Virus record (IMG/VR): IMGVR_UViG_3300027833_001904
Coordinates: 1-61,550 of that record
DNA: 61,550 bases
Direction: 5' to 3' (one strand)
Origin: a virus
Both the position numbers and the translations under genes were made by a program. This document shows positions 1-61,550 of the stretch, one piece after another; position 1 is the first letter of the stretch; each line of letters starts with the position of its first letter. The notes under the pieces are model-generated. The model saw only the letters and a list, made by a program, of their open reading frames with translations. It did not search any database and was not told the DNA's origin.

Positions 1-366
1 AAAGACGATAAAGATTATATTAAAATTGCAAAAGAAACAGAAGCTGAATGTATTCAGATGTTTGTTGATGCAGTTGATCAAGAAAAAGAATGGGCTGAGT
101 ATTTGTTTAAAGATGGATCAATGATTGGTTTAAATACACAGCTATTAAGTGATTACATTGAATGGATTGCATCAAAGCGTATGACCGCGGTTGGACTAAA
201 GTCGCCATACAGTGTATCACAAGCAAACCCACTACCATGGACACAGAAATGGATCAGCGGTGCAGAAGTGCAAGTTGCTCCACAAGAAACTGAAATTAGT
301 AGTTATATTGTGGGTGGTGTTAAACAAGACGTATCTGAGGATACATTTAAAGGATTTAGTTTATGA
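1..366 (+). CDS. nrdB: Ribonucleotide reductase class Ia small subunit, C-terminal end (partial)
   Basis: The frame is open from base 1, so this is the C-terminal part of a longer gene. The residues match the tail of NrdB, which holds the diferric-tyrosyl radical that drives ribonucleotide reduction: a YIEWIASKR helix, then PLPW, then QVAPQETEISSY, ending in an acidic tail closing with GFSL. That tail is the part that docks on the large subunit in this family. The stop overlaps the glutaredoxin start in an ATGA, so the reductase and its likely electron donor are translationally coupled, as in many T4-like phages. The radical-site residues lie upstream of the window. Confidence 0.9.
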   Translation, partial: KDDKDYIKIAKETEAECIQMFVDAVDQEKEWAEYLFKDGSMIGLNTQLLSDYIEWIASKRMTAVGLKSPYSVSQANPLPWTQKWISGAEVQVAPQETEISSYIVGGVKQDVSEDTFKGFSL

Positions 367-620
367 CAAATGTAGTAGTATACAGTAAGCCACATTGTCC
401 TTATTGCGATAAGGCAAAGGCATTACTTGAAAGAATGAATATCGAGTTTGAAGCAAAGATGCTTGATAAAGATTTTACAAGAGAAGATTTAATGGAAGTT
501 GCTCCAAGGGCTCGAACCTTCCCACAAGTGTTTATTAATGGAACAAACATTGGCGGGTATGATCAATTGACAACATACATTGAAACAACTAATTTTAACG
601 GAACAGGATTTACATTATGA
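363..620 (+). CDS. grx: Glutaredoxin
   Basis: 85-residue glutaredoxin-fold protein. The redox motif CPYC is near residue 12, followed by a thioredoxin-fold pattern with a cis-proline (TFPQVFI) and a GGYDQL glutathione-binding turn. Overlap with nrdB by four bases argues that it recycles the reductase, like T4 NrdC. The length is normal for a minimal glutaredoxin. A small role in Fe-S metabolism is conceivable given IscS/IscU elsewhere in the window, but dithiol CPYC types mainly serve disulfide reduction. Confidence 0.93.
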   Translation: MTNVVVYSKPHCPYCDKAKALLERMNIEFEAKMLDKDFTREDLMEVAPRARTFPQVFINGTNIGGYDQLTTYIETTNFNGTGFTL

Positions 621-913
621 TTATTGAAACACCTTATAAAGTAGGGGACGTAGTAAGTATCAAACTAAGCAGTGGCGAAGAAATGATTGCGAAACTTGAA
701 GAAGAAACAGCAACACACATTTCAGTGAATAAACCACTTATCTTAGTAGCAGCAGAAACAGGCGTAGGCTTATCACCATTTATGTTCACAGTTAGCCCAG
801 CAGCTAAAGTGCGTCTGAATATAAATAGTATTATATGTGTAGTTAAGTCAGCGAAGGACGCCGACACTACATACATCCAACAAACAACAGGTTTGCATTT
901 AGCGAAAGCATAA
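617..913 (+). CDS. Small LSm/SH3-like barrel protein
   Basis: 98 residues. The N-terminal half reads as a short beta-barrel: VGDVVSIKLSSGEEMIAKL, then a strand ending NKPLIL, resembling Sm-like folds (a strand pair carrying G-E-x-x-x-G/A-K). No catalytic residues are visible. It overlaps the glutaredoxin stop by four bases and lies two bases before the PAAR gene, at the junction of nucleotide-metabolism and tail genes. T4-type marine phages often carry a similar unnamed protein here. RNA binding is possible by fold but not shown. Confidence 0.6.
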   Translation: MIIETPYKVGDVVSIKLSSGEEMIAKLEEETATHISVNKPLILVAAETGVGLSPFMFTVSPAAKVRLNINSIICVVKSAKDADTTYIQQTTGLHLAKA

Positions 914-914
914 T

Positions 915-1205
915 ATGGCAGGAGTTCACAGAAATACAGACAGTCGTCCATGTGGTGCCACAACTTCGGTTAGTGGTCAAGGCACTGTCTATGTCAATAA
1001 TAAATTGTGTAGTGTGAACAACGATCCTAATACACACGGCGGCGGTAATTTAAAAGCCGCTAATCCAAATGTATATGTAAATAACAAACTCGTGGTAATT
1101 TTAGGCAATAGTGCTTCACCAGATGGCTACTGTCCATTACCTGGTGGTAGTCATTGTAATCCTAAAGCCAGTGGCGCCAGTGGCGATACATACGTAGGCG
1201 GATAA
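915..1205 (+). CDS. PAAR-repeat tail spike tip protein
   Basis: 96 residues rich in Gly, Asn, Cys and His. Repeating GTVYVNNK and NVYVNNKL strands and a C-terminal PGGSHCNPKASGASGDTYVGG-type tail are typical of PAAR proteins, which fold as a sharp cone with a metal bound by Cys/His and cap the central spike of contractile tails (T4 gp5.4 role). The next gene, two bases downstream, is a large probable tail protein, which fits a baseplate setting. Confidence 0.85.
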   Translation: MAGVHRNTDSRPCGATTSVSGQGTVYVNNKLCSVNNDPNTHGGGNLKAANPNVYVNNKLVVILGNSASPDGYCPLPGGSHCNPKASGASGDTYVGG

Positions 1206-1206
1206 T

Positions 1207-2490
1207 ATGTCAGATTTTGAAACAGCAGCTAATTATTTAAAGAACACTAATGTTGATTTAGTCACAAGTGCTACAGTAGATGTAGGCACTGGCGAAGTAG
1301 AAACAACCACAACAAGTATGAGTTTAAGAGAAATTATCTGTAGCTTATTAGCTGGTGGCGGAATTAAACTTCCTAACTTACAATTGTGTTTAAAAATTAA
1401 CTTAGGTAGACTATTGGGTATACCAGGAATTCCACCAGAGTTATATAAAGCACTTGCTGAAGCCGATGCAGCATTAGATGAATTTATTGCACATACAAAC
1501 ATTGATAATGTATTGGGTAGACTAAACGCCGCAATTGCAGAATTTGCCGCAATTGCTAACATGATTAATTTTTGTGGAACACCAATTAACCCAAAACCAA
1601 TTCCAAATGTATTAAAAGAAATATTTGGTTCATATCTAGGAGCAGGTAAAAGCATACTAGATAAACTAGGAACTATGTTAGACAGCGATATTGGTGGATG
1701 CACATCAGGTGGTGGATTTAATGCAGGTATATTTCAAAATGGTATCCTTAAATCATTAGGTGATTTAATTACTCAATTTGGTAGTCTTGCAAATGCTCCA
1801 CAGTCAGTAATAGATGGACTAGTTAACGAGCTTAATGCATTTTCATCAGATATGAAAAATCTAGTTACACTTGAGAACAATTTTAGTGGAACAAATTCTA
1901 ATGGTGGCAGTTCATTTGCAGATGCATCTGCACAATCAACACATACAGGTGTTGGAACAGCAATTGATTCAAGCACATTGACATTAGCAAAAGCACAAGG
2001 ACTTGCTGGCTCATTAAAATCTGCATATGATAGTTTAAATGGTTATCCGGTTGATGCAGCAGGTAATAGCATATTTGATTACTTATTAGATGCTCAAATG
2101 TTAGCCAAATTAAAGCAAAATGATTTACCTACAGTTAGTGTAGTGGAAAGAACACCTGTTTATGATTATTGTGGCGTAGTTACTGGATATACAACAGCAC
2201 CAGATTATAGTGTGCCAAAGAGCGAAGGATCACCGGTAACAGTATCTTCTGCACCTGGAATAACAGGATTAGCAGAAAGTGGAACAGTAAGTAATAATTC
2301 ACCAACAACAACAACAAATTTAACTAATCCAAATCCAATGATAAGAAGTAGTGTTCCAGCTACTAATATTGGTAGTTCGGGCGATAAAAAAGGCGACATA
2401 GCATCTGATTCATCATACATATACATAGCAAATGCAGATTATGACGGATCTACTGCAATATGGGTAAGAGCTGCACTCAGTTCTTGGTAA
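1207..2490 (+). CDS. Large tail/baseplate-associated protein, function unknown
   Basis: 427 residues, poor in charged residues and rich in Gly, Ala, Ser and Asn. The N-terminal half has helical amphipathic stretches (LLAGGG, then KINLGRLLGIPGIPPELYKAL) and the C-terminal third is low-complexity Thr/Asn/Pro ending in short strands. No enzyme motif is seen. Position directly after the PAAR tip and probable co-translation suggest a baseplate or spike-associated virion protein, but this is context only. Confidence 0.55.
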   Translation: MSDFETAANYLKNTNVDLVTSATVDVGTGEVETTTTSMSLREIICSLLAGGGIKLPNLQLCLKINLGRLLGIPGIPPELYKALAEADAALDEFIAHTNIDNVLGRLNAAIAEFAAIANMINFCGTPINPKPIPNVLKEIFGSYLGAGKSILDKLGTMLDSDIGGCTSGGGFNAGIFQNGILKSLGDLITQFGSLANAPQSVIDGLVNELNAFSSDMKNLVTLENNFSGTNSNGGSSFADASAQSTHTGVGTAIDSSTLTLAKAQGLAGSLKSAYDSLNGYPVDAAGNSIFDYLLDAQMLAKLKQNDLPTVSVVERTPVYDYCGVVTGYTTAPDYSVPKSEGSPVTVSSAPGITGLAESGTVSNNSPTTTTNLTNPNPMIRSSVPATNIGSSGDKKGDIASDSSYIYIANADYDGSTAIWVRAALSSW

Positions 2491-2534
2491 AACCCACAAA
2501 TTCTAAAAAAAACTAAAAAAACAAGACATTTCGG

Positions 2535-2563
2535 TTGACAAAAGGCTATCTTACTGTTATATT
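2535..2563 (+). promoter_or_regulatory. Sigma70-like promoter, TTGACA-17-TATATT
   Basis: TTGACA at 2535-2540, 17-bp spacer, TATATT at 2558-2563, preceded by TTTCGG. The spacer partly matches the conserved core seen at 15267, 17015, 43671, 58555 and 60056 (shared CTATCTTACTG-like part) but lacks the AACC half of their palindrome. It should drive the 95-residue gene at 2600. Confidence 0.75.
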
Positions 2564-2599
2564 ATATATAATTGTATTAATTAAAGAAACGATACGAAT

Positions 2600-2887
2600 A
2601 TGAGAGCAACAATATATAACGATGGAATTAAGCGAATCAATGCTAAAATTGAAGTTCCGCTTAGTAATGATGATGTGGGTGATTATATCCTTAGTGCCTT
2701 AGTTGGCGACTCTATAGATTTAAGAAGCCTGCAACAAATGAATAAACGACAACTTTTGCATCTTGCTAAAGAAGAAATTAAAACGTTTGGGACAGAAAAC
2801 CCAAGAGAACGTGTTAATGGAATCGATAACGATACACAGGTTATTGTTAAAAACTACGTGAAACAAATGTTTCCAGAATTACAATAA
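2600..2887 (+). CDS. Conserved-looking small protein, unknown
   Basis: 95 residues, mixed alpha/beta, no signal peptide or membrane segment. It ends with a basic/aromatic helix (VKNYVKQMFPEL). It has its own strong promoter about 40 bp upstream, as do other small cytoplasmic proteins of unknown role in this phage. I do not recognise the family. Confidence 0.6.
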   Translation: MRATIYNDGIKRINAKIEVPLSNDDVGDYILSALVGDSIDLRSLQQMNKRQLLHLAKEEIKTFGTENPRERVNGIDNDTQVIVKNYVKQMFPELQ

Positions 2888-2900
2888 ACAGGAGATTATT

Positions 2901-3443
2901 ATGAACAAACTTGCATACGGAATTATATTAACAACTATACTATTTGCACAATCAGTATTTGCGGAATCAAGAACAGACACAGTAATAAACGTAGATGGCT
3001 ATGTAGTAGATACCCAAACATTGACCGTCAAGACTCAATTAGTGGAAACACCAATTAGAACTTGTAATATTGTAAATGTTCCAATTTATGGAAATACTGG
3101 TAAAACACAAACCGGAGAAGTATTAGGTGGCGCAATTATAGGCGGCATACTAGGTAACCAAGTAGGCGGTGGCAAAGGTAAAGATGCTGCAACTATACTA
3201 GGTGCAATTTTAGGGGCAGACTTTGCCAATAAAAAAGGTGGACAACAAAAAATTGTTGGATACAAACAAGTAGAGCAATGTGAAGTCACATACGAAAAAA
3301 CATACCAAACTATAACCAGATGTGATGTAACAGTAAGTATACCTGCAATAAAAGGAGTTACACATACTTATGTAACTGATACTTGTCCTGCTAATAATAC
3401 CAAAGTTAAACTTGTTACAAGTTTAAGCATACAGCGAAGATAA
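2901..3443 (+). CDS. Exported glycine-zipper protein (17-kDa surface antigen/SlyB type)
   Basis: 180 residues. A signal peptide is clear (residues 1-21, ending FAES). Residues about 75-105 form a glycine zipper (GEVLGGAIIGGILGNQVGGG, then AATILGAILGAD) as in Rickettsia 17-kDa antigen and SlyB-like outer-membrane proteins. There is no lipobox Cys, so it is not a lipoprotein. Four later Cys could form periplasmic disulfides. A good AGGAG ribosome site precedes the ATG. A role in altering the host envelope or in superinfection exclusion is inference. Confidence 0.75.
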   Translation: MNKLAYGIILTTILFAQSVFAESRTDTVINVDGYVVDTQTLTVKTQLVETPIRTCNIVNVPIYGNTGKTQTGEVLGGAIIGGILGNQVGGGKGKDAATILGAILGADFANKKGGQQKIVGYKQVEQCEVTYEKTYQTITRCDVTVSIPAIKGVTHTYVTDTCPANNTKVKLVTSLSIQRR

Positions 3444-3463
3444 ATAAAAAGTAGAAAGAATAT

Positions 3464-3539
3464 GCCGGTATAGCTCAGTTGGTAGAGCAACTGATTTGTA
3501 ATCAGTAGGTCACGTGTTCGAATCATGTTACCGGCACCA
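3464..3539 (+). tRNA. tRNA-Thr (anticodon TGT)
   Basis: Acceptor stem GCCGGTA/TACCGGC, anticodon arm ACTGA-TTTGTAA-TCAGT, T-loop TTCGAAT and an encoded CCA tail. It reads ACN codons, with A-ending preferred. A late-type box GATAAATA lies about 20 bp upstream. Confidence 0.95.
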
Positions 3540-3635
3540 GATATAAAGAAAAGGCGATTGGACTGCCGGGCTGCAAAATGCCTTAAAACGGAAATACAAA
3601 AGAGAATTAATACCAGTAAACATTTAAACAGTCAT

Positions 3636-3711
3636 GGGGCTGTAGCTCAGCTGGGAGAGCACTGCCTTTGCAAGGCAGGGGTCAGGAGTTCGATCCTCCT
3701 CAGCTCCACCA
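3636..3711 (+). tRNA. tRNA-Ala (anticodon TGC)
   Basis: Acceptor GGGGCTG/CAGCTCC with the G3-U70 alanine identity pair, anticodon loop TTTGCAA in a CTGCC/GGCAG stem, T-loop TTCGATC, encoded ACCA. The same acceptor stem occurs in the tmRNA at 36.3 kb, as expected for alanylation of both. The 96 bases between this and tRNA-Thr hold only a weak hairpin. Confidence 0.95.
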
Positions 3712-3721
3712 TTAAAACTAG

Positions 3722-3750
3722 GCCCTCATCTTAAACGGTGAGGGCTTTTT
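3722..3750 (+). terminator. Rho-independent terminator after the tRNA pair
   Basis: Stem GCCCTCA/TGAGGGC with a 10-nt loop, then TTTTT. It separates the tRNA transcript from the metabolic operon that starts at the promoter 15 bp downstream. Confidence 0.9.
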
Positions 3751-3764
3751 ACTTTAATAAAGTC

Positions 3765-3793
3765 TTGACTTAGTATAAAAACTGTTATATAAT
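3765..3793 (+). promoter_or_regulatory. Sigma70-like promoter of the metabolic operon
   Basis: TTGACT at 3765, 17-bp spacer, perfect TATAAT at 3788-3793. It lies just after the terminator and about 35 bp before the first gene of the 3.8-12 kb operon. Confidence 0.8.
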
Positions 3794-3836
3794 GTAAGCA
3801 ATTAATAACAACAGAAAAGTAAAAGGGAGAAAATTA

Positions 3837-4490
3837 ATGTCTGAACTAATGAGTAAGAAACTAAAAGACAGCTATGAAAATGGATTTGATAATACAGCAG
3901 GATCGAAAGAGATCTTTGGAACATGGACTACATACGAAGAAGATATTAATGCAGGGCAATGGCTTGCTCCTGTTAAAGTAGCTGCATATGTCCAGCACAA
4001 CTTTAATCCTAGTGTTAGCATTGGTGATATTGCGTGTGGAACTGGATTAGTTGCAAAACTATTAAAACCAGGCTTTTACACTAACATTGATGGATATGAT
4101 ATTACAGTAGAGTTCTTAGAAAAAGCTAAAGAACATTATAACAATACAGCATACAATGACATTTGTGCAGAAGCATTGCCTAAACAATACGAGGTAGTTA
4201 CTGCAAGTGGAGTATTTGCACCAGGTCACCTAAGTGCATTGCCAAGTAAAAACATTGCAGATAGTTTGCTTCCAGGCGGAACATTTGTTATGAGTAATCC
4301 TAGTAACGCACACGGACACGCATTAATCCCATCAGACTATTCATATATGGAAACAGGTGGATGGAATGCACAACAAGATCTTGTAATGATTTATGAATCA
4401 GATCCATATCCTAGTTTGTTACACAATGGACATCAACACTACCACAGGGTTCGTGCATGGAAACGAGCGAAAGATGTTGCAGTTCTGTAA
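3837..4490 (+). CDS. Class I SAM-dependent methyltransferase
   Basis: 217 residues. Motif I is GDIACGTGLVAKLL at about residues 62-75 and the acidic ribose-binding position follows in IDGYDIT, so an AdoMet-binding Rossmann fold is clear. The order resembles small-molecule methyltransferases of the Williams-Beuren/UbiE type rather than DNA methylases; there is no DPPY-type motif. As the first gene of a ten-gene operon with adenylating enzymes and oxygenases, it probably methylates the pathway intermediate. The substrate is unknown. Confidence 0.8.
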   Translation: MSELMSKKLKDSYENGFDNTAGSKEIFGTWTTYEEDINAGQWLAPVKVAAYVQHNFNPSVSIGDIACGTGLVAKLLKPGFYTNIDGYDITVEFLEKAKEHYNNTAYNDICAEALPKQYEVVTASGVFAPGHLSALPSKNIADSLLPGGTFVMSNPSNAHGHALIPSDYSYMETGGWNAQQDLVMIYESDPYPSLLHNGHQHYHRVRAWKRAKDVAVL

Positions 4491-4493
4491 GTG

Positions 4494-4501
4494 AATAAAT
4501 A
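4494..4501 (+). promoter_or_regulatory. Late-type box AATAAATA
   Basis: T4-late-like AATAAATA a few bases after the methyltransferase stop and 24 bp before the ANL gene start. A transcript starting about 6 nt downstream would have a short leader. It gives the rest of the operon a second, late promoter. Confidence 0.5.
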
Positions 4502-4524
4502 CACATATAATATAGGATACAACA

Positions 4525-5943
4525 ATGAGACCTTTTTACTTACTCCCTAAAAACGACAGCCCAGCATTATCTGACAAATACAGATTACTTACATACGAAC
4601 AACTTATTGCTGAAGTGTTAGCATGTAAGAAAATTTTAAATGCCAGCGGCTATACTAAAGACCACAGAATTGCTATCCAAGGCACTAATAGAGTTGAGAC
4701 TTGGATTTGGATGATTGCGGCATCGTTTGATGGATCAGGAACAACACTTCCATGGAAAGCATCTGAGTATACAGAGAATGCAAGACTAAAGAAAAACAAT
4801 GCTAACGCAGTTGTTAGGTTAAACCACGATGGCACATTAAACGAAATCGATCACAAACACTTTGAAAAGTCAGTAACACAAGAAAAAGAATACATGTGCC
4901 AATACTCAAGTGGCACAACAAACAGATATGGTATTCCAAGTTGCTACAGTGGTGTATATGAACTAGATGAAAACAATTGGGGTGGTGATGGTCGCCAAGC
5001 AATTGCGTATAGAGTCAAAGGCAATCCAGACTTTGCTAACCCAGAAACAAATAGATTCCTAAACATTATGCAACCATATATTCCGTGGTCGCAGGACCTT
5101 ACATATCACACACTGTTAATGGGTGGTTGGGTGCATGTTATTAACGACCCAGACGAATATGATAGTGCATGTGAAATACAAAAGCCTACATGGGTTATTG
5201 GATTTCCATTATCATTGCAAAAAGTTATGGATACCAACAAAGGAACACACAAAGTTAATACTGTAGAATTTACTGGCGGCATTGTAACTACTAAGCAACA
5301 AGAAGATTGGCAAGAGTTTTTTGACCCAGATCAATATATGAATGTATATGGTGAAGGAAGTGTAGGAACTTATTGTGTTAACTTTGCTAAAAAAGGCGAA
5401 GATATTAGACATGTAGGAAAGCCATTAGATTGGTTTATTCATTCAGGCGGTGAAATGCGTATTGGCGAAAAAGGAACAGTAGAAGTGCGTGGACAGAATA
5501 CACCTGGTGACGAATGGTGGGATTCAGATGACCTAGCAGAGATAACACCCGAAGGCAATTATAATATTATAGGTCGTGCAAACGAAGTAATTATCAGCAG
5601 AGGTGGAGCAAATATCTTCCCATATGAGATAGCAGAATTTATTGGACAACATCCTAAAGTAAATGATTGTTATTTGTATAAGATAACAGTAGATGATGAA
5701 CGTGGCGAAATGCCTGGTTGCGTATACAGTGGTGATGTTGGCCCTGAACATTTTTATAACTATGTTAAAAAGAAGATAGAAGGATATCAAGTTCCAGTTA
5801 AGTTCACAAGACTAAGTGACACAGTTCCTAAATTGCTACAAAGCAAAGGCGACAAGTTTCAAGCACCAAAGATTAATTTATTTTTTATGAATGAAACTCT
5901 GCAAGAAAACAGTGAGTGGATTGTTGATGAATACAAAGTCTAA
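4525..5943 (+). CDS. ANL-family adenylating enzyme (acyl-CoA synthetase/AMP-ligase like)
   Basis: 472 residues, close to full length for the family. The phosphate loop is YSSGTTNRYG (about residue 128), the A5-type motif is NVYGEGSVGT, and A7/A8-type motifs are DDLAEITPEGNYNIIGRANEV with ISRGGANIFPYEIAE, followed by a lid domain. The usual Lys of the SGTTGxPK loop is absent (NRYG instead), so substrate or chemistry may differ. It would activate a carboxylate as an acyl-AMP. It overlaps the B12-radical SAM gene by 17 bp. A second, shorter ANL protein is encoded at 9732 in the same operon. Confidence 0.85.
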   Translation: MRPFYLLPKNDSPALSDKYRLLTYEQLIAEVLACKKILNASGYTKDHRIAIQGTNRVETWIWMIAASFDGSGTTLPWKASEYTENARLKKNNANAVVRLNHDGTLNEIDHKHFEKSVTQEKEYMCQYSSGTTNRYGIPSCYSGVYELDENNWGGDGRQAIAYRVKGNPDFANPETNRFLNIMQPYIPWSQDLTYHTLLMGGWVHVINDPDEYDSACEIQKPTWVIGFPLSLQKVMDTNKGTHKVNTVEFTGGIVTTKQQEDWQEFFDPDQYMNVYGEGSVGTYCVNFAKKGEDIRHVGKPLDWFIHSGGEMRIGEKGTVEVRGQNTPGDEWWDSDDLAEITPEGNYNIIGRANEVIISRGGANIFPYEIAEFIGQHPKVNDCYLYKITVDDERGEMPGCVYSGDVGPEHFYNYVKKKIEGYQVPVKFTRLSDTVPKLLQSKGDKFQAPKINLFFMNETLQENSEWIVDEYKV

Positions 5944-7798
5944 TGTATATCTAGCACAATTTAGTTTAACCATAACTCCTGGCAACATGATTTTCATGCC
6001 GTATGCAGTATCATGTGTGTGGAGTTATGCACAGACACACGACGATATTCGAGACAACTATGAAATGAAGGAAGTATTTTTTGAGAAGATACCTCCAAAG
6101 GAAGTAGTAAAAAAGTTAGACAATCCTAAAGTATTTGCATTTGGTTGTTATATTTGGAATTGTAATTACACAGACGAAGTTGCAAAACTAGTCAAAGAAA
6201 AGTTTCCAGAATGTTTAATAGTATATGGTGGCCCACAAATACCAATAACAGCACACGATGAATGGTGGAGCAATCACTCATATGTTGATGTTGTTATATA
6301 TTACGAAGGTGAGAAGCGTTTCACACGAGTGTTAAGATGCAGTTCCAAAGAAGAAATGTCAATGATACCTAATGTAAGTGTTAACTTTGATGGTGACTGG
6401 ACATTTAACTTAGACTATAAAGCAGTTGGTAAAGATAGAATAAAAGACTTAGAACAAATACCAAGTCCGTATCTGTTAGGTATGTTTCCTAATCCACAGC
6501 AAAATTGGATTCCAATTATGGAAACTACAAGAGGTTGTCCATATGCCTGCACATTCTGTGACTTGGGTGCATTGAATCATAATAAAGTTTACAAGACTGA
6601 ATTGGGCAGAGTGCAAGAAGAACTTGATTGGTTAGTAGAAAATAAACTATCAAGTTTCTATTATGTTGATAACAACTTTGGATTATTTAAAGACAGAGAT
6701 GATACTATTGTTGATATGGTTATTGCAAGTAAAGAAAAGCATGGATACCCAAAGAGTTTCTTTGTTAACTGGGCAAAGAATCATAAAGAAGAATTTATTA
6801 ACATGGCAAAGAAACTGTATGATGCAGATGTGCTACAGTCAATAACATTAAGTCTACAAACTAGAAACGAAGAAGCACTAGAAATTATTAAACGTAAAAC
6901 TATGAACATCAACGATATTAGTTTTTATACTGATATGTGTAAACAAGTAGGCTTACCTTACAGCACAGAACTTATGCTGGGCAACCCAGGTGAAACTGTT
7001 GATAGTTGGAAAGATGGATACATAGAAGTAGTTGCCGACGGTATCAGTTGTGACATATACGCAGTAGCACTACTACCAGGCGCAGAACTGGCATCAGAAG
7101 CAAGTTTAAAAGAACATGGAATAGAATATGAACCAGTTCAGTTTCCAGGCGTAGCCAACCCAAAGTATCGTCCAGTAAAAGAATGGATGAATCAAATTGT
7201 AGCTACTAAGTATATGAATAGAAACGAAATGCGTGAGATGTTTGAATGGACTTGGTGCACCAGATTAGGACACGAGTTCAACTTTACACGTGAACTAGCA
7301 AATTATTGTGAGAAACACAATGTTGCTACAATGCGTGAGTTCTACGACAGCTTCTATGAGTATATAAATACTAGTAAGGGTATATTAAACAAGTATTATA
7401 CAGATGTATTGTTGTTTAGAACTGAAAAGTATGAATACACTCTTGCACTAAAAAATATACAATTCAGAGATAATTTAAGTTTAGAAGATAGAGAACTTGT
7501 TAAGACAGACATTAAAGCATTTGCAAGCCAATATAATCTACCTAATGATTTAATTGAATATAATGACGCTAAAATGTTCAGAGGTGATGTAAATTATCCT
7601 TGGCGTATTAAGTTTGATTATGACTTCTTAAATGATATAGATCAAAAAGTAGAAATTGAATTTACAGAAACAGGACACGGTAGAGCTACATCAACCCGAG
7701 ATAATCTACTAGTAGGAACAGATACAGTAGATGAAGAATATAAAAGAAAGAAGAGAATGGTATGCACCAGGACGAATGGGACAATAGTGAGTTTGTAA
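5927..7798 (+). CDS. B12-binding-domain radical SAM enzyme
   Basis: 623 residues from the ATG at 5927; an upstream ATG at 5891 would lie deep in the previous gene. Residues about 60-140 look like a cobalamin-binding Rossmann domain (FGCYIWNC, then IVYGGPQIP). The radical SAM core follows, with the cluster motif CPYACTFC (Cys about 204, 208, 211) after METTRG, then YVDNNFG and a GNPGETVDSW strand. The C-terminal 180 residues resemble the extra domain found in this class. Such enzymes do radical methylation or rearrangement at unactivated carbons. The B12 loop lacks an obvious DxHxxG, as in many members. It is central to the operon and the most telling sign of an unusual small-molecule pathway. 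Confidence 0.88.
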   Translation: MNTKSNVYLAQFSLTITPGNMIFMPYAVSCVWSYAQTHDDIRDNYEMKEVFFEKIPPKEVVKKLDNPKVFAFGCYIWNCNYTDEVAKLVKEKFPECLIVYGGPQIPITAHDEWWSNHSYVDVVIYYEGEKRFTRVLRCSSKEEMSMIPNVSVNFDGDWTFNLDYKAVGKDRIKDLEQIPSPYLLGMFPNPQQNWIPIMETTRGCPYACTFCDLGALNHNKVYKTELGRVQEELDWLVENKLSSFYYVDNNFGLFKDRDDTIVDMVIASKEKHGYPKSFFVNWAKNHKEEFINMAKKLYDADVLQSITLSLQTRNEEALEIIKRKTMNINDISFYTDMCKQVGLPYSTELMLGNPGETVDSWKDGYIEVVADGISCDIYAVALLPGAELASEASLKEHGIEYEPVQFPGVANPKYRPVKEWMNQIVATKYMNRNEMREMFEWTWCTRLGHEFNFTRELANYCEKHNVATMREFYDSFYEYINTSKGILNKYYTDVLLFRTEKYEYTLALKNIQFRDNLSLEDRELVKTDIKAFASQYNLPNDLIEYNDAKMFRGDVNYPWRIKFDYDFLNDIDQKVEIEFTETGHGRATSTRDNLLVGTDTVDEEYKRKKRMVCTRTNGTIVSL

Positions 7799-8316
7799 TA
7801 GAACTCCCACAACTAGAGTTTAATCCAGAAACCTTCCTGGAACAGATGCAAGGAATAGAACTTAAAGACTACGTTAGTGCGTATGGCAAGCCCACTGGCT
7901 TGCAAGTAAGTTATGCACCAGAATTAATTCAAACACAAATTGTAAAACATTATCTTGATATTTTTAAAGACTTTAAGATTCCAATAGGTGATATAGAAAA
8001 CAATCATGCACACGGCGATGGATTATATGGGTGGAGTTATATTAAAACAAAAGCAAACGCTCCGTTGCAAAGACACACAGACGCAGTAAGAGAAGCAAGT
8101 ATTACATTTCCGTTAACATTCCCACAGGAATTGAATTTTTTTAGTAGCAAAGAATCAACCGAAAAATTAGTATATGAATATAAACCAGTTATTGTGATAA
8201 TAAATGCAAAACACAAATGGCATTCAGTTGATCCAAGCAATGAGCCTAGATTACAGTTTCAACTTGATTGTTTTAATCCATGGGATGAGATTAAAGAACT
8301 AGTTAAAGCATTATGA
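7762..8316 (+). CDS. Putative 2OG-Fe(II) oxygenase (short form)
   Basis: 184 residues. A possible facial triad is H in LQRHTDAVRE (HxD about residue 104) and a distal His in KHKWHSVDPS, with Arg in EPRLQFQLD as the 2-oxoglutarate ligand; the double-stranded helix spacing is normal. It overlaps the radical SAM gene by 37 bp and the next gene by an ATGA, so it is part of the same operon. Hydroxylation or desaturation of the operon product is the likely job. Aspartyl/prolyl hydroxylase-like folds are the closest I recognise. Confidence 0.65.
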   Translation: MHQDEWDNSEFVIELPQLEFNPETFLEQMQGIELKDYVSAYGKPTGLQVSYAPELIQTQIVKHYLDIFKDFKIPIGDIENNHAHGDGLYGWSYIKTKANAPLQRHTDAVREASITFPLTFPQELNFFSSKESTEKLVYEYKPVIVIINAKHKWHSVDPSNEPRLQFQLDCFNPWDEIKELVKAL

Positions 8317-8948
8317 ATCCAGTAATTGTAATTAATGTAAACATGGCGTCTAAAGGACACCAAATTGGAAGATTAGTATCAAGTTGTAGTAATATTACTT
8401 GGTATGATCATCCTGGCAATGGAAACAATCCATGGGAACCATGTAATAATATATTAAATGCAGAACTAAGTGGCTTTCATTACGATAGACGATTTGCAGA
8501 CAACAGCACAATACCACCTGTGTTAGATTTTAGTAGACGCAGTGGATTGCCAGAGCGTCCAGTTATAGAATACAAAGATAGATTGCTAACATACATAACA
8601 CACAGCTATTTAGATGAGTCACGTGAGTATTTTAATGGTAAACATCTTGTGGTGTTACACAAAGACCTAGACAGGTTTATGAATACATCATGGAAATTTA
8701 GAGTAGGTAAAACAAAAAGACTTGTTAGTGAATTATACACAGAAGAACAAATAGTAGAAATGCTAAACAGCATATACGATAATTACAAAGACAATATAAC
8801 AGAGGATGATTTTGTTATTGAATCAATAGATGAACTATTTGATCAAGATATTTTTAAAAACATGTGTAATAAATTAGAATTAGAGTTTAATGAAGATAGA
8901 TATATACAAGTGAAGAGATTTATAAATGCAAACACACTTATTAACTAA
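8313..8948 (+). CDS. Sulfotransferase-like protein (tentative)
   Basis: 211 residues. The N-terminus is a strand followed by MASKGHQIGRLVSS, which resembles the PAPS-binding loop of sulfotransferases, and the C-terminus has a helix plus LELEFNEDRY typical of the end of that fold. No other signature is present and the length is short, so a sulfotransferase is a working guess. It sits in the operon by ATGA coupling to the oxygenase before it and a 23-bp overlap with the gene after it. Confidence 0.4.
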   Translation: MNPVIVINVNMASKGHQIGRLVSSCSNITWYDHPGNGNNPWEPCNNILNAELSGFHYDRRFADNSTIPPVLDFSRRSGLPERPVIEYKDRLLTYITHSYLDESREYFNGKHLVVLHKDLDRFMNTSWKFRVGKTKRLVSELYTEEQIVEMLNSIYDNYKDNITEDDFVIESIDELFDQDIFKNMCNKLELEFNEDRYIQVKRFINANTLIN

Positions 8949-9462
8949 AGAAGTATTCCCACAGTTGGAAACTTTCTTTGATACTGCAAAGGAATTAAAG
9001 TATCTAAACAATGTTAGTAAACGTGCTATGAAATACGACTGGTGTTTAGACTTTGGTGGAATGTGGCATTGTGCAATAGATGATAATAATCGCATGGTAA
9101 GTTTAGCAGGCTGTCATCCATTACCAGAAGTTGATGACAATGCTTGGAGAGTAATGTTTAGAGGAGTTCAAATACCAGGAGATTATGGATTTGGATTAAG
9201 TAAATATCATATGAGTGCATTAACATGGAGATTACTATTGCCATTGCAATTAGAATATATCGATAACGCAGATGCATATATAACTACTAACATCTCACAT
9301 GATGCAAGTGGTAAAATGAATAAGACACACAGATTATTTCAACAGTTAGAGAAACTGGGTATGGTTGAACATTATAATGACATGGAACTATATCACACTG
9401 ATCAAAGTGTTTGGAAACTAAACAAAGAGAAATATATGGAGGTAAGAAGCAATGTGGTTTAA
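8926..9462 (+). CDS. GNAT-like acyltransferase (tentative)
   Basis: 178 residues. The pattern of a helix pair, a strand with WHCAIDDNNRMVSLAGCHP, then RGVQIP and a C-terminal ITTN...KTHRLFQQLEKLGMV block (a peptide motif common in GNAT proteins where a helix precedes E/KLGF) suggests an N-acyltransferase. The acetyl-CoA pyrophosphate loop is not canonical. With ANL enzymes in the same operon, transfer of an activated acyl group would make sense. Uncertain. Confidence 0.4.
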   Translation: MQTHLLTKEVFPQLETFFDTAKELKYLNNVSKRAMKYDWCLDFGGMWHCAIDDNNRMVSLAGCHPLPEVDDNAWRVMFRGVQIPGDYGFGLSKYHMSALTWRLLLPLQLEYIDNADAYITTNISHDASGKMNKTHRLFQQLEKLGMVEHYNDMELYHTDQSVWKLNKEKYMEVRSNVV

Positions 9463-9730
9463 TTGGAAACATCTAAGAGATGCAGAATATCTTAGTAAAA
9501 GCAAACGTGAAAATGGAGTAGTGTTATACTTCAAACACATGTGGGTTGGATTTAGAGAAGCAGGAAAACAATTGCTAATGGCTATTGCTAGTGTATTACA
9601 TGCAATATTTCCACCATTGTTTGATTTCAAATTACTTGATATAGTAATTGATCAAACTATAGGCTTACATAAGTTTTTGCCAGATCATCCAAGTTGGCAG
9701 AGACTAAAAGACGAATTAAAGAAGAAATAA
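9452..9730 (+). CDS. DUF6356-like small protein
   Basis: 92 residues with a hydrophobic centre: a helix GFREAGKQLLMAIASVLHAIFPPLF followed by a second LDIVIDQTIGLH. This matches the pattern I recall for DUF6356 (capsule-biosynthesis-like small proteins). A GGAGG ribosome site lies inside the end of the previous gene, which it overlaps by 11 bp. It could anchor operon enzymes at the membrane. Function unknown. Confidence 0.5.
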   Translation: MWFNWKHLRDAEYLSKSKRENGVVLYFKHMWVGFREAGKQLLMAIASVLHAIFPPLFDFKLLDIVIDQTIGLHKFLPDHPSWQRLKDELKKK

Positions 9731-9731
9731 T

Positions 9732-10430
9732 ATGAACTTAGACAATCTTAAATTAATACTGGAACACGGAATCACAATTAACACAAGTGGAACAACTGGT
9801 GAACCAAAAAGCATAACACAGACACCTGAGAAGATGAAATTTGCAGACGAGATTGCAATTGATAGTCAACAGTTGACTAAAAATTCTAAAATATATACAG
9901 TTTGCAAAATACAACATGCAGGTGGATTACTAGCACAAACATTACCAGGTATTAGACTTGGAGCAGAAGTTGTTATAGACGATTTTAATGCATATAGATG
10001 GGTAAGAGAAATAAACAAGTATACACATTCGCATCTTACACCTAATCATGCAAAAGCAATAATGAAAACCAAAGGCTGGCGATTATTAGATTTAACTGGC
10101 GTATGGATAACATGTGGAAGTGATCCGGTTCCTTGGGATACTATTAGTGCATTTGTAGAAAAAGGTGCAACATTTATGGCAAATTGGGGTATGACAGAAA
10201 TTGGTCCATGTGCTATTAATACTGTATTTGAAACATTAGACAAAGTAGAAGAATATAAACAAGAATTAACTATTGTAGGCGATAGATTCTATTGCGATAC
10301 TACAGTAGGACCAGATGGGCAATTATATGTTAAAGGTGATATAAGCACATATGGAGATAATTGGTTTGCTACAAAAGATGTAGTAAAAGAAGAAAATAAC
10401 AGCTATTATTACGTTAAAAGGGCGTATTAG
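9732..10430 (+). CDS. Minimal ANL adenylating domain, lacking N-terminal part and lid
   Basis: 232 residues. The phosphate loop NTSGTTGEPKS starts at residue 17, with the canonical Lys, so the N-terminal region of normal ANL enzymes is missing. The A5 motif is NWGMTEIGP near residue 155, and a DGQLYVKGD...DNWFATKDV stretch matches the A7 region. The protein stops at YYYVKRAY, so the C-terminal lid domain is also absent. It resembles compact o-succinylbenzoate-CoA ligase-like forms. It could work alone as an adenylate former or complement the full-size ANL protein at 4525, whose loop lacks the Lys. Confidence 0.78.
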   Translation: MNLDNLKLILEHGITINTSGTTGEPKSITQTPEKMKFADEIAIDSQQLTKNSKIYTVCKIQHAGGLLAQTLPGIRLGAEVVIDDFNAYRWVREINKYTHSHLTPNHAKAIMKTKGWRLLDLTGVWITCGSDPVPWDTISAFVEKGATFMANWGMTEIGPCAINTVFETLDKVEEYKQELTIVGDRFYCDTTVGPDGQLYVKGDISTYGDNWFATKDVVKEENNSYYYVKRAY

Positions 10431-10484
10431 ACGCTCAAATACCGTCATACAAGCACGAATTACACATAGGAAACAAATTATAAC

Positions 10485-11270
10485 ATGGCAATATTAGAAT
10501 TAGAAGTGTTAAAAGTTCAACACTACACAGATGACTTATTTCACTTTACAATAGCAAGAGATCCAGGATTAAGATTCAGAGATGGAGAATTTGTAATGAT
10601 TGGACTGAATAATTGGTCTGAAAAGCTACAAAAGAATAAACCAATTATGCGAGCATACAGTGTAGCAAGTCCTAACCACCAAGACACTATTGAATTTTAT
10701 AGTATTAAAGTGCAAGACGGACCATTAACAAGCAGATTACAGCATGTAGTTCCAGGTGACAAAATATTAGTTAATGATAAAGCAGTAGGCACACTAGTTA
10801 ATGCAAATATAAAACCAGGGCGTAATTTATATTTACTAGCAACAGGCACAGGTGTAGCACCTTTCTTATCATTAGCACGTGGAGTAGACACATACGAATA
10901 TTATGACAACGTCATTTTAGTGTGGGGTGCAAGAACAGTTGCAGAACTTCCATTTGATGCAATGTTTAGAAATCTAAACGAAGATGAAATATACCAACAT
11001 GTAACAGAAGGTAAATTTAAGTTTTATCCTACTGTCACAAGACAGTCATATGAAAACGAAGGTCGTGTAACAACAGCAATGTATGACGGCAAAGTGCAAG
11101 AAGCATTGGATTTGCCAATGCTAGATCCAGAACATGACAGAATTATGATATGTGGTAGCATACCAATGAATGAAGAATTAATAGAATGGCTAGAAGTATT
11201 AGGATTTGAAGAAGGTAATAATAAGTATCCAGGAACTTATGTAGTTGAAAGGGCGTTTGTAAGTTCATGA
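10485..11270 (+). CDS. fpr: Ferredoxin/flavodoxin-NADP reductase-like flavoenzyme
   Basis: 261 residues with the two-domain FNR plan. FAD domain: RAYSVAS near residue 53 and a strand KVQDGPLTSRL. NAD(P) domain: LLATGTGVAPFLSLAR near residue 121, VWGAR, then MICGSIPMNEEL and C-terminal ERAFVS (the family usually ends with a Glu-aromatic type tail). It would move electrons between NADPH and ferredoxin or flavodoxin. In this operon it could reduce the radical SAM cluster and B12, which both need low-potential electrons. Overlaps the next gene by four bases. Confidence 0.85.
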   Translation: MAILELEVLKVQHYTDDLFHFTIARDPGLRFRDGEFVMIGLNNWSEKLQKNKPIMRAYSVASPNHQDTIEFYSIKVQDGPLTSRLQHVVPGDKILVNDKAVGTLVNANIKPGRNLYLLATGTGVAPFLSLARGVDTYEYYDNVILVWGARTVAELPFDAMFRNLNEDEIYQHVTEGKFKFYPTVTRQSYENEGRVTTAMYDGKVQEALDLPMLDPEHDRIMICGSIPMNEELIEWLEVLGFEEGNNKYPGTYVVERAFVSS

Positions 11271-12016
11271 TTTATACTGAGTTACTTGATAAGCACAGAA
11301 ATACTATTGTAAATAACTTTGAACCAGCACGGTGCGAAGAAAATGTATTTACTGAACATGACTTACATCAATTAACTTTGTATCAATTTCAAAATGCAGA
11401 TGATTTGCGTTGGACAGACTCAAGTAGCAATATCCAACCTATATTAAATGTTACACGACTGTTTGAATACTTTCCATGGATGCAAGATAAATTTGAATCT
11501 ATACTAAAACATGATTTTAGTGAACATCACACAGGTAATTATTATATTACTACACAGCTACATGACGCACACGTAGATCTAATGACAGAAGCTGAAACAG
11601 AATTTGACTGGGCAGAAAACTTAATACCATACAAAAGTTGTGTAATACCATTGGGTATCACAGCAGGCGCAGAAGCCTACACAGCATTTTTTAAGCAACG
11701 ACATATTGGAACGAGCATAACATTTGATCGTGTTGGACAAAGTTCACAAGACAAAAGCATGTATGAAATTGCACGTGAGTATCCAGATCTAGAAACAATA
11801 GATACTCCAACACTGGAAAATACAGATTATATATTCCCACACATAGATGAGGGTAATATATGTGACTTTGATTTGGAAGCGGTGTTTCCATTTCAACCCG
11901 GCAATGCATTAGTATTTGATGCATGCCAGTTACACGCAAGTTGTGTAACACGTAGACGACCAAACTTTAATTCACTGAAAACAGGAATAAATATTCAGTT
12001 TTATATTAAGGTATAA
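11267..12016 (+). CDS. 2OG-Fe(II) oxygenase-like protein, paralogue of the gene at 33727
   Basis: 249 residues. HxD is seen in LHDAHVDLM (about residue 97) and the distal His in DACQLHASC near the C-terminus, with a Lys/Arg-rich strand and NIQFY end. The paralogue at 33727 shares the NNF/DRFEPA start, GNYYIT, DAHVDL, DACQxHASC and the closing G-x-NIQFY. The family looks like the cupin-fold dioxygenases common in marine T4-like phages. It closes the operon; its stop codon lies inside the next late promoter box. Confidence 0.7.
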   Translation: MIYTELLDKHRNTIVNNFEPARCEENVFTEHDLHQLTLYQFQNADDLRWTDSSSNIQPILNVTRLFEYFPWMQDKFESILKHDFSEHHTGNYYITTQLHDAHVDLMTEAETEFDWAENLIPYKSCVIPLGITAGAEAYTAFFKQRHIGTSITFDRVGQSSQDKSMYEIAREYPDLETIDTPTLENTDYIFPHIDEGNICDFDLEAVFPFQPGNALVFDACQLHASCVTRRRPNFNSLKTGINIQFYIKV

Positions 12017-12019
12017 ATA
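12012..12019 (+). promoter_or_regulatory. Late promoter box TATAAATA for a structured leader RNA
   Basis: Exact T4-type TATAAATA overlapping the stop codon of the upstream gene. By T4 geometry (box at -13 to -6) transcription would start at the A of 12025, one base pair region before the closing stem of the RNA below. Confidence 0.75.
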
Positions 12020-12024
12020 TTAAT

Positions 12025-12112
12025 ATGGGGTAAAACAAAATTGGCCCGGGTAGAGATTCATTGCTTGCATGTCAACACTCTTAGGACGATAGCTATCGGA
12101 CAGTTTTACCCT
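12025..12112 (+). ncRNA. Structured leader RNA, unclassified
   Basis: About 88 nt. A perfect 9-bp closing stem GGGTAAAAC (12028-12036) with GTTTTACCC (12103-12111), and inside it a 12-nt palindrome CGATAGCTATCG (12087-12098). The predicted late start lies three bases before the stem. The first bases AUGGGGUAA would be only a two-codon frame, so I do not count it as a gene. It lies in the leader of the gene at 12134. It matches no riboswitch I know (glutamine, SAM, preQ1 types considered). A cis-acting regulator or small RNA is inference. Confidence 0.55.
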
Positions 12113-12133
12113 AATTAATTACAAGGAAAAAGT

Positions 12134-12886
12134 ATGCACACATTATATTTGGTGGTAAGCCAAAGTTGTATTAACCAGATGGAAATTCCATATCTGCTAA
12201 ACAACAGCCCAGATTTACATGGAACCAGTGGTCCTGGACAACATTGGGCAACATATGAATTAGATGGAAAACAAGTAGATCACGAACCAGGTCCATTAGG
12301 CAAGATTAGAGTGCATGATGATTATTGGAATCTAGACGATGAAGATAAGGAATGGTATAATTTTGATATTAGAAATACTATGGAAATTACCACAGAACAG
12401 TTAGATGGATTACTTAATATTAGTAACAAGTATTCTATTGCATTATTATTACACGCACAAAATTACAATGATGTGTGGAAATGGAGTAGATCGAAAAATG
12501 TTATTATAGTTAATCCAATAATTAGTCAATGGAAAGATGCAGTTCACACCTGGGCAGCAAGAGAATATAATTACCTAATGGAAGATGATAAAAATGCAAA
12601 TTTCAGTGGGTATGATCATGTTTGGCCAGGAACACAAGAAGTTGCAGAAAAGTTTGTAGAACGTATGGATTATGATAGTGAGATCAAAGAACTATTATCC
12701 GATAGACTTATAAAACAACCACAGTGGATGACAACTCCAGAAATATATACATTATGGGATAGTATTGGGATTACATCTCCAACAAAAGAATGGATCGATT
12801 CATATATTAATGATTACAACGAACATCAAGAATATGACATCGACGCAGTTAATGAGTTAAAGGACGCATATGATACAACTAGATAG
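12134..12886 (+). CDS. Unknown protein, 250 aa
   Basis: Acidic cytoplasmic protein rich in Trp, Tyr and Asp (pI low), no membrane segment. The N-terminus MHTLYLVVSQSC then GTSGPGQHW is followed by long helices. No motif recognised. It follows the structured RNA above and overlaps the next gene by 17 bp, so those two are co-translated. AAGGA lies six bases before the ATG. Confidence 0.65.
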   Translation: MHTLYLVVSQSCINQMEIPYLLNNSPDLHGTSGPGQHWATYELDGKQVDHEPGPLGKIRVHDDYWNLDDEDKEWYNFDIRNTMEITTEQLDGLLNISNKYSIALLLHAQNYNDVWKWSRSKNVIIVNPIISQWKDAVHTWAAREYNYLMEDDKNANFSGYDHVWPGTQEVAEKFVERMDYDSEIKELLSDRLIKQPQWMTTPEIYTLWDSIGITSPTKEWIDSYINDYNEHQEYDIDAVNELKDAYDTTR

Positions 12887-13280
12887 TATAGATACAGAAT
12901 CACAATTAAATACAACAACAACAATAGACTTTTTACCGTTTGATAACACACTTAAAATTTATGTGTTTAAAAAAGAACATGCAGTTCAGCTTAGTTTTAA
13001 ATTATCAGAACAGGCAGTATTTACTGACAGAGTAAGTATTAAAGATATGGAAATTATTTGTCAAGAATGGAACAATGGTGGTGTAAATGGAATTGAGACT
13101 TGGATGGGAAAGGTATATTGGGAAGAACGTAAAGTCGGACCAAGACCTGACTGCAAACCAGCAAGTTTTGTTGCTATACAATTTAATAAGTGGAACTTCC
13201 GACTTACAATTAAAGAAATGGAAGATGTTATTAATGAGTTCAATAAGCAGTTAAAAGGCGACAATCATTGGGATGAATGA
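12870..13280 (+). CDS. Unknown protein, 136 aa
   Basis: Starts inside the end of the previous gene. Mostly beta N-terminal half and a helix at the end (KEMEDVINEFNKQLKG). A GPRPDCKP turn is the only distinctive element. No family recognised. The late box for the following gene overlaps its last codons. Confidence 0.6.
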   Translation: MIQLDSIDTESQLNTTTTIDFLPFDNTLKIYVFKKEHAVQLSFKLSEQAVFTDRVSIKDMEIICQEWNNGGVNGIETWMGKVYWEERKVGPRPDCKPASFVAIQFNKWNFRLTIKEMEDVINEFNKQLKGDNHWDE

Positions 13281-13286
13281 TAAATA
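13279..13286 (+). promoter_or_regulatory. Late box GATAAATA, leaderless geometry
   Basis: The box is followed by exactly five bases (GCTAT) and then ATG at 13292, the same spacing as at 14221, 17894, 20640, 31076, 36594 and the minus-strand 33685. This sets the start of the next gene. Confidence 0.65.
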
Positions 13287-13291
13287 GCTAT

Positions 13292-13789
13292 ATGGACATA
13301 TATAAAAAAGACAAGGTAGTAACATATGCATTAACAACCGCATTGGTGTTGTTACTCGGTAGCCTTGCCTGTATGTTTTATTCATATGTTAAATTACAAC
13401 AAGCATATCCTTTAGAAAACCTACGTGGTGCAGTTATACAACCAATAGCAACAGATGACGATATGTTAGAGTTTCAAGGAACATATGATAGATATGTAAA
13501 GTGTAATATGCTCAGATTTGATGTGCATCTATACAATGAAGAAACCCAAGATATTATTACGTTAACACCAGTTCATTTAGCAAAACCAGTTCCAATCATT
13601 CCAGAACCAGGACTAGACATAAAAACACAATTTGCATTATTCATGCCAAAAACAATATATCCAGGCAAATGGAAACCTTCATTTACAGGTTTTTACATAT
13701 GTCAACTAGGAATATTTGTAGATCAAAAAACACAAGTAATTAACCCAGAAGCGTTTATAATACAAGCGGCCCCCATTACAAAAGAATAG
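13292..13789 (+). CDS. Single-pass membrane protein, unknown
   Basis: 165 residues from the ATG chosen by the leaderless late box; an in-frame ATG at 13277 would precede the predicted transcript start. One transmembrane helix near residues 12-34 (ALTTALVLLLGSLACMFYSYV), then a soluble beta-rich domain, probably periplasmic, with two Cys. No family recognised. Confidence 0.65.
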   Translation: MDIYKKDKVVTYALTTALVLLLGSLACMFYSYVKLQQAYPLENLRGAVIQPIATDDDMLEFQGTYDRYVKCNMLRFDVHLYNEETQDIITLTPVHLAKPVPIIPEPGLDIKTQFALFMPKTIYPGKWKPSFTGFYICQLGIFVDQKTQVINPEAFIIQAAPITKE

Positions 13790-13790
13790 G

Positions 13791-13819
13791 TTGACAAAAC
13801 CAAGACTTCTTGTTATAAT
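13791..13819 (+). promoter_or_regulatory. Sigma70-like promoter, TTGACA-17-TATAAT
   Basis: TTGACA at 13791 and perfect TATAAT at 13814-13819. The spacer AAACCAAGACTTCTTGT is a diverged copy of the conserved spacer at 15267 and four other sites. Confidence 0.8.
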
Positions 13820-13848
13820 ATACACTATTATGATAAATGGAGAACACT

Positions 13849-14016
13849 ATGTTTCTAGGTAAAATTCAAAAGAAAAAGTTATTTGAAAAGCTATTTGCAA
13901 AAGAGCAAATGAAAATTAAATCAACTTCCCCAACATTAAGCAAAAAGTCAATAAATTTATTAGCCGAATGGGCAGCAGAAAATCACATTCAGAATTTAGA
14001 GAATCATGGCGAATAA
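13849..14016 (+). CDS. Small basic protein, 55 aa
   Basis: Reads MFLGKIQKKKLFEKLF... to NLENHGE with a TGGAGA ribosome site before the ATG and a strong promoter 30 bp upstream. Highly basic N-terminus, helical. It overlaps the next gene by 11 bp, supporting expression. Function unknown. Confidence 0.6.
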   Translation: MFLGKIQKKKLFEKLFAKEQMKIKSTSPTLSKKSINLLAEWAAENHIQNLENHGE

Positions 14017-14218
14017 CATAGAAGAAGCGTTTACTCCTAAAGACACGTGTAGCATTTGCGATAGTCCATATGATGAAGACGCAGGTGGAATACAAGGACA
14101 CTTTGGTATATTACCAGTTACGTTTTGTGAATGGTGTTATAGTAGCATCTACAGTATGGTCGAACAAGACATCAGAGATAATTTAGAACCAGAGCCCTGT
14201 GGAATGAGTAGAAAATAA
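14006..14218 (+). CDS. Small zinc-ribbon protein
   Basis: 70 residues with CSICDSPYDED and CEWCYSS, i.e. two CxxC pairs about 25 residues apart, which should bind one zinc. Similar treble-clef or ribbon micro-proteins are frequent in T4-like phages. A nucleic-acid or protein-binding role is likely but unproven. Confidence 0.7.
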   Translation: MANNIEEAFTPKDTCSICDSPYDEDAGGIQGHFGILPVTFCEWCYSSIYSMVEQDIRDNLEPEPCGMSRK

Positions 14219-14220
14219 AG

Positions 14221-14228
14221 CATAAATA
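14221..14228 (+). promoter_or_regulatory. Late box CATAAATA, leaderless geometry
   Basis: Box, five bases (AAACT), then the ATG of the radical SAM gene at 14234. No ribosome-binding site fits between. Confidence 0.7.
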
Positions 14229-14233
14229 AAACT

Positions 14234-15238
14234 ATGCTTTACTCAACCATAAACAGTCTTCAATTTGATTTAAACGTTACTTGCAATGCATATTGCCCTG
14301 GTTGCCATAGACATACAATGGTAAACGGCGAGATGTATATGAATCCATTCCTACCATTTAATACTAGTCTTAATATTGATATAGTAGAACGTGTAATGGA
14401 AAACCCAAGACTTAGCGATAATGTAGAAGTAGACTTTGTAGGATTAGTAGGCGAGCCTATTGCTCATCAACAATTTCTAGAGATTATAGATATTATCTAT
14501 AAGCATAGACCAAATGCAAGAGTTAATATTCACACAAATGGTGGATTGCGTTCCGTAGAGTTCTTTACACAGCTTGCTAAAAAATTAAAAGATAAATCTC
14601 ATCAAGTGCAATTTTCAATCGATGGATTAGAAGATACAAACAGTTTATATCGTGTAGGTGTAAATTGGGATAAAGTAATGGAAAATCTACAAGCATTTAT
14701 AGATGCTGGTGGTCGTGCAGTATGGAAGTTTTTGCTTTTTCCATACAATAAACATCAAACAGAAGAAGCAAGACAATTGGCATTTTCAATGGGAGTTAAA
14801 AACTTTCGTCCAGAGAGAAATAGAGACGAAGGACAAGAACTGTATACACGTTATATGAAAGCATATAAAAAGTTTCACCCAAAAACACTAGGTGAAAAAG
14901 GCCATGCACAGGACAAAGGATATGACATAAATCAGTTTAACGAATCCCAAGGCATTGCAAATAGATGCTTTGACGAAGATGCAATTTATATAAATTACGA
15001 AGGCGTAGTATTACCATGTTGTATGTTTAATTCTGGATTAACAGATGAATCATATATGAAAGAGATGGTCCCATATATTAAAGGAAATACTTGCCATCAA
15101 AATGATGATGAAAATTGGAATAGCCTATATCATAATACATTAGAAGATGTTATGAATAATAGCTGGTGGGACAAGTTATATGGCGATTTAGACACAACTC
15201 CATGCACCGTTTGTGTGCATTCTTGCGGAATTCATTAA
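14234..15238 (+). CDS. Radical SAM/SPASM enzyme, copy 1
   Basis: 334 residues. The [4Fe-4S]-AdoMet motif is CNAYCPGC (Cys 17, 21, 24). Then GLVGEPIAH, a HTNGG strand and FSIDGLEDTN are typical of the core barrel. The C-terminal SPASM/twitch part has CFDEDAIYINYEGVVLPCC and CTVCVHSCG, enough Cys for auxiliary clusters. It is closely similar to the gene at 17907 and more distantly to those at 36607 and 33679. SPASM enzymes mostly modify peptides or proteins; no precursor peptide is evident beside it. Expression seems late and leaderless. Confidence 0.9.
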   Translation: MLYSTINSLQFDLNVTCNAYCPGCHRHTMVNGEMYMNPFLPFNTSLNIDIVERVMENPRLSDNVEVDFVGLVGEPIAHQQFLEIIDIIYKHRPNARVNIHTNGGLRSVEFFTQLAKKLKDKSHQVQFSIDGLEDTNSLYRVGVNWDKVMENLQAFIDAGGRAVWKFLLFPYNKHQTEEARQLAFSMGVKNFRPERNRDEGQELYTRYMKAYKKFHPKTLGEKGHAQDKGYDINQFNESQGIANRCFDEDAIYINYEGVVLPCCMFNSGLTDESYMKEMVPYIKGNTCHQNDDENWNSLYHNTLEDVMNNSWWDKLYGDLDTTPCTVCVHSCGIH

Positions 15239-15266
15239 AAAAGACGAAAAAAGATGCATTTTTCGG

Positions 15267-15295
15267 TTGACAACCAAGACATCTTAGTGTATATT
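15267..15295 (+). promoter_or_regulatory. Conserved-core promoter, copy 1
   Basis: TTGACA-17-TATATT with the core GGTTGACAACCAAGACATCT shared with 17015, 43671, 58555 and 60056. GGTTG-A-CAACC is an 11-bp inverted repeat over the -35 box, a possible operator. Confidence 0.88.
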
Positions 15296-15327
15296 GTATA
15301 TATAAGCTAATAAAACAGGAGTTGAAA

Positions 15328-15666
15328 ATGCAAAACGAAATCCAAACATTGATCCAAAAATGTAAAGTAGATTATACAAAGTTTGTTACTGCTAGTGATC
15401 GTGGAACACCAGATCCAGATAGTTACTTTGGTAAAACACTTGCTAACTTTGAAAATAGTTTCACTATTAAAGAAGGCAAAAAGTATATTAAGATTATACG
15501 TGATAATGGTGTATGGGGCTTTATTGTTAAAGAAGATGGTCCTAAGTTTAAAAAAGGTGATATCCTTAAAGCTGCAGGTTGGAATGCTCCAGCAACAAAT
15601 GCCGCACGTGGTAACATTTTTGAAGACTTTAGTGTTGCGTGGACAGGTCCACATTACTTGAAATAA
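15328..15666 (+). CDS. Conserved-looking phage protein, 112 aa
   Basis: The ATG at 15328 is chosen because AGGAG lies eight bases upstream; a TTG six bases earlier falls in the ribosome site. It has a compact alpha/beta pattern with KGDILKAAGWNAPATNAARGNI in the C-terminal half, a form I have seen in unnamed T4-like phage proteins. No catalytic motif. Strong promoter upstream. Confidence 0.7.
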   Translation: MQNEIQTLIQKCKVDYTKFVTASDRGTPDPDSYFGKTLANFENSFTIKEGKKYIKIIRDNGVWGFIVKEDGPKFKKGDILKAAGWNAPATNAARGNIFEDFSVAWTGPHYLK

Positions 15667-15676
15667 GGAAAAGCAA

Positions 15677-15829
15677 ATGAGTAAAACAGGAAACTGGGTA
15701 TTAGAAATGCAAGAAGATGCGTATGATATGACTCTTGCAGAATTTATTAAAAAACACGGCGAAAGCCAATCATCACTTTGGCATCAAACACAAGAAGAAG
15801 CCGAAGAAGGGGTTCTTATTGATGAGTAA
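15677..15829 (+). CDS. Acidic small protein, 50 aa
   Basis: MSKTGNWVLEMQEDAYDM... to EEGVLIDE with AAGGAAAA before the ATG. Acidic and helical. The last codons overlap the SWIM gene start by eight bases. Function unknown. Confidence 0.6.
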   Translation: MSKTGNWVLEMQEDAYDMTLAEFIKKHGESQSSLWHQTQEEAEEGVLIDE

Positions 15830-16082
15830 GGCTATTCAGCGTTACCTCAAACCCACACTATTCAAGCCTAAGGGTTCTGTATTCGAAGGCTTGATATGGA
15901 AACAACCTAACTCAAAAGGCACAGACACATATGATGTTGTATGCACCGAAAAAGGTTTTACTTGTGATTGTCCAGGCTTTACATTCCGTGGCAAGTGCAA
16001 GCACAGTTTAGAAGTGCTAACACGAGTAGAAACAGCATTAGATGACAAGCACCCACAATACAGATGGGAGTTTGCACAATGA
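15822..16082 (+). CDS. SWIM zinc-finger protein
   Basis: 86 residues. CDCPGFTFRGKCKH fits the SWIM pattern CxC-x(n)-CxH, which binds zinc and usually nucleic acid or protein. The ATG at 15822 is preferred over upstream in-frame starts because GAAGAAGG lies just before it. Overlaps the next gene in an ATGA. Confidence 0.82.
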   Translation: MSKAIQRYLKPTLFKPKGSVFEGLIWKQPNSKGTDTYDVVCTEKGFTCDCPGFTFRGKCKHSLEVLTRVETALDDKHPQYRWEFAQ

Positions 16083-16804
16083 CAATTGCATATGTATTTG
16101 ATGTAGACGGAACACTAACACCAAGTCGTGAACGAATAGACTTTACGTTTGGTAAATTCTTCTACGAGTTTTGTTTGCACAATGATGTATATTTGGTCAC
16201 AGGAAGTGATAAAAGCAAAACAGTAGAACAAGTAGGTAACATTATATACAGTGGTGCTAAACGTGTGTATAATTGCAGTGGAAACGATGCATATGAAAAC
16301 TTTACTAATGTATATCGCAACGAATGGTCTCTACCAGAAGAACCTTGGAAATATTTAGAGAATAGATTAAACCATAGTAACTTTGGACAAAAATCAGGAC
16401 ATCATTTTGACGAACGTCCTGGGTTATTAAACTTTAGTGTTGTTGGAAGAAAATGCACAGCACAACAACGCAAGGATTATGTGTTGTATGATACATATCA
16501 TAAAGAACGTGAAAATATCTCAAAAGAATTTAATACAGCATATGGCGACAAATATAATATCATGTCAACTGTAGCTGGTGAAACAGGAATAGATATAACA
16601 CAACAAGGTTGTGGTAAAGCACAAATACTTAAAGACTTAGACTACGAAGAAATAATCTTCTTTGGTGACAAAACTATGACAGGTGGGAATGACTATGATA
16701 TTGCACAAGCACTAATAGGCATGGGCCATACTGTATTTTCAGTAAAGGAATGGGAAGATACTTATCGTATTTTAACACAAATGCATGAAACCCATACGAT
16801 CTGA
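16079..16804 (+). CDS. Eukaryote-type phosphomannomutase-like HAD protein
   Basis: 241 residues. HAD motif I DVDGTLTPSR (Asp 8 and 10). RPGLLNFSVVGRKC followed by R..Y..YD...KER matches the substrate cap of PMM1/PMM2-type phosphomannomutases, and FFGDKTMTGGNDYDIA matches their C-terminal metal site. This is not the alpha-D-phosphohexomutase family used by most bacteria for this step. It would interconvert mannose 6- and 1-phosphate, or act as a phosphatase. The ATG at 16079 overlaps the previous stop and has GGGAG nine bases before. Confidence 0.8.
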   Translation: MTIAYVFDVDGTLTPSRERIDFTFGKFFYEFCLHNDVYLVTGSDKSKTVEQVGNIIYSGAKRVYNCSGNDAYENFTNVYRNEWSLPEEPWKYLENRLNHSNFGQKSGHHFDERPGLLNFSVVGRKCTAQQRKDYVLYDTYHKERENISKEFNTAYGDKYNIMSTVAGETGIDITQQGCGKAQILKDLDYEEIIFFGDKTMTGGNDYDIAQALIGMGHTVFSVKEWEDTYRILTQMHETHTI

Positions 16805-16973
16805 TAAACAATGGACATGGATGCCCAAGCGTATGAGCAGTGGAAAACTAGTATTCTGCACATACTATTATTATGAAGAATTCCTAAGAACAGCAGACCC
16901 TAGACACAATTGGGTTCATAGATATGAATATTCCAAACGAGAATATTTTATAAAAATACTTTCAGAAAAATAA
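16785..16973 (+). CDS. Small Tyr/Trp-rich protein, 62 aa
   Basis: Overlaps the end of the previous gene by 20 bp. Basic and aromatic (WTWMPKRM, YYYYEEFLRT, YSKREYFIK). No family recognised. A terminator starts four bases after its stop. Confidence 0.5.
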   Translation: MKPIRSDKQWTWMPKRMSSGKLVFCTYYYYEEFLRTADPRHNWVHRYEYSKREYFIKILSEK

Positions 16974-16977
16974 CAAG

Positions 16978-17000
16978 CCCTTGTAATGCAAGGGTTTTTT
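16978..17000 (+). terminator. Rho-independent terminator
   Basis: CCCTTG-TAATG-CAAGGG followed by six T. Almost the same stem recurs at 60019, which also precedes a conserved-core promoter. Confidence 0.92.
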
Positions 17001-17014
17001 CTTTACGAATTCGG

Positions 17015-17043
17015 TTGACAACCAAGACATCTTAGTGTATATT
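17015..17043 (+). promoter_or_regulatory. Conserved-core promoter, copy 2
   Basis: TTGACA-17-TATATT with the same palindromic -35 and ACCAAGACATCTTAGTG spacer as copy 1. It should drive 17079 and the alarmone hydrolase. Confidence 0.88.
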
Positions 17044-17078
17044 AGTAGTATAAGTTAAACAAACAGAAAGATTACAAC

Positions 17079-17369
17079 ATGTCAAATTATGCAACATTAA
17101 CAGAATCAATTAACACTGCAACTTTTAATGCAGAAAACTGGAATGCTGATGGTAGCATTAACTGGAGTTTTGTTGATGCAGATGCGTTTGATGAGTGTAA
17201 TAAATTGTTTGACGGAACAGCATTGTTTTACGAAGCATTTGATGAAATTGTAACAAATATGCGTAATGAAATGCGTGAAGAAGCACGTAGCGAAATGGAT
17301 TTATTGCAACGGTATCCAAATGCAATAGAGCAATTAGAAGTATTGAAAACAGACTTTTTAGGACAGTAA
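17079..17369 (+). CDS. Acidic helical protein, 96 aa
   Basis: The middle reads DADAFDECNKLFDGTALFYEAFDEIV and the end is a Glu/Arg-rich helix. No motif. It is two bases upstream of the alarmone hydrolase and shares its promoter, so a related role is possible. Not recognised. Confidence 0.6.
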   Translation: MSNYATLTESINTATFNAENWNADGSINWSFVDADAFDECNKLFDGTALFYEAFDEIVTNMRNEMREEARSEMDLLQRYPNAIEQLEVLKTDFLGQ

Positions 17370-17371
17370 TT

Positions 17372-17884
17372 ATGGATTTACAAACACAAGCACAAATATT
17401 TGCAACAGCGGCCCACGCCGCAATTGGGCAAAAACGTAAATATAGCGGAGACGATTATATTGTTCATCCTGCTCGAGTAGCCAGTATTGTTATGCGACAT
17501 GGTGGCACAGACGAGATGGTTGCCGCTGCTTGGTTGCATGATACTGTAGAAGATACTGATGTTACACCTATTCTTATCACTAAGATGTTTGGTGTTGATG
17601 TTGCAGATATCGTCGAAGGTCTTACTGATATTAGTTTACCCGAGGATGGTAATAGAGCAAAGCGTAAGTCAATTGACCGTATGCACAGTGCAAATGCATC
17701 AACTGAAGCACAGTTTGTAAAGTGTGCAGACATTGTTGACAACAGTTGGGATATTGCTGAAAACGATCTACATTTTGCAAAAGTATACAAATCAGAAGTA
17801 TTTCTTTTGTTAAATGCAATGACCAAAGTCAAGCATACTGAGATTTGGGAACAAGCAATGCAAAGCGTAGAGTTAATGCCTTAA
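17372..17884 (+). CDS. MESH1-like (p)ppGpp hydrolase (HD domain, small alarmone hydrolase)
   Basis: 170 residues, the size of stand-alone hydrolases. HAAIGQKRKYSGDDYIVHP at 15-33 (family form HxGQxRKxxxPYIxHP), HD at 56-57, ED at 60-61 and KCADIVDN near 118 cover the metal and guanine sites of the RelA/SpoT hydrolase half. There is no synthetase domain. It should lower (p)ppGpp and so block the host stringent response during infection. A more general nucleotide pyrophosphohydrolase role is the alternative. Confidence 0.85.
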   Translation: MDLQTQAQIFATAAHAAIGQKRKYSGDDYIVHPARVASIVMRHGGTDEMVAAAWLHDTVEDTDVTPILITKMFGVDVADIVEGLTDISLPEDGNRAKRKSIDRMHSANASTEAQFVKCADIVDNSWDIAENDLHFAKVYKSEVFLLLNAMTKVKHTEIWEQAMQSVELMP

Positions 17885-17893
17885 TTGGCATTA

Positions 17894-17901
17894 ACTAAAT
17901 A
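17894..17901 (+). promoter_or_regulatory. Late box ACTAAATA, leaderless geometry
   Basis: Box, five bases (CTTGT), then the ATG of the radical SAM gene at 17907. Confidence 0.68.
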
Positions 17902-17906
17902 CTTGT

Positions 17907-18905
17907 ATGCTTTATAAGAAAATAGATACAGTTGAGTTCGATCTTAACACAGTATGCAATAGTTATTGTCCGCCTTGTCATAGATATACAGTCCAAGACG
18001 GTGAGCTATTTCATAACCCACATGTAAAATTAGGTGTTAACTTAGAGTTAGACGTAATTGAGCGAGTGTTTGAGAACAGTAGAATTGCAGATGATTGTTT
18101 TGTCGATCTTGTAGGATTAGTAGGCGAACCAATTGCACACCCAAAGTTTATGGAAATTATAGATATTATCTATAAGCACAAACCTCATGCTGGAATAAAC
18201 TTACATACAAATGGTGGATTACGCACTGAAAAAATGTTCTATGATTTAGGCAAAAAGTTTAACAAGCACAGTTGGGTTAAATTTTCAATAGATGGATTAG
18301 AAGATACAAATGGTATATATCGTATTGGAGTAGACTATAATAAAGTAGTTGCAAATATGCGAGCATTCATAGATGGCGGAGGCCGTGCAATATGGAAATT
18401 TGTTACATTTCCGTGGAATGAACATCAAGTAGAACAAGCCGAAGCCTTAGCAAAAGAATATGGTTGCTATAAATTTCAACAAGATTGGGATGTGCATGAC
18501 CAAGATATACATGGATACATGGCTGCTGCACAGAAGAAAATTAATAAAAAGGTAGCGGCAGTAAGTGGTGGAGATGTTGAATTACCTGAGTTTGAATCAT
18601 ACACAATAGAAGATCGATGCTTTACATATAAAAAGATATATGTAAATGCACATGGATACGTTATCCCATGTTGTATGTTTAACGGTGCATTTACATATGT
18701 TAATTATAGAGAACAAACACTGAATTTTATTAAAGAAGGCAGAGACGAATACTGGAACAGTTTATATCATAATGACTTAGAAAGTATAATGAGTGATACA
18801 TGGTGGCAAAAACTAAAAGACAGTTTTGATGGCAATGCCTGTAACGTGTGTGTCAATGCGTGTAGTAATAATTCTGTAATTAAAAATGAACGCTATTTTG
18901 ATTGA
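17907..18905 (+). CDS. Radical SAM/SPASM enzyme, copy 2
   Basis: 332 residues. Cluster motif CNSYCPPC (Cys 17, 21, 24), GLVGEPIAHP, HTNGG, FSIDGLEDTNG, and C-terminal CFTYKKIYVNAHGYVIPCC and CNVCVNACS for auxiliary clusters. It is a close paralogue of the 14234 gene; the two probably act on related or paired substrates. A 2OG oxygenase gene follows shortly after. Confidence 0.9.
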   Translation: MLYKKIDTVEFDLNTVCNSYCPPCHRYTVQDGELFHNPHVKLGVNLELDVIERVFENSRIADDCFVDLVGLVGEPIAHPKFMEIIDIIYKHKPHAGINLHTNGGLRTEKMFYDLGKKFNKHSWVKFSIDGLEDTNGIYRIGVDYNKVVANMRAFIDGGGRAIWKFVTFPWNEHQVEQAEALAKEYGCYKFQQDWDVHDQDIHGYMAAAQKKINKKVAAVSGGDVELPEFESYTIEDRCFTYKKIYVNAHGYVIPCCMFNGAFTYVNYREQTLNFIKEGRDEYWNSLYHNDLESIMSDTWWQKLKDSFDGNACNVCVNACSNNSVIKNERYFD

Positions 18906-18930
18906 CTTTATTCACTTAATAGTGTATTAT
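18902..18930 (+). promoter_or_regulatory. Sigma70-like promoter
   Basis: TTGACT-17-TATTAT, starting inside the last codon of the radical SAM gene. AAAGGAAAG follows as a ribosome site for 18958. Confidence 0.65.
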
Positions 18931-18957
18931 ATAAATTAACAAATAAAGGAAAGAACA

Positions 18958-19185
18958 ATGATTTTAGAACTATTTAGTAACCCGTTAACATGGATGATGG
19001 CATTCTTTGTTATTGTATGTGCATGGCATAATTTTAAAGTTGGATACAAGCAAGGAGTCGCTGAAGGGGTAGACGTAGTTTTAGAAATGCTTAATGCAGA
19101 AAAATTAATAGATTTAGAAACTGGCGCTAATGGAGAAGTTATTATTCATGCCAGAGATGGCAGTTCAAGGAAGAAAGCTGGTTAG
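18958..19185 (+). CDS. Small membrane-anchored protein
   Basis: 75 residues with an N-terminal transmembrane helix (LTWMMAFFVIVCAWHNF, about 10-26), followed by a GYKQGVAEGVDVVLEML amphipathic helix and a short soluble tail. Similar single-pass micro-proteins are common in T4-like phages. Unknown role; directly abuts the oxygenase gene. Confidence 0.65.
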   Translation: MILELFSNPLTWMMAFFVIVCAWHNFKVGYKQGVAEGVDVVLEMLNAEKLIDLETGANGEVIIHARDGSSRKKAG

Positions 19186-20025
19186 ATGTATAGTAAGCAA
19201 GAATTACTAGATAAAAAACAAGCTGCCAACCTTGCATTAGAAAAATCAGAGGCACTAGAAACAAAATTTGCAGATAGATTTGAGATGGCAAGTTCATTGT
19301 TTGCAGTGTTAGACAAGCAACTTTTTATTGAATGTAATGATCTTGAACCAAACGATTCATATAGAATTGAAACATGGAAAGATGAAAATGTTCCAGATAA
19401 AAGTTATTCCTTGAATCACATTGGACCTGTGTTTGGATTTGATATTGATACTATGACAGGACCAGAAAGTTGGTATGATGAAGAATGTGGTGTAGATGAT
19501 TATGTGTTACGTAGAAAATGTTACATATATGATTGGACTGCAGAAAAATTAAAAGTAAACTTTCCAGAACTAACATATTTTACAGATTTACATAAAGAGT
19601 TTGTTCCAGTATTGCAACACTATTATAATGAATGTTTTGAGGATCAACATATAGATATTGCAAAAACGTTGCATAAACTTATGGTTATTGAATACTCGCA
19701 TCCAACTGCAAACGCTGGAACTATTATAGAACATAAAAAACACAATACAGATAGATTTGGCGATATACATTGTGACGAAACATTAGGTGGATTACACTTA
19801 GGTGAAAACGTAGTAGAATTTTATATACAGAATCACCTAACAAAAGAACGTAACTATGTAAGCGAATTATCAGAGAATAACACATTATGGTTCTTTGGTG
19901 AATTTAGTGAACGCAGTGGGTGGCAACCTAGTATGCATGGAATGAAACACAATCCAAGTGATGATACTTGGAAAAGATATAGTATAATTTTTGACTTACA
20001 AGCAAGATATAATGGAGAAGAATAA
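19186..20025 (+). CDS. 2OG-Fe(II) oxygenase-like protein
   Basis: 279 residues. [11 protein letters not shown] supplies the HxD pair, a later MHGMKHNPS the distal His, and [10 protein letters not shown] the Arg of the 2-oxoglutarate site; the [15 protein letters not shown] block between them is typical of phage members. The N-terminus is a coiled-coil-like helix. It follows a radical SAM gene, the same pairing seen at 5.9-12 kb and 33.7 kb. Its SD-bearing tail (GGAGAAG) also serves clpP one base downstream. Confidence 0.7.
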
Positions 20026-20026
20026 A

Positions 20027-20617
20027 ATGGCATTAGTACCAATGGTGGTCGAGCAAACAGGCCGCGGAGAAAGAAGTTACGATATTTACAGTCGTCTATT
20101 AAAAGATCGTATTGTAATGTTAACAGGAGAAGTAAACGACATGACTGCTAATTTAGTAGTTGCACAGATGTTGTTTTTAGAATCACAAAATAGTGCAGAA
20201 GATATTAATTTTTATATTAATAGTCCAGGCGGTGCAGTTACAGCCGGGCTTGGAATTTATGACACAATGCAGTTTATTAAATCTTCAGTAAGCACAATTG
20301 TAATGGGACAAGCATGTAGCATGGGTAGTTTCCTTTCACAAGCAGGCGAACCAGGCAAGCGTTTAGTATTGCCAAACTCACGCACAATGATTCACCAACC
20401 AAGTGGTGGTGCAGGTGGACAAGCAACTGATATGCAAATTCAAGTTGATGAGATTCTCAAGATGAAAAAGAATCTAACACAAATTTATGTTAAACATAAT
20501 AGTGCAGGCAAAACATATGAAGAATTAGAAGCGGCAATGGAACGTGATAATTTTATGAGTGCCGAAGAAGCAGTTGCATATGGACTTGCTGATAAAGTTA
20601 TCGAACGAAAAGTATAA
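20027..20617 (+). CDS. clpP: ATP-dependent Clp protease proteolytic subunit
   Basis: 196 residues, full length. The Ser-His-Asp triad is Ser98 (GQACSMGS), His123 (MIHQPSGG) and Asp174 (ERDNFMS). The oligomer contacts ([16 protein letters not shown]) are present and the mature N-terminus is close to [11 protein letters not shown], the usual start of processed ClpP. The ATG at 20027 has GGAGAAG at the right distance; in-frame codons upstream belong to the oxygenase gene. ClpX (23810), ClpA (47722) and ClpS (26392) are also encoded here, so the phage may build its own ClpXP/ClpAP. Confidence 0.97.
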
Positions 20618-20639
20618 ACATAGGTTAGTTATATTTTTG

Positions 20640-20647
20640 TATAAATA
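20640..20647 (+). promoter_or_regulatory. Late box TATAAATA, leaderless geometry
   Basis: Exact TATAAATA, five bases (CTAGT), ATG at 20653. Confidence 0.75.
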
Positions 20648-20652
20648 CTAGT

Positions 20653-21348
20653 ATGAAAATACACGACATATTAGAAAGACTCATAGACGAAGGTCCAAAC
20701 GATCCTGCTATATTTAAAGCTATATTTCTTGCTGGTGGCCCAGGCTCTGGCAAGAGTTACGTAGCAAGTAAAATATTATCAGGACTAGGCCTTAAGCCTG
20801 TTAACAGTGACGATGTGTATGAATACCTAGCTAACAAACATGATGTTGATTTAGGTAATCCAGACGAAGTTGCTAGTGATAAAGGTCAAGAAGCTAGAAA
20901 TCGTGCAAAACAACTTACTGATAAAAGACAAAATATATACATTGATGGTCGCCTCGGATTAATTATTGATGGAACAGGAAAAGACGTTCAAAAAGTAAAA
21001 GAACAAACTGTAAAATTAAAAAGTCTAGGATATGATTGTGCAATGGTATTTGTTAATACTAATCTACAAGTAGCACAAGAACGTAATGGCGATCGTAAAA
21101 GAAAACTTCCGGCAGAAATGGTGCAAACTATGTGGCGTCAAGTTCAAGAAAATATTATGAAGTTTCAGCAAGTATTTGGTGCAAAAGACTTCCACGTAGT
21201 AGACAACAGTGGCGGGCTAGAAGACCCAGAACGTAAAGAAAACTTTGATAATGTATACAAGAGTGTTAGAGCATTTGCTTCATCACCCCCATCTAGTCAC
21301 CATGCTAAAAAGTGGCAAGATGATGCAAAGAATAAAAATACCACTTAA
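20653..21348 (+). CDS. P-loop kinase, zeta-toxin/polynucleotide-kinase-like
   Basis: 231 residues. Walker A GGPGSGKS at 28-35, then NSDDVYEYLA in the position where zeta-like kinases place the substrate Asp, and a LIIDGTGKD strand plus VNTNLQVAQERNGDRKRKLP lid with several Arg. The C-terminal 30 residues look disordered. Zeta toxins phosphorylate UDP-GlcNAc; phage relatives more often act on nucleic-acid ends. The call is fold-level. Leaderless late expression. Confidence 0.75.
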   Translation: MKIHDILERLIDEGPNDPAIFKAIFLAGGPGSGKSYVASKILSGLGLKPVNSDDVYEYLANKHDVDLGNPDEVASDKGQEARNRAKQLTDKRQNIYIDGRLGLIIDGTGKDVQKVKEQTVKLKSLGYDCAMVFVNTNLQVAQERNGDRKRKLPAEMVQTMWRQVQENIMKFQQVFGAKDFHVVDNSGGLEDPERKENFDNVYKSVRAFASSPPSSHHAKKWQDDAKNKNTT

Positions 21349-21380
21349 ATCCCCCTAAAAAATAGGTAAATATATAACAA

Positions 21381-21397
21381 CGACACTAATAGTGTCG
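21381..21397 (+). other. Perfect hairpin without U-tract
   Basis: CGACACT-AAT-AGTGTCG, seven pairs with a three-base loop, 25 bp before the nuclease start. No T run follows, so it is not a normal terminator; it could be a protein-binding palindrome or leader hairpin. Confidence 0.5.
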
Positions 21398-21421
21398 CAT
21401 AGACATGGGTTAATAACAGTA

Positions 21422-21766
21422 ATGTATACATATAAAGCAAAACTAATTAGAGTCGTAGACGGTGATACTATTGATGCAGAGATAGATTTAGGATTTGATA
21501 CAATAGTTCGTAAACGAATTAGATTGTATGGAATTAACACACCGGACACTAAAACAAAAGATCTATCAGAAAAAGATAAAGGATTGGCAGCAAAACAACG
21601 TCTTACTGAATTACTTAGTAATGAATTTGTTGTTGAGACTATTTTAAATAAACGTGGGAAATATGGTAGAGTGTTGGGCGTAGTATATGCTATGGATAAT
21701 AAAACAAAAATAAATATAAATGAAACTTTGGTAGCTGAAGGACATGCTATCAAGTATCTTATATAA
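21422..21766 (+). CDS. Staphylococcal-nuclease-like (SNase) endonuclease
   Basis: 114 residues, one OB-fold domain. RVVDGDTIDAEID, RIRLYGINTPD, a Glu in DLSEKDKG and KRGKYGRVLG match the calcium and catalytic Arg/Glu positions of thermonucleases. The protein begins at YKAKLIRV, so there is no signal peptide and it should act inside the cell. A role in host DNA or RNA degradation is plausible. Confidence 0.85.
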   Translation: MYTYKAKLIRVVDGDTIDAEIDLGFDTIVRKRIRLYGINTPDTKTKDLSEKDKGLAAKQRLTELLSNEFVVETILNKRGKYGRVLGVVYAMDNKTKININETLVAEGHAIKYLI

Positions 21767-21777
21767 GGTAAAAATAT

Positions 21778-23361
21778 ATGATAAGAATTTTTGGGTTTTG
21801 GACAATCTTTATAGCATTAGTAATTAGTGCAATAGCAGCCTATTATTCTATTATTGGATTAATTGCAATTTTTGCCGCAGCAGCAGTTCCTGTTATTATA
21901 ATGGGAACAGCATTAGAAATTGGTAAAATCACATCAGCTATTTGGTTACACTTAAAGTGGAAGACTGGTAAATGGCTTATTAAAGGATACTTAGTATTTG
22001 CAGTTGCATTGCTTATGTTCATTACAAGCATGGGTATCTTTGGATTCTTATCAAAAGCACACGTAGAACAAAATGCATCAATGTTAGAAGGCCAAGCACA
22101 GCTAGAACGTATTGAAGTAGAAATTACACGTGCTGAAGGTGAGATTACACGTGCTGAAGGTAAAATTGAAAAACTTTCAACAGCAGACACAAGCACAGAT
22201 GATGGCATACAAGAAAAGATTAGAGTAGCAGAATTAAGTATAACAACTGTATACGATAGATTAAAAGATGATGTTGAGTTTACGCAAGACTCACTAGATC
22301 AAGCAGCGGCACCATACTTAAAACAAGCCGAACAAGCAGATGCTACACTAGAAAAAATGAATACTTATGCAGAAACAAATAACATAACAGCATTACAAGG
22401 TTTAGTAGGTGCTGCACAAGACGGAAGAATGGGATCTAAAACAGCAAAACTTGTTTCAGAATTCCGTGATAAAGTTGAAAAGAATAGAATGATGGCACTA
22501 TTCCAACTACAAAAAATAAGAGAAAATAGCCAAGACGAAACTAAAGATCTTAGAGATGCTGCAGATAGAACAATAGCACAAACTAATAAACTTATTAATA
22601 GATTGCGTGAGCAATTAGGAACAGCAACAGACAATGATGTTGAACCCAAGATACAAGAATTACAAGTTAAAATTAAAGACTTTGAACTAAATTTAGATAC
22701 ACTGTTTGAACAGAAATATGCCATCGAAGCTGAAGGTAGAGAACTAGAAGCAGATGTAGGTCCTGTAAAATATATTGCAGAACTGGTATATGGTGAAGAG
22801 GCAGATAGAGATTCACTTGAAGATGCAGTTAGATGGGTAATACTACTACTTGTTATAGTATTTGATCCACTTGCAATTGTATTGGTTATTTCAGGAATAT
22901 CTCTTGTTGAAGAATACCCTAGAAAAAAGAGGATTCGCAATGAAGATAAAATTACTGAAACAACACCAAAGACTGACCTGGTGGAGAAAACTGTCAAAGA
23001 AACGAAAGCCCGTAAGGAACCTAAAAGCCCAAAAGTAACCCCTAACCAACCAGAACCTAGTTCTGACGCAATAGAATTTAAAGGTGTAGTATACGAACCC
23101 ACAGATTATGCATACCACCGCATTAAAGATCAGATAGATGCCAACGATAAACATCGCAAAATTATCAGTAACCAAACTAAGGTAAATAATATTGTAGAAA
23201 GAATGGAACTTGACGAGAAGACAACAGATGTTGATATTGTTAAGAAACGTTTAGAACAAATGTTTGAAGAAGATAATGCAAAAGCAGAGTTACTAACAAA
23301 TGCCGATACTAAAACAATACATGAAGTATTTAAAGATATTATTAAGGACACTAAGAAATAG
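21778..23361 (+). CDS. Large membrane-anchored coiled-coil protein
   Basis: 527 residues. Three transmembrane helices lie in the first 95 residues, then a long coiled coil (about 100-330, including a duplicated EITRAEG heptad), another transmembrane helix near 360-380 (WVILLLVIVFDPLAIVLVI), then a Lys/Glu/Pro-rich cytoplasmic tail. The layout resembles phage membrane proteins of unknown role in T4-like genomes. It might organise the envelope or replication compartment. It sits between the nuclease and ClpX. Confidence 0.7.
   Translation: MIRIFGFWTIFIALVISAIAAYYSIIGLIAIFAAAAVPVIIMGTALEIGKITSAIWLHLKWKTGKWLIKGYLVFAVALLMFITSMGIFGFLSKAHVEQNASMLEGQAQLERIEVEITRAEGEITRAEGKIEKLSTADTSTDDGIQEKIRVAELSITTVYDRLKDDVEFTQDSLDQAAAPYLKQAEQADATLEKMNTYAETNNITALQGLVGAAQDGRMGSKTAKLVSEFRDKVEKNRMMALFQLQKIRENSQDETKDLRDAADRTIAQTNKLINRLREQLGTATDNDVEPKIQELQVKIKDFELNLDTLFEQKYAIEAEGRELEADVGPVKYIAELVYGEEADRDSLEDAVRWVILLLVIVFDPLAIVLVISGISLVEEYPRKKRIRNEDKITETTPKTDLVEKTVKETKARKEPKSPKVTPNQPEPSSDAIEFKGVVYEPTDYAYHRIKDQIDANDKHRKIISNQTKVNNIVERMELDEKTTDVDIVKKRLEQMFEEDNAKAELLTNADTKTIHEVFKDIIKDTKK
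22120..22161 (+). repeat. 21-bp tandem repeat in the coiled-coil gene
   Basis: Two copies of GARATTACACGTGCTGAAGG-type 21-mers with one mismatch, encoding EITRAEG twice. It adds a heptad to the coiled coil without breaking frame; a recent duplication. Confidence 0.85.
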
Positions 23362-23364
23362 TAG

Positions 23365-23817
23365 ATGAACTTAAACGACAATAGCAGTTATACGGTCACT
23401 GCACCAGATTTATTCCTACAATTAAACGGATTAAATGTTTTAATTACAAGCACAAACAAAGAGTTAATTGATAACTTCAAATTAATATTTGAAAAATTTA
23501 TTAGATCAAGCGTAGTTTTTAATGTGCAACAACGAGTAACAAAACCAGATAGTTTGCCGTGGATGTGGCACGTTAGCAGAACATGTGAATATATGTTAGT
23601 TGACTTAGATACATGTGCATGGGAAGATATAATGGCTGCGTTATTAAAGCGAATGGATGATAATCATTCTGTAATTTTTTATAGTGAAAAGAAAGTAAGA
23701 CGAGAAGCAATAAAATTGATTAACGCAACCAGCAACTATATTATAATTAACAACTTAGAAGAATTAAATAAATTCTTAGACATAGATACTCAATACCCAG
23801 GCATGCCAGATGAGTAA
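23365..23817 (+). CDS. Unknown protein, 150 aa
   Basis: Alternating strands and helices (LNVLITSTNKELIDNF, YMLVDLDTCAWEDIM, HSVIFYSEKK, NYIIINNLEELNKF) suggest a Rossmann-like or receiver-like alpha/beta fold. No motif confirms an activity. It overlaps clpX by eight bases, so the two are co-translated. Confidence 0.6.
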   Translation: MNLNDNSSYTVTAPDLFLQLNGLNVLITSTNKELIDNFKLIFEKFIRSSVVFNVQQRVTKPDSLPWMWHVSRTCEYMLVDLDTCAWEDIMAALLKRMDDNHSVIFYSEKKVRREAIKLINATSNYIIINNLEELNKFLDIDTQYPGMPDE

Positions 23818-25009
23818 TCCATACTGTAATTTTTGCGGTAAAAATAAACATCAAACCAAAAAACTATTAGCTGGAAATGATGGAACACACATTTGTGATG
23901 GATGTGTGGATCTTTGTCATGACATATTAATTAAAGAAAAAGCTAAAGCATCAGCTCAACCAGAGTCTGTAACACGCCTTAAGCTACCTACACCGTTAGA
24001 ATTACACGAACACTTAAATAGATTCGTCATTGGGCAAAACACCGCTAAAAAGACGCTTAGTGTTGCAGTATACAACCATTACAAGCGGATTAAGAACACT
24101 ACACAAGTAAAGTTACAAAAGAATAATGTGCTTATAGCAGGTCCTACTGGAACAGGCAAAACACTTATTGCTTCTACATTGGCATCATATTTAGATGTGC
24201 CATTTGTAGTTACAGATGCAACAACAATAACTGAAAGCGGATATGCAGGTGATGACACAGAAGTATTACTAGACAAACTATTCCAAGCTGCTGATTATGA
24301 TGTAGAAAAAGCACAGTTGGGTATTATATACGTAGACGAGATTGATAAAAAAGCAAAACGAAATGACATGGTAAGTTTAAGTCGTGATGTGTCAGGCGAA
24401 GGTGTGCAACAAAGTTTGCTAAAGCTAATGGAAGGCACAGTAGTAACAGTTCCAAACAAACCTCAAGCCAATCCAGAAAAAGTAGATATAGATACTACTA
24501 ACATATTGTTTATAGTAGGCGGAGCATTTATAGGATTATCAGATCTTGTAAAACAACGTATAGGCCAAAGTAAAATAGGCTTTAATGATAACAAACAGGA
24601 ACAATTAGATAATTGGGAAATGCATTTACAAACACGTGATCTAGTTCAGTATGGACTTATTCCAGAATTTGTAGGAAGATTACCTAGTGTTAATGTTTTA
24701 CACGAATTAACCAAAGAAGAACTAGTGAAAATACTTACAGAACCACAAGATTCAATAATAGATCAAATAAAAGTGCTTTTTTCACTTGACAAAATACAAA
24801 TAGAGTTTAATATAAAAGCATTAGAGCAAATTGCCTCTATTGCAATAGAACAAGACCTCGGTGCAAGAGGATTAAGAAAGATACTGGATTCGGCACTTGT
24901 GGAAACACAATACCAGTTACCACAACTAAGAGAAAGCGGAGTGAAAAAAATTATTATAACAGATGAAACTATTGTCAATGGCCATCCACCGTTAATGATA
25001 AAAGGGTAA
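23810..25009 (+). CDS. clpX: ATP-dependent protease ATP-binding subunit ClpX
   Basis: 399 residues, near the bacterial length. N-terminal zinc domain with Cys 6, 9, 29, 32. AAA module: Walker A GPTGTGKT, pore loop GYAGDD, Walker B IIYVDEID, sensor region GGAFIGL, and the ClpP-binding loop motif IGF in KIGFNDNKQE. C-terminal QDLGARGLRKILD with sensor-2 Arg. All parts needed to unfold substrates and dock on ClpP are present. ALAA-ending tmRNA tags, as encoded at 36.5 kb, are the classic substrates. IF-3 follows after one base. Confidence 0.97.
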   Translation: MSNPYCNFCGKNKHQTKKLLAGNDGTHICDGCVDLCHDILIKEKAKASAQPESVTRLKLPTPLELHEHLNRFVIGQNTAKKTLSVAVYNHYKRIKNTTQVKLQKNNVLIAGPTGTGKTLIASTLASYLDVPFVVTDATTITESGYAGDDTEVLLDKLFQAADYDVEKAQLGIIYVDEIDKKAKRNDMVSLSRDVSGEGVQQSLLKLMEGTVVTVPNKPQANPEKVDIDTTNILFIVGGAFIGLSDLVKQRIGQSKIGFNDNKQEQLDNWEMHLQTRDLVQYGLIPEFVGRLPSVNVLHELTKEELVKILTEPQDSIIDQIKVLFSLDKIQIEFNIKALEQIASIAIEQDLGARGLRKILDSALVETQYQLPQLRESGVKKIIITDETIVNGHPPLMIKG

Positions 25010-25010
25010 G

Positions 25011-25532
25011 ATGAAACAGAAAAATAATCATAACAACCCAAGAAGCCACATCACTGCAAATGAGAAGATCAGAGCAAAAGATGTTAGAGTAATAGCTAGG
25101 GATAGCGAATCCGTAGTAATGCCATTAAGTAAAGCATTACAACAAGCAAGGAGCCAGTATTTAGATTTAATACTTATTAATCCTAAAGCTGAACCACCGT
25201 TATGTAGAATAATGGAAATAAATAAGTTTTTGTATGAACAAAAACAAAAAGAGAAAGCAGAGAAAAAACGCCAACGTGAAAACATAGTAGATCAAAAAGA
25301 AATACGAATGGGCTTAAACATTGATCAAAATGATATGCAAACTAAGGCAAATCATGCTAAGAAGTTTTTAGAACAAAAAGCAAAAGTCACGGTGACAATT
25401 GTTTTAAAAGGCCGCGAAAGAGGCAAACAAGACATGGCAAGAGATCTATTGAATAGCTTCGCTGAATTATGCGAAGTTGAGTATGAAACGATAAATAGTC
25501 AAAACAATAGAGTAATTGGACGTGTGAAATAG
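25011..25532 (+). CDS. infC: Translation initiation factor IF-3
   Basis: 173 residues. N-domain NEKIRAKDVRVIARDSE with PPLCRIMEINKFLYE, then a Lys/Glu linker helix, and a C-domain KEIRMGLNIDQNDMQTK...FLEQKAKVTVTIVLKGRER. This is a complete two-domain IF-3, which blocks premature subunit joining and proofreads start codons. Phage IF-3 is unusual. Next to bS21 and with leaderless messages predicted in this phage, it may tune initiation towards phage mRNAs. That functional link is inference. Confidence 0.92.
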   Translation: MKQKNNHNNPRSHITANEKIRAKDVRVIARDSESVVMPLSKALQQARSQYLDLILINPKAEPPLCRIMEINKFLYEQKQKEKAEKKRQRENIVDQKEIRMGLNIDQNDMQTKANHAKKFLEQKAKVTVTIVLKGRERGKQDMARDLLNSFAELCEVEYETINSQNNRVIGRVK

Positions 25533-25539
25533 GTAACAA

Positions 25540-25815
25540 ATGAAAAAATATAATAATAATTCTCGAGATAGAAACAGAGATAACAGAGAAGATAAAGATT
25601 ACGGATTGTCCGTTGAAGTGAGAAACAACAACGTAGACCAAGCAATGCGTAAGTTAAAAAAGAAAATAATGAATGATGGCATGTTGCAAGAATTACGCGA
25701 ACGCCAACATTTTGTAAGTAATACAGAAAAACGATTAAAGGCCGAGGCTGCGGCTCGTGCCAGACATCGTAAACGTATAGCTAGCGATAAAATAGATAAA
25801 CCAAGGCTATACTAA
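25540..25815 (+). CDS. rpsU: Ribosomal protein bS21
   Basis: 91 residues. The core LSVEVRNNNVDQAMRKLKKKIMND...LRERQHFVSNTEKRL and the basic C-terminal AAARARHRKR match bS21, with a 20-residue Arg/Asn-rich N-terminal extension. bS21 sits by the anti-Shine-Dalgarno end of 16S rRNA. bS21 genes are known in pelagic phages; here it is coupled to IF-3, seven bases apart. It probably replaces host bS21 on ribosomes. Confidence 0.93.
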   Translation: MKKYNNNSRDRNRDNREDKDYGLSVEVRNNNVDQAMRKLKKKIMNDGMLQELRERQHFVSNTEKRLKAEAAARARHRKRIASDKIDKPRLY

Positions 25816-25848
25816 AAGAATTTGTATACATGTAGTATACGAATAGGC

Positions 25849-25895
25849 GAGGCGCCGTAAGGGCCTCATTATATACATCTTGCTTAAAAGGAGAT
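25849..25895 (+). promoter_or_regulatory. hsp20 leader: GNRA hairpin plus ribosome-site-masking hairpin
   Basis: First hairpin 25849-25867: GAGGC and GCCTC arms with inner CC/GG and a GTAA tetraloop. Second: ATCTT (25877-25881) can pair with GAGAT (25891-25895), which covers the AGGAG ribosome site of the small heat-shock gene. Together they resemble the layout of RNA thermometers (ROSE-like); no conserved ROSE sequence is complete, so it is a suggestion only. Confidence 0.4.
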
Positions 25896-25900
25896 AAAAG

Positions 25901-26326
25901 ATGAAAACATTAACAACACTTGATCTGCAGAAGATCGCACCATATGCCGTTGGATTTGACAGAATAATTTCTGACATGTTTCAATATGCAGACAATAACG
26001 TAGCAAGCACAGGCTACCCACCATATAACATTCGCAAAGAAGGTGACAAGTTTCAAATTGAAATTGCACTAGCTGGTGTTACTAAAGAAGATTTAGAAAT
26101 CAATTTAGAAGAAGGGCAGCTAACAATCTCACATGACCCAGAGGAAACTCAAGTCGATGTAGAGTATTTGCACAAAGGTATTGCACAACGCAAGTTCAAA
26201 CGAGTTTGGACGCTGAGTGATGATGTAGTCGTAAACGGTGCTCAAATGGAAAACGGAATGCTTTATGTAGAATTAGAGCGTATTGTTCCAGAAGAGAAAA
26301 AAGCACGTTCGATTAAAATTAAATAA
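25901..26326 (+). CDS. hsp20: Small heat-shock protein (Hsp20/IbpA type)
   Basis: 141 residues. The alpha-crystallin domain spans about 35-125 (KFQIEIALAGVTKEDLEINLEEGQL, then the FKRVWTLSDDV and NGMLYVELERIVPEEKK strands), with a short N-terminal arm and a C-terminal basic tail RSIKIK. It holds unfolding proteins for refolding. T4-like marine phages commonly encode one. Next genes are ClpS and, elsewhere, DnaJ and Clp proteins. Confidence 0.93.
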   Translation: MKTLTTLDLQKIAPYAVGFDRIISDMFQYADNNVASTGYPPYNIRKEGDKFQIEIALAGVTKEDLEINLEEGQLTISHDPEETQVDVEYLHKGIAQRKFKRVWTLSDDVVVNGAQMENGMLYVELERIVPEEKKARSIKIK

Positions 26327-26329
26327 ATA
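26322..26329 (+). promoter_or_regulatory. Late box AATAAATA before clpS
   Basis: Overlaps the hsp20 stop codon. Predicted start near 26335, giving a 57-nt clpS leader that contains the hairpin below. Confidence 0.6.
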
Positions 26330-26341
26330 CTAACGTTAACG

Positions 26342-26365
26342 GTGTAGGGAATTAACTCCCTACAC
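26342..26365 (+). other. 9-bp hairpin in the clpS leader
   Basis: GTGTAGGGA-ATTAAC-TCCCTACAC, nine perfect pairs, followed by TTTAC but no clean U-tract. A weak terminator of hsp20 or a 5-prime stabilising hairpin of the clpS mRNA. Confidence 0.6.
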
Positions 26366-26391
26366 TTTACTCTAAAAAATTAAAGGTAATT

Positions 26392-26697
26392 ATGTCACAA
26401 GAAGAAATAGCAACAGCAGAAAAGAAAAAAACAGCATTAAAGTCACCTAATAAATATCATGTGGTATTTTTAAATGATAATGTAACTCCAATGGAATACG
26501 TTATACAGGTGCTAGTGGCATTCTTTGGTAAAGGCCCTGATGAAGCAAATATAATTACATTAGAGATCCACGAAAAAGGAAGATCTATCGCAGGTTCATA
26601 TAGCTATGAAGTAGCTGAACAAAAATGCATAGAAACAGTCACAGATGCAAGAAAACATAGCTACCCGCTTGATGTAGTTATGGAAGAAACTACTTAA
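26392..26697 (+). CDS. clpS: ClpS adaptor (N-degron recognin)
   Basis: 101 residues with a disordered N-terminus and the ClpS core YHVVFLNDNVTPMEYVIQVL, then HEKGRSIAGSYSYEVAEQK. The Asn-Asp pair and TPMEYV helix that bind N-terminal destabilising residues are present. ClpS hands N-degron substrates to ClpA, encoded at 47722. ClpS plus ClpA plus ClpP on one phage genome would give a self-contained N-degron pathway. Confidence 0.94.
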   Translation: MSQEEIATAEKKKTALKSPNKYHVVFLNDNVTPMEYVIQVLVAFFGKGPDEANIITLEIHEKGRSIAGSYSYEVAEQKCIETVTDARKHSYPLDVVMEETT

Positions 26698-26715
26698 ATA
26701 AGCACAAAAACCCAC

Positions 26716-26744
26716 TTGACAATTTAAAACTTTGATGTTATAAT
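26716..26744 (+). promoter_or_regulatory. Sigma70-like promoter
   Basis: TTGACA-17-TATAAT, both consensus, 28 bp before the cupin gene. Confidence 0.85.
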
Positions 26745-26771
26745 ACATATAACGAATGAGGTATTCTGACT

Positions 26772-27101
26772 ATGAAAGTAAACATAAATGATATACAAGG
26801 CGAAATAGCCAAACAAGACGAGCGTTATACAGTTACTGATAACAAGACTCTTAAAAATCTAGTGCTTAGTTCTACTAGATTACAACCTAAATGTGCTACA
26901 AACGGTCATTCACACGAAGGCCAAGAAGAAATATACTTCTTTGTAAGTGGTTCAGGCAAAATGCAATTAGGCGAAGAAAACATTAACTTTGTAGAAGGTG
27001 ATGTTATTCTAATTCCAGATGGGGCATTTCATAAAGTAAGTGCAGGGCCACTTGGTGCATATTTTGTATGTGTATTTGATGGGAAACGATATGGTAGTTG
27101 A
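26772..27101 (+). CDS. Small cupin protein
   Basis: 109 residues, one beta-barrel. Cupin motif 1 is NGHSHEGQEEIYFFVSGSG (two His and a Glu) and motif 2 PDGAFHKVSAG supplies the third His, so a metal site is likely. The substrate is unknown; similar proteins bind sugars or act in nucleotide-sugar metabolism. It overlaps the next gene by 11 bp. Confidence 0.82.
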   Translation: MKVNINDIQGEIAKQDERYTVTDNKTLKNLVLSSTRLQPKCATNGHSHEGQEEIYFFVSGSGKMQLGEENINFVEGDVILIPDGAFHKVSAGPLGAYFVCVFDGKRYGS

Positions 27102-27495
27102 TACAGACGAAGTAGTGACAAACGAAGAATCAAAAGAAAAATTCAAAGACAGTCAAATGACTAAGGCTGGTAAACTAGCAATGGAACTGAGTTATGAACG
27201 TAAACGTCTTAAAAAAGAATTATCAGAATTACAAACAGAAGTAGAAGACCTAACACCCACTACGCCAATTGGCACAGTTGACTGGTATGTTAAATGGGTA
27301 GCAATGGGCCTTGCAGTTGCTGGTGTATTCTTAATGAGTGCAGGCTTTACATATTGGGGCCAAGTTTCTTACATCGTCAGTAGTATTGGCTGGGTTTTTG
27401 TAGGAATGGCTTGGGGCGACCGAGCAATTATGATTGGTAGTGCTATTACAGGAACAGCCGTAGCAATGAATTTTGTAGAGAGGGTAATGATATGA
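27091..27495 (+). CDS. Membrane protein with two transmembrane helices
   Basis: 134 residues starting at the ATG inside the cupin gene end; a longer start would place 17 residues out of family. Acidic N-terminus, a short coiled coil (YERKRLKKELSELQTEVEDL), then hydrophobic segments WVAMGLAVAGVFLMSAGF and VSYIVSSIGWVFVGMAW, and a third shorter one. Conserved-looking in T4-like phages. Function unknown. Confidence 0.62.
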   Translation: MVVDTDEVVTNEESKEKFKDSQMTKAGKLAMELSYERKRLKKELSELQTEVEDLTPTTPIGTVDWYVKWVAMGLAVAGVFLMSAGFTYWGQVSYIVSSIGWVFVGMAWGDRAIMIGSAITGTAVAMNFVERVMI

Positions 27496-27920
27496 TCATT
27501 AATAAAGTAGGATTTACATGTAGCACTTTTGATTTACTCCATGCAGGACATATTGGCATGTTGAGAGAAGCAAAAGAACATTGCGATTATTTAATTATAG
27601 GACTGCAAAGCGATCCAACTATTGATAGACCTGATACTAAAAACAAACCAATACAAACAATAGTAGAACGTTATGCACAACTTAATGCATTGCATCTAGT
27701 TGACGAGATAGTTCCATACCAAACAGAAGAAGACCTAATTGACATACTAGAATTGTTTGCAATTAATGTAAGATTTTTAGGCGAAGAATACCGAGAAAAA
27801 GAATTTACTGGAAAAGACGTATGTCGTAAACGTGGCATAGATTTACATTTTAATAAACGTGACCATAGGTTCAGCACAAGCTCACTACGGAAACGTGTTT
27901 GCGAAAAGGAAACCAAATGA
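27492..27920 (+). CDS. Cytidylyltransferase-like nucleotidyltransferase (TagD type)
   Basis: 142 residues. HAGH at 17-20 in FDLLHAGHIGML, LQSDPTIDRP, IVERYAQLNAL and RFSTSSLRKR (family form STS-[ST]-[IL]) define the HIGH-superfamily cytidylyltransferases. Glycerol-3-phosphate is the usual partner for this size. It may make a CDP-activated building block, together with the cupin. ATGA-coupled on both sides. Confidence 0.87.
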   Translation: MIINKVGFTCSTFDLLHAGHIGMLREAKEHCDYLIIGLQSDPTIDRPDTKNKPIQTIVERYAQLNALHLVDEIVPYQTEEDLIDILELFAINVRFLGEEYREKEFTGKDVCRKRGIDLHFNKRDHRFSTSSLRKRVCEKETK

Positions 27921-28456
27921 CAATACATGCAATGATTGATTTAGAAACATTAGGCACTTCACCTGATTGTGCGGTATTAACAATCGGTGGTGTTAAGTTT
28001 AATCCCAATGCTATATCAGAACCATATCAACCTTTCTACTATAGATTTGAAGTAGACGAACAATTAGAACAAGGTCGCACAGTATTAGACAGCACATTAG
28101 AATGGTGGGGTCAGCAAGCAGATGATGTTCGTGAAGAAGCATTAGGCGATGCAGACAGAACACCAGTGTTAGAAGTATTACAGGCACTAAACAAATGGTG
28201 CGTGGGCGTTGATACTATTTGGTGTCAAGGACCTGCATTTGATATTGTAATACTGGAAAGCCTATTTAAAGAATACAATCATCACATACCTTGGCCGTTT
28301 TGGAAGATACGTGACAGTAGAACACTGTTTGGTATTATGCCAGTAGACCCACGTAAAGCAATTAACTTTGCGGCTCACAATGCATTAGAAGATTGTAAAG
28401 TTCAAGCATTGTGTGTTCAGCAAACACTACAAAAGCTACAATTGGAGGTTAGGTAA
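27917..28456 (+). CDS. DEDDh-type 3-prime to 5-prime exonuclease
   Basis: 179 residues. MIDLETLGTSPDC (Asp 8, Glu 10), GPAFDIVILESLF and AAHNALEDCKVQ supply the four acidic residues and the His of the RNase T/DnaQ superfamily. The TLGTS context is like T4 DexA and Rv2179c-type exonucleases. The ATG overlaps the previous stop and has AAGGAA before it. Confidence 0.88.
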   Translation: MTIHAMIDLETLGTSPDCAVLTIGGVKFNPNAISEPYQPFYYRFEVDEQLEQGRTVLDSTLEWWGQQADDVREEALGDADRTPVLEVLQALNKWCVGVDTIWCQGPAFDIVILESLFKEYNHHIPWPFWKIRDSRTLFGIMPVDPRKAINFAAHNALEDCKVQALCVQQTLQKLQLEVR

Positions 28457-28695
28457 TGTTACATACAGTAGAATCATTATTAGAAAAAATTAATGCAATG
28501 CACTCAAAAGCATTATTACTACACAGACTTCGTAATCAATATTCAGAAGCATCAGGAAAAACATACGACCATGCGGAGTGTCAAGCCCTTATCGATGATA
28601 TTCAATACATGGCTAAACTTATTTCAAACGATAAGCAAGGCGATGAGATTAAAACCGAAATGGAATACACGAAATTTTTAAAGGATGAAAAATGA
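28456..28695 (+). CDS. Small helical protein, 79 aa
   Basis: All-helical, acidic ([19 protein letters not shown], then [21 protein letters not shown]). GGAGG ribosome site inside the end of the exonuclease gene; it overlaps the GMP reductase gene by four bases. Unknown. Confidence 0.6.
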
Positions 28696-29813
28696 GAATA
28701 GACCAGGATATTAAACTAGACTACAGTGATGTGTTAATTCGCCCAAAACGTAGCACACTTAAAAGTCGTAGTCAAGTAAGACTTGAACGCAAGTTTAAAT
28801 TTAGAAATAGCAGGCACGAATACGAAGGTATTCCTATTATGGCTGCTAACATGGACGGTGTTGGAACATTTGCACTAGCAGATACACTAGCCCAACAAAG
28901 TATGTTTACATGTTTAGTAAAAACATATTCAGTAGAAAAACTTGTAGAATACTTTGATAAAGGTCTTCAAATCAGAACAGAACATGTTGCTATGAGTATT
29001 GGCACAAGTTGGGAAGACTTTGACAAATTAACAAAAGTTTGTAAATTGAGTAGTGGATTAAAGTATGTATGCATGGATATTGCAAATGGTTATAGTGATC
29101 ACTTTGCACAGCATGTAAGGAAAGTGCGTGATGCATTTCCTAATTTAATAATTATAGCAGGTAATGTAGTTACCGGAGAAATGACAGAGGAGTTAATACT
29201 TGCAGGAGCAGATATCATTAAAGTTGGAATCGGACCAGGAAGCGTCTGCACAACAAGAATTCAAACAGGAGTCGGGTATCCGCAACTTAGTGCAGTCATT
29301 GAGTGTGCAGATGCGGCACATGGGCTTGGCGGACATATTATCGCTGATGGGGGCTGTAACTCTAGTGGTGATGTGGCTAAAGCATTTGCTGGCGGCGCCG
29401 ATTTTGTAATGCTAGGCGGTATGCTTGCAGGACACAATGAAGGTGGTGGCGATGTTATTACAAAATATTATGAAACAACTGAACTTGTATACGAAATAGG
29501 TTCGCACTTAGATAAGCATACACGTAAGATTGAAACAAAACAATTTGTAGCGTTCTACGGTATGAGTTCAGATGCAGCAAATACAAAACACTTTGGTGGA
29601 CTAAAAGACTATCGTGCAAGCGAAGGTCGAGAAGTATTAGTTCCATACCGAGGAGATGTTAAAGACACAATTCAAAGTATATTGGGTGGTATTAGATCAA
29701 CTTGCACATATTCAGGTGCAATGAAACTCAAACAACTTAGTAAATGCACTACGTTCGTTCGTGTTAACAATCAGTTTAACAGAACATACGAAAGCACAAC
29801 AACCAAAATATAA
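28692..29813 (+). CDS. guaC: GMP reductase
   Basis: 373 residues (E. coli GuaC 347). [11 protein letters not shown] with the catalytic Cys at 186, [29 protein letters not shown] and [14 protein letters not shown] are those of GMP reductase rather than IMP dehydrogenase, and there is no CBS insert. It reduces GMP to IMP with NADPH. For a phage this would shift purines from G to A, in line with its AT-rich genome and ribonucleotide reductase gene. Confidence 0.92.
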
Positions 29814-29851
29814 CTTTTAAACAGGTATGTGTATAGTGCATAACGAGAATG

Positions 29852-29892
29852 CATAAATAAGTATGGTTTATTGCGTAAATACGTGATAAATA
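29852..29892 (+). promoter_or_regulatory. Three clustered late-type boxes
   Basis: CATAAATA 29852-29859, CGTAAATA 29874-29881, GATAAATA 29885-29892. They head the 320-bp non-coding stretch before the micro-gene array. Confidence 0.55.
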
Positions 29893-29944
29893 AAAGTGTA
29901 ATAATAACACAAAGGTGTGTTGTTTACATATACAACGTAGTATA

Positions 29945-30125
29945 GAGCGACCTCGGCTCAGAAAAAAAGAGCGGCAGTTAGTGCCACGCTAACTGACTAT
30001 GGGAAAGACCATGGCATAACCCATGCCTTACAAGCGACACGGATGCAGGTGTTGTGGTAGCGGCCAGGAGAGACTGGCAAATAACGGATGCTTTCCCAAA
30101 AACATCCACATATAACTTTTAAGGA
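29945..30125 (+). ncRNA. Structured, pseudoknot-capable leader RNA
   Basis: The only long gene-free stretch apart from the tRNA/tmRNA regions. Stems: CAGTTAG/CTAACTG (29975-29981 with 29989-29995); GGCAT/ATGCC (30013-30017, 30023-30027); GCCAG/CTGGC (30063-30067, 30074-30078); GGATG/CATCC (30086-30090, 30103-30107). The loop of the last holds CTTTCCC (30091-30097), which pairs perfectly with GGGAAAG (30001-30007), so a long-range pseudoknot can form. A second GGATG at 30041 can compete for the same CATCC. It ends just before the AAGGAG of the next gene. A riboswitch-like element is likely; the ligand is unknown. Confidence 0.6.
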
Positions 30126-30133
30126 GAAGCCAA

Positions 30134-30319
30134 ATGGCAACCAATTTCTTTGGTGCTTGGGCAGGACTCTTCAATGGCGCACGTAAGACACGTGTAAAAT
30201 ATGAGGCTGAACTGCTAAAGTACGCGAAAACAGAATACACAAATGACTGGCAGTATGCATATCAGCATATGTTAGATAACAACGGACACGGTCCACGAGA
30301 AGTGAGTGTATACCGATGA
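30134..30319 (+). CDS. Micro-protein 1 of a five-gene array, 61 aa
   Basis: Preceded by AAGGAG and the structured RNA. Gly/Phe-rich start (NFFGAWAGLFNGARK) then a basic helix (YEAELLKYAKTEY). No family, but its four neighbours include DUF1127/DUF3563-like proteins, and the gene overlaps the next in an ATGA. Confidence 0.65.
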   Translation: MATNFFGAWAGLFNGARKTRVKYEAELLKYAKTEYTNDWQYAYQHMLDNNGHGPREVSVYR

Positions 30320-30492
30320 TTAAACATATTATAAAACGTTATAATAAAATGATGCTAAACCGCGAAGAGTCTTATCTAGCAAACTCATGCGATTTAGTTG
30401 AACTAGAAAGACGTCAACGAGAGATTCAACGTGGGAATGCACCATGGCAAAAACCACTATTAACAACCCCAAATTTAAGAGGACATGTATAA
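30316..30492 (+). CDS. Micro-protein 2, DUF3563-like, 58 aa
   Basis: MIKHIIKRYNKMML then SYLANSCDLVELERRQREIQRG, a form close to DUF3563 (Y-L-x-x-A-x-D-L-x-x-L-E-R-R). Basic, helical. Translationally coupled to both neighbours (ATGA before, TAATG after). Confidence 0.7.
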   Translation: MIKHIIKRYNKMMLNREESYLANSCDLVELERRQREIQRGNAPWQKPLLTTPNLRGHV

Positions 30493-30683
30493 TGACAACA
30501 ACAGTATTATATAACACTACATGTAGAGTATGTGAAACAATTAAACTAGGCTTAATAACAGCCGCTATGGCAATATGGGCATTTGGTGAAAGTGCCGGTA
30601 GAGCAAGAGCAGCAACTGAACTAGCACGCCAAGGCTACCATAAGGAAGCACGTAATTTGATGATTGGAAACAACGATGTTTAA
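30492..30683 (+). CDS. Micro-protein 3, small membrane-like protein, 63 aa
   Basis: CxxC near residue 12 (CRVCET), a hydrophobic helix LGLITAAMAIWAFGESAGRARA and a C-terminal ATELARQGYHKEARNLM helix seen in small alphaproteobacterial DUF1127-type proteins. Overlaps the previous stop by one base. Confidence 0.65.
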   Translation: MTTTVLYNTTCRVCETIKLGLITAAMAIWAFGESAGRARAATELARQGYHKEARNLMIGNNDV

Positions 30684-30810
30684 AAAGTTTTTAAAAGCAA
30701 TGGAATACAGAAGTTATTGCATGAGCATACAGCAACTTAGAGATATGGGCGAGTTTGAAAAAGCTAACGAGATATCTGAGTTTAAACATAACATGTATCC
30801 TACCCACTAA
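30676..30810 (+). CDS. Micro-protein 4, 44 aa
   Basis: MFKKFLKAMEYRSYCMSIQQLRDMGEFEKANEI...; the helix-turn-helix spacing R-x-x-x-x-x-L-x-x-x-G-x-x-x-K-A resembles that of its neighbours. It overlaps gene 3 by eight bases. Confidence 0.6.
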   Translation: MFKKFLKAMEYRSYCMSIQQLRDMGEFEKANEISEFKHNMYPTH

Positions 30811-30821
30811 GGAATGATGAA

Positions 30822-30995
30822 ATGAAATTAATTAGAACACTAAAAAACTTGATGGCACCCAGCTATGATAGAAAAGGCGCTCGTGCTTTACATAGCATGA
30901 CCGACAGAGAGCTTCAAGACATAGGAATATGTCGTGGAGATATTAACAGAATGTGTAGGACACAAGCTGAATTTAATAGAAAACAGCAGATGTAA
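30822..30995 (+). CDS. Micro-protein 5, DUF1127 family, 57 aa
   Basis: LHSMTDRELQDIGICRGDINRM matches the DUF1127 signature (L-S-D-x-E-L-x-D-I-G-[IL]-x-R-x-x-I). In alphaproteobacteria such proteins bind RNA and influence small-RNA and phosphate or stress control. It closes the array before a terminator. Confidence 0.82.
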   Translation: MKLIRTLKNLMAPSYDRKGARALHSMTDRELQDIGICRGDINRMCRTQAEFNRKQQM

Positions 30996-31020
30996 CCATA
31001 TAGTTTATCTTTACATTAAA

Positions 31021-31054
31021 AGTCGTATACTGTTCCCTCGGTATGCGGCTTTTT
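31021..31054 (+). terminator. Rho-independent terminator of the micro-gene array
   Basis: AGTCGTATAC / GTATGCGGCT, ten pairs including two G-U, 10-nt loop, then TTTT. Confidence 0.82.
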
Positions 31055-31075
31055 CTTTATATACAGTTTTAATCG

Positions 31076-31083
31076 GCTAAATA
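31076..31083 (+). promoter_or_regulatory. Late box GCTAAATA, leaderless geometry
   Basis: Box, five bases (GTAGT), ATG at 31089. Confidence 0.68.
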
Positions 31084-31088
31084 GTAGT

Positions 31089-32066
31089 ATGAGTAAAGTT
31101 AATCTAATACCACAAATAGTAGAATTATTACAAGCAACACAATCACAAGAAAGAAAACTTGAGATTGTAAAAAAGTATGAAAAAGAATCACTTTTTAAAC
31201 GAATTGTTTTATTTTCGTATAATCCTTGGATAAATTATAAATTACAGCATTTTGTTCCTAAACACATGGGCAAAAAGTTTGGATTTGGCATGAGTAAATT
31301 TATGCATATGTTTGAAGAAATTATTGAAGGGCAACTTGATCCAAAGGATGCTGAATTTGGATTTAATATGGCATTCTTACATGTTAACACAGAAGAAGCT
31401 CCTATATTGCTAGGCATAGTTAACCAGTCATTGGACCTTGGATTAGACATAGAAACAATTAATACAGTTTGGCCTGGGTCTATATCTGAATATCCTATAC
31501 GTATAGCAAAACCAGGAACTTATAAAACCTTTGATAAATTTCCAGCATCATTGCAAACAGTAAGTAAAGGATTACGTGTTAATATTATTATTAGAGATAA
31601 TACAGTTCAATATAGACAAAAAGATGGCACTGTAATCGAAGAATGGACGCATTGGGATGAACAGTTTATTAATCTTGCACAAGGACAAGGAACTGTATTT
31701 GACGGTCATGCCGTAGTTGCAAAAAATAATAAGATATCAGAAACAGACAACACTAAGGTGTTAGAAGCAGATGTCGAAGATATAAGATTTATATTCTGGG
31801 ATGTAATACGTTATGATGGATTTATAAAAGGCAAAGATACACGCATAGGTTACAACTGGCGTTACAATGGACTTGAACATATGATGATGTTAGCGTATGC
31901 AAAGAATCCGCAACCATGTTATGATATATTGAAAGCAGAAATGATAGGCTCAAGTGAACAACTGTCTACTGCTATAAAAAATTACAGCAAAGCAGTTATT
32001 AAGTCATTAGATGATACTTGGGCACATGGCGAAAGCGATGATGAAATTATTTTTTCTCGGAAATAA
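31089..32066 (+). CDS. Degenerate, truncated homologue of T4-type ATP-dependent DNA ligase
   Basis: 325 residues against about 487 in T4 gp30. The N-terminal domain aligns with T4 ligase (LFKRIVLFSYNP, FGMSKFMHMFEEI, TINTVWPGSI, then KFPA...). The nucleotidyl motif, KxDGxR in active ligases, is TVSKGLR here: the catalytic Lys position is Val and the Asp is Lys. Motif III-like FDGHAVV and FIFWDVIRYDGF remain; the EGIILK motif IV and OB domain are missing. It is likely an inactive or repurposed DNA-binding protein, or uses the shifted Lys. Overlaps the convergent minus-strand gene by 20 bp. Confidence 0.72.
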   Translation: MSKVNLIPQIVELLQATQSQERKLEIVKKYEKESLFKRIVLFSYNPWINYKLQHFVPKHMGKKFGFGMSKFMHMFEEIIEGQLDPKDAEFGFNMAFLHVNTEEAPILLGIVNQSLDLGLDIETINTVWPGSISEYPIRIAKPGTYKTFDKFPASLQTVSKGLRVNIIIRDNTVQYRQKDGTVIEEWTHWDEQFINLAQGQGTVFDGHAVVAKNNKISETDNTKVLEADVEDIRFIFWDVIRYDGFIKGKDTRIGYNWRYNGLEHMMMLAYAKNPQPCYDILKAEMIGSSEQLSTAIKNYSKAVIKSLDDTWAHGESDDEIIFSRK

Positions 32067-32367
32067 TTTGTTCTAGTCTATGATTATTTTGCACTCTTGT
32101 ATTTCTTATGTAACGCCAAATTTTACCTCTGCCGTTATCAACTTCAAATATAGTTTCTGAATAACCTATACTAATAATAGTAGCACGTTCACCATCTAAA
32201 TATACTACATCTCCGGGTTCAAACCCAGGTTTCATTTTCCAGCGTATACTTGCTACTACATCACTTACTAATTCCTTAAACCATAATGCAATAATACCTG
32301 ATATTAGTAATGCTAATACTGGTGTTAAATATGCAGTTATGCCTGCTTCTAATAATGATTGGTCCAT
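32047..32367 (-). CDS. Mini MscS-like membrane protein
   Basis: 106 residues. One transmembrane helix (LTPVLALLISGIIALWFKEL, about 14-33), then a beta domain KPGFEPGDVVYLDGERATIISIGYSETIFEV...RYIRNTRV that matches the beta domain of MscS channels (G-D-x-V and IPN-type strand). Only one TM helix and no pore-lining TM3 or C-domain. Last gene of a four-gene minus-strand operon, three bases after the SPASM ORF. Confidence 0.72.
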   Translation of the reverse strand: MDQSLLEAGITAYLTPVLALLISGIIALWFKELVSDVVASIRWKMKPGFEPGDVVYLDGERATIISIGYSETIFEVDNGRGKIWRYIRNTRVQNNHRLEQIISEKK

Positions 32368-32370
32368 AAT

Positions 32371-32772
32371 TTATTCCTCTTCTATTTTAGTATTTTTATA
32401 TACTTGATCATTAAACGACTTACCTTTAACTCCACATTCTTTAATACAGATAGGTGAAGGATTGTCACTTTCCCAACCCTCATAATTTATGTATGATTTA
32501 TATATTGGGTGTTCTAGAATTTCATCCCATGTATTTTTGGTTAAGTCGTTAAAATCGGGATCGTCTTTTAACAGTTTAGCTAATTTTTCATCTGGGTTAG
32601 TTCCAGCACTTTTGGTATTCCATCCTTGTATCCAAACACAACATGGCCATAGTTTACCATCATGATCAACTTCCATTTCTCTTTGTAATACATAAGGGTC
32701 TAAATCTTTACGTTGATCTTTTTCATCAAGTTTTACAGTTCGCATACAATTTGGTTTTATTAAATGTTTCAT
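32371..32772 (-). CDS. Stand-alone SPASM-type domain (C-terminal half of a split radical SAM enzyme)
   Basis: 133 residues from the ATG that overlaps the preceding stop (TAATG). LQREMEVDHDGKLWPCCVWIQG and CIKECGVKG are the auxiliary-cluster Cys motifs that end the other radical SAM proteins of this phage, and TWDEILEHPIYKSY matches their inter-motif helix. The AdoMet-cluster half is two genes upstream (33035-33679). Probably an interacting subunit. Confidence 0.82.
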   Translation of the reverse strand: MKHLIKPNCMRTVKLDEKDQRKDLDPYVLQREMEVDHDGKLWPCCVWIQGWNTKSAGTNPDEKLAKLLKDDPDFNDLTKNTWDEILEHPIYKSYINYEGWESDNPSPICIKECGVKGKSFNDQVYKNTKIEEE

Positions 32773-32773
32773 T

Positions 32774-33038
32774 ACCAGTCCCATCTCCAAGGCAGTATTG
32801 AATAACCTAACATATTAAAATACATTTCAATTAGATACGTGAATAATATAAAGAAAGTTGTTTTAACTATAAATCTCCACGGTTGAGGTAAACTATTCTG
32901 CCATCTATTGAATCTACTTCCTTGGACTTTCTCTTCTAGATTATTTTTAGTCCATATCTTTTCTGCCCACCAGCCTGCATCTAAAATATTTTTTAGCATA
33001 ATAACTGGCCAGAATATAATTTTAATTATACGTTTCAT
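32774..33038 (-). CDS. Membrane protein embedded between radical SAM halves
   Basis: The stop ends at 32772. 88 residues with hydrophobic ends: IIKIIFWPVIMLKNIL near the N-terminus and WRFIVKTTFFILFTYLIEMYFNML near 57-80, Trp-rich tail. Its ATG overlaps the radical SAM stop (ATGA) and its stop overlaps the SPASM start, so the three are made in order from one message. It may bring the split enzyme to the membrane. Confidence 0.7.
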
Positions 33039-33679
33039 TTCAACTCCTCTATAAGTTCTTTACATGCTGCTTTGTTTTCATCACTTATTAAACCTAGACT
33101 ACGGTTGTTAAATTTAAAGTTAATATTAATACCATGTTCTTTTGCCATTGCATACGCCTCAGTAACTTCTTGCCAATTCCATTCAAAAATAAGAAAGTGC
33201 CATTCCATTTCAGCATCTGTTTTTGCCATTGCTATCATATTATCCATAGCCCGTTGCCAATCCACACCTTCTCTATATTTCCAATTACTCTCATGGGTTA
33301 TACCATCTATCCCAAAAATTATCACAAATCCATGGCCATGCTTGTTGCCCATCTTAGTATACCAGTCTGGAGTTCTTAGTCCGCCATTTGTATTGATAAT
33401 AAGTCTATTTACGCTTTCTTTAGATAATGCACGATCAACAAATTTTGTTATATCAGGATGCATCATAGGATCGCCTAGCTCTCCGCAAAATTGAATAGTT
33501 TTTAATTTATCAGGAGAACCAGTAAGCACCTTATCAAATAAATCATAGGGCATATGGCTAGGAATTAACCAATCTTCGGGTTGACCTGTGTCTTGGTTAG
33601 TTCGTTGGCAGCTTCTGCATCTTGCCTGACAATATGTCGTAATAGCAAAATCAGTCCATATTATAGGCTCATGTATCAT
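33035..33679 (-). CDS. Radical SAM core protein (N-terminal half of a split radical SAM/SPASM enzyme)
   Basis: 214 residues from the ATG at 33679, which sits five bases after a late box; an ATG at 33694 lies within that box. Cys 17, 21, 24 in CQARCRSC, FCGELGDPMMHP, NTNGG and FGIDGITHESN follow the core order of the other copies. It ends at ELIEELK where the others continue into the SPASM domain, which here is a separate ORF. Confidence 0.87.
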   Translation of the reverse strand: MIHEPIIWTDFAITTYCQARCRSCQRTNQDTGQPEDWLIPSHMPYDLFDKVLTGSPDKLKTIQFCGELGDPMMHPDITKFVDRALSKESVNRLIINTNGGLRTPDWYTKMGNKHGHGFVIIFGIDGITHESNWKYREGVDWQRAMDNMIAMAKTDAEMEWHFLIFEWNWQEVTEAYAMAKEHGININFKFNNRSLGLISDENKAACKELIEELK

Positions 33680-33684
33680 ACTTG

Positions 33685-33692
33685 TATTTAGC
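33685..33692 (-). promoter_or_regulatory. Minus-strand late box GCTAAATA, leaderless geometry
   Basis: Read on the minus strand: box, five bases (CAAGT), ATG at 33679. Back-to-back with the plus-strand box CATAAATA at 33692-33699. Confidence 0.68.
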
Positions 33693-33699
33693 ATAAATA
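33692..33699 (+). promoter_or_regulatory. Plus-strand late box CATAAATA
   Basis: Abuts the minus-strand box, giving a divergent pair that would express the split radical SAM operon and the 2OG oxygenase together. Here a leader with AAAAGGA precedes the ATG at 33727. Confidence 0.6.
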
Positions 33700-33726
33700 A
33701 GTATGTAGTTAATAAAAGGACAACAT

Positions 33727-34494
33727 GTGAATTATTTAAATAATTGTCACAAATATAGACAAGACATTATAGACAGGTTTGAACCTGCTTATGTAATGGA
33801 AAAGTTTTTCTCTGATAATGACTTGCAAAAACTTATGGACTATCAGTTCCAAAATGCAAAGCGTGTAAAAGCAAGAGTAACGGGTATGAACATACAAAGT
33901 GTTGTAAGTGTGCAAAAGATGTTCAGAGAAAACCAATGGCTTGCTGATAAATTTACAGAAGCATTGGGAGAGTTCGATGAAGTATTAACAGGTAATTTTT
34001 ATATTACTATAATGCACCACGATGCTCATGTGGATTTAATCAATGAAGATGAAGAAAACGATCCAGTGTTCCATAACCTAATACCTTGGAAAAGTGTAGT
34101 GTTTCCAATATTCCTATCAGACAATGCAGACTGCTACACAGCATTTATGGATCAACGTAGAATAGGATATGCAGCCACATTTGATAGAATATCATTAACT
34201 GATCAAGGCGATAGTAGTTATAAACTGTTTAGAGATTATGATGGATTCTTAGATGTAAATGGAAATCCATTACCAAGCACAAATGATAGTCCAGGATGGA
34301 CCGAAGAAAAGTATCCAATACTACCTAAAGAAAACTTTAGTGGATTTAGTGAAGAAGCAATATTTAAACAAAAAATGGGAGATGTTATGGTTTTTGATGC
34401 ATGTCAAGTTCATGCTAGTTGTCAACTTCCAGGTTCTAATTCACATTGGATGAAAAACGGCATGAATATTCAATTCTATAAGTCTGCAAGGTAA
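33727..34494 (+). CDS. 2OG-Fe(II) oxygenase-like protein, paralogue of the gene at 11267
   Basis: 255 residues. MHHDAHVDLI (HxD), DACQVHASC (distal His) and GMNIQFYKSAR (basic ligand at the end) match the 11267 protein over the whole length. It is divergent from the radical SAM operon and shares a promoter region with it, which suggests that the two act on one substrate. Confidence 0.72.
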   Translation: MNYLNNCHKYRQDIIDRFEPAYVMEKFFSDNDLQKLMDYQFQNAKRVKARVTGMNIQSVVSVQKMFRENQWLADKFTEALGEFDEVLTGNFYITIMHHDAHVDLINEDEENDPVFHNLIPWKSVVFPIFLSDNADCYTAFMDQRRIGYAATFDRISLTDQGDSSYKLFRDYDGFLDVNGNPLPSTNDSPGWTEEKYPILPKENFSGFSEEAIFKQKMGDVMVFDACQVHASCQLPGSNSHWMKNGMNIQFYKSAR

Positions 34495-34504
34495 ATACAA
34501 GTGG

Positions 34505-34533
34505 TTGCAATATACCACAACATGTAGTATAAT
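34505..34533 (+). promoter_or_regulatory. Sigma70-like promoter of iscS-iscU
   Basis: TTGCAA-17-TATAAT, 40 bp before iscS. Confidence 0.7.
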
Positions 34534-34572
34534 ATAACATTAAATATTCACACTTTCGGATTAATTATTACT

Positions 34573-35787
34573 ATGACATCTCCAACATACATGGATTATT
34601 CAGCAACAACACCGGTAGACCACCGAGTTGCAGAGAAAATGGCAGAGTGCCTATCAATAGAAGGCACCTTTGGAAACCCGGCATCTCGCTCACATTATTA
34701 TGGGTGGCAAGCCGAAGCGGCAGTAGACAAAGCACGTAAACAAGTAGCAGATTTAGTAGGAGCAGATCCTAAAGAAATAGTATGGACATCTGGTGCTACC
34801 GAATCAAACAACTTAGCACTTAAAGGTATTGCACACTTTTATAAAAAGCGTGGCAATCATATTATTACGCTAAAAACAGAACACAAGGCAATACTAGATA
34901 CTTGCCGTCAACTAGAGCGTGAAGGATTTGAAGTTACATACATGAGTCCATTACCTAGTGGACTATTAGACATTGAAGAATTAAAAGCTACAATACGAGA
35001 AGATACAATACTAGCTTCATTTATGCATGTTAATAATGAGATTGGTGTTATACAAGACTTACAAGTTATTGGTGATATTTGCAGAGAACGTAAAGTATTC
35101 TTTCATGTTGATGCATCACAATCAGTTGGTAAACTTCCAATAAACTTAACAGAACTTCCAGTTGACTTAATGAGTTTTTCAGCACACAAGATATATGGGC
35201 CAAAAGGAATGGGAGCTCTTTATGTATCACGCAAGCCACGAGTTAGACTTGAGGCGCAGATGCATGGTGGTGGACACGAACGTGGAATGCGATCAGGCAC
35301 ATTAGCTACACATCAAATTGTTGGCATGGGCGAAGCATTTGCAATTGCACAAGAAATGATGGCAGACGAAGAAGTTAGAACACGTGGACTTAGAGATAGG
35401 TTATACGCTGGCTTCTCTGACATGGAAGAAGTAAAAGTAAATGGCGATATGGAACAACGTATTGGCAATAACTTAAATATTAGTTTTAATCATGTAGAAG
35501 GCGAATCGCTAATGATGGCAATAAACGGCATTGCAGTATCATCAGGATCAGCATGCACATCAGCAAGTTTAGAACCTTCTTACGTTCTTAGAGCAATAGG
35601 ATTACCAGATGAATTATCTGCTAGTTCAATACGTTTTAGTGTAGGACGCTTTACAACAGAAAAAGATGTTGACAATGCAATTACACTTGTTAGACAAAAA
35701 GTAGAAAAATTAAGAGAACTATCGCCACTATGGGATATGTATAAAGATGGAATTGATTTAAACACAGTAGTATGGGCTGCTCATTAG
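34573..35787 (+). CDS. iscS: Cysteine desulfurase IscS
   Basis: 404 residues, the same length as E. coli IscS, with key residues at the same numbers: His104 (KTEHK), PLP Lys206 (SAHKIYGPK) and the persulfide Cys328 in [17 protein letters not shown]. It removes sulfur from cysteine for Fe-S assembly and tRNA thiolation. iscU follows 29 bp later. The five radical SAM proteins in this window are the obvious customers. Confidence 0.96.
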
Positions 35788-35816
35788 AGTAGTCTTAAAT
35801 AATATAGGATAAGATT

Positions 35817-36227
35817 ATGGCATATTCAGACAAAGTAATGGATCATTATGAGAACCCACGTAATGTAGGTAAGTTTGATCCCAAAGAAAGTAATATTGGA
35901 ACAGGAATGGTTGGAGCTCCTGCTTGCGGTGATGTAATGAGATTACAAATTCAAGTAGAAGATGGTATTATTACTGATGCTAAATTTAAAACATATGGTT
36001 GTGGTAGTGCAATTGCAAGTAGCAGTTTACTAACTACAATGGTAAAAGGTATGAATTTAGAAGAAGCTGGTGCAATCCAAAACATGGACCTTGCAGATGA
36101 ACTTGCATTACCTCCAGTTAAGATTCACTGTAGTGTATTAGCCGAAGATGCAATTAAATCTGCAATAGCAGATTATCAAGGCAAAAACCCAGTGCCAGAA
36201 GGCGCCAATTATTTTGAAATTAAATAA
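35817..36227 (+). CDS. iscU: Fe-S cluster scaffold IscU
   Basis: 136 residues. All ligands are present: Cys37 with Asp39 (PACGD), Cys62 (YGCGSA), His104-Cys105 (KIHCSV), and the LPPVK motif (98-102) by which the HscA chaperone binds IscU. The phage brings no HscA in this window, so a host or distant phage chaperone would be needed. The C-terminus has a slightly longer acidic tail than the E. coli protein. Confidence 0.95.
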   Translation: MAYSDKVMDHYENPRNVGKFDPKESNIGTGMVGAPACGDVMRLQIQVEDGIITDAKFKTYGCGSAIASSSLLTTMVKGMNLEEAGAIQNMDLADELALPPVKIHCSVLAEDAIKSAIADYQGKNPVPEGANYFEIK

Positions 36228-36230
36228 AGG

Positions 36231-36259
36231 TTGACATTTTATACACTTTCGTGTATAAA
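36231..36259 (+). promoter_or_regulatory. tmRNA promoter, TTGACA-17-TATAAA
   Basis: Consensus -35 with 17-bp spacing; predicted start near 36266, just ahead of the acceptor piece. Confidence 0.82.
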
Positions 36260-36265
36260 TAACAT

Positions 36266-36590
36266 TGTAACGTTGAAGCGATTTGACGACTATACTGGAC
36301 CTCGGGGCAGTACCGAGCAGCTCCACCAAAAACATACTAGTGTCCAGTTAAGTTTGGAACACATCTGATAAAGTGGCTAGTATGTTTTTGATGGGGCTGA
36401 ACTAGGATCGACAGGTAGGATAGATGAGTGGAGTTACCGGGATGTAAGCGCCGTTACCGCGAACAAACTTTATAATTGCAAATAACAATTATGCGCCAGA
36501 AATGGCATTAGCAGCCTAGAGTTGCTATGAGGTAACTATACCTTATTACCCAAACTAGTAGAAAGGGTGTCTTAGGGCACCCTTTTTTGA
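36266..36590 (+). ncRNA. ssrA: Circularly permuted two-piece tmRNA
   Basis: The acceptor part (about 36268-36328) comes first: T-arm CTCGG-GGCAGTA-CCGAG, then CAGCTCC-ACCA. The usual 5-prime end GGGGCTG (36393-36399) comes after it and pairs with CAGCTCC in seven pairs, with the G-U third pair of alanine RNAs. The segment between forms a 12-bp perfect stem, AAAACATACTAG with CTAGTATGTTTT (36329-36340 and 36377-36388), the processed loop of permuted pre-tmRNA. The tag frame starts at GCA 36478 and ends at TAG 36517: ANNNYAPEMALAA. Such permutation is typical of alphaproteobacteria. It rescues stalled ribosomes and tags proteins for ClpXP/ClpAP. Confidence 0.95.
36563..36588 (+). terminator. 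tmRNA terminator
   Basis: AAGGGTG-TCTTAGGG-CACCCTT with a run of six T. Confidence 0.93.
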
Positions 36591-36593
36591 GGC

Positions 36594-36601
36594 AATAAAT
36601 A
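36594..36601 (+). promoter_or_regulatory. Late box AATAAATA, leaderless geometry
   Basis: Box, five bases (CTAGC), ATG at 36607; it lies directly after the tmRNA terminator. Confidence 0.7.
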
Positions 36602-36606
36602 CTAGC

Positions 36607-37650
36607 ATGATATATTCCAAGAAGCCATTAATATTACAATTAGAATTAAGCAGTATGTGTAATGCATTATGCTTAGGCTGTCAGCGTGTCGATCCAAATA
36701 CATTTAACAGTGTGCATCCAGATATCCCTAAAAAGGAAATGATATCAGTTGATACAATACACAAATTAATGAATAGCCCAGCAATGGCTAGTATAGAGGA
36801 AATACAATTTTGTGGAACAATAGACGAGCCACTAATGCATCCAAATTTTATGGAAATACTAGATGTTATGTATGAAGCGAATCCAGAACTAGACATAGAA
36901 ATACATACAAATGCAAGTTTAAGGACAACTGAATTTTGGAGAGACCTAGCACATAAGTTATCCAAGTTTAAGAAACATAAAGTATTATTTGGCATAGATG
37001 GGTTAGTTGACACACATGAAATATATAGACAGCAAACAAATTTTGATCTCATTATTAGAAATGCAGTGCATTTTATACGTGCAGGCGGGAATGCACAATG
37101 GCAGTATATTATCTTTCCATGGAATAAACATCAAGTAGAAGAAGCACGTAACATGAGTAATAGTTTAGGATTTAAGGAATTTAAAACTCGTAATGATAGA
37201 AGTGGAGTAAGCGAAGAAGGACTTGACTTAGTAAGAGAAATACAACAAAATCCAACAACTAGTAAAGAAGGAACAGATGTGAGTATATACAATGGGTATG
37301 CGATTAGTTGTATGAATCACGATGAAGACATGTATCATGTTTCATACGATGGCAGACTTTGGCCTTGTTGCTATTTTGGTAATGTAAAGTATATGGGTCC
37401 AAAATTGTATAACGAATTTAAGCAGAGAATATTTGGAGTGTATGGCGAAGATTTTAATTTACTTACCAAACACACAGTAGAAGAAATATTAGATTCAGAT
37501 TTATATAAAAACGATTTAGTAGAGTCTTGGAATAATCCAATAGGTTGCGGCAGTAAAGATAAAGTAAATCGTTGTGCAATGTCGTGTAGTGTAAAAGCAC
37601 TTGAAACCAGACCAATTGCAACAGCACATAAAATTACAGAAAACTTTTAA
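36607..37650 (+). CDS. Radical SAM/SPASM enzyme, copy 3
   Basis: 347 residues. Cluster motif CNALCLGC (Cys 18, 22, 25), FCGTIDEPLMHP, HTNAS, FGIDGLVDTHE, FPWNKHQVEEA; C-terminal CMNHDEDMYHVSYDGRLWPCC and a final CAMSC with a further Cys in NPIGCGS. More distant from copies 1 and 2, nearer to the split copy (GRLWPCC, FCGxxxxPxMHP). Downstream of the Fe-S genes and tmRNA. Confidence 0.9.
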   Translation: MIYSKKPLILQLELSSMCNALCLGCQRVDPNTFNSVHPDIPKKEMISVDTIHKLMNSPAMASIEEIQFCGTIDEPLMHPNFMEILDVMYEANPELDIEIHTNASLRTTEFWRDLAHKLSKFKKHKVLFGIDGLVDTHEIYRQQTNFDLIIRNAVHFIRAGGNAQWQYIIFPWNKHQVEEARNMSNSLGFKEFKTRNDRSGVSEEGLDLVREIQQNPTTSKEGTDVSIYNGYAISCMNHDEDMYHVSYDGRLWPCCYFGNVKYMGPKLYNEFKQRIFGVYGEDFNLLTKHTVEEILDSDLYKNDLVESWNNPIGCGSKDKVNRCAMSCSVKALETRPIATAHKITENF

Positions 37651-37657
37651 AAAACAC

Positions 37658-37686
37658 TTGACAAGTTGTATAACATAATGTATATT
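37658..37686 (+). promoter_or_regulatory. Promoter of the tRNA cluster
   Basis: TTGACA-17-TATATT, 18 bp before tRNA-Gln. Confidence 0.82.
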
Positions 37687-37704
37687 AGTTATATAAATTG
37701 AAGT

Positions 37705-37779
37705 TGGAAAGTAGCATAACGGTAATGCATCACTTTTTGGTAGTGCAGATTATAGGTTCGAATCCTATCTTTCCAGCCA
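37705..37779 (+). tRNA. tRNA-Gln (anticodon TTG)
   Basis: TGGAAAG/CTTTCCA acceptor, anticodon loop TTTTGGT, T-loop TTCGAAT, encoded GCCA. Confidence 0.92.
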
Positions 37780-37783
37780 CACT

Positions 37784-37858
37784 GCACCCTTCGTCTATCG
37801 GTTAGGACACACGGTTTTCATCCGTGCAAGAGGAGTTCGATTCTCCTAGGGTGTACCA
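37784..37858 (+). tRNA. tRNA-Glu (anticodon TTC)
   Basis: GCACCCT/AGGGTGT acceptor (first pair G-U), anticodon arm CACGG-TTTTCAT-CCGTG, encoded ACCA. Confidence 0.93.
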
Positions 37859-37865
37859 ACATTAT

Positions 37866-37941
37866 TCCTTCTTAGCTCAGTTGGTAGAGCAATTGACTGT
37901 TAATCAATTTGTCGCTGGTTCGAGCCCAGCAGAAGGAGCCA
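37866..37941 (+). tRNA. tRNA-Asn (anticodon GTT)
   Basis: TCCTTCT/AGAAGGA acceptor, anticodon arm ATTGA-CTGTTAA-TCAAT, encoded GCCA. Confidence 0.94.
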
Positions 37942-37948
37942 ATAATAC

Positions 37949-38038
37949 GGAAGATTGGCTGAGTGGTCGAAAGCACCGGTTTACTAAACCGACGAAGGGG
38001 TAACTCTTCCTAGGGTTCGAATCCCTAATCTTCCGCCA
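37949..38038 (+). tRNA. tRNA-Ser with unusual ACT anticodon
   Basis: 90 nt with the long variable arm of class II tRNAs. GGAAGAT/ATCTTCC acceptor, encoded GCCA. The anticodon loop is TTACTAA, which gives ACT rather than the GCT normally used for AGC/AGT serine codons. The anticodon stem keeps four pairs. Confidence 0.88.
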
Positions 38039-38041
38039 AAG

Positions 38042-38205
38042 ACGTGTTGAGGTTGCTCCTCGACTAGTATGGGTTAGCAAGTCCCATATGATGAGAAGTG
38101 GTGTCGCAATCACAACAAAAGGCTCGATGCAAGTATGCCGGCAAGTGTTTGTCGTTAGTGTGGATAGGCGGAGCGAAAGCGTTGAGAACCTCCCACGCAT
38201 ACACA
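38042..38205 (+). ncRNA. Possible structured RNA inside the tRNA cluster
   Basis: A gap of about 170 bp between tRNAs, too long for a spacer. It has GTTGAGG-TTGCT-CCTCGAC (38046-38064, seven pairs with one G-U), TATGGG/CCCATA (38068-38073, 38083-38088) and a GCGAAAGC tetraloop hairpin near 38172. No T-loop, so not a tRNA, and no ORF with a ribosome site. Class unknown. Confidence 0.4.
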
Positions 38206-38211
38206 TTAATT

Positions 38212-38285
38212 GCGGGTGTTGTGTAATGGTAAGACCTTAGGTTTCCAACCTAAAGATAGGAGTTCGATTCTCCTCACCCGCTCCA
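38212..38285 (+). tRNA. tRNA-Gly (anticodon TCC)
   Basis: GCGGGTG/CACCCGC acceptor, anticodon arm TTAGG-TTTCCAA-CCTAA, encoded TCCA. Confidence 0.94.
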
Positions 38286-38307
38286 ACAACAAGTAACATA
38301 TGAAAGG

Positions 38308-38336
38308 TTGACACCTTGTAGTTTTTATGTTATTGT
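38308..38336 (+). promoter_or_regulatory. Sigma70-like promoter of a short transcript
   Basis: GGTTGACA-17-TATTGT; it precedes the 165-nt unit that ends at the terminator at 38474. Confidence 0.68.
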
Positions 38337-38342
38337 AATTGT

Positions 38343-38507
38343 AGTAATGCTCTTCGGGTAAATAAAAACATAAGGAATTTAAAATGTCAAGATCGATACA
38401 ACAATATATATTAAATTGGTGCCTGCATAGGGGTATGTCTTGATGTGACTTTTTAACAAAAGTTATTTTTAGCAAGCCCTGTAGTAGAAATATTACAGGG
38501 CTTTTTT
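38343..38507 (+). ncRNA. Candidate small RNA with own promoter and terminator
   Basis: From the predicted start to the end of the terminator. TCAAGA (38387) pairs with TCTTGA (38438) and, inside, ATAC with GTAT, giving a long hairpin. A 19-codon frame (ATG 38384 to TGA 38443, AAGGA before it) lies on the hairpin, so it could instead be a micro-peptide message. Target unknown. Confidence 0.5.
38474..38507 (+). terminator. Strong terminator before tRNA-Trp
   Basis: AAGCCCTGTA / TACAGGGCTT, ten perfect pairs, then a T run ending exactly one base before the mature 5-prime end of tRNA-Trp. Confidence 0.93.
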
Positions 38508-38582
38508 ATGGGTGTGGTGTTAACGGCAACACGTTGGTCTCCAAAACCAAAGTTTAGGGTTCGAATCCCTACACCTATGCCA
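38508..38582 (+). tRNA. tRNA-Trp (anticodon CCA)
   Basis: ATGGGTG/CACCTAT acceptor, anticodon arm TTGGT-CTCCAAA-ACCAA, T-loop TTCGAAT, encoded GCCA. It follows the terminator directly, so it needs read-through or processing. Confidence 0.9.
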
Positions 38583-38586
38583 ATTC

Positions 38587-38661
38587 GGGACCGTAGCTTA
38601 GTGGTAGAGCAAGACGCTCATAACGTCCAGGTCGTTGGTTCGATCCCAACCGGTCCCACCA
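38587..38661 (+). tRNA. tRNA-Met or Ile2 (anticodon CAT)
   Basis: GGGACCG/CGGTCCC acceptor, anticodon loop CTCATAA, encoded ACCA. The first pair is G-C, so it is not an initiator. Whether the C of CAT is lysidine-modified (AUA reading) cannot be told from sequence. Confidence 0.88.
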
Positions 38662-38670
38662 AATAAACAC

Positions 38671-38698
38671 TTGACAAATGCTTTATAAGTAGTATAAT
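38671..38698 (+). promoter_or_regulatory. Sigma70-like promoter, 16-bp spacer
   Basis: TTGACA-16-TATAAT, consensus boxes, 24 bp before the next gene. Confidence 0.82.
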
Positions 38699-38721
38699 AA
38701 GTGCATGTTAGGAGAATATCA

Positions 38722-39633
38722 GTGTCATTAGAGAAACATCATTGGATGCATGGAATAGATGAATACTTAACACGTATTAATCATGTTCATGCAGAGCAGT
38801 ATAAAAAATTACAAAAGGCTATTCAGTATGGTGAGCCTTGGCCTATTCGTGACATGATGCTTGAGTTAATCAAAGAAGGGTTTAGTAGTGAAAGCGAAGA
38901 ACATACTAATCTAATTCTTTCACACTATCTTACAGAGCTAGAAGTAACACCAGAACAGTTACTACGTCTTGTTAATAGACATGTTGACGATGGATTCTTA
39001 TTAGACACTTATGCATGGTTAGAAAAATATCAAGATCGTGCAGACTTAAACGACCACTTTAGTAGAGGCCAAATTAAAAGTAAACTATGGTTAATGGAAG
39101 AACTACGTAATGTAGTAAGCGGCAATGAACTAGGAACAGTAGTATTATATGGTGGATGGTATGCCACAATTGCACATTTCTTCTTTAAGTTTTTTAGCCC
39201 ATCAAAGTTATACAGTATAGATTTAGATCCTAGCACAGTTGAAATAGCAGATAGTTTTAACAAACGACAAGGCGAGGATAATAATTGGCAATTTAAAGCA
39301 TTTGCATATGATGTAAATGAACTTAGTTATACTGATAAAGGATTTATTATTCCAGCAGATAGTAGTAAGATGGGAACAACGCAACTATCAATAAAGCCAA
39401 CAGTAGTAATAAACACAAGTTGTGAACACATGAATGACGATTGGTTTACAAACTTACCAGATGGACAATTTGTAGTATTACAAACAAATGATTATTTTGC
39501 CAATGAGCAACATACAAATTGTGTTAATAATGTTAACGAAGCATTATCAAAGTATAAATTTAACGAGGTATATTTTAGCGGTGAACTAGATACACAATTA
39601 TATAAGAGATTTATGATAATTGGAAAGAAATAA
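38722..39633 (+). CDS. Class I SAM methyltransferase-like protein
   Basis: 303 residues from the GTG at 38722, chosen because AGGAG is eight bases upstream; an in-frame GTG at 38701 lies before it at the transcript start. The N-terminal 110 residues are helical. VVLYGGWYATIAHFF and LYSIDLDPSTVEIAD give the AdoMet-binding strand and acidic residue, and VVINTSCEHM the later strand. Similar proteins are widespread in marine T4-like phages. Target unknown. Confidence 0.75.
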   Translation: MSLEKHHWMHGIDEYLTRINHVHAEQYKKLQKAIQYGEPWPIRDMMLELIKEGFSSESEEHTNLILSHYLTELEVTPEQLLRLVNRHVDDGFLLDTYAWLEKYQDRADLNDHFSRGQIKSKLWLMEELRNVVSGNELGTVVLYGGWYATIAHFFFKFFSPSKLYSIDLDPSTVEIADSFNKRQGEDNNWQFKAFAYDVNELSYTDKGFIIPADSSKMGTTQLSIKPTVVINTSCEHMNDDWFTNLPDGQFVVLQTNDYFANEQHTNCVNNVNEALSKYKFNEVYFSGELDTQLYKRFMIIGKK

Positions 39634-39682
39634 TTATAATAGTTGTTAACTCATATTATACCACTTTAAATAAAATTAACTA

Positions 39683-39711
39683 TTGACAAGAACCAAAAAA
39701 GATAGTATAGT
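39683..39711 (+). promoter_or_regulatory. Sigma70-like promoter, TTGACA-17-TATAGT
   Basis: Drives the run of four small overlapping genes from 39739. Confidence 0.75.
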
Positions 39712-39738
39712 ATAAATTAAATAACAGGAGTGATGATT

Positions 39739-39948
39739 ATGATTACAAGTAGACAAATTGTTGATATTATCCGTAAGGAAAAAAGCAAAACAAATAACGA
39801 AGTTATGCGATCTGCATATGATAATATCCTTAATAGAATTGAAGTTATCGAAGACGTAGAGTTACATAACCGATATAGCTCATTTGGTTATGGTCGTGAA
39901 GCTGCAGAAAGAATGACAAAGGATGAACTCGAAAAAGTCTTTAAATAA
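39739..39948 (+). CDS. Small helical protein, 69 aa
   Basis: Starts at the ATG eight bases after AGGAG; two closer in-frame starts exist. Basic helical N-terminus (ITSRQIVDIIRKEKSK) and AAERMTKDELEKVF end. Overlaps the next gene by 26 bp. Unknown. Confidence 0.6.
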   Translation: MITSRQIVDIIRKEKSKTNNEVMRSAYDNILNRIEVIEDVELHNRYSSFGYGREAAERMTKDELEKVFK

Positions 39949-40180
39949 TAGTTGGCATCGAGTAATAGTAAGATCCACAGACAAAGATAAGGCAGTAAAA
40001 TGGCTAGACGACATGAACATTGTGGCTAACTGCCAAGACTTTAATAATGATTATTTTGAGGATAGCTTAAACACTATTCAATTCATATTCATCGAACATG
40101 AAGGGTCAGACTTAACATGTGCAACATCTTTTGCTAAACTGTTTGCACTACATAACGAGGTAAGAAGCTATGAGATTTAA
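39923..40180 (+). CDS. Small alpha/beta protein, 85 aa
   Basis: WHRVIVRSTDKDKAVKWLDD then TIQFIFIEHEGSDLTCATSFAKLF looks like a ferredoxin-like beta-alpha-beta fold. No motif. Overlapped by both neighbours, as is usual for this operon. Confidence 0.58.
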   Translation: MNSKKSLNNSWHRVIVRSTDKDKAVKWLDDMNIVANCQDFNNDYFEDSLNTIQFIFIEHEGSDLTCATSFAKLFALHNEVRSYEI

Positions 40181-40478
40181 AGACTTAGAATTTATAAAAA
40201 CAACTAATCCTAATGGAATACAAGCACTTATGGATTATGGAATGTATGAATTAAGTGTTATAAAAAGCGACATTTCATATGGCGGTAAAATGGGACTATA
40301 TGAAATAGGTGTATTCTTTGGAGGCGAGCTAACAGAGTTGCCAGGAATCACAGCAGATGATGACTATGTTGCAGGATATTTAACAGAGTCAGAAGTTGAA
40401 ACAATCATGCACAAAATGTATTTAATCACTGCAAAAAACCCAGTGAATATACAAGTAAGAAATATGGAGATACAATGA
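40170..40478 (+). CDS. Small protein, 102 aa
   Basis: Beta-rich middle (YELSVIKSDISYGGKMGLYEIGVFFGGELTELPGI) and a C-terminal helix. GAGGTAAG ribosome site in the gene before. Unknown; four-base overlap with the next gene. Confidence 0.6.
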   Translation: MRFKDLEFIKTTNPNGIQALMDYGMYELSVIKSDISYGGKMGLYEIGVFFGGELTELPGITADDDYVAGYLTESEVETIMHKMYLITAKNPVNIQVRNMEIQ

Positions 40479-40693
40479 AACAAGAACTTTATCTAGAATA
40501 CCAAGTTGGAAATAAAACAGCTCGAGTAATGAAACGCAATGATCAATTTGAAGTTGATTTCTTTGATAACAATGAACAAATGGGAACTATAAATTATGCA
40601 GATAAAAGTTTGCATTTTGTTGAAGACGCCGCAGAAAATTGGGTAACAGGTGTCATGTCTACTGATACACTAAATAAGTATAGTATTACATAA
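40475..40693 (+). CDS. Small beta-rich protein, 72 aa
   Basis: Strands separated by turns (LYLEYQVGNKTARVMKRNDQFEVDFFDNNEQ). No motif recognised. Last of four overlapping genes. Confidence 0.6.
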   Translation: MKQELYLEYQVGNKTARVMKRNDQFEVDFFDNNEQMGTINYADKSLHFVEDAAENWVTGVMSTDTLNKYSIT

Positions 40694-40755
40694 TATAACA
40701 ATATTGCACACTTATTTAGAGAGTGTAATATAAGGTTCGATATAAGGAGAACTAG

Positions 40756-41511
40756 ATGCAAGACATTATCAAAGATATTAAAAAAACGTCAGAAATAATT
40801 AGACGTTGTCAAAGAAATTGGGATCATTCAAAATCAATCCCACGTGAACATATTGAACTATTGGCAGAAGTAGCCAAGAACTCACCCGCTAAACAAGACG
40901 AAGCATACTTTGATGTGTATGCAATTACTGATAGAGATTTAATTGAGAAGCTATATGAAAATAGTAATGGGTTTACATCTGGTGCACTTTCAGAAGGCAA
41001 ACTAGATAACTTTAAAGTTTATCCAAATTCACAAACAAGAGCTAATCTTGTATTTTGTTGGGTATCAAGACAACCAACTACAATGAGAAATTATTACCAA
41101 GATGACCACGATCACGATGCATTTGATCCAAGTGACAAAGGTATTGATAATGATAAGACTCCAGGCACACCTAAAGATGCTGGCGAGTGGAGTAGAAACA
41201 TTGAAAACACTTACACATCAATTGGTATCTCAACAGCATGTGTGGCACAAGCAGCCGCACGTTTAGGATACGTAACTGGATATAATAAGAACACTGGTGA
41301 GTTTGATGAAATCATTGAATTGAAAACAAACGAAAGTGTATGGCTACGTTATACATTAAGTATTGGATTTCCAAATGAAGATATTCCACACCATGTAGAT
41401 GACGAAGGCAGAGAGTTTGGATCATTTTCATTAACTACAGAACGTGATAACCAAGTAGTAGAAGTTACACTTGATAAAGACGGAAATATCAATAAAAATA
41501 AAATAGCGTAA
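40756..41511 (+). CDS. Nitroreductase-like flavoprotein
   Basis: 251 residues. The N-terminal RRCQRNWDHSKSIPREHIELLAEVAKNSPAKQDEAYFDVYAI has the RR-x-x-R-x-(F/W) and (S/N)-P-(S/A) pattern of FMN-binding nitroreductases, and the C-terminal TSIGISTACVAQAAARLGY block matches the second flavin site. An acidic DDHDHDAFDPSDKG insert lies in the middle. It probably reduces a small molecule or quinone with NAD(P)H. AAGGAGAA precedes the ATG. Confidence 0.78.
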   Translation: MQDIIKDIKKTSEIIRRCQRNWDHSKSIPREHIELLAEVAKNSPAKQDEAYFDVYAITDRDLIEKLYENSNGFTSGALSEGKLDNFKVYPNSQTRANLVFCWVSRQPTTMRNYYQDDHDHDAFDPSDKGIDNDKTPGTPKDAGEWSRNIENTYTSIGISTACVAQAAARLGYVTGYNKNTGEFDEIIELKTNESVWLRYTLSIGFPNEDIPHHVDDEGREFGSFSLTTERDNQVVEVTLDKDGNINKNKIA

Positions 41512-41517
41512 TACGTT

Positions 41518-41603
41518 GCTCGCATGGTGGAATTGGTATACACAACAGACTTAAAATCTGTCGCCTAACAGGCTTTCCGGTTCGAGTCCGGATGCGAGCA
41601 CCA
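41518..41603 (+). tRNA. tRNA-Leu (anticodon TAA)
   Basis: GCTCGCA/TGCGAGC acceptor, long variable arm, anticodon arm ACAGA-CTTAAAA-TCTGT, encoded ACCA. TTA is a favoured leucine codon in this AT-rich window. Confidence 0.95.
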
Positions 41604-41608
41604 AGAAT

Positions 41609-41639
41609 AAAAAGGGCAGTGTAAAAACTGCCCTTTTTT
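41609..41639 (+). terminator. Bidirectional terminator
   Basis: AAAAAGGGCAGT-GTAAAA-ACTGCCCTTTTTT. A run of A on one side and T on the other lets it stop both the tRNA-Leu transcript and the minus-strand lysis genes that end at 41645. Confidence 0.92.
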
Positions 41640-41644
41640 GTATC

Positions 41645-42157
41645 TTAAACTAATTGTAATGCTAGTTCAGTTGTTTCATCTACTCGACGAGTCCAACCTC
41701 TTCCAAACGTTTCAAAGGTTTTTAATCTTTCATAATAACCTTGTCTTGCTTCTTGGAAGTTTTTAATTGCATTATCTAAACCAACATCTTTTACATATGC
41801 ATCAACACACTTTAATGTGTTAGGGCCTATGCCTCCATCTACTGTAGTGCCGACCATTTTTTGCAAATACTTTGCTGAACGGCCTGTTCCTGCATTAACA
41901 CCAAAATCAAATACACACAAATCTAACCCTTTAGGTAAATCATCACCTTTCAGTCTGTCCCAATAATTTTTCTTATATATTGGAGCAACATCTGATACTG
42001 TTAAATCACGCATGCTTTTTGTTCCACCCCATTCTTCGTAAACTCGCTTAGTAACTCCTAAGTTAGTTTCGCCTCCTGGGTCTTTAGGATGGTTTACATA
42101 ACCTCCTTCGTGGTGTAATATAGTTTCTAGACATTTGTCATAGTTTATATGTGCCAA
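41645..42157 (-). CDS. Endolysin, GH108-type N-acetylmuramidase
   Basis: 170 residues. ILHHEGGYVNHPKDPGGETNLGVT with the catalytic Glu17 of the EGGY motif, then FDFGVNAGTGRSAKYLQ and VDGGIGPNTLKCVD peptidoglycan-binding part. It cleaves the glycan strand. No signal peptide, so it should need a holin; a candidate lies next upstream in the same operon. Confidence 0.93.
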   Translation of the reverse strand: MAHINYDKCLETILHHEGGYVNHPKDPGGETNLGVTKRVYEEWGGTKSMRDLTVSDVAPIYKKNYWDRLKGDDLPKGLDLCVFDFGVNAGTGRSAKYLQKMVGTTVDGGIGPNTLKCVDAYVKDVGLDNAIKNFQEARQGYYERLKTFETFGRGWTRRVDETTELALQLV

Positions 42158-42160
42158 TTT

Positions 42161-42340
42161 TTAATCCTCTTCTCTTTTCCACATTGTCCACACACCCCAT
42201 ACGATTGCCACCCAAGCGGCAATTTTAGCTAATGGTGTAAACATTAGAAATACAACACCTGCAGCGACTAGCATCATGCCATCCCATGTAGTGCGTTCTT
42301 TGAAAAGTCCTGTGACTTTATTTTTTAAATAGTTAAACAT
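42161..42340 (-). CDS. Small two-helix membrane protein, holin candidate
   Basis: 59 residues: a charged N-terminus, hydrophobic segments GMMLVAAGVVFLMFTPLA and IAAWVAIVWGVWTMW, and a charged KREED end. AAGGAG is seven bases before the ATG. Three bases before the endolysin on the same strand, so an holin-endolysin pair is the simplest reading. Other small membrane proteins (55814, 56407) could be the holin instead. Confidence 0.65.
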   Translation of the reverse strand: MFNYLKNKVTGLFKERTTWDGMMLVAAGVVFLMFTPLAKIAAWVAIVWGVWTMWKREED

Positions 42341-42439
42341 ATTGTTCTCCTTCTTATATACAACAGGTCACATTTCGGCCTGTGTAACGTATTTATGATA
42401 AAAAACACACTAAATATACATAATACAAGGAGTAAACAC

Positions 42440-42817
42440 ATGGAACTAGTGCATAAGCATATTATATTAAGAATTGAGGCTAAATCACCGCCTGAAGAAC
42501 AAGAACTAAAAGAGTGGATGGTTGAATTAGTAGATAAAATAGGAATGAAAGTATTAGCAGGTCCTATATCAGCAAACATTGATTATATGCCCGGTAACAA
42601 TGGACCAACTTGTGTTGTTATTATTGAAACATCACACTTTGCATGTCATGTATGGAATGATGTTGATCCAGCATTAATACAACTAGATGTTTATACTTGT
42701 GGTCCGTTTGATCCACATAAAGTTATAGAACATATTCAAGTTTGGGATCCAGTCAAAGTAGAATACAAATACTTAGACAGAGAATTTGGATTAAATGAAA
42801 TAAGTATTGACAAATAG
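42440..42817 (+). CDS. SpeD-like (S-adenosylmethionine decarboxylase family) protein
   Basis: 125 residues from the ATG with AAGGAG eight bases before. IETSHFACHVW, QLDVYTCGPFDPHK matches the core of bacterial SpeD, where a Ser before His self-cleaves to give the pyruvoyl cofactor, the second His acts in processing, and the (V/D)-x-(F/Y)-T-C-G strand follows. Here Ser-His and DVYTCG are kept. Phage SpeD-like proteins with altered decarboxylase specificity are known. Polyamine synthesis for DNA packing is a likely use. Confidence 0.72.
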   Translation: MELVHKHIILRIEAKSPPEEQELKEWMVELVDKIGMKVLAGPISANIDYMPGNNGPTCVVIIETSHFACHVWNDVDPALIQLDVYTCGPFDPHKVIEHIQVWDPVKVEYKYLDREFGLNEISIDK

Positions 42818-42835
42818 TCAAATTTACGCTATACT
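42807..42835 (+). promoter_or_regulatory. Sigma70-like promoter
   Basis: TTGACA-17-TATACT; it overlaps the end of the SpeD-like gene and serves the gene at 42871. Confidence 0.72.
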
Positions 42836-42870
42836 GTAATAACAGCAAGTTTACTATGGAGCGTAAAAAT

Positions 42871-43311
42871 ATGACGATGCAATTACTTGGTCCACATATG
42901 ACCACAACTCAATATAGTCGTAAGAAAAGCAAAAAGGCTATGAGTCCAGCAAAACTAGAAAACCTAAAAGTGCAATGGCGACAACACAACAAAGATTGTC
43001 GTAGGCGACATATCCACTCGGCACAGTTTGCAGAGTTTGATGATTATGTTGCATATGTAAGTGGTACATACAAAGCCCCAAAAAGCACAGCAAAGCCTAA
43101 AGCATACGAACCTCCTAAATTACTACGTGAAACAAAGCATTACCCTAGTCTTAGCAATAATGTTAGTGGCAATGGCACACGTAAAGAGCCAATGCAATAC
43201 ACAGGCGAACGCAAATTACTAGGTATTGCAACAATGCACAAAAGTAATATGGTTCCTATATTTGAAGATCAGAAAGAGCAAGCTGTTGAAATTGCTCAAA
43301 TGAGGCGATAA
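42871..43311 (+). CDS. Basic protein, 146 aa, unknown
   Basis: Start chosen at the second ATG, eight bases after GGAG; the first ATG at 42856 is possible. Lys/Arg/His-rich (SRKKSKKAMSPAKLENLK, RRRHIHSAQFAEFDDYVAYV) with a Pro/Ser middle. A nucleic-acid-binding role is possible. A recurring unnamed form in marine T4-like phages. Confidence 0.6.
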   Translation: MTMQLLGPHMTTTQYSRKKSKKAMSPAKLENLKVQWRQHNKDCRRRHIHSAQFAEFDDYVAYVSGTYKAPKSTAKPKAYEPPKLLRETKHYPSLSNNVSGNGTRKEPMQYTGERKLLGIATMHKSNMVPIFEDQKEQAVEIAQMRR

Positions 43312-43316
43312 AAATT

Positions 43317-43481
43317 ATGAAGAAATTTGGATTATTTAGATATAAAGTAATGCAATGGCATATGGATGCAAATGAAGAACGTAGACACTTTGGTCAACGT
43401 GCTATATCATTTGTTGAATACGTAAGACGCTATAAGTGGTGGCTACGTGATAAGTTTAGAAAGGATCAGAATGGAAAATGA
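43317..43481 (+). CDS. Small basic protein, 54 aa
   Basis: MKKFGLFRYKVMQWHMD... to DKFRKDQNGK, Trp- and Arg-rich. Follows the previous stop by five bases and overlaps the next start by 11. No family. Confidence 0.55.
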   Translation: MKKFGLFRYKVMQWHMDANEERRHFGQRAISFVEYVRRYKWWLRDKFRKDQNGK

Positions 43482-43674
43482 AATAACCGAACAAGAGGTA
43501 TTAGCACAAGCAATAAAAGAATTCCAAGAAAAAGGTGGAAAGATTACTGTATGCGAGCCAGGTGCTAGAACTGAAGATATTACTGTAGGACAGTGGGGAA
43601 AACGTAAGAAAAACAAGAAACGTGGAACAATAAAAACTGATAAATTTGGCTTTGATGATGGAATAAAAGGTTGA
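43471..43674 (+). CDS. Small charged protein, 67 aa
   Basis: Starts at the ATG after AAAGGA. ENEITEQEVLAQAIKEFQEKGGKITVCEPG then a Lys-rich linker GKRKKNKKRG; the ALAQAIKEF helix then strand is a common short zinc-less phage fold. Function unknown. Confidence 0.58.
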   Translation: MENEITEQEVLAQAIKEFQEKGGKITVCEPGARTEDITVGQWGKRKKNKKRGTIKTDKFGFDDGIKG

Positions 43675-43699
43675 CAACCAAGACATCTTGTTGTATAAT
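43671..43699 (+). promoter_or_regulatory. Conserved-core promoter, copy 3
   Basis: Same GGTTGACAACCAAGACATCT core as copies 1 and 2, 17-bp spacer, perfect TATAAT. Confidence 0.9.
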
Positions 43700-43726
43700 A
43701 GTAGTATGTTAAATGAAAGAGAAGAT

Positions 43727-44320
43727 ATGAAAAACTACAAGATTATACTTACTGACTGTGATGGCGTTCTACTTGATTGGGAAGGCGCATTCCATAATTG
43801 GATGAGTGAACATGGATATATAACAGTTACTAGCGGTATGTATGATATTGGAGAACAATATGGATTGCCAAAAGTTGAAGCTAAAAAACTTATTAAAGTG
43901 TTTAATGAAAGTGCTTGGATGGGTTACTTAAAAGCATTCCGTGATGCACGTAGTGGTGTTGCTAAACTTTATGAGAATGGATATCGATTTAAATGTATTA
44001 CTAGTTTAAGTTTAGATCAAAAAGCAAAACGTTTACGTGCATATAACTTAGATAATGTATTTGGTAAAGGAACATTTAAAGAACTAGTTTGTTTAGATAC
44101 TGGCGCTGATAAAGATGAAGCACTTGCTGAATACAAAGATAGCGGACTTTGGTGGATTGAAGATAAACTTGAGAACGCAGAGTGTGGATTAAAATTTGGA
44201 TTGAAACCAATTTTAATTGGACACGAACACACAGAAGGTGTTGACATTAAAGCGGGTGTTACTCGTTTAATGGATTGGACTGCAATTACTAATCACATTC
44301 TAGATAACGATAATATTTAA
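43727..44320 (+). CDS. HAD-superfamily phosphatase (5-prime-nucleotidase like)
   Basis: 197 residues; the ATG with GAGAAG upstream is preferred to an earlier in-frame ATG at the predicted +1. Motif I ILTDCDGVLLDWEG (Asp 10, 12), motif II FKCITSLSL, and WWIEDKLENAECGLKFG as the last acidic motif. Similar to phage 5-prime-deoxyribonucleotidases. Strong promoter upstream. Confidence 0.8.
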   Translation: MKNYKIILTDCDGVLLDWEGAFHNWMSEHGYITVTSGMYDIGEQYGLPKVEAKKLIKVFNESAWMGYLKAFRDARSGVAKLYENGYRFKCITSLSLDQKAKRLRAYNLDNVFGKGTFKELVCLDTGADKDEALAEYKDSGLWWIEDKLENAECGLKFGLKPILIGHEHTEGVDIKAGVTRLMDWTAITNHILDNDNI

Positions 44321-44363
44321 CAGCAAGCAAGTTAGGACTTTTTATTTTTAACTCTGTTAAATA

Positions 44364-45110
44364 TTATACTATATTATCGTCACCGTATATGTCTAGAACT
44401 GCACTTACCGCCGGATGTCTTTCAACTTCATTCTTAGTAAATTTGACCACGTCGATCATTTTACTATTGCGGGTTTGCAACAATTCTACAAAATCTTTAA
44501 GACCGTTGTTTTCAAATCCACGGTCATGTTGGTTTAAGTCTCCTGTAACTACTATTTTACTATTGTTACCGATGCGGGTTAATAACATTTTCATTTGACT
44601 TGGAGTAGCGTTTTGCATTTCGTCTGCAACGATCCAAGCGTTTTTAAATGTTCTACCACGCATGTAGGCTAGTGGTGCGATTTCAATAACATTTTCTTCT
44701 ATCATGTTTTCGATTTCTTTTGGACTCCAGTATTCTTCCATTACGTCGAATATAGGTCTAGTCCATGGCGCCATTTTTTCTACTAACGTTCCAGGTAGGA
44801 AACCATGCTGTTCATCAACTGATACAGCTGGTCGTGTAATAACAATTTTGTCGCATTGTTTATTGTTCATTGCGTCGATGGCTGCTAATACACCAAGCAT
44901 TGTTTTACCGGTTCCAGCAGGACCCATTGCAAAGACGATTGCCTTGTTGGCATCATCTAGCATTTCAAGATAATCTTCTTGAAGTAGGTTTTTTGGTATG
45001 ATTTGAACATGCTTTTGTCTACGTCTGTAGGCACTTACTGATATAACATCATCGGAATAGTTTGAACTTTGATGTTGTTGTTTTTTTGTCTTTCGAGCTC
45101 TTTTTGCCAT
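44364..45110 (-). CDS. phoH: PhoH-like ATPase
   Basis: 248 residues. Walker A MGPAGTGKTML, ITRPAVSVDEQHGFLPG, Walker B ANIVADEMQNA-type strand (WIVADEMQNATPSQMKMLLTR) and VVTGDLNQHD with an Arg finger region are those of the PhoH family. N-terminus Lys/Arg-rich. PhoH is a marker gene of marine phages; it probably acts on RNA or in phosphate response. Convergent with the HAD gene. Confidence 0.93.
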   Translation of the reverse strand: MAKRARKTKKQQHQSSNYSDDVISVSAYRRRQKHVQIIPKNLLQEDYLEMLDDANKAIVFAMGPAGTGKTMLGVLAAIDAMNNKQCDKIVITRPAVSVDEQHGFLPGTLVEKMAPWTRPIFDVMEEYWSPKEIENMIEENVIEIAPLAYMRGRTFKNAWIVADEMQNATPSQMKMLLTRIGNNSKIVVTGDLNQHDRGFENNGLKDFVELLQTRNSKMIDVVKFTKNEVERHPAVSAVLDIYGDDNIV

Positions 45111-45241
45111 TTTAACTCCTATTATAAGGTTTTTTACATTGGCCTAACTTGCCTGCTCATAAGTATTTAACAAAGAAACAAAACCATTAAATACGTGTTT
45201 TACAAAAATAATTACATAACTTGACCTGCAGAACAAAGATA

Positions 45242-45249
45242 GATAAATA
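45242..45249 (+). promoter_or_regulatory. Late box GATAAATA
   Basis: Box 25 bp before the next gene, with TTAAGGA as ribosome site. The 160 bp between here and the divergent phoH hold nothing else clear. Confidence 0.5.
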
Positions 45250-45273
45250 ACTATAGTTAAGGAATAAAATATT

Positions 45274-45801
45274 ATGGATCAAAATTACATTATAGATACA
45301 CTTAAAAACAACATTAATCGTCAAAGTGCGTTAGATACACTTATTGACTTTGAACGTGTGCTAGACAATCAGAACATTTATACCTATGCAAATTGGATAG
45401 AAGGTGAAGTTGTTGAAGGACCACACATTGACAAGTATTGGGTTACAGTTACATTAATGTATCCATATGAGAAAATGCCAGACCCAGAAGCATCAAAGCG
45501 TTTACTAAAACATGATTGTAAGGTGTTCTATGCAAAAGATACACTAATTTCAGCGGCTAAATTAAAAGACCCAAGTGATAGTGAACCAAGAGATGGAATG
45601 GACGGTAAACGCCCAGGACAACATAGAGCTAAAAAAGTTGAAAAACCTATTTGGTTAGTAACACTAGAAGTTCCACGTAAGTTTATGCAAGAACTTGCAA
45701 CAGCTGATTTAAGCATTGCTAACGATACATTAGATGGCGAAGCAGTAAATACAGCTATGGATGACGGCGCAGGAGATAATGATGCAACAGCACAAATCTA
45801 A
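45274..45801 (+). CDS. Acidic protein, 175 aa, unknown
   Basis: An alpha/beta protein with DFERVLDNQNIYTYANWIEGE and a KPIWLVTLEVPRKFM strand. The C-terminus is acidic. A recurring unnamed protein of T4-like marine phages as far as I can recall; role unclear. The next gene starts inside its last codons. Confidence 0.65.
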   Translation: MDQNYIIDTLKNNINRQSALDTLIDFERVLDNQNIYTYANWIEGEVVEGPHIDKYWVTVTLMYPYEKMPDPEASKRLLKHDCKVFYAKDTLISAAKLKDPSDSEPRDGMDGKRPGQHRAKKVEKPIWLVTLEVPRKFMQELATADLSIANDTLDGEAVNTAMDDGAGDNDATAQI

Positions 45802-46276
45802 CATTAGCGAAAATATTAAGCATAACGACTTAGCAGGATTAATTAATGCTACGTTTAGTATTGATCAATATAAGTCAAAATTAGGTAATGATGAGAACGT
45901 AATTGTAATTGCGTTTATTGTTATGGATATTGAACCAGCACAAGAACTAAGTCAGTTTTTAGAAACTGGACATGATGTAATCGATATTGATGTTAGCACA
46001 GGTCCAAATGAAGATGGACATTATTCAGTTTACGTTGAAATTGAAAGAGATAGTCAAGCGTTTAAAAAAGTAAATGAAATAATTGCTGATGTTAGACGTG
46101 CAGATACAGAATTAACAAAACTACAGTTTACAAGCTACGAAGATAAAAGTCCAAGAGATTGGAACGAAGATAACTTTATAAAAAATGTTATTACCGATAG
46201 TTACACATATGTAATGAAACATAATCCAGAAGCCAAGGCAATATCAGAAAGAATTAACTTTCTTAAGAAGTATTAA
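45782..46276 (+). CDS. Acidic protein, 164 aa, unknown
   Basis: AGGAG six bases before the second of two adjacent ATGs. FIVMDIEPAQELSQFLETGHDVIDIDVSTGPNEDGHYSVYVEIER is a beta-alpha-beta fold with an acidic C-terminus. Overlaps the gene before by 20 bp, so the two are likely a functional pair, perhaps virion or recombination accessory proteins. Not recognised. Confidence 0.6.
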   Translation: MQQHKSNISENIKHNDLAGLINATFSIDQYKSKLGNDENVIVIAFIVMDIEPAQELSQFLETGHDVIDIDVSTGPNEDGHYSVYVEIERDSQAFKKVNEIIADVRRADTELTKLQFTSYEDKSPRDWNEDNFIKNVITDSYTYVMKHNPEAKAISERINFLKKY

Positions 46277-46290
46277 TTCAGGTAAAAAAG

Positions 46291-46758
46291 ATGTTTACAA
46301 AACTCAAAGTTTATATTATAATGTTTACAGCGTTTGCAATGTTTGCCGGTGTGGCTTATTGGTATTATACAGATACACAAAAAGCACTAGCAGTTGCAGC
46401 AGGTAACCAAGCTAGACTTGAAACAAGTTTAAGCATACAAAAAGAAACAACAGCAAGTTTGCAAGCAGACATAAAATTAATGACAAAAACAATCAAAGAA
46501 CTAAACCAAGAATTTGCGTTGAGTAGATTAAATGTTAAAAGAATAGAACAATTATTTACACAAGACGAAGATGGAACTTCACGTGATTTTGGCGAACTAA
46601 CAATACAACAGCCAGATTATGTCCAAGATAAAATTCAAAAAGGAAACGATGAAGTTTTTAGATGTATTGAATTACTAAGTGGCCAGGAGGCCAAGCAAGG
46701 AGAAAAAGAGAATGCAGAATTTATTGATTGCCTCACTAGCAATACTGACACTAAGTAG
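46291..46758 (+). CDS. Inner-membrane spanin-like protein (Rz-like)
   Basis: 155 residues. One transmembrane helix near residues 8-26 (YIIMFTAFAMFAGVAYWYY), a long periplasmic coiled coil (about 35-90), then an acidic tail with two Cys. This is the layout of i-spanins. The next gene, a lipoprotein, starts inside it in another frame, the classical Rz/Rz1 overlap. It lies away from the endolysin operon, which weakens the call. Confidence 0.6.
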   Translation: MFTKLKVYIIMFTAFAMFAGVAYWYYTDTQKALAVAAGNQARLETSLSIQKETTASLQADIKLMTKTIKELNQEFALSRLNVKRIEQLFTQDEDGTSRDFGELTIQQPDYVQDKIQKGNDEVFRCIELLSGQEAKQGEKENAEFIDCLTSNTDTK

Positions 46759-47065
46759 TTGCACAAGTATACCAAGTATAATAGACATTAATTCTTCTCC
46801 TGTAGAAAGACCTCCACTAGTGGTCCCAAACGTAGATGAATTTACTACAAGACCTATTGAATGGACAGTTTTAACACCTGAGAATCAAGAACAAGTATTC
46901 CAGGATTTAAAAGACAGAGACATTGATGTGGTACTTTATGCAATCACTGACGATGGGTATAAAAACCTTTCGCTAAATATGGCAGATATTATTAAGTTGG
47001 TAAAACAACAAAAAGCAATAATAGCCGCCTACGAAAAGTACACCGATGAAGAAAAAACAGAATAA
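46712..47065 (+). CDS. Outer-membrane spanin-like lipoprotein (Rz1-like)
   Basis: 117 residues from the ATG with AAGGAG nine bases before. Lipobox: LLIASLAILTLSSC gives Cys17 as acylation site. A short Pro-rich stretch (SSPVERPPLVVPN) follows, then a helical domain (VLYAITDDGYKNLSLNMADIIKLVKQQKAIIAAYEKY). It is longer than Rz1 but fits as o-spanin; overlaps the i-spanin-like gene by 47 bp. Confidence 0.6.
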   Translation: MQNLLIASLAILTLSSCTSIPSIIDINSSPVERPPLVVPNVDEFTTRPIEWTVLTPENQEQVFQDLKDRDIDVVLYAITDDGYKNLSLNMADIIKLVKQQKAIIAAYEKYTDEEKTE

Positions 47066-47729
47066 CCCTTGGGATGTTTTAGGCATCCACCCAGATTCAA
47101 ATGTTGCTGAAGTAAAGAAAGCCTACAAAAGTCTTTCTATGTTACATCATCCAGATAAAGGCGGCAAGATTGCAGACTGGCTAGCAATAGCAGATGCATA
47201 CGATTCCATTACATCAAAGAATTACATTCCCATAGTCAAATCTACCAACACACAATTGCTTAATCTTAAACTTAGTTTAAAGCAGCAAATACTAGGTGTT
47301 GATGATATCATTGCAATAGAAAATGATGATGACGAAATATACATGAACGTTAAGATACCACCTGGAGCTGCATCGGGTGATAAGATACAAGTTACGCAAG
47401 ATAATAAAAAATATATAATAAATATTAAAGATAAAGCACATTCGGTCTTTACAAGACAAGGTTCTTCGCTTATAATGTATAAGAAGGTATCAGTTATAGA
47501 AGCACTAAAGAGAACACCAATACTGATAGAAGGTCCAACAGAAGAATTTATCGAAGTAGACTTGCCAGAAGAAATACAAACAGGAACTATACTAACATTG
47601 GCAAATTATGGTTTATACGATAAGAAGAAACGAAAACGAGGGAATTTAAAAATACATATACATGTAGACTTCCCTATTATTACAGACGCTAATTTACAAG
47701 AATTTATAACAAGGTTAAAAAATGACTGA
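47046..47729 (+). CDS. dnaJ: DnaJ-type co-chaperone
   Basis: 227 residues. J domain at the N-terminus (PWDVLGIHPDSNVAEVKKAYKSLSMLHHPDKGG) with HPD at 35-37. No Gly/Phe or zinc region; a C-terminal substrate-binding beta domain follows (LKQQILGVDD, VKIPPGAASGDKIQV, VSVIEALKRTPI). This is the CbpA-like reduced form. It should stimulate host DnaK. It overlaps the spanin-like gene by 20 bp and clpA by eight. Confidence 0.92.
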   Translation: MKKKQNNPWDVLGIHPDSNVAEVKKAYKSLSMLHHPDKGGKIADWLAIADAYDSITSKNYIPIVKSTNTQLLNLKLSLKQQILGVDDIIAIENDDDEIYMNVKIPPGAASGDKIQVTQDNKKYIINIKDKAHSVFTRQGSSLIMYKKVSVIEALKRTPILIEGPTEEFIEVDLPEEIQTGTILTLANYGLYDKKKRKRGNLKIHIHVDFPIITDANLQEFITRLKND

Positions 47730-50031
47730 TATTGAAAAAATTATTATTACAGCAATAGATCTAGCAAAAAGATTTAAACACGAGTATGTTACAATTGAAC
47801 ACCTAACAGCCGTTATATTAGACGACGAAGAAGTTCGTAGCATGTGTTTTGATATACAAGCAGACTTCGAAGGTATACAAGTAGCACTTATACATTACCT
47901 TCAACATGACTGTGATGAAATTGCAGTGGCAAACGGAGAAGAACCAGATCCTAAAAAGACACAAATGCTTGAAAGAGTATTTAATAGAGCATTAACACAA
48001 GCATTGTTTCAAGGTAAAAAAGCTATTGATCAGTTAGATCTGGTATTAAGTATATTGGGTGAGGATAAAAGCACAAGTTGTTTCTTTGCAGAGAGTTTAG
48101 GATTATCAAAGTCAAAAGTATTAGCATGGATGCAGGAAAGTTTTGCAGAGAACTTTAAAACAGATTACGAACAACAGCAAGCACACGAAGAAGCATACTA
48201 TACGCAGACTAAAAAGAATCAAATGGGTCCACAAACACATGTAGAGGTGTTGCAACAGTTTTGCACTAACCTATGTGAACAACATGCAGATTTTGAAGAT
48301 GTAATTGGTCGCAGAGAAGAATTAAAAGACCTTGTGCAAACAATTGCACGTAAGAAAAAATCAAACGCTATTTTAGTAGGAGCCAGTGGTGTTGGTAAAA
48401 CTGCTATTGTGCAAGGGTTATCAAAACTTATTGTAGAAGGACATGTTCCTGATATTATCAAAGGCACCACAGTGTGGGAACTTGATATGACGAAGTTAAT
48501 TGCAGGCACAAAGTATAGAGGCGACTTTGAAGAACGCATGAAACTGCTAGGCGATGCATTAATGAAATTAGACGATATTATATTATTCATTGATGAGATA
48601 CACACAGTAATTGGTGCAGGTAGCACTAGTGGTAGCTTAGACGCAGGTAACATGCTCAAACCAGCATTAAGTTCAGGCAAGCTGAAAGTTATTGGTGCAA
48701 CAACAGATGAAGAATATCGTAAGATATTTGAAAAAGAAAGTGCGTTAGCACGTAGATTTACAAAGTTAAATGTAAAAGAACCAACAGTGCAAGAAGCTAA
48801 AGAAGTCTTACGTAATACACTAGACCATTACGAAGCATTTCATGAAGTAGATATTGATATTGCATCGGCAGATTTAGCAGTAGAATTATCAGCACAGTAT
48901 ATCTTTAACAAGAAACTTCCAGACAAAGCATTTGATATTATTGATAGAGCATGTGCATTTAATAGAATATTACCAGAAGAAGAACGTGTAACCACTATTG
49001 GCATAAATGAAATTAGAGCTGAGGTTTCTAGACTAACTGGCATACCAAAAGAACACTTAGGCACAGCTGCAGAAGAACAATCAATTAAAAAACATACAGA
49101 AGTAAAAGCATTTTTAGAGAACACAGTATTTGGACAACAAGAAGCCATTGATAAAGTATCAAATGCAATTACAGTAAGTTTAGCAGGCCTAAAAGATCCA
49201 AACAAACCAGTTGCAAGTTACTTGCTTACAGGACCAACAGGTGTAGGTAAAACAGAACTTGCTAGACGTCTATCACAAGCAATGGGCATGTCAATGGTGC
49301 GTTATGATATGGCTGAATATCAAGAACGTCATAGTGTAGCAAAACTAATAGGCTCACCTCCAGGCTATGTAGGACATGGTGATGGTAAAGCAGGTGATGG
49401 TTTGCTAATTACACAATTAGAAGATAATCCAAATTGTGTATTGTTACTAGACGAAGTAGAAAAAGGACACCCAGATATTATGAGTGTTATGCTAAGTTTA
49501 CTAGATGAAGGTATAATTACAAGTAGCTCAGGCAAAAAAGTCAGTGCAAAAAATGCCATCATTATAATGACCAGTAACTTAGGTGCAAAGGATGCCTCTA
49601 TTAAGAGCATCGGATTTAACGAAGAAACATACAACGATAGTGCGGTAACAGAAGCAATTAATAACTTCTTTGCACCAGAGTTTAGAAATAGACTTGATGG
49701 TGTTATAAGATTTAATTCACTACAACCTGAAAATATGCAACGTATTGTTATAAAGTTTTTAAGACAATTAGAAGGATATGTTGAGGGCAGACACATTAAA
49801 ATTCATTGGAATAAAAATCTTTTAGCTATGTTACAAGATAAAGGATACAGTGCTACAATGGGTGCTCGTCCACTTGCACGTCTCATTAACGAACGTGTTA
49901 AACTACCACTAGCAAATTATATGATGGAAAATTTAGAATCAAAAGAGCTTGATATATCGTATGATGAGGTTACAGATAAAGTTAACATTCTGCCATCTAA
50001 AGTGATAGCAGCCAATGAACAACCAGCATAA
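47722..50031 (+). CDS. clpA: ATP-dependent protease ATP-binding subunit ClpA
   Basis: 769 residues, close to E. coli ClpA (758). N-domain helices at 1-140 (AIDLAKRFKHEYVTIEHL), D1 Walker A GASGVGKT with FIDEIHTVIGAG, pore loop KYRGDFE; D2 Walker A GPTGVGKT, GSPPGYVGHGDG pore region, LLLDEVEKGH, and the ClpP loop IGF in KSIGFNEETYN. No ClpB-type middle coiled coil, so it is a protease partner, not a disaggregase. It takes N-degron substrates from ClpS. Confidence 0.96.
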   Translation: MTDIEKIIITAIDLAKRFKHEYVTIEHLTAVILDDEEVRSMCFDIQADFEGIQVALIHYLQHDCDEIAVANGEEPDPKKTQMLERVFNRALTQALFQGKKAIDQLDLVLSILGEDKSTSCFFAESLGLSKSKVLAWMQESFAENFKTDYEQQQAHEEAYYTQTKKNQMGPQTHVEVLQQFCTNLCEQHADFEDVIGRREELKDLVQTIARKKKSNAILVGASGVGKTAIVQGLSKLIVEGHVPDIIKGTTVWELDMTKLIAGTKYRGDFEERMKLLGDALMKLDDIILFIDEIHTVIGAGSTSGSLDAGNMLKPALSSGKLKVIGATTDEEYRKIFEKESALARRFTKLNVKEPTVQEAKEVLRNTLDHYEAFHEVDIDIASADLAVELSAQYIFNKKLPDKAFDIIDRACAFNRILPEEERVTTIGINEIRAEVSRLTGIPKEHLGTAAEEQSIKKHTEVKAFLENTVFGQQEAIDKVSNAITVSLAGLKDPNKPVASYLLTGPTGVGKTELARRLSQAMGMSMVRYDMAEYQERHSVAKLIGSPPGYVGHGDGKAGDGLLITQLEDNPNCVLLLDEVEKGHPDIMSVMLSLLDEGIITSSSGKKVSAKNAIIIMTSNLGAKDASIKSIGFNEETYNDSAVTEAINNFFAPEFRNRLDGVIRFNSLQPENMQRIVIKFLRQLEGYVEGRHIKIHWNKNLLAMLQDKGYSATMGARPLARLINERVKLPLANYMMENLESKELDISYDEVTDKVNILPSKVIAANEQPA

Positions 50032-50662
50032 GCAACACAAATATTGGTCACCAGTTAGGAAGTTATATTATAAAAAATATTATAATGTAATAAGAGCTTC
50101 CGCTACACCTACACATTCCGCAGTGTCTATACCACTTGAGTTTAAAGGTGAGTATAGAATAGTAGATAGGTATGATGGGATAAAAAAGATTGATGGTGCT
50201 ACTGCATTTACAAGTGTTGCAAGCATATATACCAATAACCAAGATCTAATTAATTATGTAATGAAAACATATGGAGTTATTGGAATAGAAACTCCATTCA
50301 ATCAAACACATTTAGATTATCTACTAGATTCCAATAGAGAAATTATATATAGAGACAAAGCATGGTATGATCAATATCATCATAAAGTGCGAGTATTCGA
50401 ATCATGGCGTAGCAGAGGCCTGCCAAACAGTGCTCAGCCTATAGAAGTTTTAACTATGTGGAAAGAGTTATTTCAACGTAAAGATTCACGTTGGTCGGGA
50501 CAAGATAGACAATTAAGAACTTCTTGGTCACATTCACGTTATTTTTCATATCCTACAGTATATACTAACAATGAAGCATCAATAATGCTACTTAAAATGA
50601 CATATAACTCATTATTAAACATACATGTTGAAACTGTAGTCACGCCAGATTTCTTAAAGTAG
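50015..50662 (+). CDS. Unknown protein, 215 aa
   Basis: Overlaps the clpA end by 17 bp. Basic, Tyr/Arg-rich start (YWSPVRKLYYKKYYNVI), then mixed alpha/beta with WKELFQRKDSRWSG. No motif recognised. A late box lies right after its stop, so it ends this operon. Confidence 0.55.
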   Translation: MNNQHKQHKYWSPVRKLYYKKYYNVIRASATPTHSAVSIPLEFKGEYRIVDRYDGIKKIDGATAFTSVASIYTNNQDLINYVMKTYGVIGIETPFNQTHLDYLLDSNREIIYRDKAWYDQYHHKVRVFESWRSRGLPNSAQPIEVLTMWKELFQRKDSRWSGQDRQLRTSWSHSRYFSYPTVYTNNEASIMLLKMTYNSLLNIHVETVVTPDFLK

Positions 50663-50669
50663 ATAAATA
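50662..50669 (+). promoter_or_regulatory. Late box GATAAATA before the structural block
   Basis: The box overlaps the previous stop; the next gene has a leader of about 40 nt with AGAGAG. Structural genes are the usual late class. Confidence 0.6.
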
Positions 50670-50712
50670 CAAGTATATATTTACATATACAAATACTGAA
50701 TAGAGAGATAAA

Positions 50713-51087
50713 ATGGCTAACACACAAATAGTATTAACAAATAAACCAGAGCTTACTTATACAAGTGATAAGGTAAAGGGTGATGGCTACTATGGATATG
50801 CAGACGGACTGCATACTATGAGCTTTCATTTTAAGAATTTCGTAGGAAGAATTTGGGTTCATGCAACACTTGTTGATGATCCAGCAGAAACAGATTGGTT
50901 TCCAATTAGTTTAGATACAAATACAGATTACTACCAATACACCACACAAACAAGTGGAACAGTAGGAACAACATTCCAAGGAAATTTTGTTTGGCTTAGA
51001 GTTAAAATAGACAGAGATTACATAGGCGATGCAACGTATGTTTCATCAACACATGGATTGTTTGATAAAGCCGTATTGTTAATTTAG
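50713..51087 (+). CDS. Probable virion protein, beta-sandwich
   Basis: 124 residues of alternating strands with YGYADGLHTMSFHFKNFVGRIWVHATL and TTFQGNFVWLRVKI, a jelly-roll-like pattern seen in fibre-associated phage proteins. It is the first gene of the late structural block. No Cys. Assignment rests on fold impression and place. Confidence 0.6.
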   Translation: MANTQIVLTNKPELTYTSDKVKGDGYYGYADGLHTMSFHFKNFVGRIWVHATLVDDPAETDWFPISLDTNTDYYQYTTQTSGTVGTTFQGNFVWLRVKIDRDYIGDATYVSSTHGLFDKAVLLI

Positions 51088-51095
51088 TATAAATA
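51088..51095 (+). promoter_or_regulatory. Late box TATAAATA
   Basis: Exact T4 late box at the end of the previous gene; leader with AAGGAG to the GTG at 51119. Confidence 0.65.
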
Positions 51096-51118
51096 TATAA
51101 AAGCAAGGAGAATATACA

Positions 51119-51925
51119 GTGCCAATAAAAGCGTTTAGTGGAAGTATTAGTTCATTACCATTACCAGAGGTTGTCCTAAGTGATGATATTCTGGATGGTG
51201 AAATTCTAGTTTATAACAAATCTTTAAAAGTATTTGAAAATAATTTAGCAGCTGATAAGGCCACAGGTAAATTATTTGTTACCGGTGCAGTAAGCACAGG
51301 TGGAAATAGTGTTGTATCTTCTGTTGCTAACAAAGATATAAAATTAAAAGGATTAACAGCAGGTAACATGGTTACTATTACTGATAGCGTAGATGGTAAC
51401 AGTCTAGTCATTGGTATTAACTCAGCTATAGCAAATGCAACAGCAGGCTTTACAGGTGAATTAAAAACAAGTGATGTAATAGTTGTTCCAGATGCAGTAA
51501 CAGTTGAGTATAAGTTTTACAAAGTTAACAACGGACAAGAACTGGAATTAAACGGAAACTTTACAATTGTATACAGAAATGGACGTAGATTAAGTCCAGA
51601 CGAATATTCATTTACTGTAAACAACACTGCAATCTTTTATGAGATATTAGAAGGCGACGAATTACATATAGATACAATAACTGGTGAAACAGATAATAAA
51701 CTAATTCACAGTAAACGAGTTACAGCAACAACAGTATTAGCATATGAATTCCAAGACCAAGTAAACAATTTAATAACAATAAACAATCACTTTTTAGAAG
51801 TTTTTGTAAATAGAATAAAAGTTCATCAACGTGACTATGCTGTTCAAGAGAACAAAGTAGTATTTGCTGCAGGCTCTATTGTTGAGCAAGATGAGTTAGA
51901 GATAATTACACTAGGAGACATTTAA
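51119..51925 (+). CDS. Tail-fibre-associated structural protein
   Basis: 268 residues with a GTG start set by AAGGAG. The N-terminal part has strands with Thr/Ser/Asn, the C-terminal half holds two similar repeats (FTIVYRNGRRLSPDEYSF and LEVFVNRIKVHQRDYAV, each followed by a strand and a DEL/EL turn). This twofold repeat (F-V-N-G-x-x-x-x-x-x-D-Y) is frequent in fibre-attachment domains of marine phages. Confidence 0.68.
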   Translation: MPIKAFSGSISSLPLPEVVLSDDILDGEILVYNKSLKVFENNLAADKATGKLFVTGAVSTGGNSVVSSVANKDIKLKGLTAGNMVTITDSVDGNSLVIGINSAIANATAGFTGELKTSDVIVVPDAVTVEYKFYKVNNGQELELNGNFTIVYRNGRRLSPDEYSFTVNNTAIFYEILEGDELHIDTITGETDNKLIHSKRVTATTVLAYEFQDQVNNLITINNHFLEVFVNRIKVHQRDYAVQENKVVFAAGSIVEQDELEIITLGDI

Positions 51926-52704
51926 TGCCAAATACAAGAACGACACATATTAAATCAGGCGCAACTGCAGATTTTAAATTAGAATATGATACAATATATG
52001 TTTATGATGAAATAAACAACCAGCTTACAACAGTTGCTACATTAGGCGATGTGCAAGCAAATCAATATGTATTTTTTGGAACAAAAAGTGATCGAAGAAT
52101 TGACGCAGCTGAAAAGAATTTAAGTCTCCTAATTCATAAGCTAGAGCAACTTACAACTGATGACATTCCACAAGGTTCAACTAATACTTACTTGTTAAAC
52201 AATGGTGTATCAAGTCAAGCAGTAGCAGTTGATGCCGTTAACTTAGATGCAAGTGGATCAAAAATATTCAAACAGTTTGCAAGCAACAGATTAGAATTTA
52301 AAACAGTAAAAGCAGCATCAGGTGTTACACTAACTGAAGATGCTACAAGCGTTACAGTTGGATTAGACGCAAATGCAAATGCAAACAGTTCAAGTTGGAC
52401 AGCAAAGATTAACTTTGATGGTGGAGGCGACCCAACTACAGTTGAAGACTTACCGGCAGGTGTTACAGCAAACGTAAGTGGAAGTGCAATTACATTTACA
52501 CATGGTTATGCAAGAAGTGTTAAGAGTGTTGTATACATGGGTTATGATGCAAATACAGACGAATATCGTATGAGATTCCCTACATCAACATATATTGTTA
52601 AAACAACTCCAGCTACACTAACAACAGAGTTTACTATTAATGTAAACACAGCGGCAACCGGTGCAGATGCTAATGGACATGCGTTGATGAATGTGGTGAT
52701 GTAA
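51925..52704 (+). CDS. Structural protein, fibre-type
   Basis: 259 residues, Ala/Thr/Asn-rich. A KSGATADFKLEYDTIYVYDEI start, a short coiled helix near 60-80 (KNLSLLIHKLEQLT) and beta-rich Ser/Thr end. It shares one base with the gene before and is one base before the large fibre gene, so the three are likely one fibre assembly. Confidence 0.62.
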   Translation: MPNTRTTHIKSGATADFKLEYDTIYVYDEINNQLTTVATLGDVQANQYVFFGTKSDRRIDAAEKNLSLLIHKLEQLTTDDIPQGSTNTYLLNNGVSSQAVAVDAVNLDASGSKIFKQFASNRLEFKTVKAASGVTLTEDATSVTVGLDANANANSSSWTAKINFDGGGDPTTVEDLPAGVTANVSGSAITFTHGYARSVKSVVYMGYDANTDEYRMRFPTSTYIVKTTPATLTTEFTINVNTAATGADANGHALMNVVM

Positions 52705-52705
52705 C

Positions 52706-55348
52706 ATGGCAATTGTTATCGATGCGCCTAAATTACTGCCCATAAGGATAACAGCTTTAACGCCGAAAGACGTTAAAAACGATTACGTTTATACCTATAA
52801 TGCAGAGATTGATGTAACAGCACAGTTACACAGCGGAACCACAGGTTTCGTTGCAAAACAATATGACGGTAGAGATGTAAAAGTAGGCGACTATATTGCT
52901 ACTACTTCTCAAGGCAGAATACTAAAAATCTCATCTATTACTAATACAGGACCAACACGGGTTGTATGTGTGTTAATGGATGAAGACCAAATGAACGCCA
53001 GTGTAGATCCTACACAGTTTGGCGAAAGTTCAATTGATAAAGATGACGGTATATTATTTGCTATCAAAGAAGGCAAACCATTTATATTTCCATTGCCAGG
53101 TGTATTACCAGGCGGACTAACAAAAGATTTTGCAACACAAATATTCTCACGTTTTAACTACGTATCAAAAGCAAGAAATATTAATGTTGAACAACAGATA
53201 CACACATTTGAACTTGGTGAAACAGTATTACTAACAGACAGCGGATGGATTGCAGCTACAACTAACCCAACTGGTGTTGTTGTAAAAGCAGATGACGATA
53301 GCTTTGGTGTAAGATTATTTGGTGACAAAACAGCAGTATCACTTCCAGGTGATGTAGGTGATGTTTACTATTGGGATGACATTGATAGAATGTTAACCAA
53401 AACACCAAGCAGTGCAAACGCAGTAAAATTATTTCAAAAAATAGATTCAGATGAAGCACTACTATTAGGTGATGTCAGAGGCACCGGAGGCGGTGGTGGT
53501 GGAGGCGGTGCGTTCAGCGGCGCATTTAACGACCTTACAAATGTGCCTAGCACACTTGCAGGATATGGAATTACAGACGCAGTATTAACACCAGCAAATT
53601 ATACAGATTTAACAAACAAACCAAGCATACCAACTGACGTTAGTGACTTAACAGACACAACTAACTTATTAAGCAGTGGCGGAGCGTTTGATGGTGATTA
53701 CAATAACCTAACAAACAAGCCAGTATTGTTCAGTGGAAACTGGAGTGATATCACAGGCACACCAGCTCTATTCAGCGGTAATTACAACGATCTTTATAAT
53801 AAGCCAACTATACCAGCTGACCTTGGCGATCTCACAAATAACGCAGGATATTTAAAGACCATAACAAGTTCTCACATTGTTACAGCATTGGGTTACACAC
53901 CACAGAATGCCGCAACAGCATTTGGTGGAAGTTATACAGACTTAACAAACAAACCAACAGACATAAGCGACTTTACTGATAACAATGGATTGCTAGGCGG
54001 TGGCGGCGGTGCAACTACACTAGGTGCTTTAACAGATGTAGATACAAGTGGCGCAACAGCAGGTCAAGTATTAAAGTTCGATGGCACAGAATGGGTAGCA
54101 GCTGCAGATGCAACCACAGGCGGTGGTGGAACTGATGCAGACACATTAGATGGATTTGATAGTTCTTATTATTTAGACTATGCTAACTTAACAAACAAAC
54201 CAACATTATTTGATGGACAATATTCAAGTCTAACAGGCTTACCAACTATTCCAAGTGCATACACAAATGCAGATGTTGATGCACACTTAAACCAAACTAA
54301 CCCAACAAGTGGATATGTTCTTTCATGGAATGGATCAGATTACACGTGGGTTGCAAACGCCGGTGGTGGAGGTGGCGGTGCTACAGCATTAAGTGGGCTA
54401 ACTGACGTAGTAAGCACAGCACCTACAAACGGTCAAGTTCTTAAATGGGATAACGCAAACAACACATGGGCACCAGCAGATGATGCCACAGCAGGTATTG
54501 GTGGTAGTAGTTATGCAACAGAATCATATGTAGATCAAAAATTAGTAGAACGTGGTAATCACTTTAGCGGTGACTACAACGACTTAACTAATTCACCTAC
54601 GTTGTTCAGTGGAAACTTTACAGACCTAAATGGTAAACCAACTACAATAGCTGGATATGGAATTACAGACGTTCCACAAAGTTTAATAGACCTTGCTATT
54701 GCAGATGGTAATGCCGGACAAGTATTAACAACAGATGGAGCAGGCAACTTTACATTTACAAGTGCAGGCGCATTTAATGGCGATTATAATTCGCTTATAA
54801 ACAGACCATCGTTATTCTCAGGCAACTATTTAGACTTATCAAATAAACCATATATTCCAAGTATAGCAGGACTGGCCTCTACTAACTATGTAGACCAAAA
54901 AGCAGATTATGGTGGCGATAAAAACTTCTTAAACAACGTAGAGTTTAGAGATAAAATTAAACAAAAAGCCAGCACAGCAGATACTACAGGCGAACGTGAA
55001 AGTCTTGTAATGGCAATACAAACAGCAGATGATGTTGAAACAGAAGTGCTATTTTCAGACAACACTAAGATAGAAATAGCAGACGGAACTACAGCAATGG
55101 TAGAAATGCACATTGTTGGTTCAAGTTCTATTGGACAATATGGTGTAAAACTACAAGCAATTGTGCATAGAGCAGGAACAAACGTGTTTATTATTGGAAG
55201 TCCAGCTAGGGAAACATTAGCAGAATACAGCACATGGACAGCTGATTTAGACGTAAATACCACTAGTTTAAAGGTAACAGTTACAGGATCAGCGGCTACA
55301 ACCGTAGATTGGACAGTGTTTACCAACATTTTTTCAGTAATTAGATAA
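52706..55348 (+). CDS. Long tail fibre protein with DLTNKP repeats
   Basis: 880 residues. The N-terminal 260 residues are an attachment part. From about 265 to 720 it is built of at least a dozen short repeats of the type (F/Y)-x-G-x-(Y/F)-x-D-L-T-N-K-P, with glycine-rich linkers (GGGGGG) and GYGIT strands, the trimeric fibre repeat of tailed phages. The last 150 residues are a different, beta-rich tip (ETEVLFSDNTKIEIAD, then WTADLDVNTTSLKV) that may bind the receptor. Confidence 0.88.
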   Translation: MAIVIDAPKLLPIRITALTPKDVKNDYVYTYNAEIDVTAQLHSGTTGFVAKQYDGRDVKVGDYIATTSQGRILKISSITNTGPTRVVCVLMDEDQMNASVDPTQFGESSIDKDDGILFAIKEGKPFIFPLPGVLPGGLTKDFATQIFSRFNYVSKARNINVEQQIHTFELGETVLLTDSGWIAATTNPTGVVVKADDDSFGVRLFGDKTAVSLPGDVGDVYYWDDIDRMLTKTPSSANAVKLFQKIDSDEALLLGDVRGTGGGGGGGGAFSGAFNDLTNVPSTLAGYGITDAVLTPANYTDLTNKPSIPTDVSDLTDTTNLLSSGGAFDGDYNNLTNKPVLFSGNWSDITGTPALFSGNYNDLYNKPTIPADLGDLTNNAGYLKTITSSHIVTALGYTPQNAATAFGGSYTDLTNKPTDISDFTDNNGLLGGGGGATTLGALTDVDTSGATAGQVLKFDGTEWVAAADATTGGGGTDADTLDGFDSSYYLDYANLTNKPTLFDGQYSSLTGLPTIPSAYTNADVDAHLNQTNPTSGYVLSWNGSDYTWVANAGGGGGGATALSGLTDVVSTAPTNGQVLKWDNANNTWAPADDATAGIGGSSYATESYVDQKLVERGNHFSGDYNDLTNSPTLFSGNFTDLNGKPTTIAGYGITDVPQSLIDLAIADGNAGQVLTTDGAGNFTFTSAGAFNGDYNSLINRPSLFSGNYLDLSNKPYIPSIAGLASTNYVDQKADYGGDKNFLNNVEFRDKIKQKASTADTTGERESLVMAIQTADDVETEVLFSDNTKIEIADGTTAMVEMHIVGSSSIGQYGVKLQAIVHRAGTNVFIIGSPARETLAEYSTWTADLDVNTTSLKVTVTGSAATTVDWTVFTNIFSVIR
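53490..54870 (+). repeat. DLTNKP-type coding repeats and poly-Gly tracts
   Basis: Copies of the DLTNKP-type repeat (for example NYTDLTNKPS, DYNNLTNKPV, NYNDLYNKPT, SYTDLTNKPT, NYLDLSNKPY) with runs of GGC/GGT/GGA at about 53487, 53998, 54120 and 54364. Such tracts can expand or recombine and change fibre length. Confidence 0.82.
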
Positions 55349-55351
55349 ATA
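55344..55351 (+). promoter_or_regulatory. Late box GATAAATA
   Basis: The box overlaps the fibre stop; the leader carries AGGAGAA before the gene at 55403. Confidence 0.55.
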
Positions 55352-55402
55352 CAATTAGCACATTAGAGTGCAGAAAATAAAACATTTTTAGGAGAAATTA
55401 AA

Positions 55403-55705
55403 ATGGCAACAAGAAACCCAGCAAACGTAATCGAGTTCGGCAAATGGAACTACGGCGCAACAATGACAGACTTTACAGTAGTAGCAGACGCTGATATTTC
55501 AGCAGAAGTTAACCCTGGTGAAGAAATGGAAAAAGTAATGGAGACTATGTCTCAACACGGAACTTGGATGGGCTTATCAGCACATTCAGTTGGTGGAACA
55601 ACTTTTACTGTAACTATGGAAGGTTCTTCATGGGCAGACGCAGCAGCAGTTCAAGTAGCTCTTAGAGCACTTGGCGGAAACTTTGCAACAGCAACAGTAT
55701 CGTAA
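55403..55705 (+). CDS. Small virion-type protein, 100 aa
   Basis: A codon-optimised, soluble beta-rich protein (VIEFGKWNYGATMTDFTVVADADIS, then GGTTFTVTMEGSSWADAAAVQVALRALG). It has its own late promoter, a strong ribosome site and a terminator, the mark of a highly expressed product. Possibly a head or fibre decoration protein. Unnamed. Confidence 0.65.
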   Translation: MATRNPANVIEFGKWNYGATMTDFTVVADADISAEVNPGEEMEKVMETMSQHGTWMGLSAHSVGGTTFTVTMEGSSWADAAAVQVALRALGGNFATATVS

Positions 55706-55736
55706 TTACTAGCTAACTAGTTATTATAAAGGAAAG

Positions 55737-55760
55737 CCCAATCTTAGTATTGGGTTTTTT
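55737..55760 (+). terminator. Rho-independent terminator
   Basis: CCCAAT-CTTAGT-ATTGGG followed by six T, ending the structural block. Confidence 0.88.
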
Positions 55761-55780
55761 CTTGACTAAATTATATACGT

Positions 55781-55788
55781 CATAAATA
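55781..55788 (+). promoter_or_regulatory. Late box CATAAATA
   Basis: 18 bp before AGGAG of the membrane protein gene at 55814. Confidence 0.55.
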
Positions 55789-55813
55789 CATATATAAGAA
55801 TCAGGAGTTAAAC

Positions 55814-56077
55814 ATGGCAGCAAGAAGAAAAACTACAGACCTAAATGAAGATGGTGTAGTAAGTTTATTTGAATCATTCCCATATTGGTTTGACAGATTA
55901 CGTTTATTTCCACGTGCATTTATTTCAGTATATATTTATTTGCTTTATGATGTATGTCAGTGGTTCATGTCATTGCCAGATCCTAACACACAACAAGCAG
56001 GTTTAGTATCTGTTATAGTTGGTGCAGGTGCAGCTTGGTTTGGCCTTTACGTAAGTAGCGGTAAATCAGATAGATAA
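55814..56077 (+). CDS. Small membrane protein with EF-hand-like loop
   Basis: 87 residues. DLNEDGVVSLFE (about 9-20) has the D-x-N-x-D-G-x-x-x of a calcium loop. Hydrophobic segments follow (AFISVYIYLLYDVCQWF and AGLVSVIVGAGAAWFGLYV). Close to fibre genes and other small membrane proteins; it could be a holin or a virion membrane factor. Confidence 0.65.
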   Translation: MAARRKTTDLNEDGVVSLFESFPYWFDRLRLFPRAFISVYIYLLYDVCQWFMSLPDPNTQQAGLVSVIVGAGAAWFGLYVSSGKSDR

Positions 56078-56092
56078 CATTGGAGAATCATT

Positions 56093-56404
56093 ATGAAAAC
56101 AGTAGCCGAAGAAATTAGAGAGTTTGCAGATAGATTGGCACAGATCAATCCCGAAGTTCAGGAAGCTGAGCATGATAGAGAATATTATAGAGATCTAGAC
56201 AAAGGTCAACTTAATCATACTAAATCAATGTTAATGAAAACTGCAGGTCAGTTAGAAGTAGCAATTAATCAAAGATCAAAATTTAGTAGAGAATTAATGA
56301 CTAATGGCAACAGAGCCGGTACAGGAGATCTGTATAACATGTTAGACAAACTCAACAAATTAATTGAAGAGTGGGACGAACAAACAGAATTATATGGAAT
56401 GTAA
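56093..56404 (+). CDS. Helical acidic protein, 103 aa
   Basis: All-helical (AEEIREFADRLAQI, then LDKLNKLIEEWDEQTEL), possibly a coiled-coil dimer. No motif. Two bases separate it from the next membrane protein; the three form one operon. Confidence 0.6.
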   Translation: MKTVAEEIREFADRLAQINPEVQEAEHDREYYRDLDKGQLNHTKSMLMKTAGQLEVAINQRSKFSRELMTNGNRAGTGDLYNMLDKLNKLIEEWDEQTELYGM

Positions 56405-56406
56405 AA

Positions 56407-56604
56407 ATGATTAAGAATTTAAAAGATTTAATAATTGTAGCATTAGTAATTGGTGTATTATCATTACTAGGATTAATAATTGTAGGTGACTACTATGTTG
56501 CATTACAAGAAAATAGACCAGTAGACGAAAGCGTTATTACACTAATGAAAATGGCACTTACAGGATTAATAGGCATTATTGCAGGCTACATAGGAAGTAA
56601 ATAA
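56407..56604 (+). CDS. Small two-helix membrane protein, holin-like
   Basis: 65 residues. LIIVALVIGVLSLLGLIIVGDYYVAL and LMKMALTGLIGIIAGYIGSK, with a polar loop between. The start at 56407 avoids the previous gene. Two-helix class II holin form, or a virion-associated channel. One base from the next gene. Confidence 0.6.
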   Translation: MIKNLKDLIIVALVIGVLSLLGLIIVGDYYVALQENRPVDESVITLMKMALTGLIGIIAGYIGSK

Positions 56605-56605
56605 T

Positions 56606-57148
56606 ATGTTCCAACATCACATTATATTAGCAACACCAGAAGTAATGGAATCAGAACTTGTTCACAAGTGGTATGATTTTGTAAAAACTTATGGTCCAGA
56701 AGGAATTGTATCTCCGTATACAACTGTTGATGGCGATGTTGCAATAGAATATGGAACACGTGAAAGCGACATGCCACACTGTTATATTATTCCTCTACAT
56801 AGAGATTTAACTACAGACGAAACACAATTTATTGTAGCAACATGGGAACATATATACCCAGAAGATTTTGATATTGAAATTTCAAATCAATATGATATTT
56901 CACGTAGTTATGAATATGACATCAATGAAGAATTTGAAACTCGTGCAAGACACGATATGAAAAAATGGCATCATAATCGTTGGGTTACAGAAATGTCACA
57001 TACTGGCTGGAGTTGGGGAACTTCATTTAGTGAATCAAAGAAAACACACCCAGCATTGCGTGATTGGGATAGCCTTCCAGAATCACATAGACGCAGTCCA
57101 GATTTCAATCAAAAAGAAATTACTGAATGGCTACGCAACCTAATTTAG
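56606..57148 (+). CDS. Unknown protein, 180 aa
   Basis: His- and Trp-rich, acidic in the middle (WEHIYPEDFDIEIS, RARHDMKKWHHNRWVTEMSHTGWSWG). No signal peptide. His clusters might bind metal. Not recognised. Confidence 0.6.
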   Translation: MFQHHIILATPEVMESELVHKWYDFVKTYGPEGIVSPYTTVDGDVAIEYGTRESDMPHCYIIPLHRDLTTDETQFIVATWEHIYPEDFDIEISNQYDISRSYEYDINEEFETRARHDMKKWHHNRWVTEMSHTGWSWGTSFSESKKTHPALRDWDSLPESHRRSPDFNQKEITEWLRNLI

Positions 57149-57149
57149 G

Positions 57150-57178
57150 TTGACATCACACACTTACCGTTATATAAT
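57150..57178 (+). promoter_or_regulatory. Sigma70-like promoter of the aminopeptidase gene
   Basis: GGTTGACA-17-TATAAT, consensus boxes, 30 bp before the ATG. Confidence 0.85.
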
Positions 57179-57207
57179 AAACACTATTAACCTATAGGAG
57201 ACTCTGA

Positions 57208-58551
57208 ATGAGCAAAGCATTGATACTTCTTTCTAGCAATAAGAACGAAGTTAAAAAGTTAGGTCTGGCAAAACATGCCGCACTAATTGACAAAGACGTA
57301 GATGTTGCATTTGCAAACAAAGACTACGACTACATTACACTAATTAATAAAGCACCAACAACACCACAAGAAGCACGTGACATTGGTGGGAATATGTTTA
57401 AGAAATATAAATCAAAAGCAACAGAAATTGTTTTTAATCTTCCTAGACTAGCTGATGTTAAAGAAGGTGCAGCATTGGCATCATACGAATTTACCAAATA
57501 TAAAACAAAGCCTGAAGAAAACACACTACAAGTAGAAGATGCAGGCATTAGTGCAAGTGTTCATTTTGCACGTGATTTAGTTACAGAGCCAGGCAATGCA
57601 TTATATCCTGAAGAATACGCACACCGTATTAATGAAACACTCACACCACATGGTGTTAGAGTGCGTGTAATTTATCAACGTGAACTAGAACGCATCGGCA
57701 TGGATATGCTGTTAAGTGTTGGACTAGGTAGTGAGAATAACAGTGCTGTGGTTATAATGGAATGGATGCATGGACTTGAAGGTGAACAACCAATTGCATT
57801 AGTAGGTAAAGGTGTTACATTTGACACAGGTGGTATTAGTTTAAAACCAGGTCGTAACATGGGCGATATGAAATATGACATGGGCGGTAGTGCCGCAGTT
57901 GTAGGAGCCATGCATGCTATTGCTGATAAAAAACTAAAGAAAAACGTAGTTGGTATTGTAGGACTAGTAGAGAACATGCCAGATGGTAAAGCAATTAAAC
58001 CAGGTGATGTTGTTAGATCACTAAGTGGACAATATGTTGAAAACTTAAACACTGATGCAGAAGGCAGACTTGTGCTTGGTGATATTTTAACATATGTGCA
58101 AAGTGAATACAATCCAGGTGCTATTATTGACCTTGCTACACTAACAGGAGCCATTGTTGCAACACTAGGCAATGAAATGGCAGGATTGTTTACTAACAGT
58201 GATGGATTAGAAAAAGCAATTATTGAAAATGGTGAGCTAGGTGGAGAAGGTTACTTCCGTATGCCAATGGGTAAAAACTGGGCTAAGATGATCGAATCAC
58301 CTATCGCTGATTTCCAAAACATTGGTGGTCCATATGGTGGCTCAACTACTGCCGCTGAATTCTTATACAAGTTTGTAGACAAGAAAACAGCATGGGCTCA
58401 TTTAGATATTGCAGGTATGTGTTGGTCTAAAAGTGGAAATGCAACAACACCAAAAGGCGCAGTCGGCTTCGGCGTAAAAACATTATTCAACTTTGTAGAC
58501 AACACAGAGAGTTATCAGTGGTTTGCAGTAGAAGAAAAAATGTCATACTAA
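57208..58551 (+). CDS. pepA: Leucyl aminopeptidase (M17, PepA-like)
   Basis: 447 residues. The catalytic C-domain is intact: LVGKGVTFDTGGISLKPG, DMKYDMGGSAAVVGAM, NTDAEGRLVLGD (family signature) and ATLTGA, giving both metal sites and the catalytic Lys/Arg. The N-domain is short. It removes N-terminal residues from peptides and would recycle Clp products to amino acids. GGAGA ribosome site. In E. coli PepA also binds DNA at xer sites, a role that cannot be judged here. Confidence 0.95.
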   Translation: MSKALILLSSNKNEVKKLGLAKHAALIDKDVDVAFANKDYDYITLINKAPTTPQEARDIGGNMFKKYKSKATEIVFNLPRLADVKEGAALASYEFTKYKTKPEENTLQVEDAGISASVHFARDLVTEPGNALYPEEYAHRINETLTPHGVRVRVIYQRELERIGMDMLLSVGLGSENNSAVVIMEWMHGLEGEQPIALVGKGVTFDTGGISLKPGRNMGDMKYDMGGSAAVVGAMHAIADKKLKKNVVGIVGLVENMPDGKAIKPGDVVRSLSGQYVENLNTDAEGRLVLGDILTYVQSEYNPGAIIDLATLTGAIVATLGNEMAGLFTNSDGLEKAIIENGELGGEGYFRMPMGKNWAKMIESPIADFQNIGGPYGGSTTAAEFLYKFVDKKTAWAHLDIAGMCWSKSGNATTPKGAVGFGVKTLFNFVDNTESYQWFAVEEKMSY

Positions 58552-58554
58552 AGG

Positions 58555-58583
58555 TTGACAACCAAGACATCTTATTGTATATT
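58555..58583 (+). promoter_or_regulatory. Conserved-core promoter, copy 4
   Basis: TTGACA-17-TATATT with the GGTTG-A-CAACC palindrome and ACCAAGACATCTT spacer. Drives the nuclease/methyltransferase pair. Confidence 0.9.
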
Positions 58584-58614
58584 GTATGTATAGGTTGTTA
58601 ATAAAGGACTGGTA

Positions 58615-59058
58615 ATGGATATCGTATATAACAAAAACTATAATTTTAAAATTAATGCAACGTTTGGAGATCTTCCTATTTCAGTATTAGAAGAAGTTCT
58701 CAAAGATGGACGTTTAGCAAGTCACTTTTTAGAACGTCAGTTGGAAGTATGGTTTCCAGAACTTACATTTGTAAATGCAAAAGGTTACGATCATGTTCGT
58801 AAAGGATCTGATATTTTGTATGACCAAAAATGTTTTACAAAAGGTGGACTTGGGTTTGCACCAAGTAAGATGTTAGGTGCAGGTCGTAAAATTAATATAG
58901 AAGAAGCACATGCACACGCAAATACAATTGATTACATTGCATGTGATATTACTGAATTTCCTAAAGTAGTTGTTCGCTTTGTAAAAGGAAGTGAACTTGT
59001 TAATAATTATCCAACATGTAAAGTTAAATATAATCAACGAGAGGAATTCTTTGCTTAA
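58615..59058 (+). CDS. Putative PD-(D/E)xK-type endonuclease
   Basis: 147 residues. GYDHVRKGSDILYDQKCFTKGG has the hydrophobic strand and D-x-K of restriction-type nuclease cores (ILYDQK), with a preceding acidic residue; the later IDYIACDITEFPKVVVRFV strand pair fits a small restriction fold. It overlaps a DNA methyltransferase by eight bases, so a restriction-modification-like pair is the natural reading. Specificity cannot be read from sequence. Confidence 0.55.
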   Translation: MDIVYNKNYNFKINATFGDLPISVLEEVLKDGRLASHFLERQLEVWFPELTFVNAKGYDHVRKGSDILYDQKCFTKGGLGFAPSKMLGAGRKINIEEAHAHANTIDYIACDITEFPKVVVRFVKGSELVNNYPTCKVKYNQREEFFA

Positions 59059-59992
59059 TATAATACACAATCAAGACTGTATAGAAGGTATGTTATCACT
59101 GCCAGCAGGCAGTGTTGATGTGGTAGTTACATCACCACCATATAACTTGGATATAAAATATGGAACATACAAAGATGACTTGCCACGTGATAGTTATCTC
59201 AAATGGTTAGATGATGTATTTGCAGGTGTAAAGCATTGTCTTAAAGATAATGGGCATTTCTTTCTTAATGTAGGGTATTCAAATATTGATCCATGGGTTG
59301 GTATGGACGTAGGTAATGTTGCTCGTAAGCATTTTGTTTTACAAAATAACTTTACATGGGTTAAAAGCATTTATGTAGATGGTAAAACAAGTGGACACTT
59401 TAAGCCAATAAACAGCAAAAGGTTTAGTAATCCAACATGGGAGCACTTGTTTCACTTTACAAAAGATGGTGCAGTAGAATGCGATAAACTAGCAATTGGT
59501 GTTCCATATGAATGGGATTGTAATATTGATAACAGTGGCAGAATGCGTGGACGTCTAGTTAAAAAGATGGGCTTTGATAACTTTAAGCACTTTGAAAAAA
59601 CAGCAACAGCAGAACAAATTAATGAACTACAAGTTGCACTGGCTGAAAAATTAGCAAATACACCAGAGCGTCCTACTACAAGAGATAGAGGAAATACTTG
59701 GTATATTCCATATGATACTATTGCTACTCGAGATAAACGTGGTAAACATCCGGCAACATTTCCAGTTGCATTAGTAGAGCAATGTATACAATTTACTGGT
59801 ATCAAAGATGGTGTATTACTTGATCCATTTATGGGTTCTGGCACATCAGCAATAGCATCAATAAATCAACAGTTTGATTATATAGGATATGACATAGATG
59901 TAGACTATATTGAATTTGCAAAACAACGAATAGATGCACAAGTTAAAGACATAAATCAACCAAAATATCAGCTATTTGATGCAGCTTTATAA
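59051..59992 (+). CDS. Beta-class DNA methyltransferase (TSPPY motif)
   Basis: 313 residues from the TTG at 59051, preceded by GAGAGG; a longer in-frame start at 58991 lies within the nuclease gene. VTSPPYNLDIKYG (motif IV) comes before DPFMGSGTSAIAS (motif I), the beta-class order. SPPY is often N4-cytosine but N6-adenine members exist. The alphaproteobacterial CcrM (GANTC) is of the same class. It may protect phage DNA or pair with the nuclease before it. Confidence 0.9.
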   Translation: MLNIIHNQDCIEGMLSLPAGSVDVVVTSPPYNLDIKYGTYKDDLPRDSYLKWLDDVFAGVKHCLKDNGHFFLNVGYSNIDPWVGMDVGNVARKHFVLQNNFTWVKSIYVDGKTSGHFKPINSKRFSNPTWEHLFHFTKDGAVECDKLAIGVPYEWDCNIDNSGRMRGRLVKKMGFDNFKHFEKTATAEQINELQVALAEKLANTPERPTTRDRGNTWYIPYDTIATRDKRGKHPATFPVALVEQCIQFTGIKDGVLLDPFMGSGTSAIASINQQFDYIGYDIDVDYIEFAKQRIDAQVKDINQPKYQLFDAAL

Positions 59993-60018
59993 TAAATTAA
60001 TTTAAAAAAACTTACAAA

Positions 60019-60041
60019 CCCTTGTTACGCAAGGGTTTTTT
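60019..60041 (+). terminator. Rho-independent terminator
   Basis: CCCTTG-TTACG-CAAGGG and six T; close copy of the 16978 terminator. Confidence 0.92.
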
Positions 60042-60055
60042 CTTGACTAAAAAGG

Positions 60056-60084
60056 TTGACAACCAAGACATCTTACTGTATACT
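60056..60084 (+). promoter_or_regulatory. Conserved-core promoter, copy 5
   Basis: TTGACA-17-TATACT with the same palindrome and spacer as the other four. Confidence 0.9.
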
Positions 60085-60116
60085 ATAAGTATATAAACAA
60101 TAAAGGAATGAACTAA

Positions 60117-60488
60117 ATGGCATATGTATCACAAGCAGACAAAAAAGAACTTGCACCAGCTATTAAAGATGTATTGAAAAAATACAAAATGAAAGCCAGC
60201 ATTAGTGTTAACAATCATTCAACACTAGCAGTTAACATCAAAGAAGGTGCAATTGACTTTACAGACAATTTTACACATGGAGATGGTTATATCCAAGTTA
60301 ACGAATATTGGATTAATGATCATTGGGCAGGTGTTAAGCGTGATTTCTTTAACGAACTACTAGCGGCAATGAAAGGCCCAAAGTATTTTAATGATGATGA
60401 TGCAATGACTGATTACTTTAGTCGTTCACACTATACTAGCATTAATGTTGGTAAGTGGAATAAGCCTTACAATTACACAGGAGCGTAA
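60117..60488 (+). CDS. Conserved-looking phage protein, 123 aa
   Basis: KKELAPAIKDVLKKYKMKASISVNNHSTLAVNIKEG then IQVNEYWIND, LLAAMKGPKYFNDDDAMTDYF and INVGKWNKPY is a pattern repeatedly found in unnamed proteins of large phages. An alpha/beta fold, no catalytic motif. The strong conserved promoter upstream suggests an early role. Confidence 0.75.
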   Translation: MAYVSQADKKELAPAIKDVLKKYKMKASISVNNHSTLAVNIKEGAIDFTDNFTHGDGYIQVNEYWINDHWAGVKRDFFNELLAAMKGPKYFNDDDAMTDYFSRSHYTSINVGKWNKPYNYTGA

Positions 60489-60489
60489 T

Positions 60490-60726
60490 ATGAAAAAGTT
60501 TACAATATTAATGAGTGTGTTTTGTTTAACAATTATCGGAGGTTCAGTGTTTGCTGATGAAAATAATCCGCCAGTAAAGATGAGCAAGAGTGAAATTTGT
60601 CATGCTACAGATAGTTCATCATACAAACGCACAAAAAACTTTACTGCATTTGATACATTAGAAGACTGTTTAGGTAATAGCGAAAAAGCACGTTTACCTA
60701 AAAACTATACACGAAAAGAAAGTTAA
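60490..60726 (+). CDS. Exported small protein with ICH/RTKN motif
   Basis: 78 residues from the ATG one base after the previous stop. Signal peptide about 1-22 (KKFTILMSVFCLTIIGGSVFADE). The mature part has MSKSEICHATDSSSYKRTKNFTAFDTLEDCL, a Cys-containing motif also seen fused to bacterial HNH nucleases. One likely disulfide. Periplasmic; function unknown. Confidence 0.7.
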   Translation: MKKFTILMSVFCLTIIGGSVFADENNPPVKMSKSEICHATDSSSYKRTKNFTAFDTLEDCLGNSEKARLPKNYTRKES

Positions 60727-60727
60727 T

Positions 60728-61462
60728 ATGAAGTTTACTGCAATTCTATTATCAACATTGTTGTCAGCAACACTTTCACATGCCGATGTTCTTAAAGAAC
60801 ACGTAATATCAACCGAAAAAATATTCAATATAGGGTCTGATATTATAGGCACCAATAATAAAAAAACCTTAGCAGAAGATTTTTACTATTTCAAAGCGAA
60901 CGAAAATTTAAATATTCATATTGATGTTCATTCAGATGACCTCCCTCTGATAGGTTTTGGGTTTAAAAACAATATCGAGTTTACTGAACTTAGAGCTGAG
61001 TCATTAAAGTCTTTTCTTCTTGATAATTTTAAAGATAATATTAATAGCATAACAATTTCAGGAAAAGGTGAATTTAATCCTATATGTCAAGATTATACTC
61101 CAGAATGTCGTTCTAAAAATCGTAGGGCAGTAATACAAATTTACAGAAAGGATAGGGGAGATATTAAAATGCCAGTGAAAGTTGCACCTGTAACAATTAG
61201 AAAAAACCAACCAAGAAAACTAAATGTCCCCCATATGATAGTTAGATGTGGCATGTATGTAAACGCAATGATTTTTGATGAAAGTGGTCCAAAATTACAA
61301 GATTTTTTAACTTCACAATTACGTGAAATGGGCGTAGGCAGAGATCATGAAGTTCAGATAAGAAAAGGAATGAGAAAAATTATTAAACAATCAGGGGTTA
61401 CATTTATTGAGCAAATGAACTTCCTATTTAACGATTGTAAAGCATTAGGATTAACAAAATAA
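60728..61462 (+). CDS. Exported OmpA-like protein
   Basis: 244 residues. Signal peptide about 1-19 (KFTAILLSTLLSATLSHAD). The middle has INIHVDVHSD-like strands, LRAESLKSFLLDNF and SKNRRAVIQIY, the helix and N-x-x-R-R-x-x-x strand of OmpA peptidoglycan-binding domains; the last 90 residues are unlike OmpA. CTT, TCT and AAA use is higher than in neighbours, a possible recent gain. It may hold the cell wall or block entry of other phages; both are inference. Confidence 0.65.
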   Translation: MKFTAILLSTLLSATLSHADVLKEHVISTEKIFNIGSDIIGTNNKKTLAEDFYYFKANENLNIHIDVHSDDLPLIGFGFKNNIEFTELRAESLKSFLLDNFKDNINSITISGKGEFNPICQDYTPECRSKNRRAVIQIYRKDRGDIKMPVKVAPVTIRKNQPRKLNVPHMIVRCGMYVNAMIFDESGPKLQDFLTSQLREMGVGRDHEVQIRKGMRKIIKQSGVTFIEQMNFLFNDCKALGLTK

Positions 61463-61550
61463 ATGACAAATAAAATTAAAGATCAACTATTCCTAGAAGC
61501 CTGTTTTTATATTAAGATGGGCGTTCTAGTTGATGTAGAAGATGCAAGTG
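61463..61550 (+). CDS. Start of an unknown gene (cut by window end)
   Basis: An ATG overlapping the previous stop region by context (TAA ATG), open to the last base. Begins MTNKIKDQLFLEACFYIKMG; too short to name. Confidence 0.5.
   Translation, partial: MTNKIKDQLFLEACFYIKMGVLVDVEDAS

Follow-up and report, generated by a model that had tools for sequence, protein, structure and literature searches.

Cobalamin-dependent radical-SAM methylases of the TokK/CysS type, familiar from antibiotic biosynthesis, are valued because they can methylate unactivated carbons. Cystobactamid biosynthesis employs one of these enzymes, CysS, together with the oxygenase CysC and the O-methyltransferase CysF (PMC12846815). 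Among viruses, radical-SAM cassettes have been described from the hypervariable islands that marine myophages carry (PMC7029224, PMC5332604) and from Campylobacter phages (PMC2853527). Here we describe a locus in a 61,550-nucleotide stretch of viral DNA (IMG/VR record IMGVR_UViG_3300027833_001904; hereafter the window) that derives from a large marine bacterial phage; its tmRNA suggests that this phage infects an alphaproteobacterium. Its first four genes, g1-g4, form a swappable gene cassette. We estimate a probability of roughly 0.5 that this core is a horizontally mobile, phage-borne pathway cassette residing in a hypervariable island of a large alphaproteobacterial phage (Table 1).

Table 1. 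Features of the hypervariable island and adjoining backbone genes, in window coordinates
Feature	Position	Strand	Basis or context
Terminator-like hairpin	3720..3747	+	Downstream of tRNA-Ala; left edge of the hypervariable island
Sigma-70-like promoter, TTGACT-17-TATAAT	3765..3793	+	11/12 matches; just past the hairpin
g1, class I SAM methyltransferase, core	3837..4490	+	Pfam Methyltransf_23 3e-6; family alignment
g2, putative ANL adenylating enzyme/ligase, N and C domains, core	4525..5943	+	Motifs, profiles
g3, predicted cobalamin-dependent radical-SAM methylase, TokK/CysS/KedN5-like, core	5927..7798	+	
g4, small Fe(II)/2OG oxygenase, core	7762..8316	+	HxD..H..R motif and predicted fold
g5, candidate sulfotransferase-fold P-loop protein, second module	8313..8948	+	
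g6, "GNAT-like" protein of putative fold, phage family, second module	8926..9462	+	
g7, DUF6356-like small membrane protein, second module	9452..9730	+	
g8, miniature ANL, A3 to A8 hinge only, second module	9732..10430	+	
g9, bacterial-type ferredoxin/flavodoxin-NADP reductase, phage backbone	10485..11270	+	PDB similarity
g10, candidate 2OG oxygenase (HxD...H), phage backbone	11267..12016	+	Motif pattern

The initial annotation of this DNA described a ten-gene operon packed with ATGA overlaps under one consensus promoter. The promoter is present, as are all ten ORFs (+ strand, 3837-12016), and the genes are indeed tightly packed. However, the 4-bp ATGA overlap occurs at only two junctions (8313 and 11267); four further junctions overlap by 11-37 bp, and the remaining three are gaps of 1, 34 and 54 bp. 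As no terminator turned up near 12016, transcription may continue past g10. In the relative L007 the DNA upstream of g1 is unrelated, which places the promoter outside the cassette. As a functional unit, the ten-gene operon had to be abandoned. Compared with relatives, the ORFs separate into three units: the core g1-g4 (3837-8316) and a module of g5-g8 (8313-10430), both of which sit in the hypervariable island, and the pair g9-g10. Because g9 and g10 are retained at 87-96% identity in relatives in which g1-g8 differ or are missing, we assign them to the phage backbone, while g5-g8 are found apart from g1-g4.

Pfam and NCBIfam profiles support, several of them weakly, the methyltransferase, ANL, B12-type radical-SAM, miniature ANL and DUF6356 calls made initially. 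Within the core, g2 resembles the ANL superfamily over its full length, with coronafacate ligase Cfl as its best profile match (1.4e-26). The A7 Asp, A8 Gly-Arg and A10 Lys are invariant, and the A3 Lys and A5 Glu are altered in the radical-SAM-linked ligase subgroup to which it belongs; we therefore regard g2 as a putative adenylating enzyme that is missing the usual A5 Glu and A3 Lys. The product of g3, which probably starts at 5927 rather than 5891, carries the 4Fe-4S motif CxxxCxxC as RGCPYACxFC, with the three cysteines invariant in all six aligned sequences. Its profile matches to TokK (293 bits) and CysS (198 bits), the closest solved structures, extend over about 460 residues, and the TokK alignment spans the N-terminal cobalamin-binding domain. 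The Pfam B12-binding match (1.4e-6) scores 28.5 bits, under the cut-off of 32.1, and the best named NCBIfam family, KedN5 (NF033712), scores 220.5 bits and misses its subfamily cut-off of 700 bits. We thus place g3 in the TokK/CysS/KedN5 class, with cobalamin binding and methyl transfer to an sp3 carbon as its predicted activities. For g4, the HxD...H...R residues H105, D107, H154 and R163 are invariant among the family members aligned, and the AF2 model (pLDDT 72) matches P4H, AlkB and PHD2 folds (E 2e-6, TM 0.5-0.6); the motif and modeled double-stranded beta-helix confirm the Fe(II)/2OG oxygenase call. The core genes are under purifying selection, with dN/dS of about 0.07-0.12 for g1-g3 relative to L007. 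A role in defense was rejected, as PADLOC gives g3 only a superfamily-level match to the candidate PDC-M51A.

Ligase- and radical-SAM-based scans showed that the four core genes recur as a group in no fewer than four distinct phage backbones, where gene order varies and a tandem radical-SAM or ligase copy can be present. One backbone family comprises the window, L003-type loci, L007 and L092, the last two cut by a contig end. In L029, L030 and L031 the core directly follows homologues of T4-like gp47/gp46 (SbcD/SbcC). L107 carries tandem radical-SAM genes and no methyltransferase gene, and L108 has tandem ANL genes, variants that fit product diversification. The island is strongly mosaic: beyond the changes in order, an 84% identical relative of g1 occurs in L008 without the other core genes, and g6 is absent from L004. 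Such mosaicism would be expected if unrelated moron genes had merely been gathered by recombination in a permissive island and shared no pathway. We consider this highly improbable, since g1-g4 remain grouped in different backbones despite identities of 30-45%, a persistence not expected of a chance assembly.

The core radical-SAM proteins form a clade with 100% support, nested within the almost purely viral clade that unites the viral radical-SAM relatives (34 viral entries and one genome contig). Around radical-SAM relatives at 80 bacterial genome loci, no methyltransferase, 2OG, miniature ANL or sulfotransferase partners were found, and there were only two weak ligase matches; within this sample, import of the cassette from a bacterial cluster was rejected. 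In cultured phages, g3 gave one weak match (24% identity) and g8 none, and the core four-gene set was not found together there or beside the bacterial relatives examined. Our search of the open-access literature returned no published description of the cassette. By Pfam and NCBIfam, g1-g10 include no scaffold-building enzyme, carrier protein or precursor peptide (NRPS/PKS/RiPP), and the locus is not a classical biosynthetic gene cluster of these types. Tentatively, and at clearly less than even odds, we propose a virus-specific, natural-product-like pathway: marine phages would carry a dedicated cassette of B12 radical-SAM, 2OG, methyltransferase and ligase genes, diversified through reordering and through tandem radical-SAM or ligase copies, that yields a branched acyl compound during infection and that evolved within viruses rather than being acquired recently from a bacterial cluster.

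A second phage group pairs the radical-SAM class of g3 with a 2OG enzyme independently, in line with the pathway proposed for the core. In 22 of 28 T4-like loci, a radical-SAM-radical-SAM-2OG block lies between the prohead protease and portal genes. This location raises the possibility that the two enzymes C-methylate and hydroxylate side chains of virion or host proteins, with the ligase serving another role. Cobalamin-dependent radical-SAM enzymes do C-methylate protein side chains of methyl-CoM reductase, and the nearest folds to g4 include prolyl hydroxylases that act on proteins. Nevertheless, the T4-like copies lie on the strand opposite to the structural genes, and no structural gene was recognized beside the window cassette, which includes an ANL enzyme and a small-molecule-type methyltransferase. 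TokK and CysS also act on small molecules. We judge protein modification to be quite unlikely.

The g5-g8 genes constitute what we assign as a separate mobile module. The sulfotransferase-like fold proposed for g5 is modestly supported: the top match of its model (pLDDT 64) is SULT7A1 (E 1.5e-3, prob 1.0), but there is no Pfam match and the canonical P-loop motif was not seen. The GNAT-like call for g6 lacks Pfam support, with no GNAT match among nine family members, and has a single weak PDB match (E 0.14); no g6 relatives were found in 289 alphaproteobacterial genomes, in a search run without a positive control. The g7 protein is 81-97% identical across several islands that have diverged elsewhere. 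All 11 homologues of g8 that were compared stop exactly at the A8 hinge, with A3, A5 and A7 intact and without the C-terminal domain that carries the catalytic Lys. Completion of g8 by the C-domain of g2, as a split ANL, is not supported, because g8 also occurs in L013, L015 and L022, where g2 was not found.

That g7, g5 and g8 adjoin the core in a hypervariable location invites the view that g1-g8 act together in superinfection exclusion or envelope glycan modification, placing an activated methylated acyl group and sulfate onto host surface sugars. Alteration of the host surface has been proposed for pelagimyophage hypervariable islands (PMC7029224). However, neither a glycosyltransferase gene nor a nucleotide-sugar gene was recognized in the island, and the two modules are separable, with the core lacking g5-g8 in L029-L031 and g6-g8 lacking the core in L013-L027. 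We therefore regard a joint envelope function as rather unlikely.

Turning to the backbone pair, g9 was initially called an NADPH-flavin reductase. It aligns along its full length to bacterial ferredoxin-NADP reductases (FNRs), at 1e-74 to 4b4d and at 1e-66 or better to ten distinct PDB FNR sequences; on this similarity we reject a flavin reductase and assign g9 as a true bacterial FNR. The suggestion that the reductase could serve the radical enzyme is possible, as an FNR is the enzyme present and in L022 it adjoins SPASM-type radical-SAM genes. Yet the FNR is also retained in L004 and L025, where no B12 radical-SAM gene was found, and so is not dedicated to that enzyme. The second 2OG oxygenase call, g10, is a candidate on its HxD...H pattern, with H102, D104 and H223 invariant across four close relatives, although a Pfam search gave no family match.

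The biosynthetic character first ascribed to all ten genes can be kept for g1-g4, a recurrent block under purifying selection whose radical-SAM enzyme is nearest to TokK and CysS. The apparent product of the four core enzymes is a small acid bearing many methyl groups. By analogy with CysC, CysF and CysS, the best mechanism would have an activated acid hydroxylated, O-methylated and then C-methylated. In this scheme, g2 would convert a carboxylic acid to an acyl-AMP and then probably to a CoA or pantetheine thioester; g4 would hydroxylate the activated acid with Fe(II)/2OG; g1 would methylate the new oxygen or another heteroatom; and g3 would add at least one methyl group to an unactivated carbon through methylcobalamin/5'-deoxyadenosyl-radical chemistry. 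Electrons for g3 could pass from NADPH through the backbone FNR to a host or phage ferredoxin or flavodoxin. We speculate that the resulting acyl group, branched alkyl or alkoxy, ends up attached to a host-envelope amine or hydroxyl, or else is set free as a small molecule. Candidates for the final step are encoded by g5-g8 (a sulfotransferase fold, a possible acyltransferase, a membrane protein and the miniature ANL), though their link to the core is not strict, and surface modification is a plausible destination. Several observations run against the proposal: the cassette has no carrier protein, NRPS/PKS or condensation enzyme, g2 deviates at A5 and A3, and the g1 relative stands alone in L008. 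An order of O-methylation followed by extension cannot apply everywhere, since L107 lacks g1.

Transporter genes adjoin the ligase family in other phages, a hint of uptake or catabolism. These are OpuAC/ProX with a BPD permease (L004, L021, L116) and TctA/TctC (L017). Ligase-family loci in other phages also include genes resembling those for nitroreductase, TauD-type oxygenase and aldo/keto reductase. The cassette might accordingly serve auxiliary metabolism, converting an imported small carboxylate or quaternary amine to feed host carbon, nitrogen or methyl metabolism. The transporter-linked ligases, however, are a divergent subgroup only 17-31% identical to g2, and the subset of their records that we searched yielded no B12 radical-SAM gene. 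To our knowledge, cobalamin radical methylation is a catabolic step in no known pathway. Auxiliary metabolism is therefore unlikely.

If the core is a pathway cassette, its largely viral radical-SAM clade would imply that phages may conduct tailor-made small-molecule chemistry inside the marine bacteria they infect, with enzymes whose chemistry is otherwise known from antibiotic-producing bacteria. The cassette may also link the fitness of the phage to the vitamin B12 of its host, and it supplies biochemists with new, compact enzymes and infection metabolomics with a defined target.

Compared with described systems, g9 is like the Rhodobacter-type bacterial FNRs (PDB 2bgi, 4b4d) but is phage encoded, by a backbone gene outside the cassette. 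The ANL enzymes MenE, 4-chlorobenzoyl-CoA ligase and Cfl differ from g2 at A5 and A3, and from g8 in that the latter retains only the A3-A8 core. The islands of marine myophages and Campylobacter phages likewise occur in large phages and contain multiple radical-SAM genes, some in swappable cassettes, whereas the accessible portions of those reports describe no B12-type radical-SAM gene or ANL/methyltransferase/2OG block. In domain order and the CxxxCxxC motif, g3 resembles TokK, ThnK, CysS and KedN5; it scores below the KedN5 cut-off, falls in a virus-dominated clade and is not accompanied by carbapenem, enediyne or cystobactamid partner genes. The cassette departs from CysC-CysF-CysS in its small 2OG oxygenase, its activation by a stand-alone ANL enzyme and its lack of an NRPS or carrier protein. 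Even so, as in the alkoxy-benzoate tailoring of cystobactamids (PMC12846815), it would bring an oxygenase, a SAM methyltransferase and a cobalamin-dependent radical-SAM enzyme to bear on an activated acid.

All ten open reading frames proposed in the initial annotation (g1-g10) are real at this locus, but its single biosynthesis-like operon holds only in part: g9-g10 belong to the phage backbone, g5-g8 form a second module, and g1-g4, encoding a methyltransferase, an ANL ligase, a B12 radical SAM (rSAM) enzyme and a small 2OG oxygenase, show conserved gene order in other phages. Because such an order in other phages was the annotation's own proposed check, the finding is stronger at four genes than at ten; overall, the observation is partly confirmed and its interpretation partly supported.

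Positions of features in the window and in the viral contigs compared with it (L numbers)
Feature	Contig	Positions
Consensus promoter	window	3765-3793
g1-g10, + strand	window	3837-12016
Core cassette g1-g4	window	3837-8316
g3, B12 rSAM	window	5927-7795
Module g5-g8	window	8313-10430
g8, miniature ANL	window	9732-10430
g9-g10	window	10485-12016
Other rSAM genes	window	14234-15238, 17907-18905, 33035-33694, 36607-37650
tmRNA	window	36227-36588
g1-type methyltransferase	L008	8127-8771
FNR and SPASM-type rSAM genes	L022	3872-6700
Glycine-betaine-type transporter	L004	6479-8327
Glycine-betaine-type transporter	L116	13664-15514
TctA and TctC-like gene	L017	16165-18715

Unit boundaries were derived from tblastn and synteny against viral contigs. 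In three relatives (L003, L004 and L005), g9, g10 and downstream genes to ~21 kb are kept, mostly at 53-97% identity (87-96% for g9-g10), whereas g1-g8 are variable; we therefore assign g1-g8 to a hypervariable island and g9-g10 to the backbone. An ANL-methyltransferase-rSAM-2OG set with 34-42% identity is present in L003, together with an inverted segment containing genes like g5 and g6. In L004 the place of the cassette is taken by another ligase, accompanied by nitroreductase and ProX/ProW-type transporter genes, and no B12 rSAM was found in L025. Phage-encoded glycine-betaine-type ABC transporters (OpuAC plus permease) adjoin g1-family methyltransferases in L004 and L116, and a phage-encoded tripartite tricarboxylate transporter lies close to a g2-family ligase in L017.

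Scans seeded with the ligase and with the rSAM recovered further core blocks. At L029, L030 and L031 the block lies directly after T4-like gp47/gp46 homologues (SbcD/SbcC), without g5-g8. L108 encodes two tandem ligases followed by methyltransferase, rSAM and 2OG enzyme, and L092 a ligase, methyltransferase and rSAM before the contig ends. L107 has one ligase, two tandem rSAMs and a 2OG enzyme without g1, a composition that suggests an alternative decoration. Co-occurrence of the core genes is conserved on at least four backbones; the contigs counted include near-copies of one phage (L003, L012, L032, L033 and others). A different phage, L008, carries the g1 methyltransferase (84% identity) without other cassette genes.

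The annotated promoter matches 11 of 12 consensus positions and follows the terminator-like hairpin of tRNA-Ala, but it is a local site, because in the relative L001/L007 unrelated DNA with another gene precedes g1. Genes overlap at most junctions, although the reported ATGA type occurs at only two of nine, and no terminator was seen near 12016.

Compared pairwise with L007, g1-g3 give dN/dS ratios of about 0.07-0.12, calculated from the reported dN and dS values. The g3 protein contains the radical-SAM motif RGCPYACTFC; its nearest solved structures by profile are TokK (293 bits) and then CysS (198 bits), and its top NCBIfam match, KedN5, scores 220 bits, below the family cut-off of 700. It also matches the PADLOC candidate defence protein PDC-M51A at superfamily level (1.5e-26). 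The two-domain ligase g2 has coronafacate ligase Cfl as its top profile match, and its subgroup retains motifs A7, A8 and A10 with the A5 Glu and A3 Lys substituted. For g4 there is no Pfam match; His-X-Asp...His...Arg is invariant in its family, and the predicted g4 model, at pLDDT 72, resembles the folds of prolyl hydroxylases and of AlkB (E 2e-6).

In the second module, g8 is a conserved ANL trimmed to A3-A8, without the C-domain lysine. All 11 homologues end just past the A8 hinge Gly-Arg position, so we regard it as a conserved architecture, not a decayed gene. The g5 model (pLDDT 64) resembles a sulfotransferase fold, with SULT7A1 as its top match (E 1.5e-3, prob 1.0), g6 is an unproven candidate GNAT and g7 is DUF6356-like. 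The g6-g7-g8 series occurs in other phages without the core, with the middle slot occupied either by a DUF6356-like protein or, at a similar position, by a 75-aa counterpart; scans based on the miniature ANL are skewed to loci having g8. In L013, g7 is 95% identical to that of the window while adjoining genes reach just 56-62%, a sequence contrast that suggests recombination around g7.

The g10 protein has an HxD...H pattern, and g9, annotated as an NADPH-flavin reductase, is instead a ferredoxin-NADP reductase (FNR). An FNR could supply electrons to the radical enzyme, as had been proposed, but g9 is not dedicated to g3. In L022, from another phage lineage, an FNR homologue directly adjoins SPASM-type rSAM genes, hinting that FNRs are general partners of radical enzymes.

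Relatives of g3 occur at 78 viral loci. Among T4-like loci with both portal and rSAM genes, 22 of 28 place a tandem rSAM pair and a 2OG-motif protein between prohead-protease-like and portal genes. The T4-like B12 rSAM insertions (L035-L065, e.g. L042, L049, L080) often include a glucosyltransferase-like gene. A rapid phylogeny of 81 sequences, sampled solely from the top-scoring hits of two pattern scans, places viral proteins mainly in one clade (34 viral rows and one short genome contig; SH-aLRT 85), with the six core-cassette proteins grouping at support 100. At 80 genome loci with rSAM relatives, no methyltransferase, 2OG, miniature ANL or sulfotransferase partner was found.

The window, an IMG/VR viral fragment of 61,550 bases, encodes 11 tRNA/tmRNA genes. 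One is a permuted (two-piece) tmRNA of alphaproteobacterial type (alpha_tmRNA, 96.5 bits; tag ANNNYAPEMALAA), which points to the host class, and the closest relatives of a ClpA-like ATPase are in Sinorhizobium and Agrobacterium jumbo phages (40-41%). The preferred interpretation is that the window derives from a large phage infecting an alphaproteobacterium. Three of its four other rSAM genes match phrog_21308; the fourth matched Pfam Radical_SAM only.

Radical-SAM genes have precedents in phages, including cassettes within hypervariable islands of pelagimyophages (PMC7029224), 12 genes in a T4-like genome (PMC5332604) and 11-12 in Campylobacter phages (PMC2853527); no description of this B12-type cassette was found in the open-access literature searched. 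In cystobactamid biosynthesis, the oxygenase CysC hydroxylates, the SAM methyltransferase CysF O-methylates and the B12 rSAM CysS extends the methyl group, and the structural study used pantetheine-linked mimics of the native thioester as substrates (PMC12846815). By analogy, which supplies the steps, their order and the substrate alike, an acid activated by the phage ligase would be hydroxylated, then methylated, then C-methylated, and g5-g8 is a candidate for transferring the product to the envelope. This series of activation and tailoring steps is the most economical reading because the phage core has enzyme classes matching CysC, CysF and CysS but, unlike that trio, brings its own acid-activating ligase.

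Follow-up and report, generated by a model that had tools for sequence, protein, structure and literature searches.

A phage gene block joining ClpX, initiation factor IF-3 and ribosomal protein bS21 to Clp and heat shock genes: a candidate translation and proteostasis cassette

Genes for the unfoldase ClpX, translation initiation factor IF-3 and ribosomal protein bS21 stand next to one another in a 61,550 nucleotide stretch of DNA from a marine phage (IMG/VR record IMGVR_UViG_3300027833_001904, hereafter the window). They sit in the middle of a longer block, orf150-ClpX-IF3-bS21-Hsp20-ClpS, and ClpP lies upstream of it. Many large phages of very different kinds have retained this block, and it therefore probably serves to re-equip host ribosomes and protein turnover during infection. 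We read it as a cassette for translation plus proteostasis in which bS21 and IF-3 would sustain SD-led initiation while a Clp arm, including a re-targeted ClpX, would act in parallel. From the sequence evidence we give this reading a probability of about 0.45.

The three central genes are the following.

23810-25009, + strand: ClpX, ORF of 399 aa, identified by NCBIfam and Pfam
25011-25532, + strand: IF-3, ORF of 173 aa with an ATG start, identified by NCBIfam and Pfam
25540-25815, + strand: bS21, ORF of 91 aa, identified by NCBIfam and Pfam

All three are full length and score above the curated cut-offs of their NCBIfam equivalogs. A single base (25010) separates ClpX from IF-3 and seven bases (25533-25539) separate IF-3 from bS21, exactly the tight packing given in a preliminary description of this DNA. 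Gaps of a few bases, or overlaps, are typical among the loci that we compared and are consistent with translational coupling. The interval of that description, 23810-25815, has exact coordinates but is too narrow, as orf150 upstream and Hsp20 and ClpS downstream belong with the three genes. On the + strand the order runs 2OG-oxygenase-like, ClpP, Zeta/kinase-like, nuclease-like, membrane protein, orf150, ClpX, IF-3, bS21, Hsp20, ClpS, cupin, nucleotidyltransferase-like, exonuclease-like ORF and GMP reductase; "-like" genes that have no profile match, such as the 2OG-oxygenase-like gene, are named by resemblance. The remaining features that the argument draws on are these.

19186..20025, + strand: 2OG-Fe(II) oxygenase-like gene, named by resemblance, at the upstream end of the conserved block; position shared by relatives L002-L005 and partly by L007
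20027..20617, + strand: ClpP, Pfam CLP_protease 265 bits and NCBIfam PRK00277 308 bits, over the cut-off; Ser/His/Asp catalytic motifs present
20653..21348, + strand: Zeta-toxin/polynucleotide-kinase-like P-loop kinase, Pfam Zeta_toxin 52 bits; syntenic and conserved in the block
21778..23361, + strand: predicted membrane / coiled-coil protein, syntenic in L002-L007 and in distant relatives; no family above cut-off in the family search
23365..23817, + strand: orf150, overlapping clpX by 8 bases, Rossmann-type fold
25901..26326, + strand: Hsp20 small heat shock protein, identified by Pfam/PHROG, syntenic, with a strong SD (AAGGAG) ahead
26392..26697, + strand: ClpS, N-degron adaptor, Pfam ClpS 91.6 bits, syntenic; motifs N-D-x-x-T-P-M and I-H-x-x-G recognisable
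36236..36610, + strand: permuted tmRNA of alphaproteobacterial type, found by ARAGORN; Rfam RF04321 110.8 bits and RF01849 96.5 bits
47722..50031, + strand: ClpA-like double-AAA ATPase, full-length match to TIGR02639 ClpA at 755 bits, below the equivalog cut-off of 993; PHROG 4871; SIGF docking motif present

The window also codes for a DnaJ-like protein, IscS, IscU and ten tRNAs. Its tmRNA is of the permuted alphaproteobacterial type, which makes an alphaproteobacterium the probable host. Searches for portal and terminase genes gave no match within the 61.5 kb, so the viral status of the window rests on IMG/VR and on its relatives, four of which (G012, G023, G024 and G025) contain a terminase. 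Bacterial contamination was rejected as a source of the viral IF-3 loci: rpmI/rplT never adjoin them, save in one mislabelled public record (L011). No structural genes were recognised near the cassette, and the promoter/terminator scan found no excess of promoter-like sites (48 versus 44.4 in shuffled sequences).

The gene order recurs far beyond the window. We scanned viral sequences with an IF-3 profile and considered the best 80 of 124 loci, near-copies included. Among these, ClpX lies directly upstream of IF-3 in 40 and bS21 directly downstream in 45, with both neighbours present in 31; within 5 kb of IF-3, the same 80 loci carry ClpS 54 times and Hsp20 42 times. Grouping at 60% identity leaves 32 non-contaminant clusters among the matches listed, 12 with ClpX directly upstream and 10 with bS21 directly downstream. 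A bS21 profile scan (best 80 of 158 qualifying loci, near-copies included, plus the window) places Hsp20 near bS21 in 77 of 81 and ClpS in 78 of 81; on the same tally ClpX is near in 35 and IF-3 in 27. Six relatives share the order of the window, except that one of them, L007, whose IF-3 is 51% identical, has a different gene in the bS21 slot. One cassette-bearing relative (L050/G025) measures 204.8 kb, compared with the 61.5 kb contig of the window. Numerous viral contigs and highly diverged loci repeat this order, and a chance neighbourhood is therefore rejected.

Individual members of the block come and go. A cluster of 13 viral loci, among the matches listed, has IF-3 and bS21 but no adjacent ClpX, and other loci keep ClpX with just IF-3 or just bS21. 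Some phages encode IF-3 and no bS21; conversely, in 13 bS21 records that have no adjacent IF-3, several of them fragments, none was found elsewhere in the record (0/13). Cultured or named phages illustrate the variation. Atu_ph07 and Phosso have ClpX next to IF-3 and carry bS21 a few kb further along; IF-3 and ClpS are neighbours in GAP32 and XbC2; the cultured Pseudomonas jumbo phages PA5oct and Paride have ClpX-bS21-Hsp20-ClpS, a block with no IF-3; and Salicola phage SCTP-2 has ClpX-bS21-ClpS, its bS21 being annotated as hypothetical.

These data bear on the reading that there is no functional coupling at all, the genes being housekeeping-type morons in an inherited late or stress-type operon, each raising the dosage of a limiting host activity. 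The published neighbours of phage bS21 fit such a view, as they include Hsp20 (127) and Clp (50 and 47) in a late structural region, and bS21 adjoining structural genes has been linked to late expression (PMC9723584). The Clp-linked IF-3 lineage, described below, has a single origin, so the linkage may have arisen once. However, the order is still found between loci whose IF-3 proteins share no more than about 32-38% identity, and it spans several phage groups and contigs ranging from 10 to 450 kb; IF-3 or bS21 has been gained or lost among relatives while the rest of the block stays unbroken; and a loop deletion in ClpX recurs. We consider the absence of any coupling unlikely.

Both translation proteins are complete. 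The bS21 protein scores 52.4 bits against the S21p equivalog (TIGR00030, cut-off 28.95) and covers the full Pfam domain Ribosomal_S21 (PF01165, 1-55 of 55). Its N-terminus carries an N/R/D-rich extension of 20-odd residues, the C-terminal RLY is conserved, and an S21 family of phages already exists as PHROG 21469. IF-3 scores 129 bits against the infC equivalog (TIGR00168, cut-off 60) and contains both Pfam domains, IF3_N (PF05198, 84.4 bits) and IF3_C (PF00707, 69.9 bits); phage translation initiation factors likewise have an existing family, PHROG 9787. The AlphaFold2 model of IF-3 (mean pLDDT 82.5) has two domains, both of them complete, and a linker helix. In E. coli numbering, the core residues R25, K/R66, Y75, K110 and R133 are kept, whereas Y70 is replaced by I and R168 by N (a near-invariant Y and R/K among the bacterial rows), and the basic C-terminal tail is missing. 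These changes are modest, and some of the positions also vary among bacteria.

The preliminary description proposed that IF-3 and bS21 together take over translation initiation in a two-part manner. In favour of this proposal, neither protein is truncated, the initiation site of the 30S subunit is where both families act, and the two genes are recurrent viral neighbours. What does not hold is an obligatory pairing: each gene occurs in phages without the other, so joint action is not required. The cooperation of IF-3 with bS21 is something we infer from sequence and gene order, and the conserved order can also stem from late-operon inheritance instead of physical cooperation.

The translation signals of the window indicate which messages would benefit. 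An SD match of at least 4 nt precedes 34 of the 56 window genes, versus 15.9% of internal ATGs taken as background; the phage genes are thus SD-led. IF-3 disfavours leaderless initiation. An additional IF-3 together with bS21 should favour SD-led mRNAs, and the earlier suggestion of a preference for leaderless mRNAs fits poorly with these counts. In E. coli, infC starts at AUU, which is the basis of its autoregulation and is a feature of regulation rather than a trait of the family. No AUU-type start is present in the window, where infC begins with ATG, and nearly all relatives likewise offer an ATG, GTG or TTG; classical infC autoregulation is therefore probably lost here.

The ancestry of IF-3 points to a long association with phages. 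In a maximum-likelihood tree, the Clp-linked phage IF-3s form a single branch of 30 rows (support 100/98), recovered in 200/200 bootstrap trees. The bacterial side includes E. coli (in a sequence that agrees with the PDB chain), Acinetobacter and two alphaproteobacteria. One Clp-linked branch apart from the bacterial IF-3s argues for long residence in phages. Recent capture from an alphaproteobacterial host is not supported by this tree, whose alphaproteobacteria are those two, both from outside SAR11. A second set of phage IF-3s groups with Bacteroidota and is almost free of Clp neighbours, and a common origin of all phage IF-3s was rejected (AU test, p 0.0018). Of the 30 rows in the Clp-linked lineage, 28 have a Clp gene within 5 kb, versus 1 of the 13 other phage IF-3s; this comparison is descriptive, since the rows are related by descent and the grouping followed the first tree.

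The unfoldase of the block is a ClpX by every family mark. It scores 504 bits against the NCBIfam equivalog (TIGR00382 / PRK05342, cut-off 359), matches Pfam AAA_2 and the ClpX zinc finger, and retains that finger, the Walker A/B motifs and the IGF loop by which ClpX docks on ClpP. The loops that contact substrate are changed. Y153, V154, T199, V202, R228 and H230 are critical for recognition of the ssrA tag (PMC7652416). In the window ClpX, pore-1 GYVG has become GYAG (V154A), pore-2 carries T199S and the RKH loop is deleted with R228 and H230, so that four of the six residues are altered or lost, Y153 and V202 are kept, and the E. coli-type set (GYVG, T199/V202, RKH) is not found. Human ClpX likewise differs at ssrA-recognition positions (PMC7652416). 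The altered loops thus weaken the claim of ssrA use and leave ClpX family membership unaffected. The RKH loop is also lost in PA5oct/Paride and in Salicola phage SCTP-2, but Atu_ph07, Phosso and several IMG/VR relatives keep it as GGRK-N/H-P. With four of six tag-binding residues changed, the substrate choice of such a ClpX is probably altered, and ClpX of this type would probably have a shifted substrate range.

The idea that ClpX clears the host's IF-3 and bS21 to make room for the phage copies draws on the adjacent, coupled genes and on a ClpX that keeps its motor and ClpP-docking loop while its substrate loops are altered. Yet incorporated phage bS21 can outcompete the native copy unaided (PMC6375957), the 13-locus cluster mentioned above lacks an adjacent ClpX, and elsewhere ClpX is paired with just one of the two proteins; such targeted removal seems very improbable. 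Another reading is that phage bS21 and the dedicated IF-3 lineage form an initiation-stage 30S subunit of their own, while the ClpX of the same operon, its tag loops rebuilt and no longer used for ssrA disposal, would single out translation or hibernation factors of the host for unfolding or degradation. In many phage groups the initiation machinery would then be exchanged in a programmed way. We regard this swap as doubtful.

A third account places the block in ribosome rescue and recycling. Here tmRNA would tag the stalled products of degraded host mRNAs, ClpA/ClpX-ClpP would destroy them, IF-3 would keep the recycled subunits apart for restart and Hsp20/DnaJ would hold aggregates. The window indeed has a permuted alpha-type tmRNA (tag ANNNYAPEMALAA), as do 10 of 19 related records, in which the tags mostly end in ALAA; ClpP, ClpA, ClpS, Hsp20 and DnaJ share the window; and rescue has been proposed for jumbo-phage IF3 by Iyer 2021 (PMC7824862). 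Against it, the window ClpX has lost ssrA-tag-binding elements, so it is not obviously the disposal enzyme, although ClpA could be. Furthermore, bS21 is left unexplained and the tmRNA lies 11 kb from the cassette. We consider rescue and recycling rather unlikely.

In the preferred reading of translation plus proteostasis, phage bS21 would enter host 30S subunits; incorporation has been shown only for the bS21 of Pelagibacter phage HTVC008M, in E. coli (PMC6375957). Phage IF-3 would act on the subunits carrying phage bS21, and SD-led phage mRNAs would still be accurately initiated as the host cell declines. The Clp components would form a separate, parallel proteolysis arm in which ClpS and ClpA process N-degron and possibly also tmRNA-tagged proteins and the altered ClpX unfolds or degrades substrates different from those of the host enzyme. 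For the adjoining orf150, Pfam and PHROG searches gave zero matches; its AlphaFold2 model (pLDDT 87) has a Rossmann-type fold resembling nucleoside deoxyribosyltransferases or receivers; the fold search ranks 4mcj, a deoxyribosyltransferase (Z 11.9), above receivers (Z about 10); and it matches the viral NDT-like protein A0A6J5TA11 (E 1.8e-9). With so ambiguous a fold match, a CpdR/RssB-type receiver adaptor for ClpX is only an idea.

When the HTVC008M protein takes the place of native bS21 in E. coli, the resulting ribosomes are inactive, for which an absent viral or host factor or simple incompatibility has been suggested (PMC6375957). A dedicated phage IF-3, its gene lying immediately upstream of bS21, is an obvious candidate for such a factor. 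Clp genes recur next to IF-3 and bS21, and ClpX has lost ssrA contacts in several lineages; both facts raise the question of why phages tie ribosome parts to unfoldases, and Phosso, PA5oct and Paride offer a culturable route to it.

Several known systems share parts of the block. One is Sinorhizobium jumbo phage AP-J-162, which has clpX directly upstream of or adjacent to IF-3, and bS21 in the same genome, and whose authors already propose redirected host translation (PMC11242549, 2024); its relatives Phosso and Atu_ph07 have the same clpX/IF-3 arrangement. Unlike the window, this group has bS21 a few kb off, topoisomerase genes adjoining, no Hsp20/ClpS directly after in the stretches read, and a ClpX that retains the GYVG and GGRKNP loops. 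Huge phages (Al-Shayeb 2020) also encode both IF3 and bS21 (rpS21), the latter with basic/aromatic N-terminal extensions, and a hijack of initiation has been proposed for the pair; these genomes exceed 200 kb, to be set beside the 61.5 kb contig of the window and its 204.8 kb relative, and the main text contains neither ClpX/Clp protease nor a conserved cassette (PMC7162821). The phages of Chen 2022 resemble the window in having bS21 near Hsp20 and Clp genes and differ in that bS21 lies beside structural genes and the term "initiation factor" is absent from the text (PMC9723584). In HTVC008M an orf and Hsp20 come after the phage bS21; unlike the window, it has a CobS-type gene upstream of bS21, no ClpX and, in the stretch read, no annotated IF-3. 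Wroclawvirus PA5oct, MIJ3 and Paride share ClpX-bS21 (14-base overlap), Hsp20, ClpS and the lost RKH loop, whereas the IF-3 slot is empty and two extra small genes precede Hsp20; the main text of the Paride paper mentions neither S21 nor Clp.

Our literature search, which covered mainly journals outside subscription, found no description of a ClpX-IF3-bS21 cassette, and neither the changed loops of ClpX nor one Clp-linked lineage of IF-3 had been reported there. Thus the hijacking role of phage IF-3 and bS21, clpX beside IF-3, and bS21 beside Hsp20/Clp are already published, while the depth of the whole cassette, the Clp-linked IF-3 lineage and a ClpX that keeps motor and docking loop with altered ssrA contacts appear to be new.

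The window carries the following genes in addition to those of ClpX, IF-3 and bS21.

Features of the window
14234-15238, 17907-18905 and 36607-37650: three separate proteins, each with a match to one radical SAM phage family, PHROG 21308
23365-23817: orf150
28692-29813: GMP reductase, phage-encoded
34573-36227: IscS and IscU genes, an adjoining pair (IscS 725 bits, above the cut-off)
36236-36610: tmRNA, permuted, of alphaproteobacterial type
47046-50031: DnaJ-like protein, followed directly by a ClpA-like ATPase

The ClpA-like ATPase is full-length and has the SIGF docking motif. With its gene in the window, the phage's Clp set includes ClpA, ClpX, ClpP and ClpS. A possible ClpX partner is orf150, which is conserved in its position directly 5′ of clpX or IF-3; it is without match in Pfam or PHROG, and nucleoside deoxyribosyltransferase and CheY-type receivers are look-alikes of its fold. 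GMP reductase lies at the downstream end of the conserved block and is kept there in most relatives.

IscS and IscU, an iron-sulphur cluster assembly pair on a phage contig, are located immediately 5′ of the tmRNA. This RNA is found in related records as well (example tags ANDNYSPEMALAA and ANANRAPEMALAA).

Outside the window, an Azospirillum plasmid bears an extra infC (L280:1453-1986) that may derive from a prophage, as a gene for a tail fibre is nearby. The record CAKLQH020000014 goes under the name Acinetobacter phage MD-2021a but contains infC, rpmI, rplT and thrS in bacterial order and is apparently bacterial chromosomal sequence deposited as phage. In Salicola phage SCTP-2, gene 193 (L278:4959-5219), annotated as hypothetical, is a bS21 located between ClpX and ClpS.
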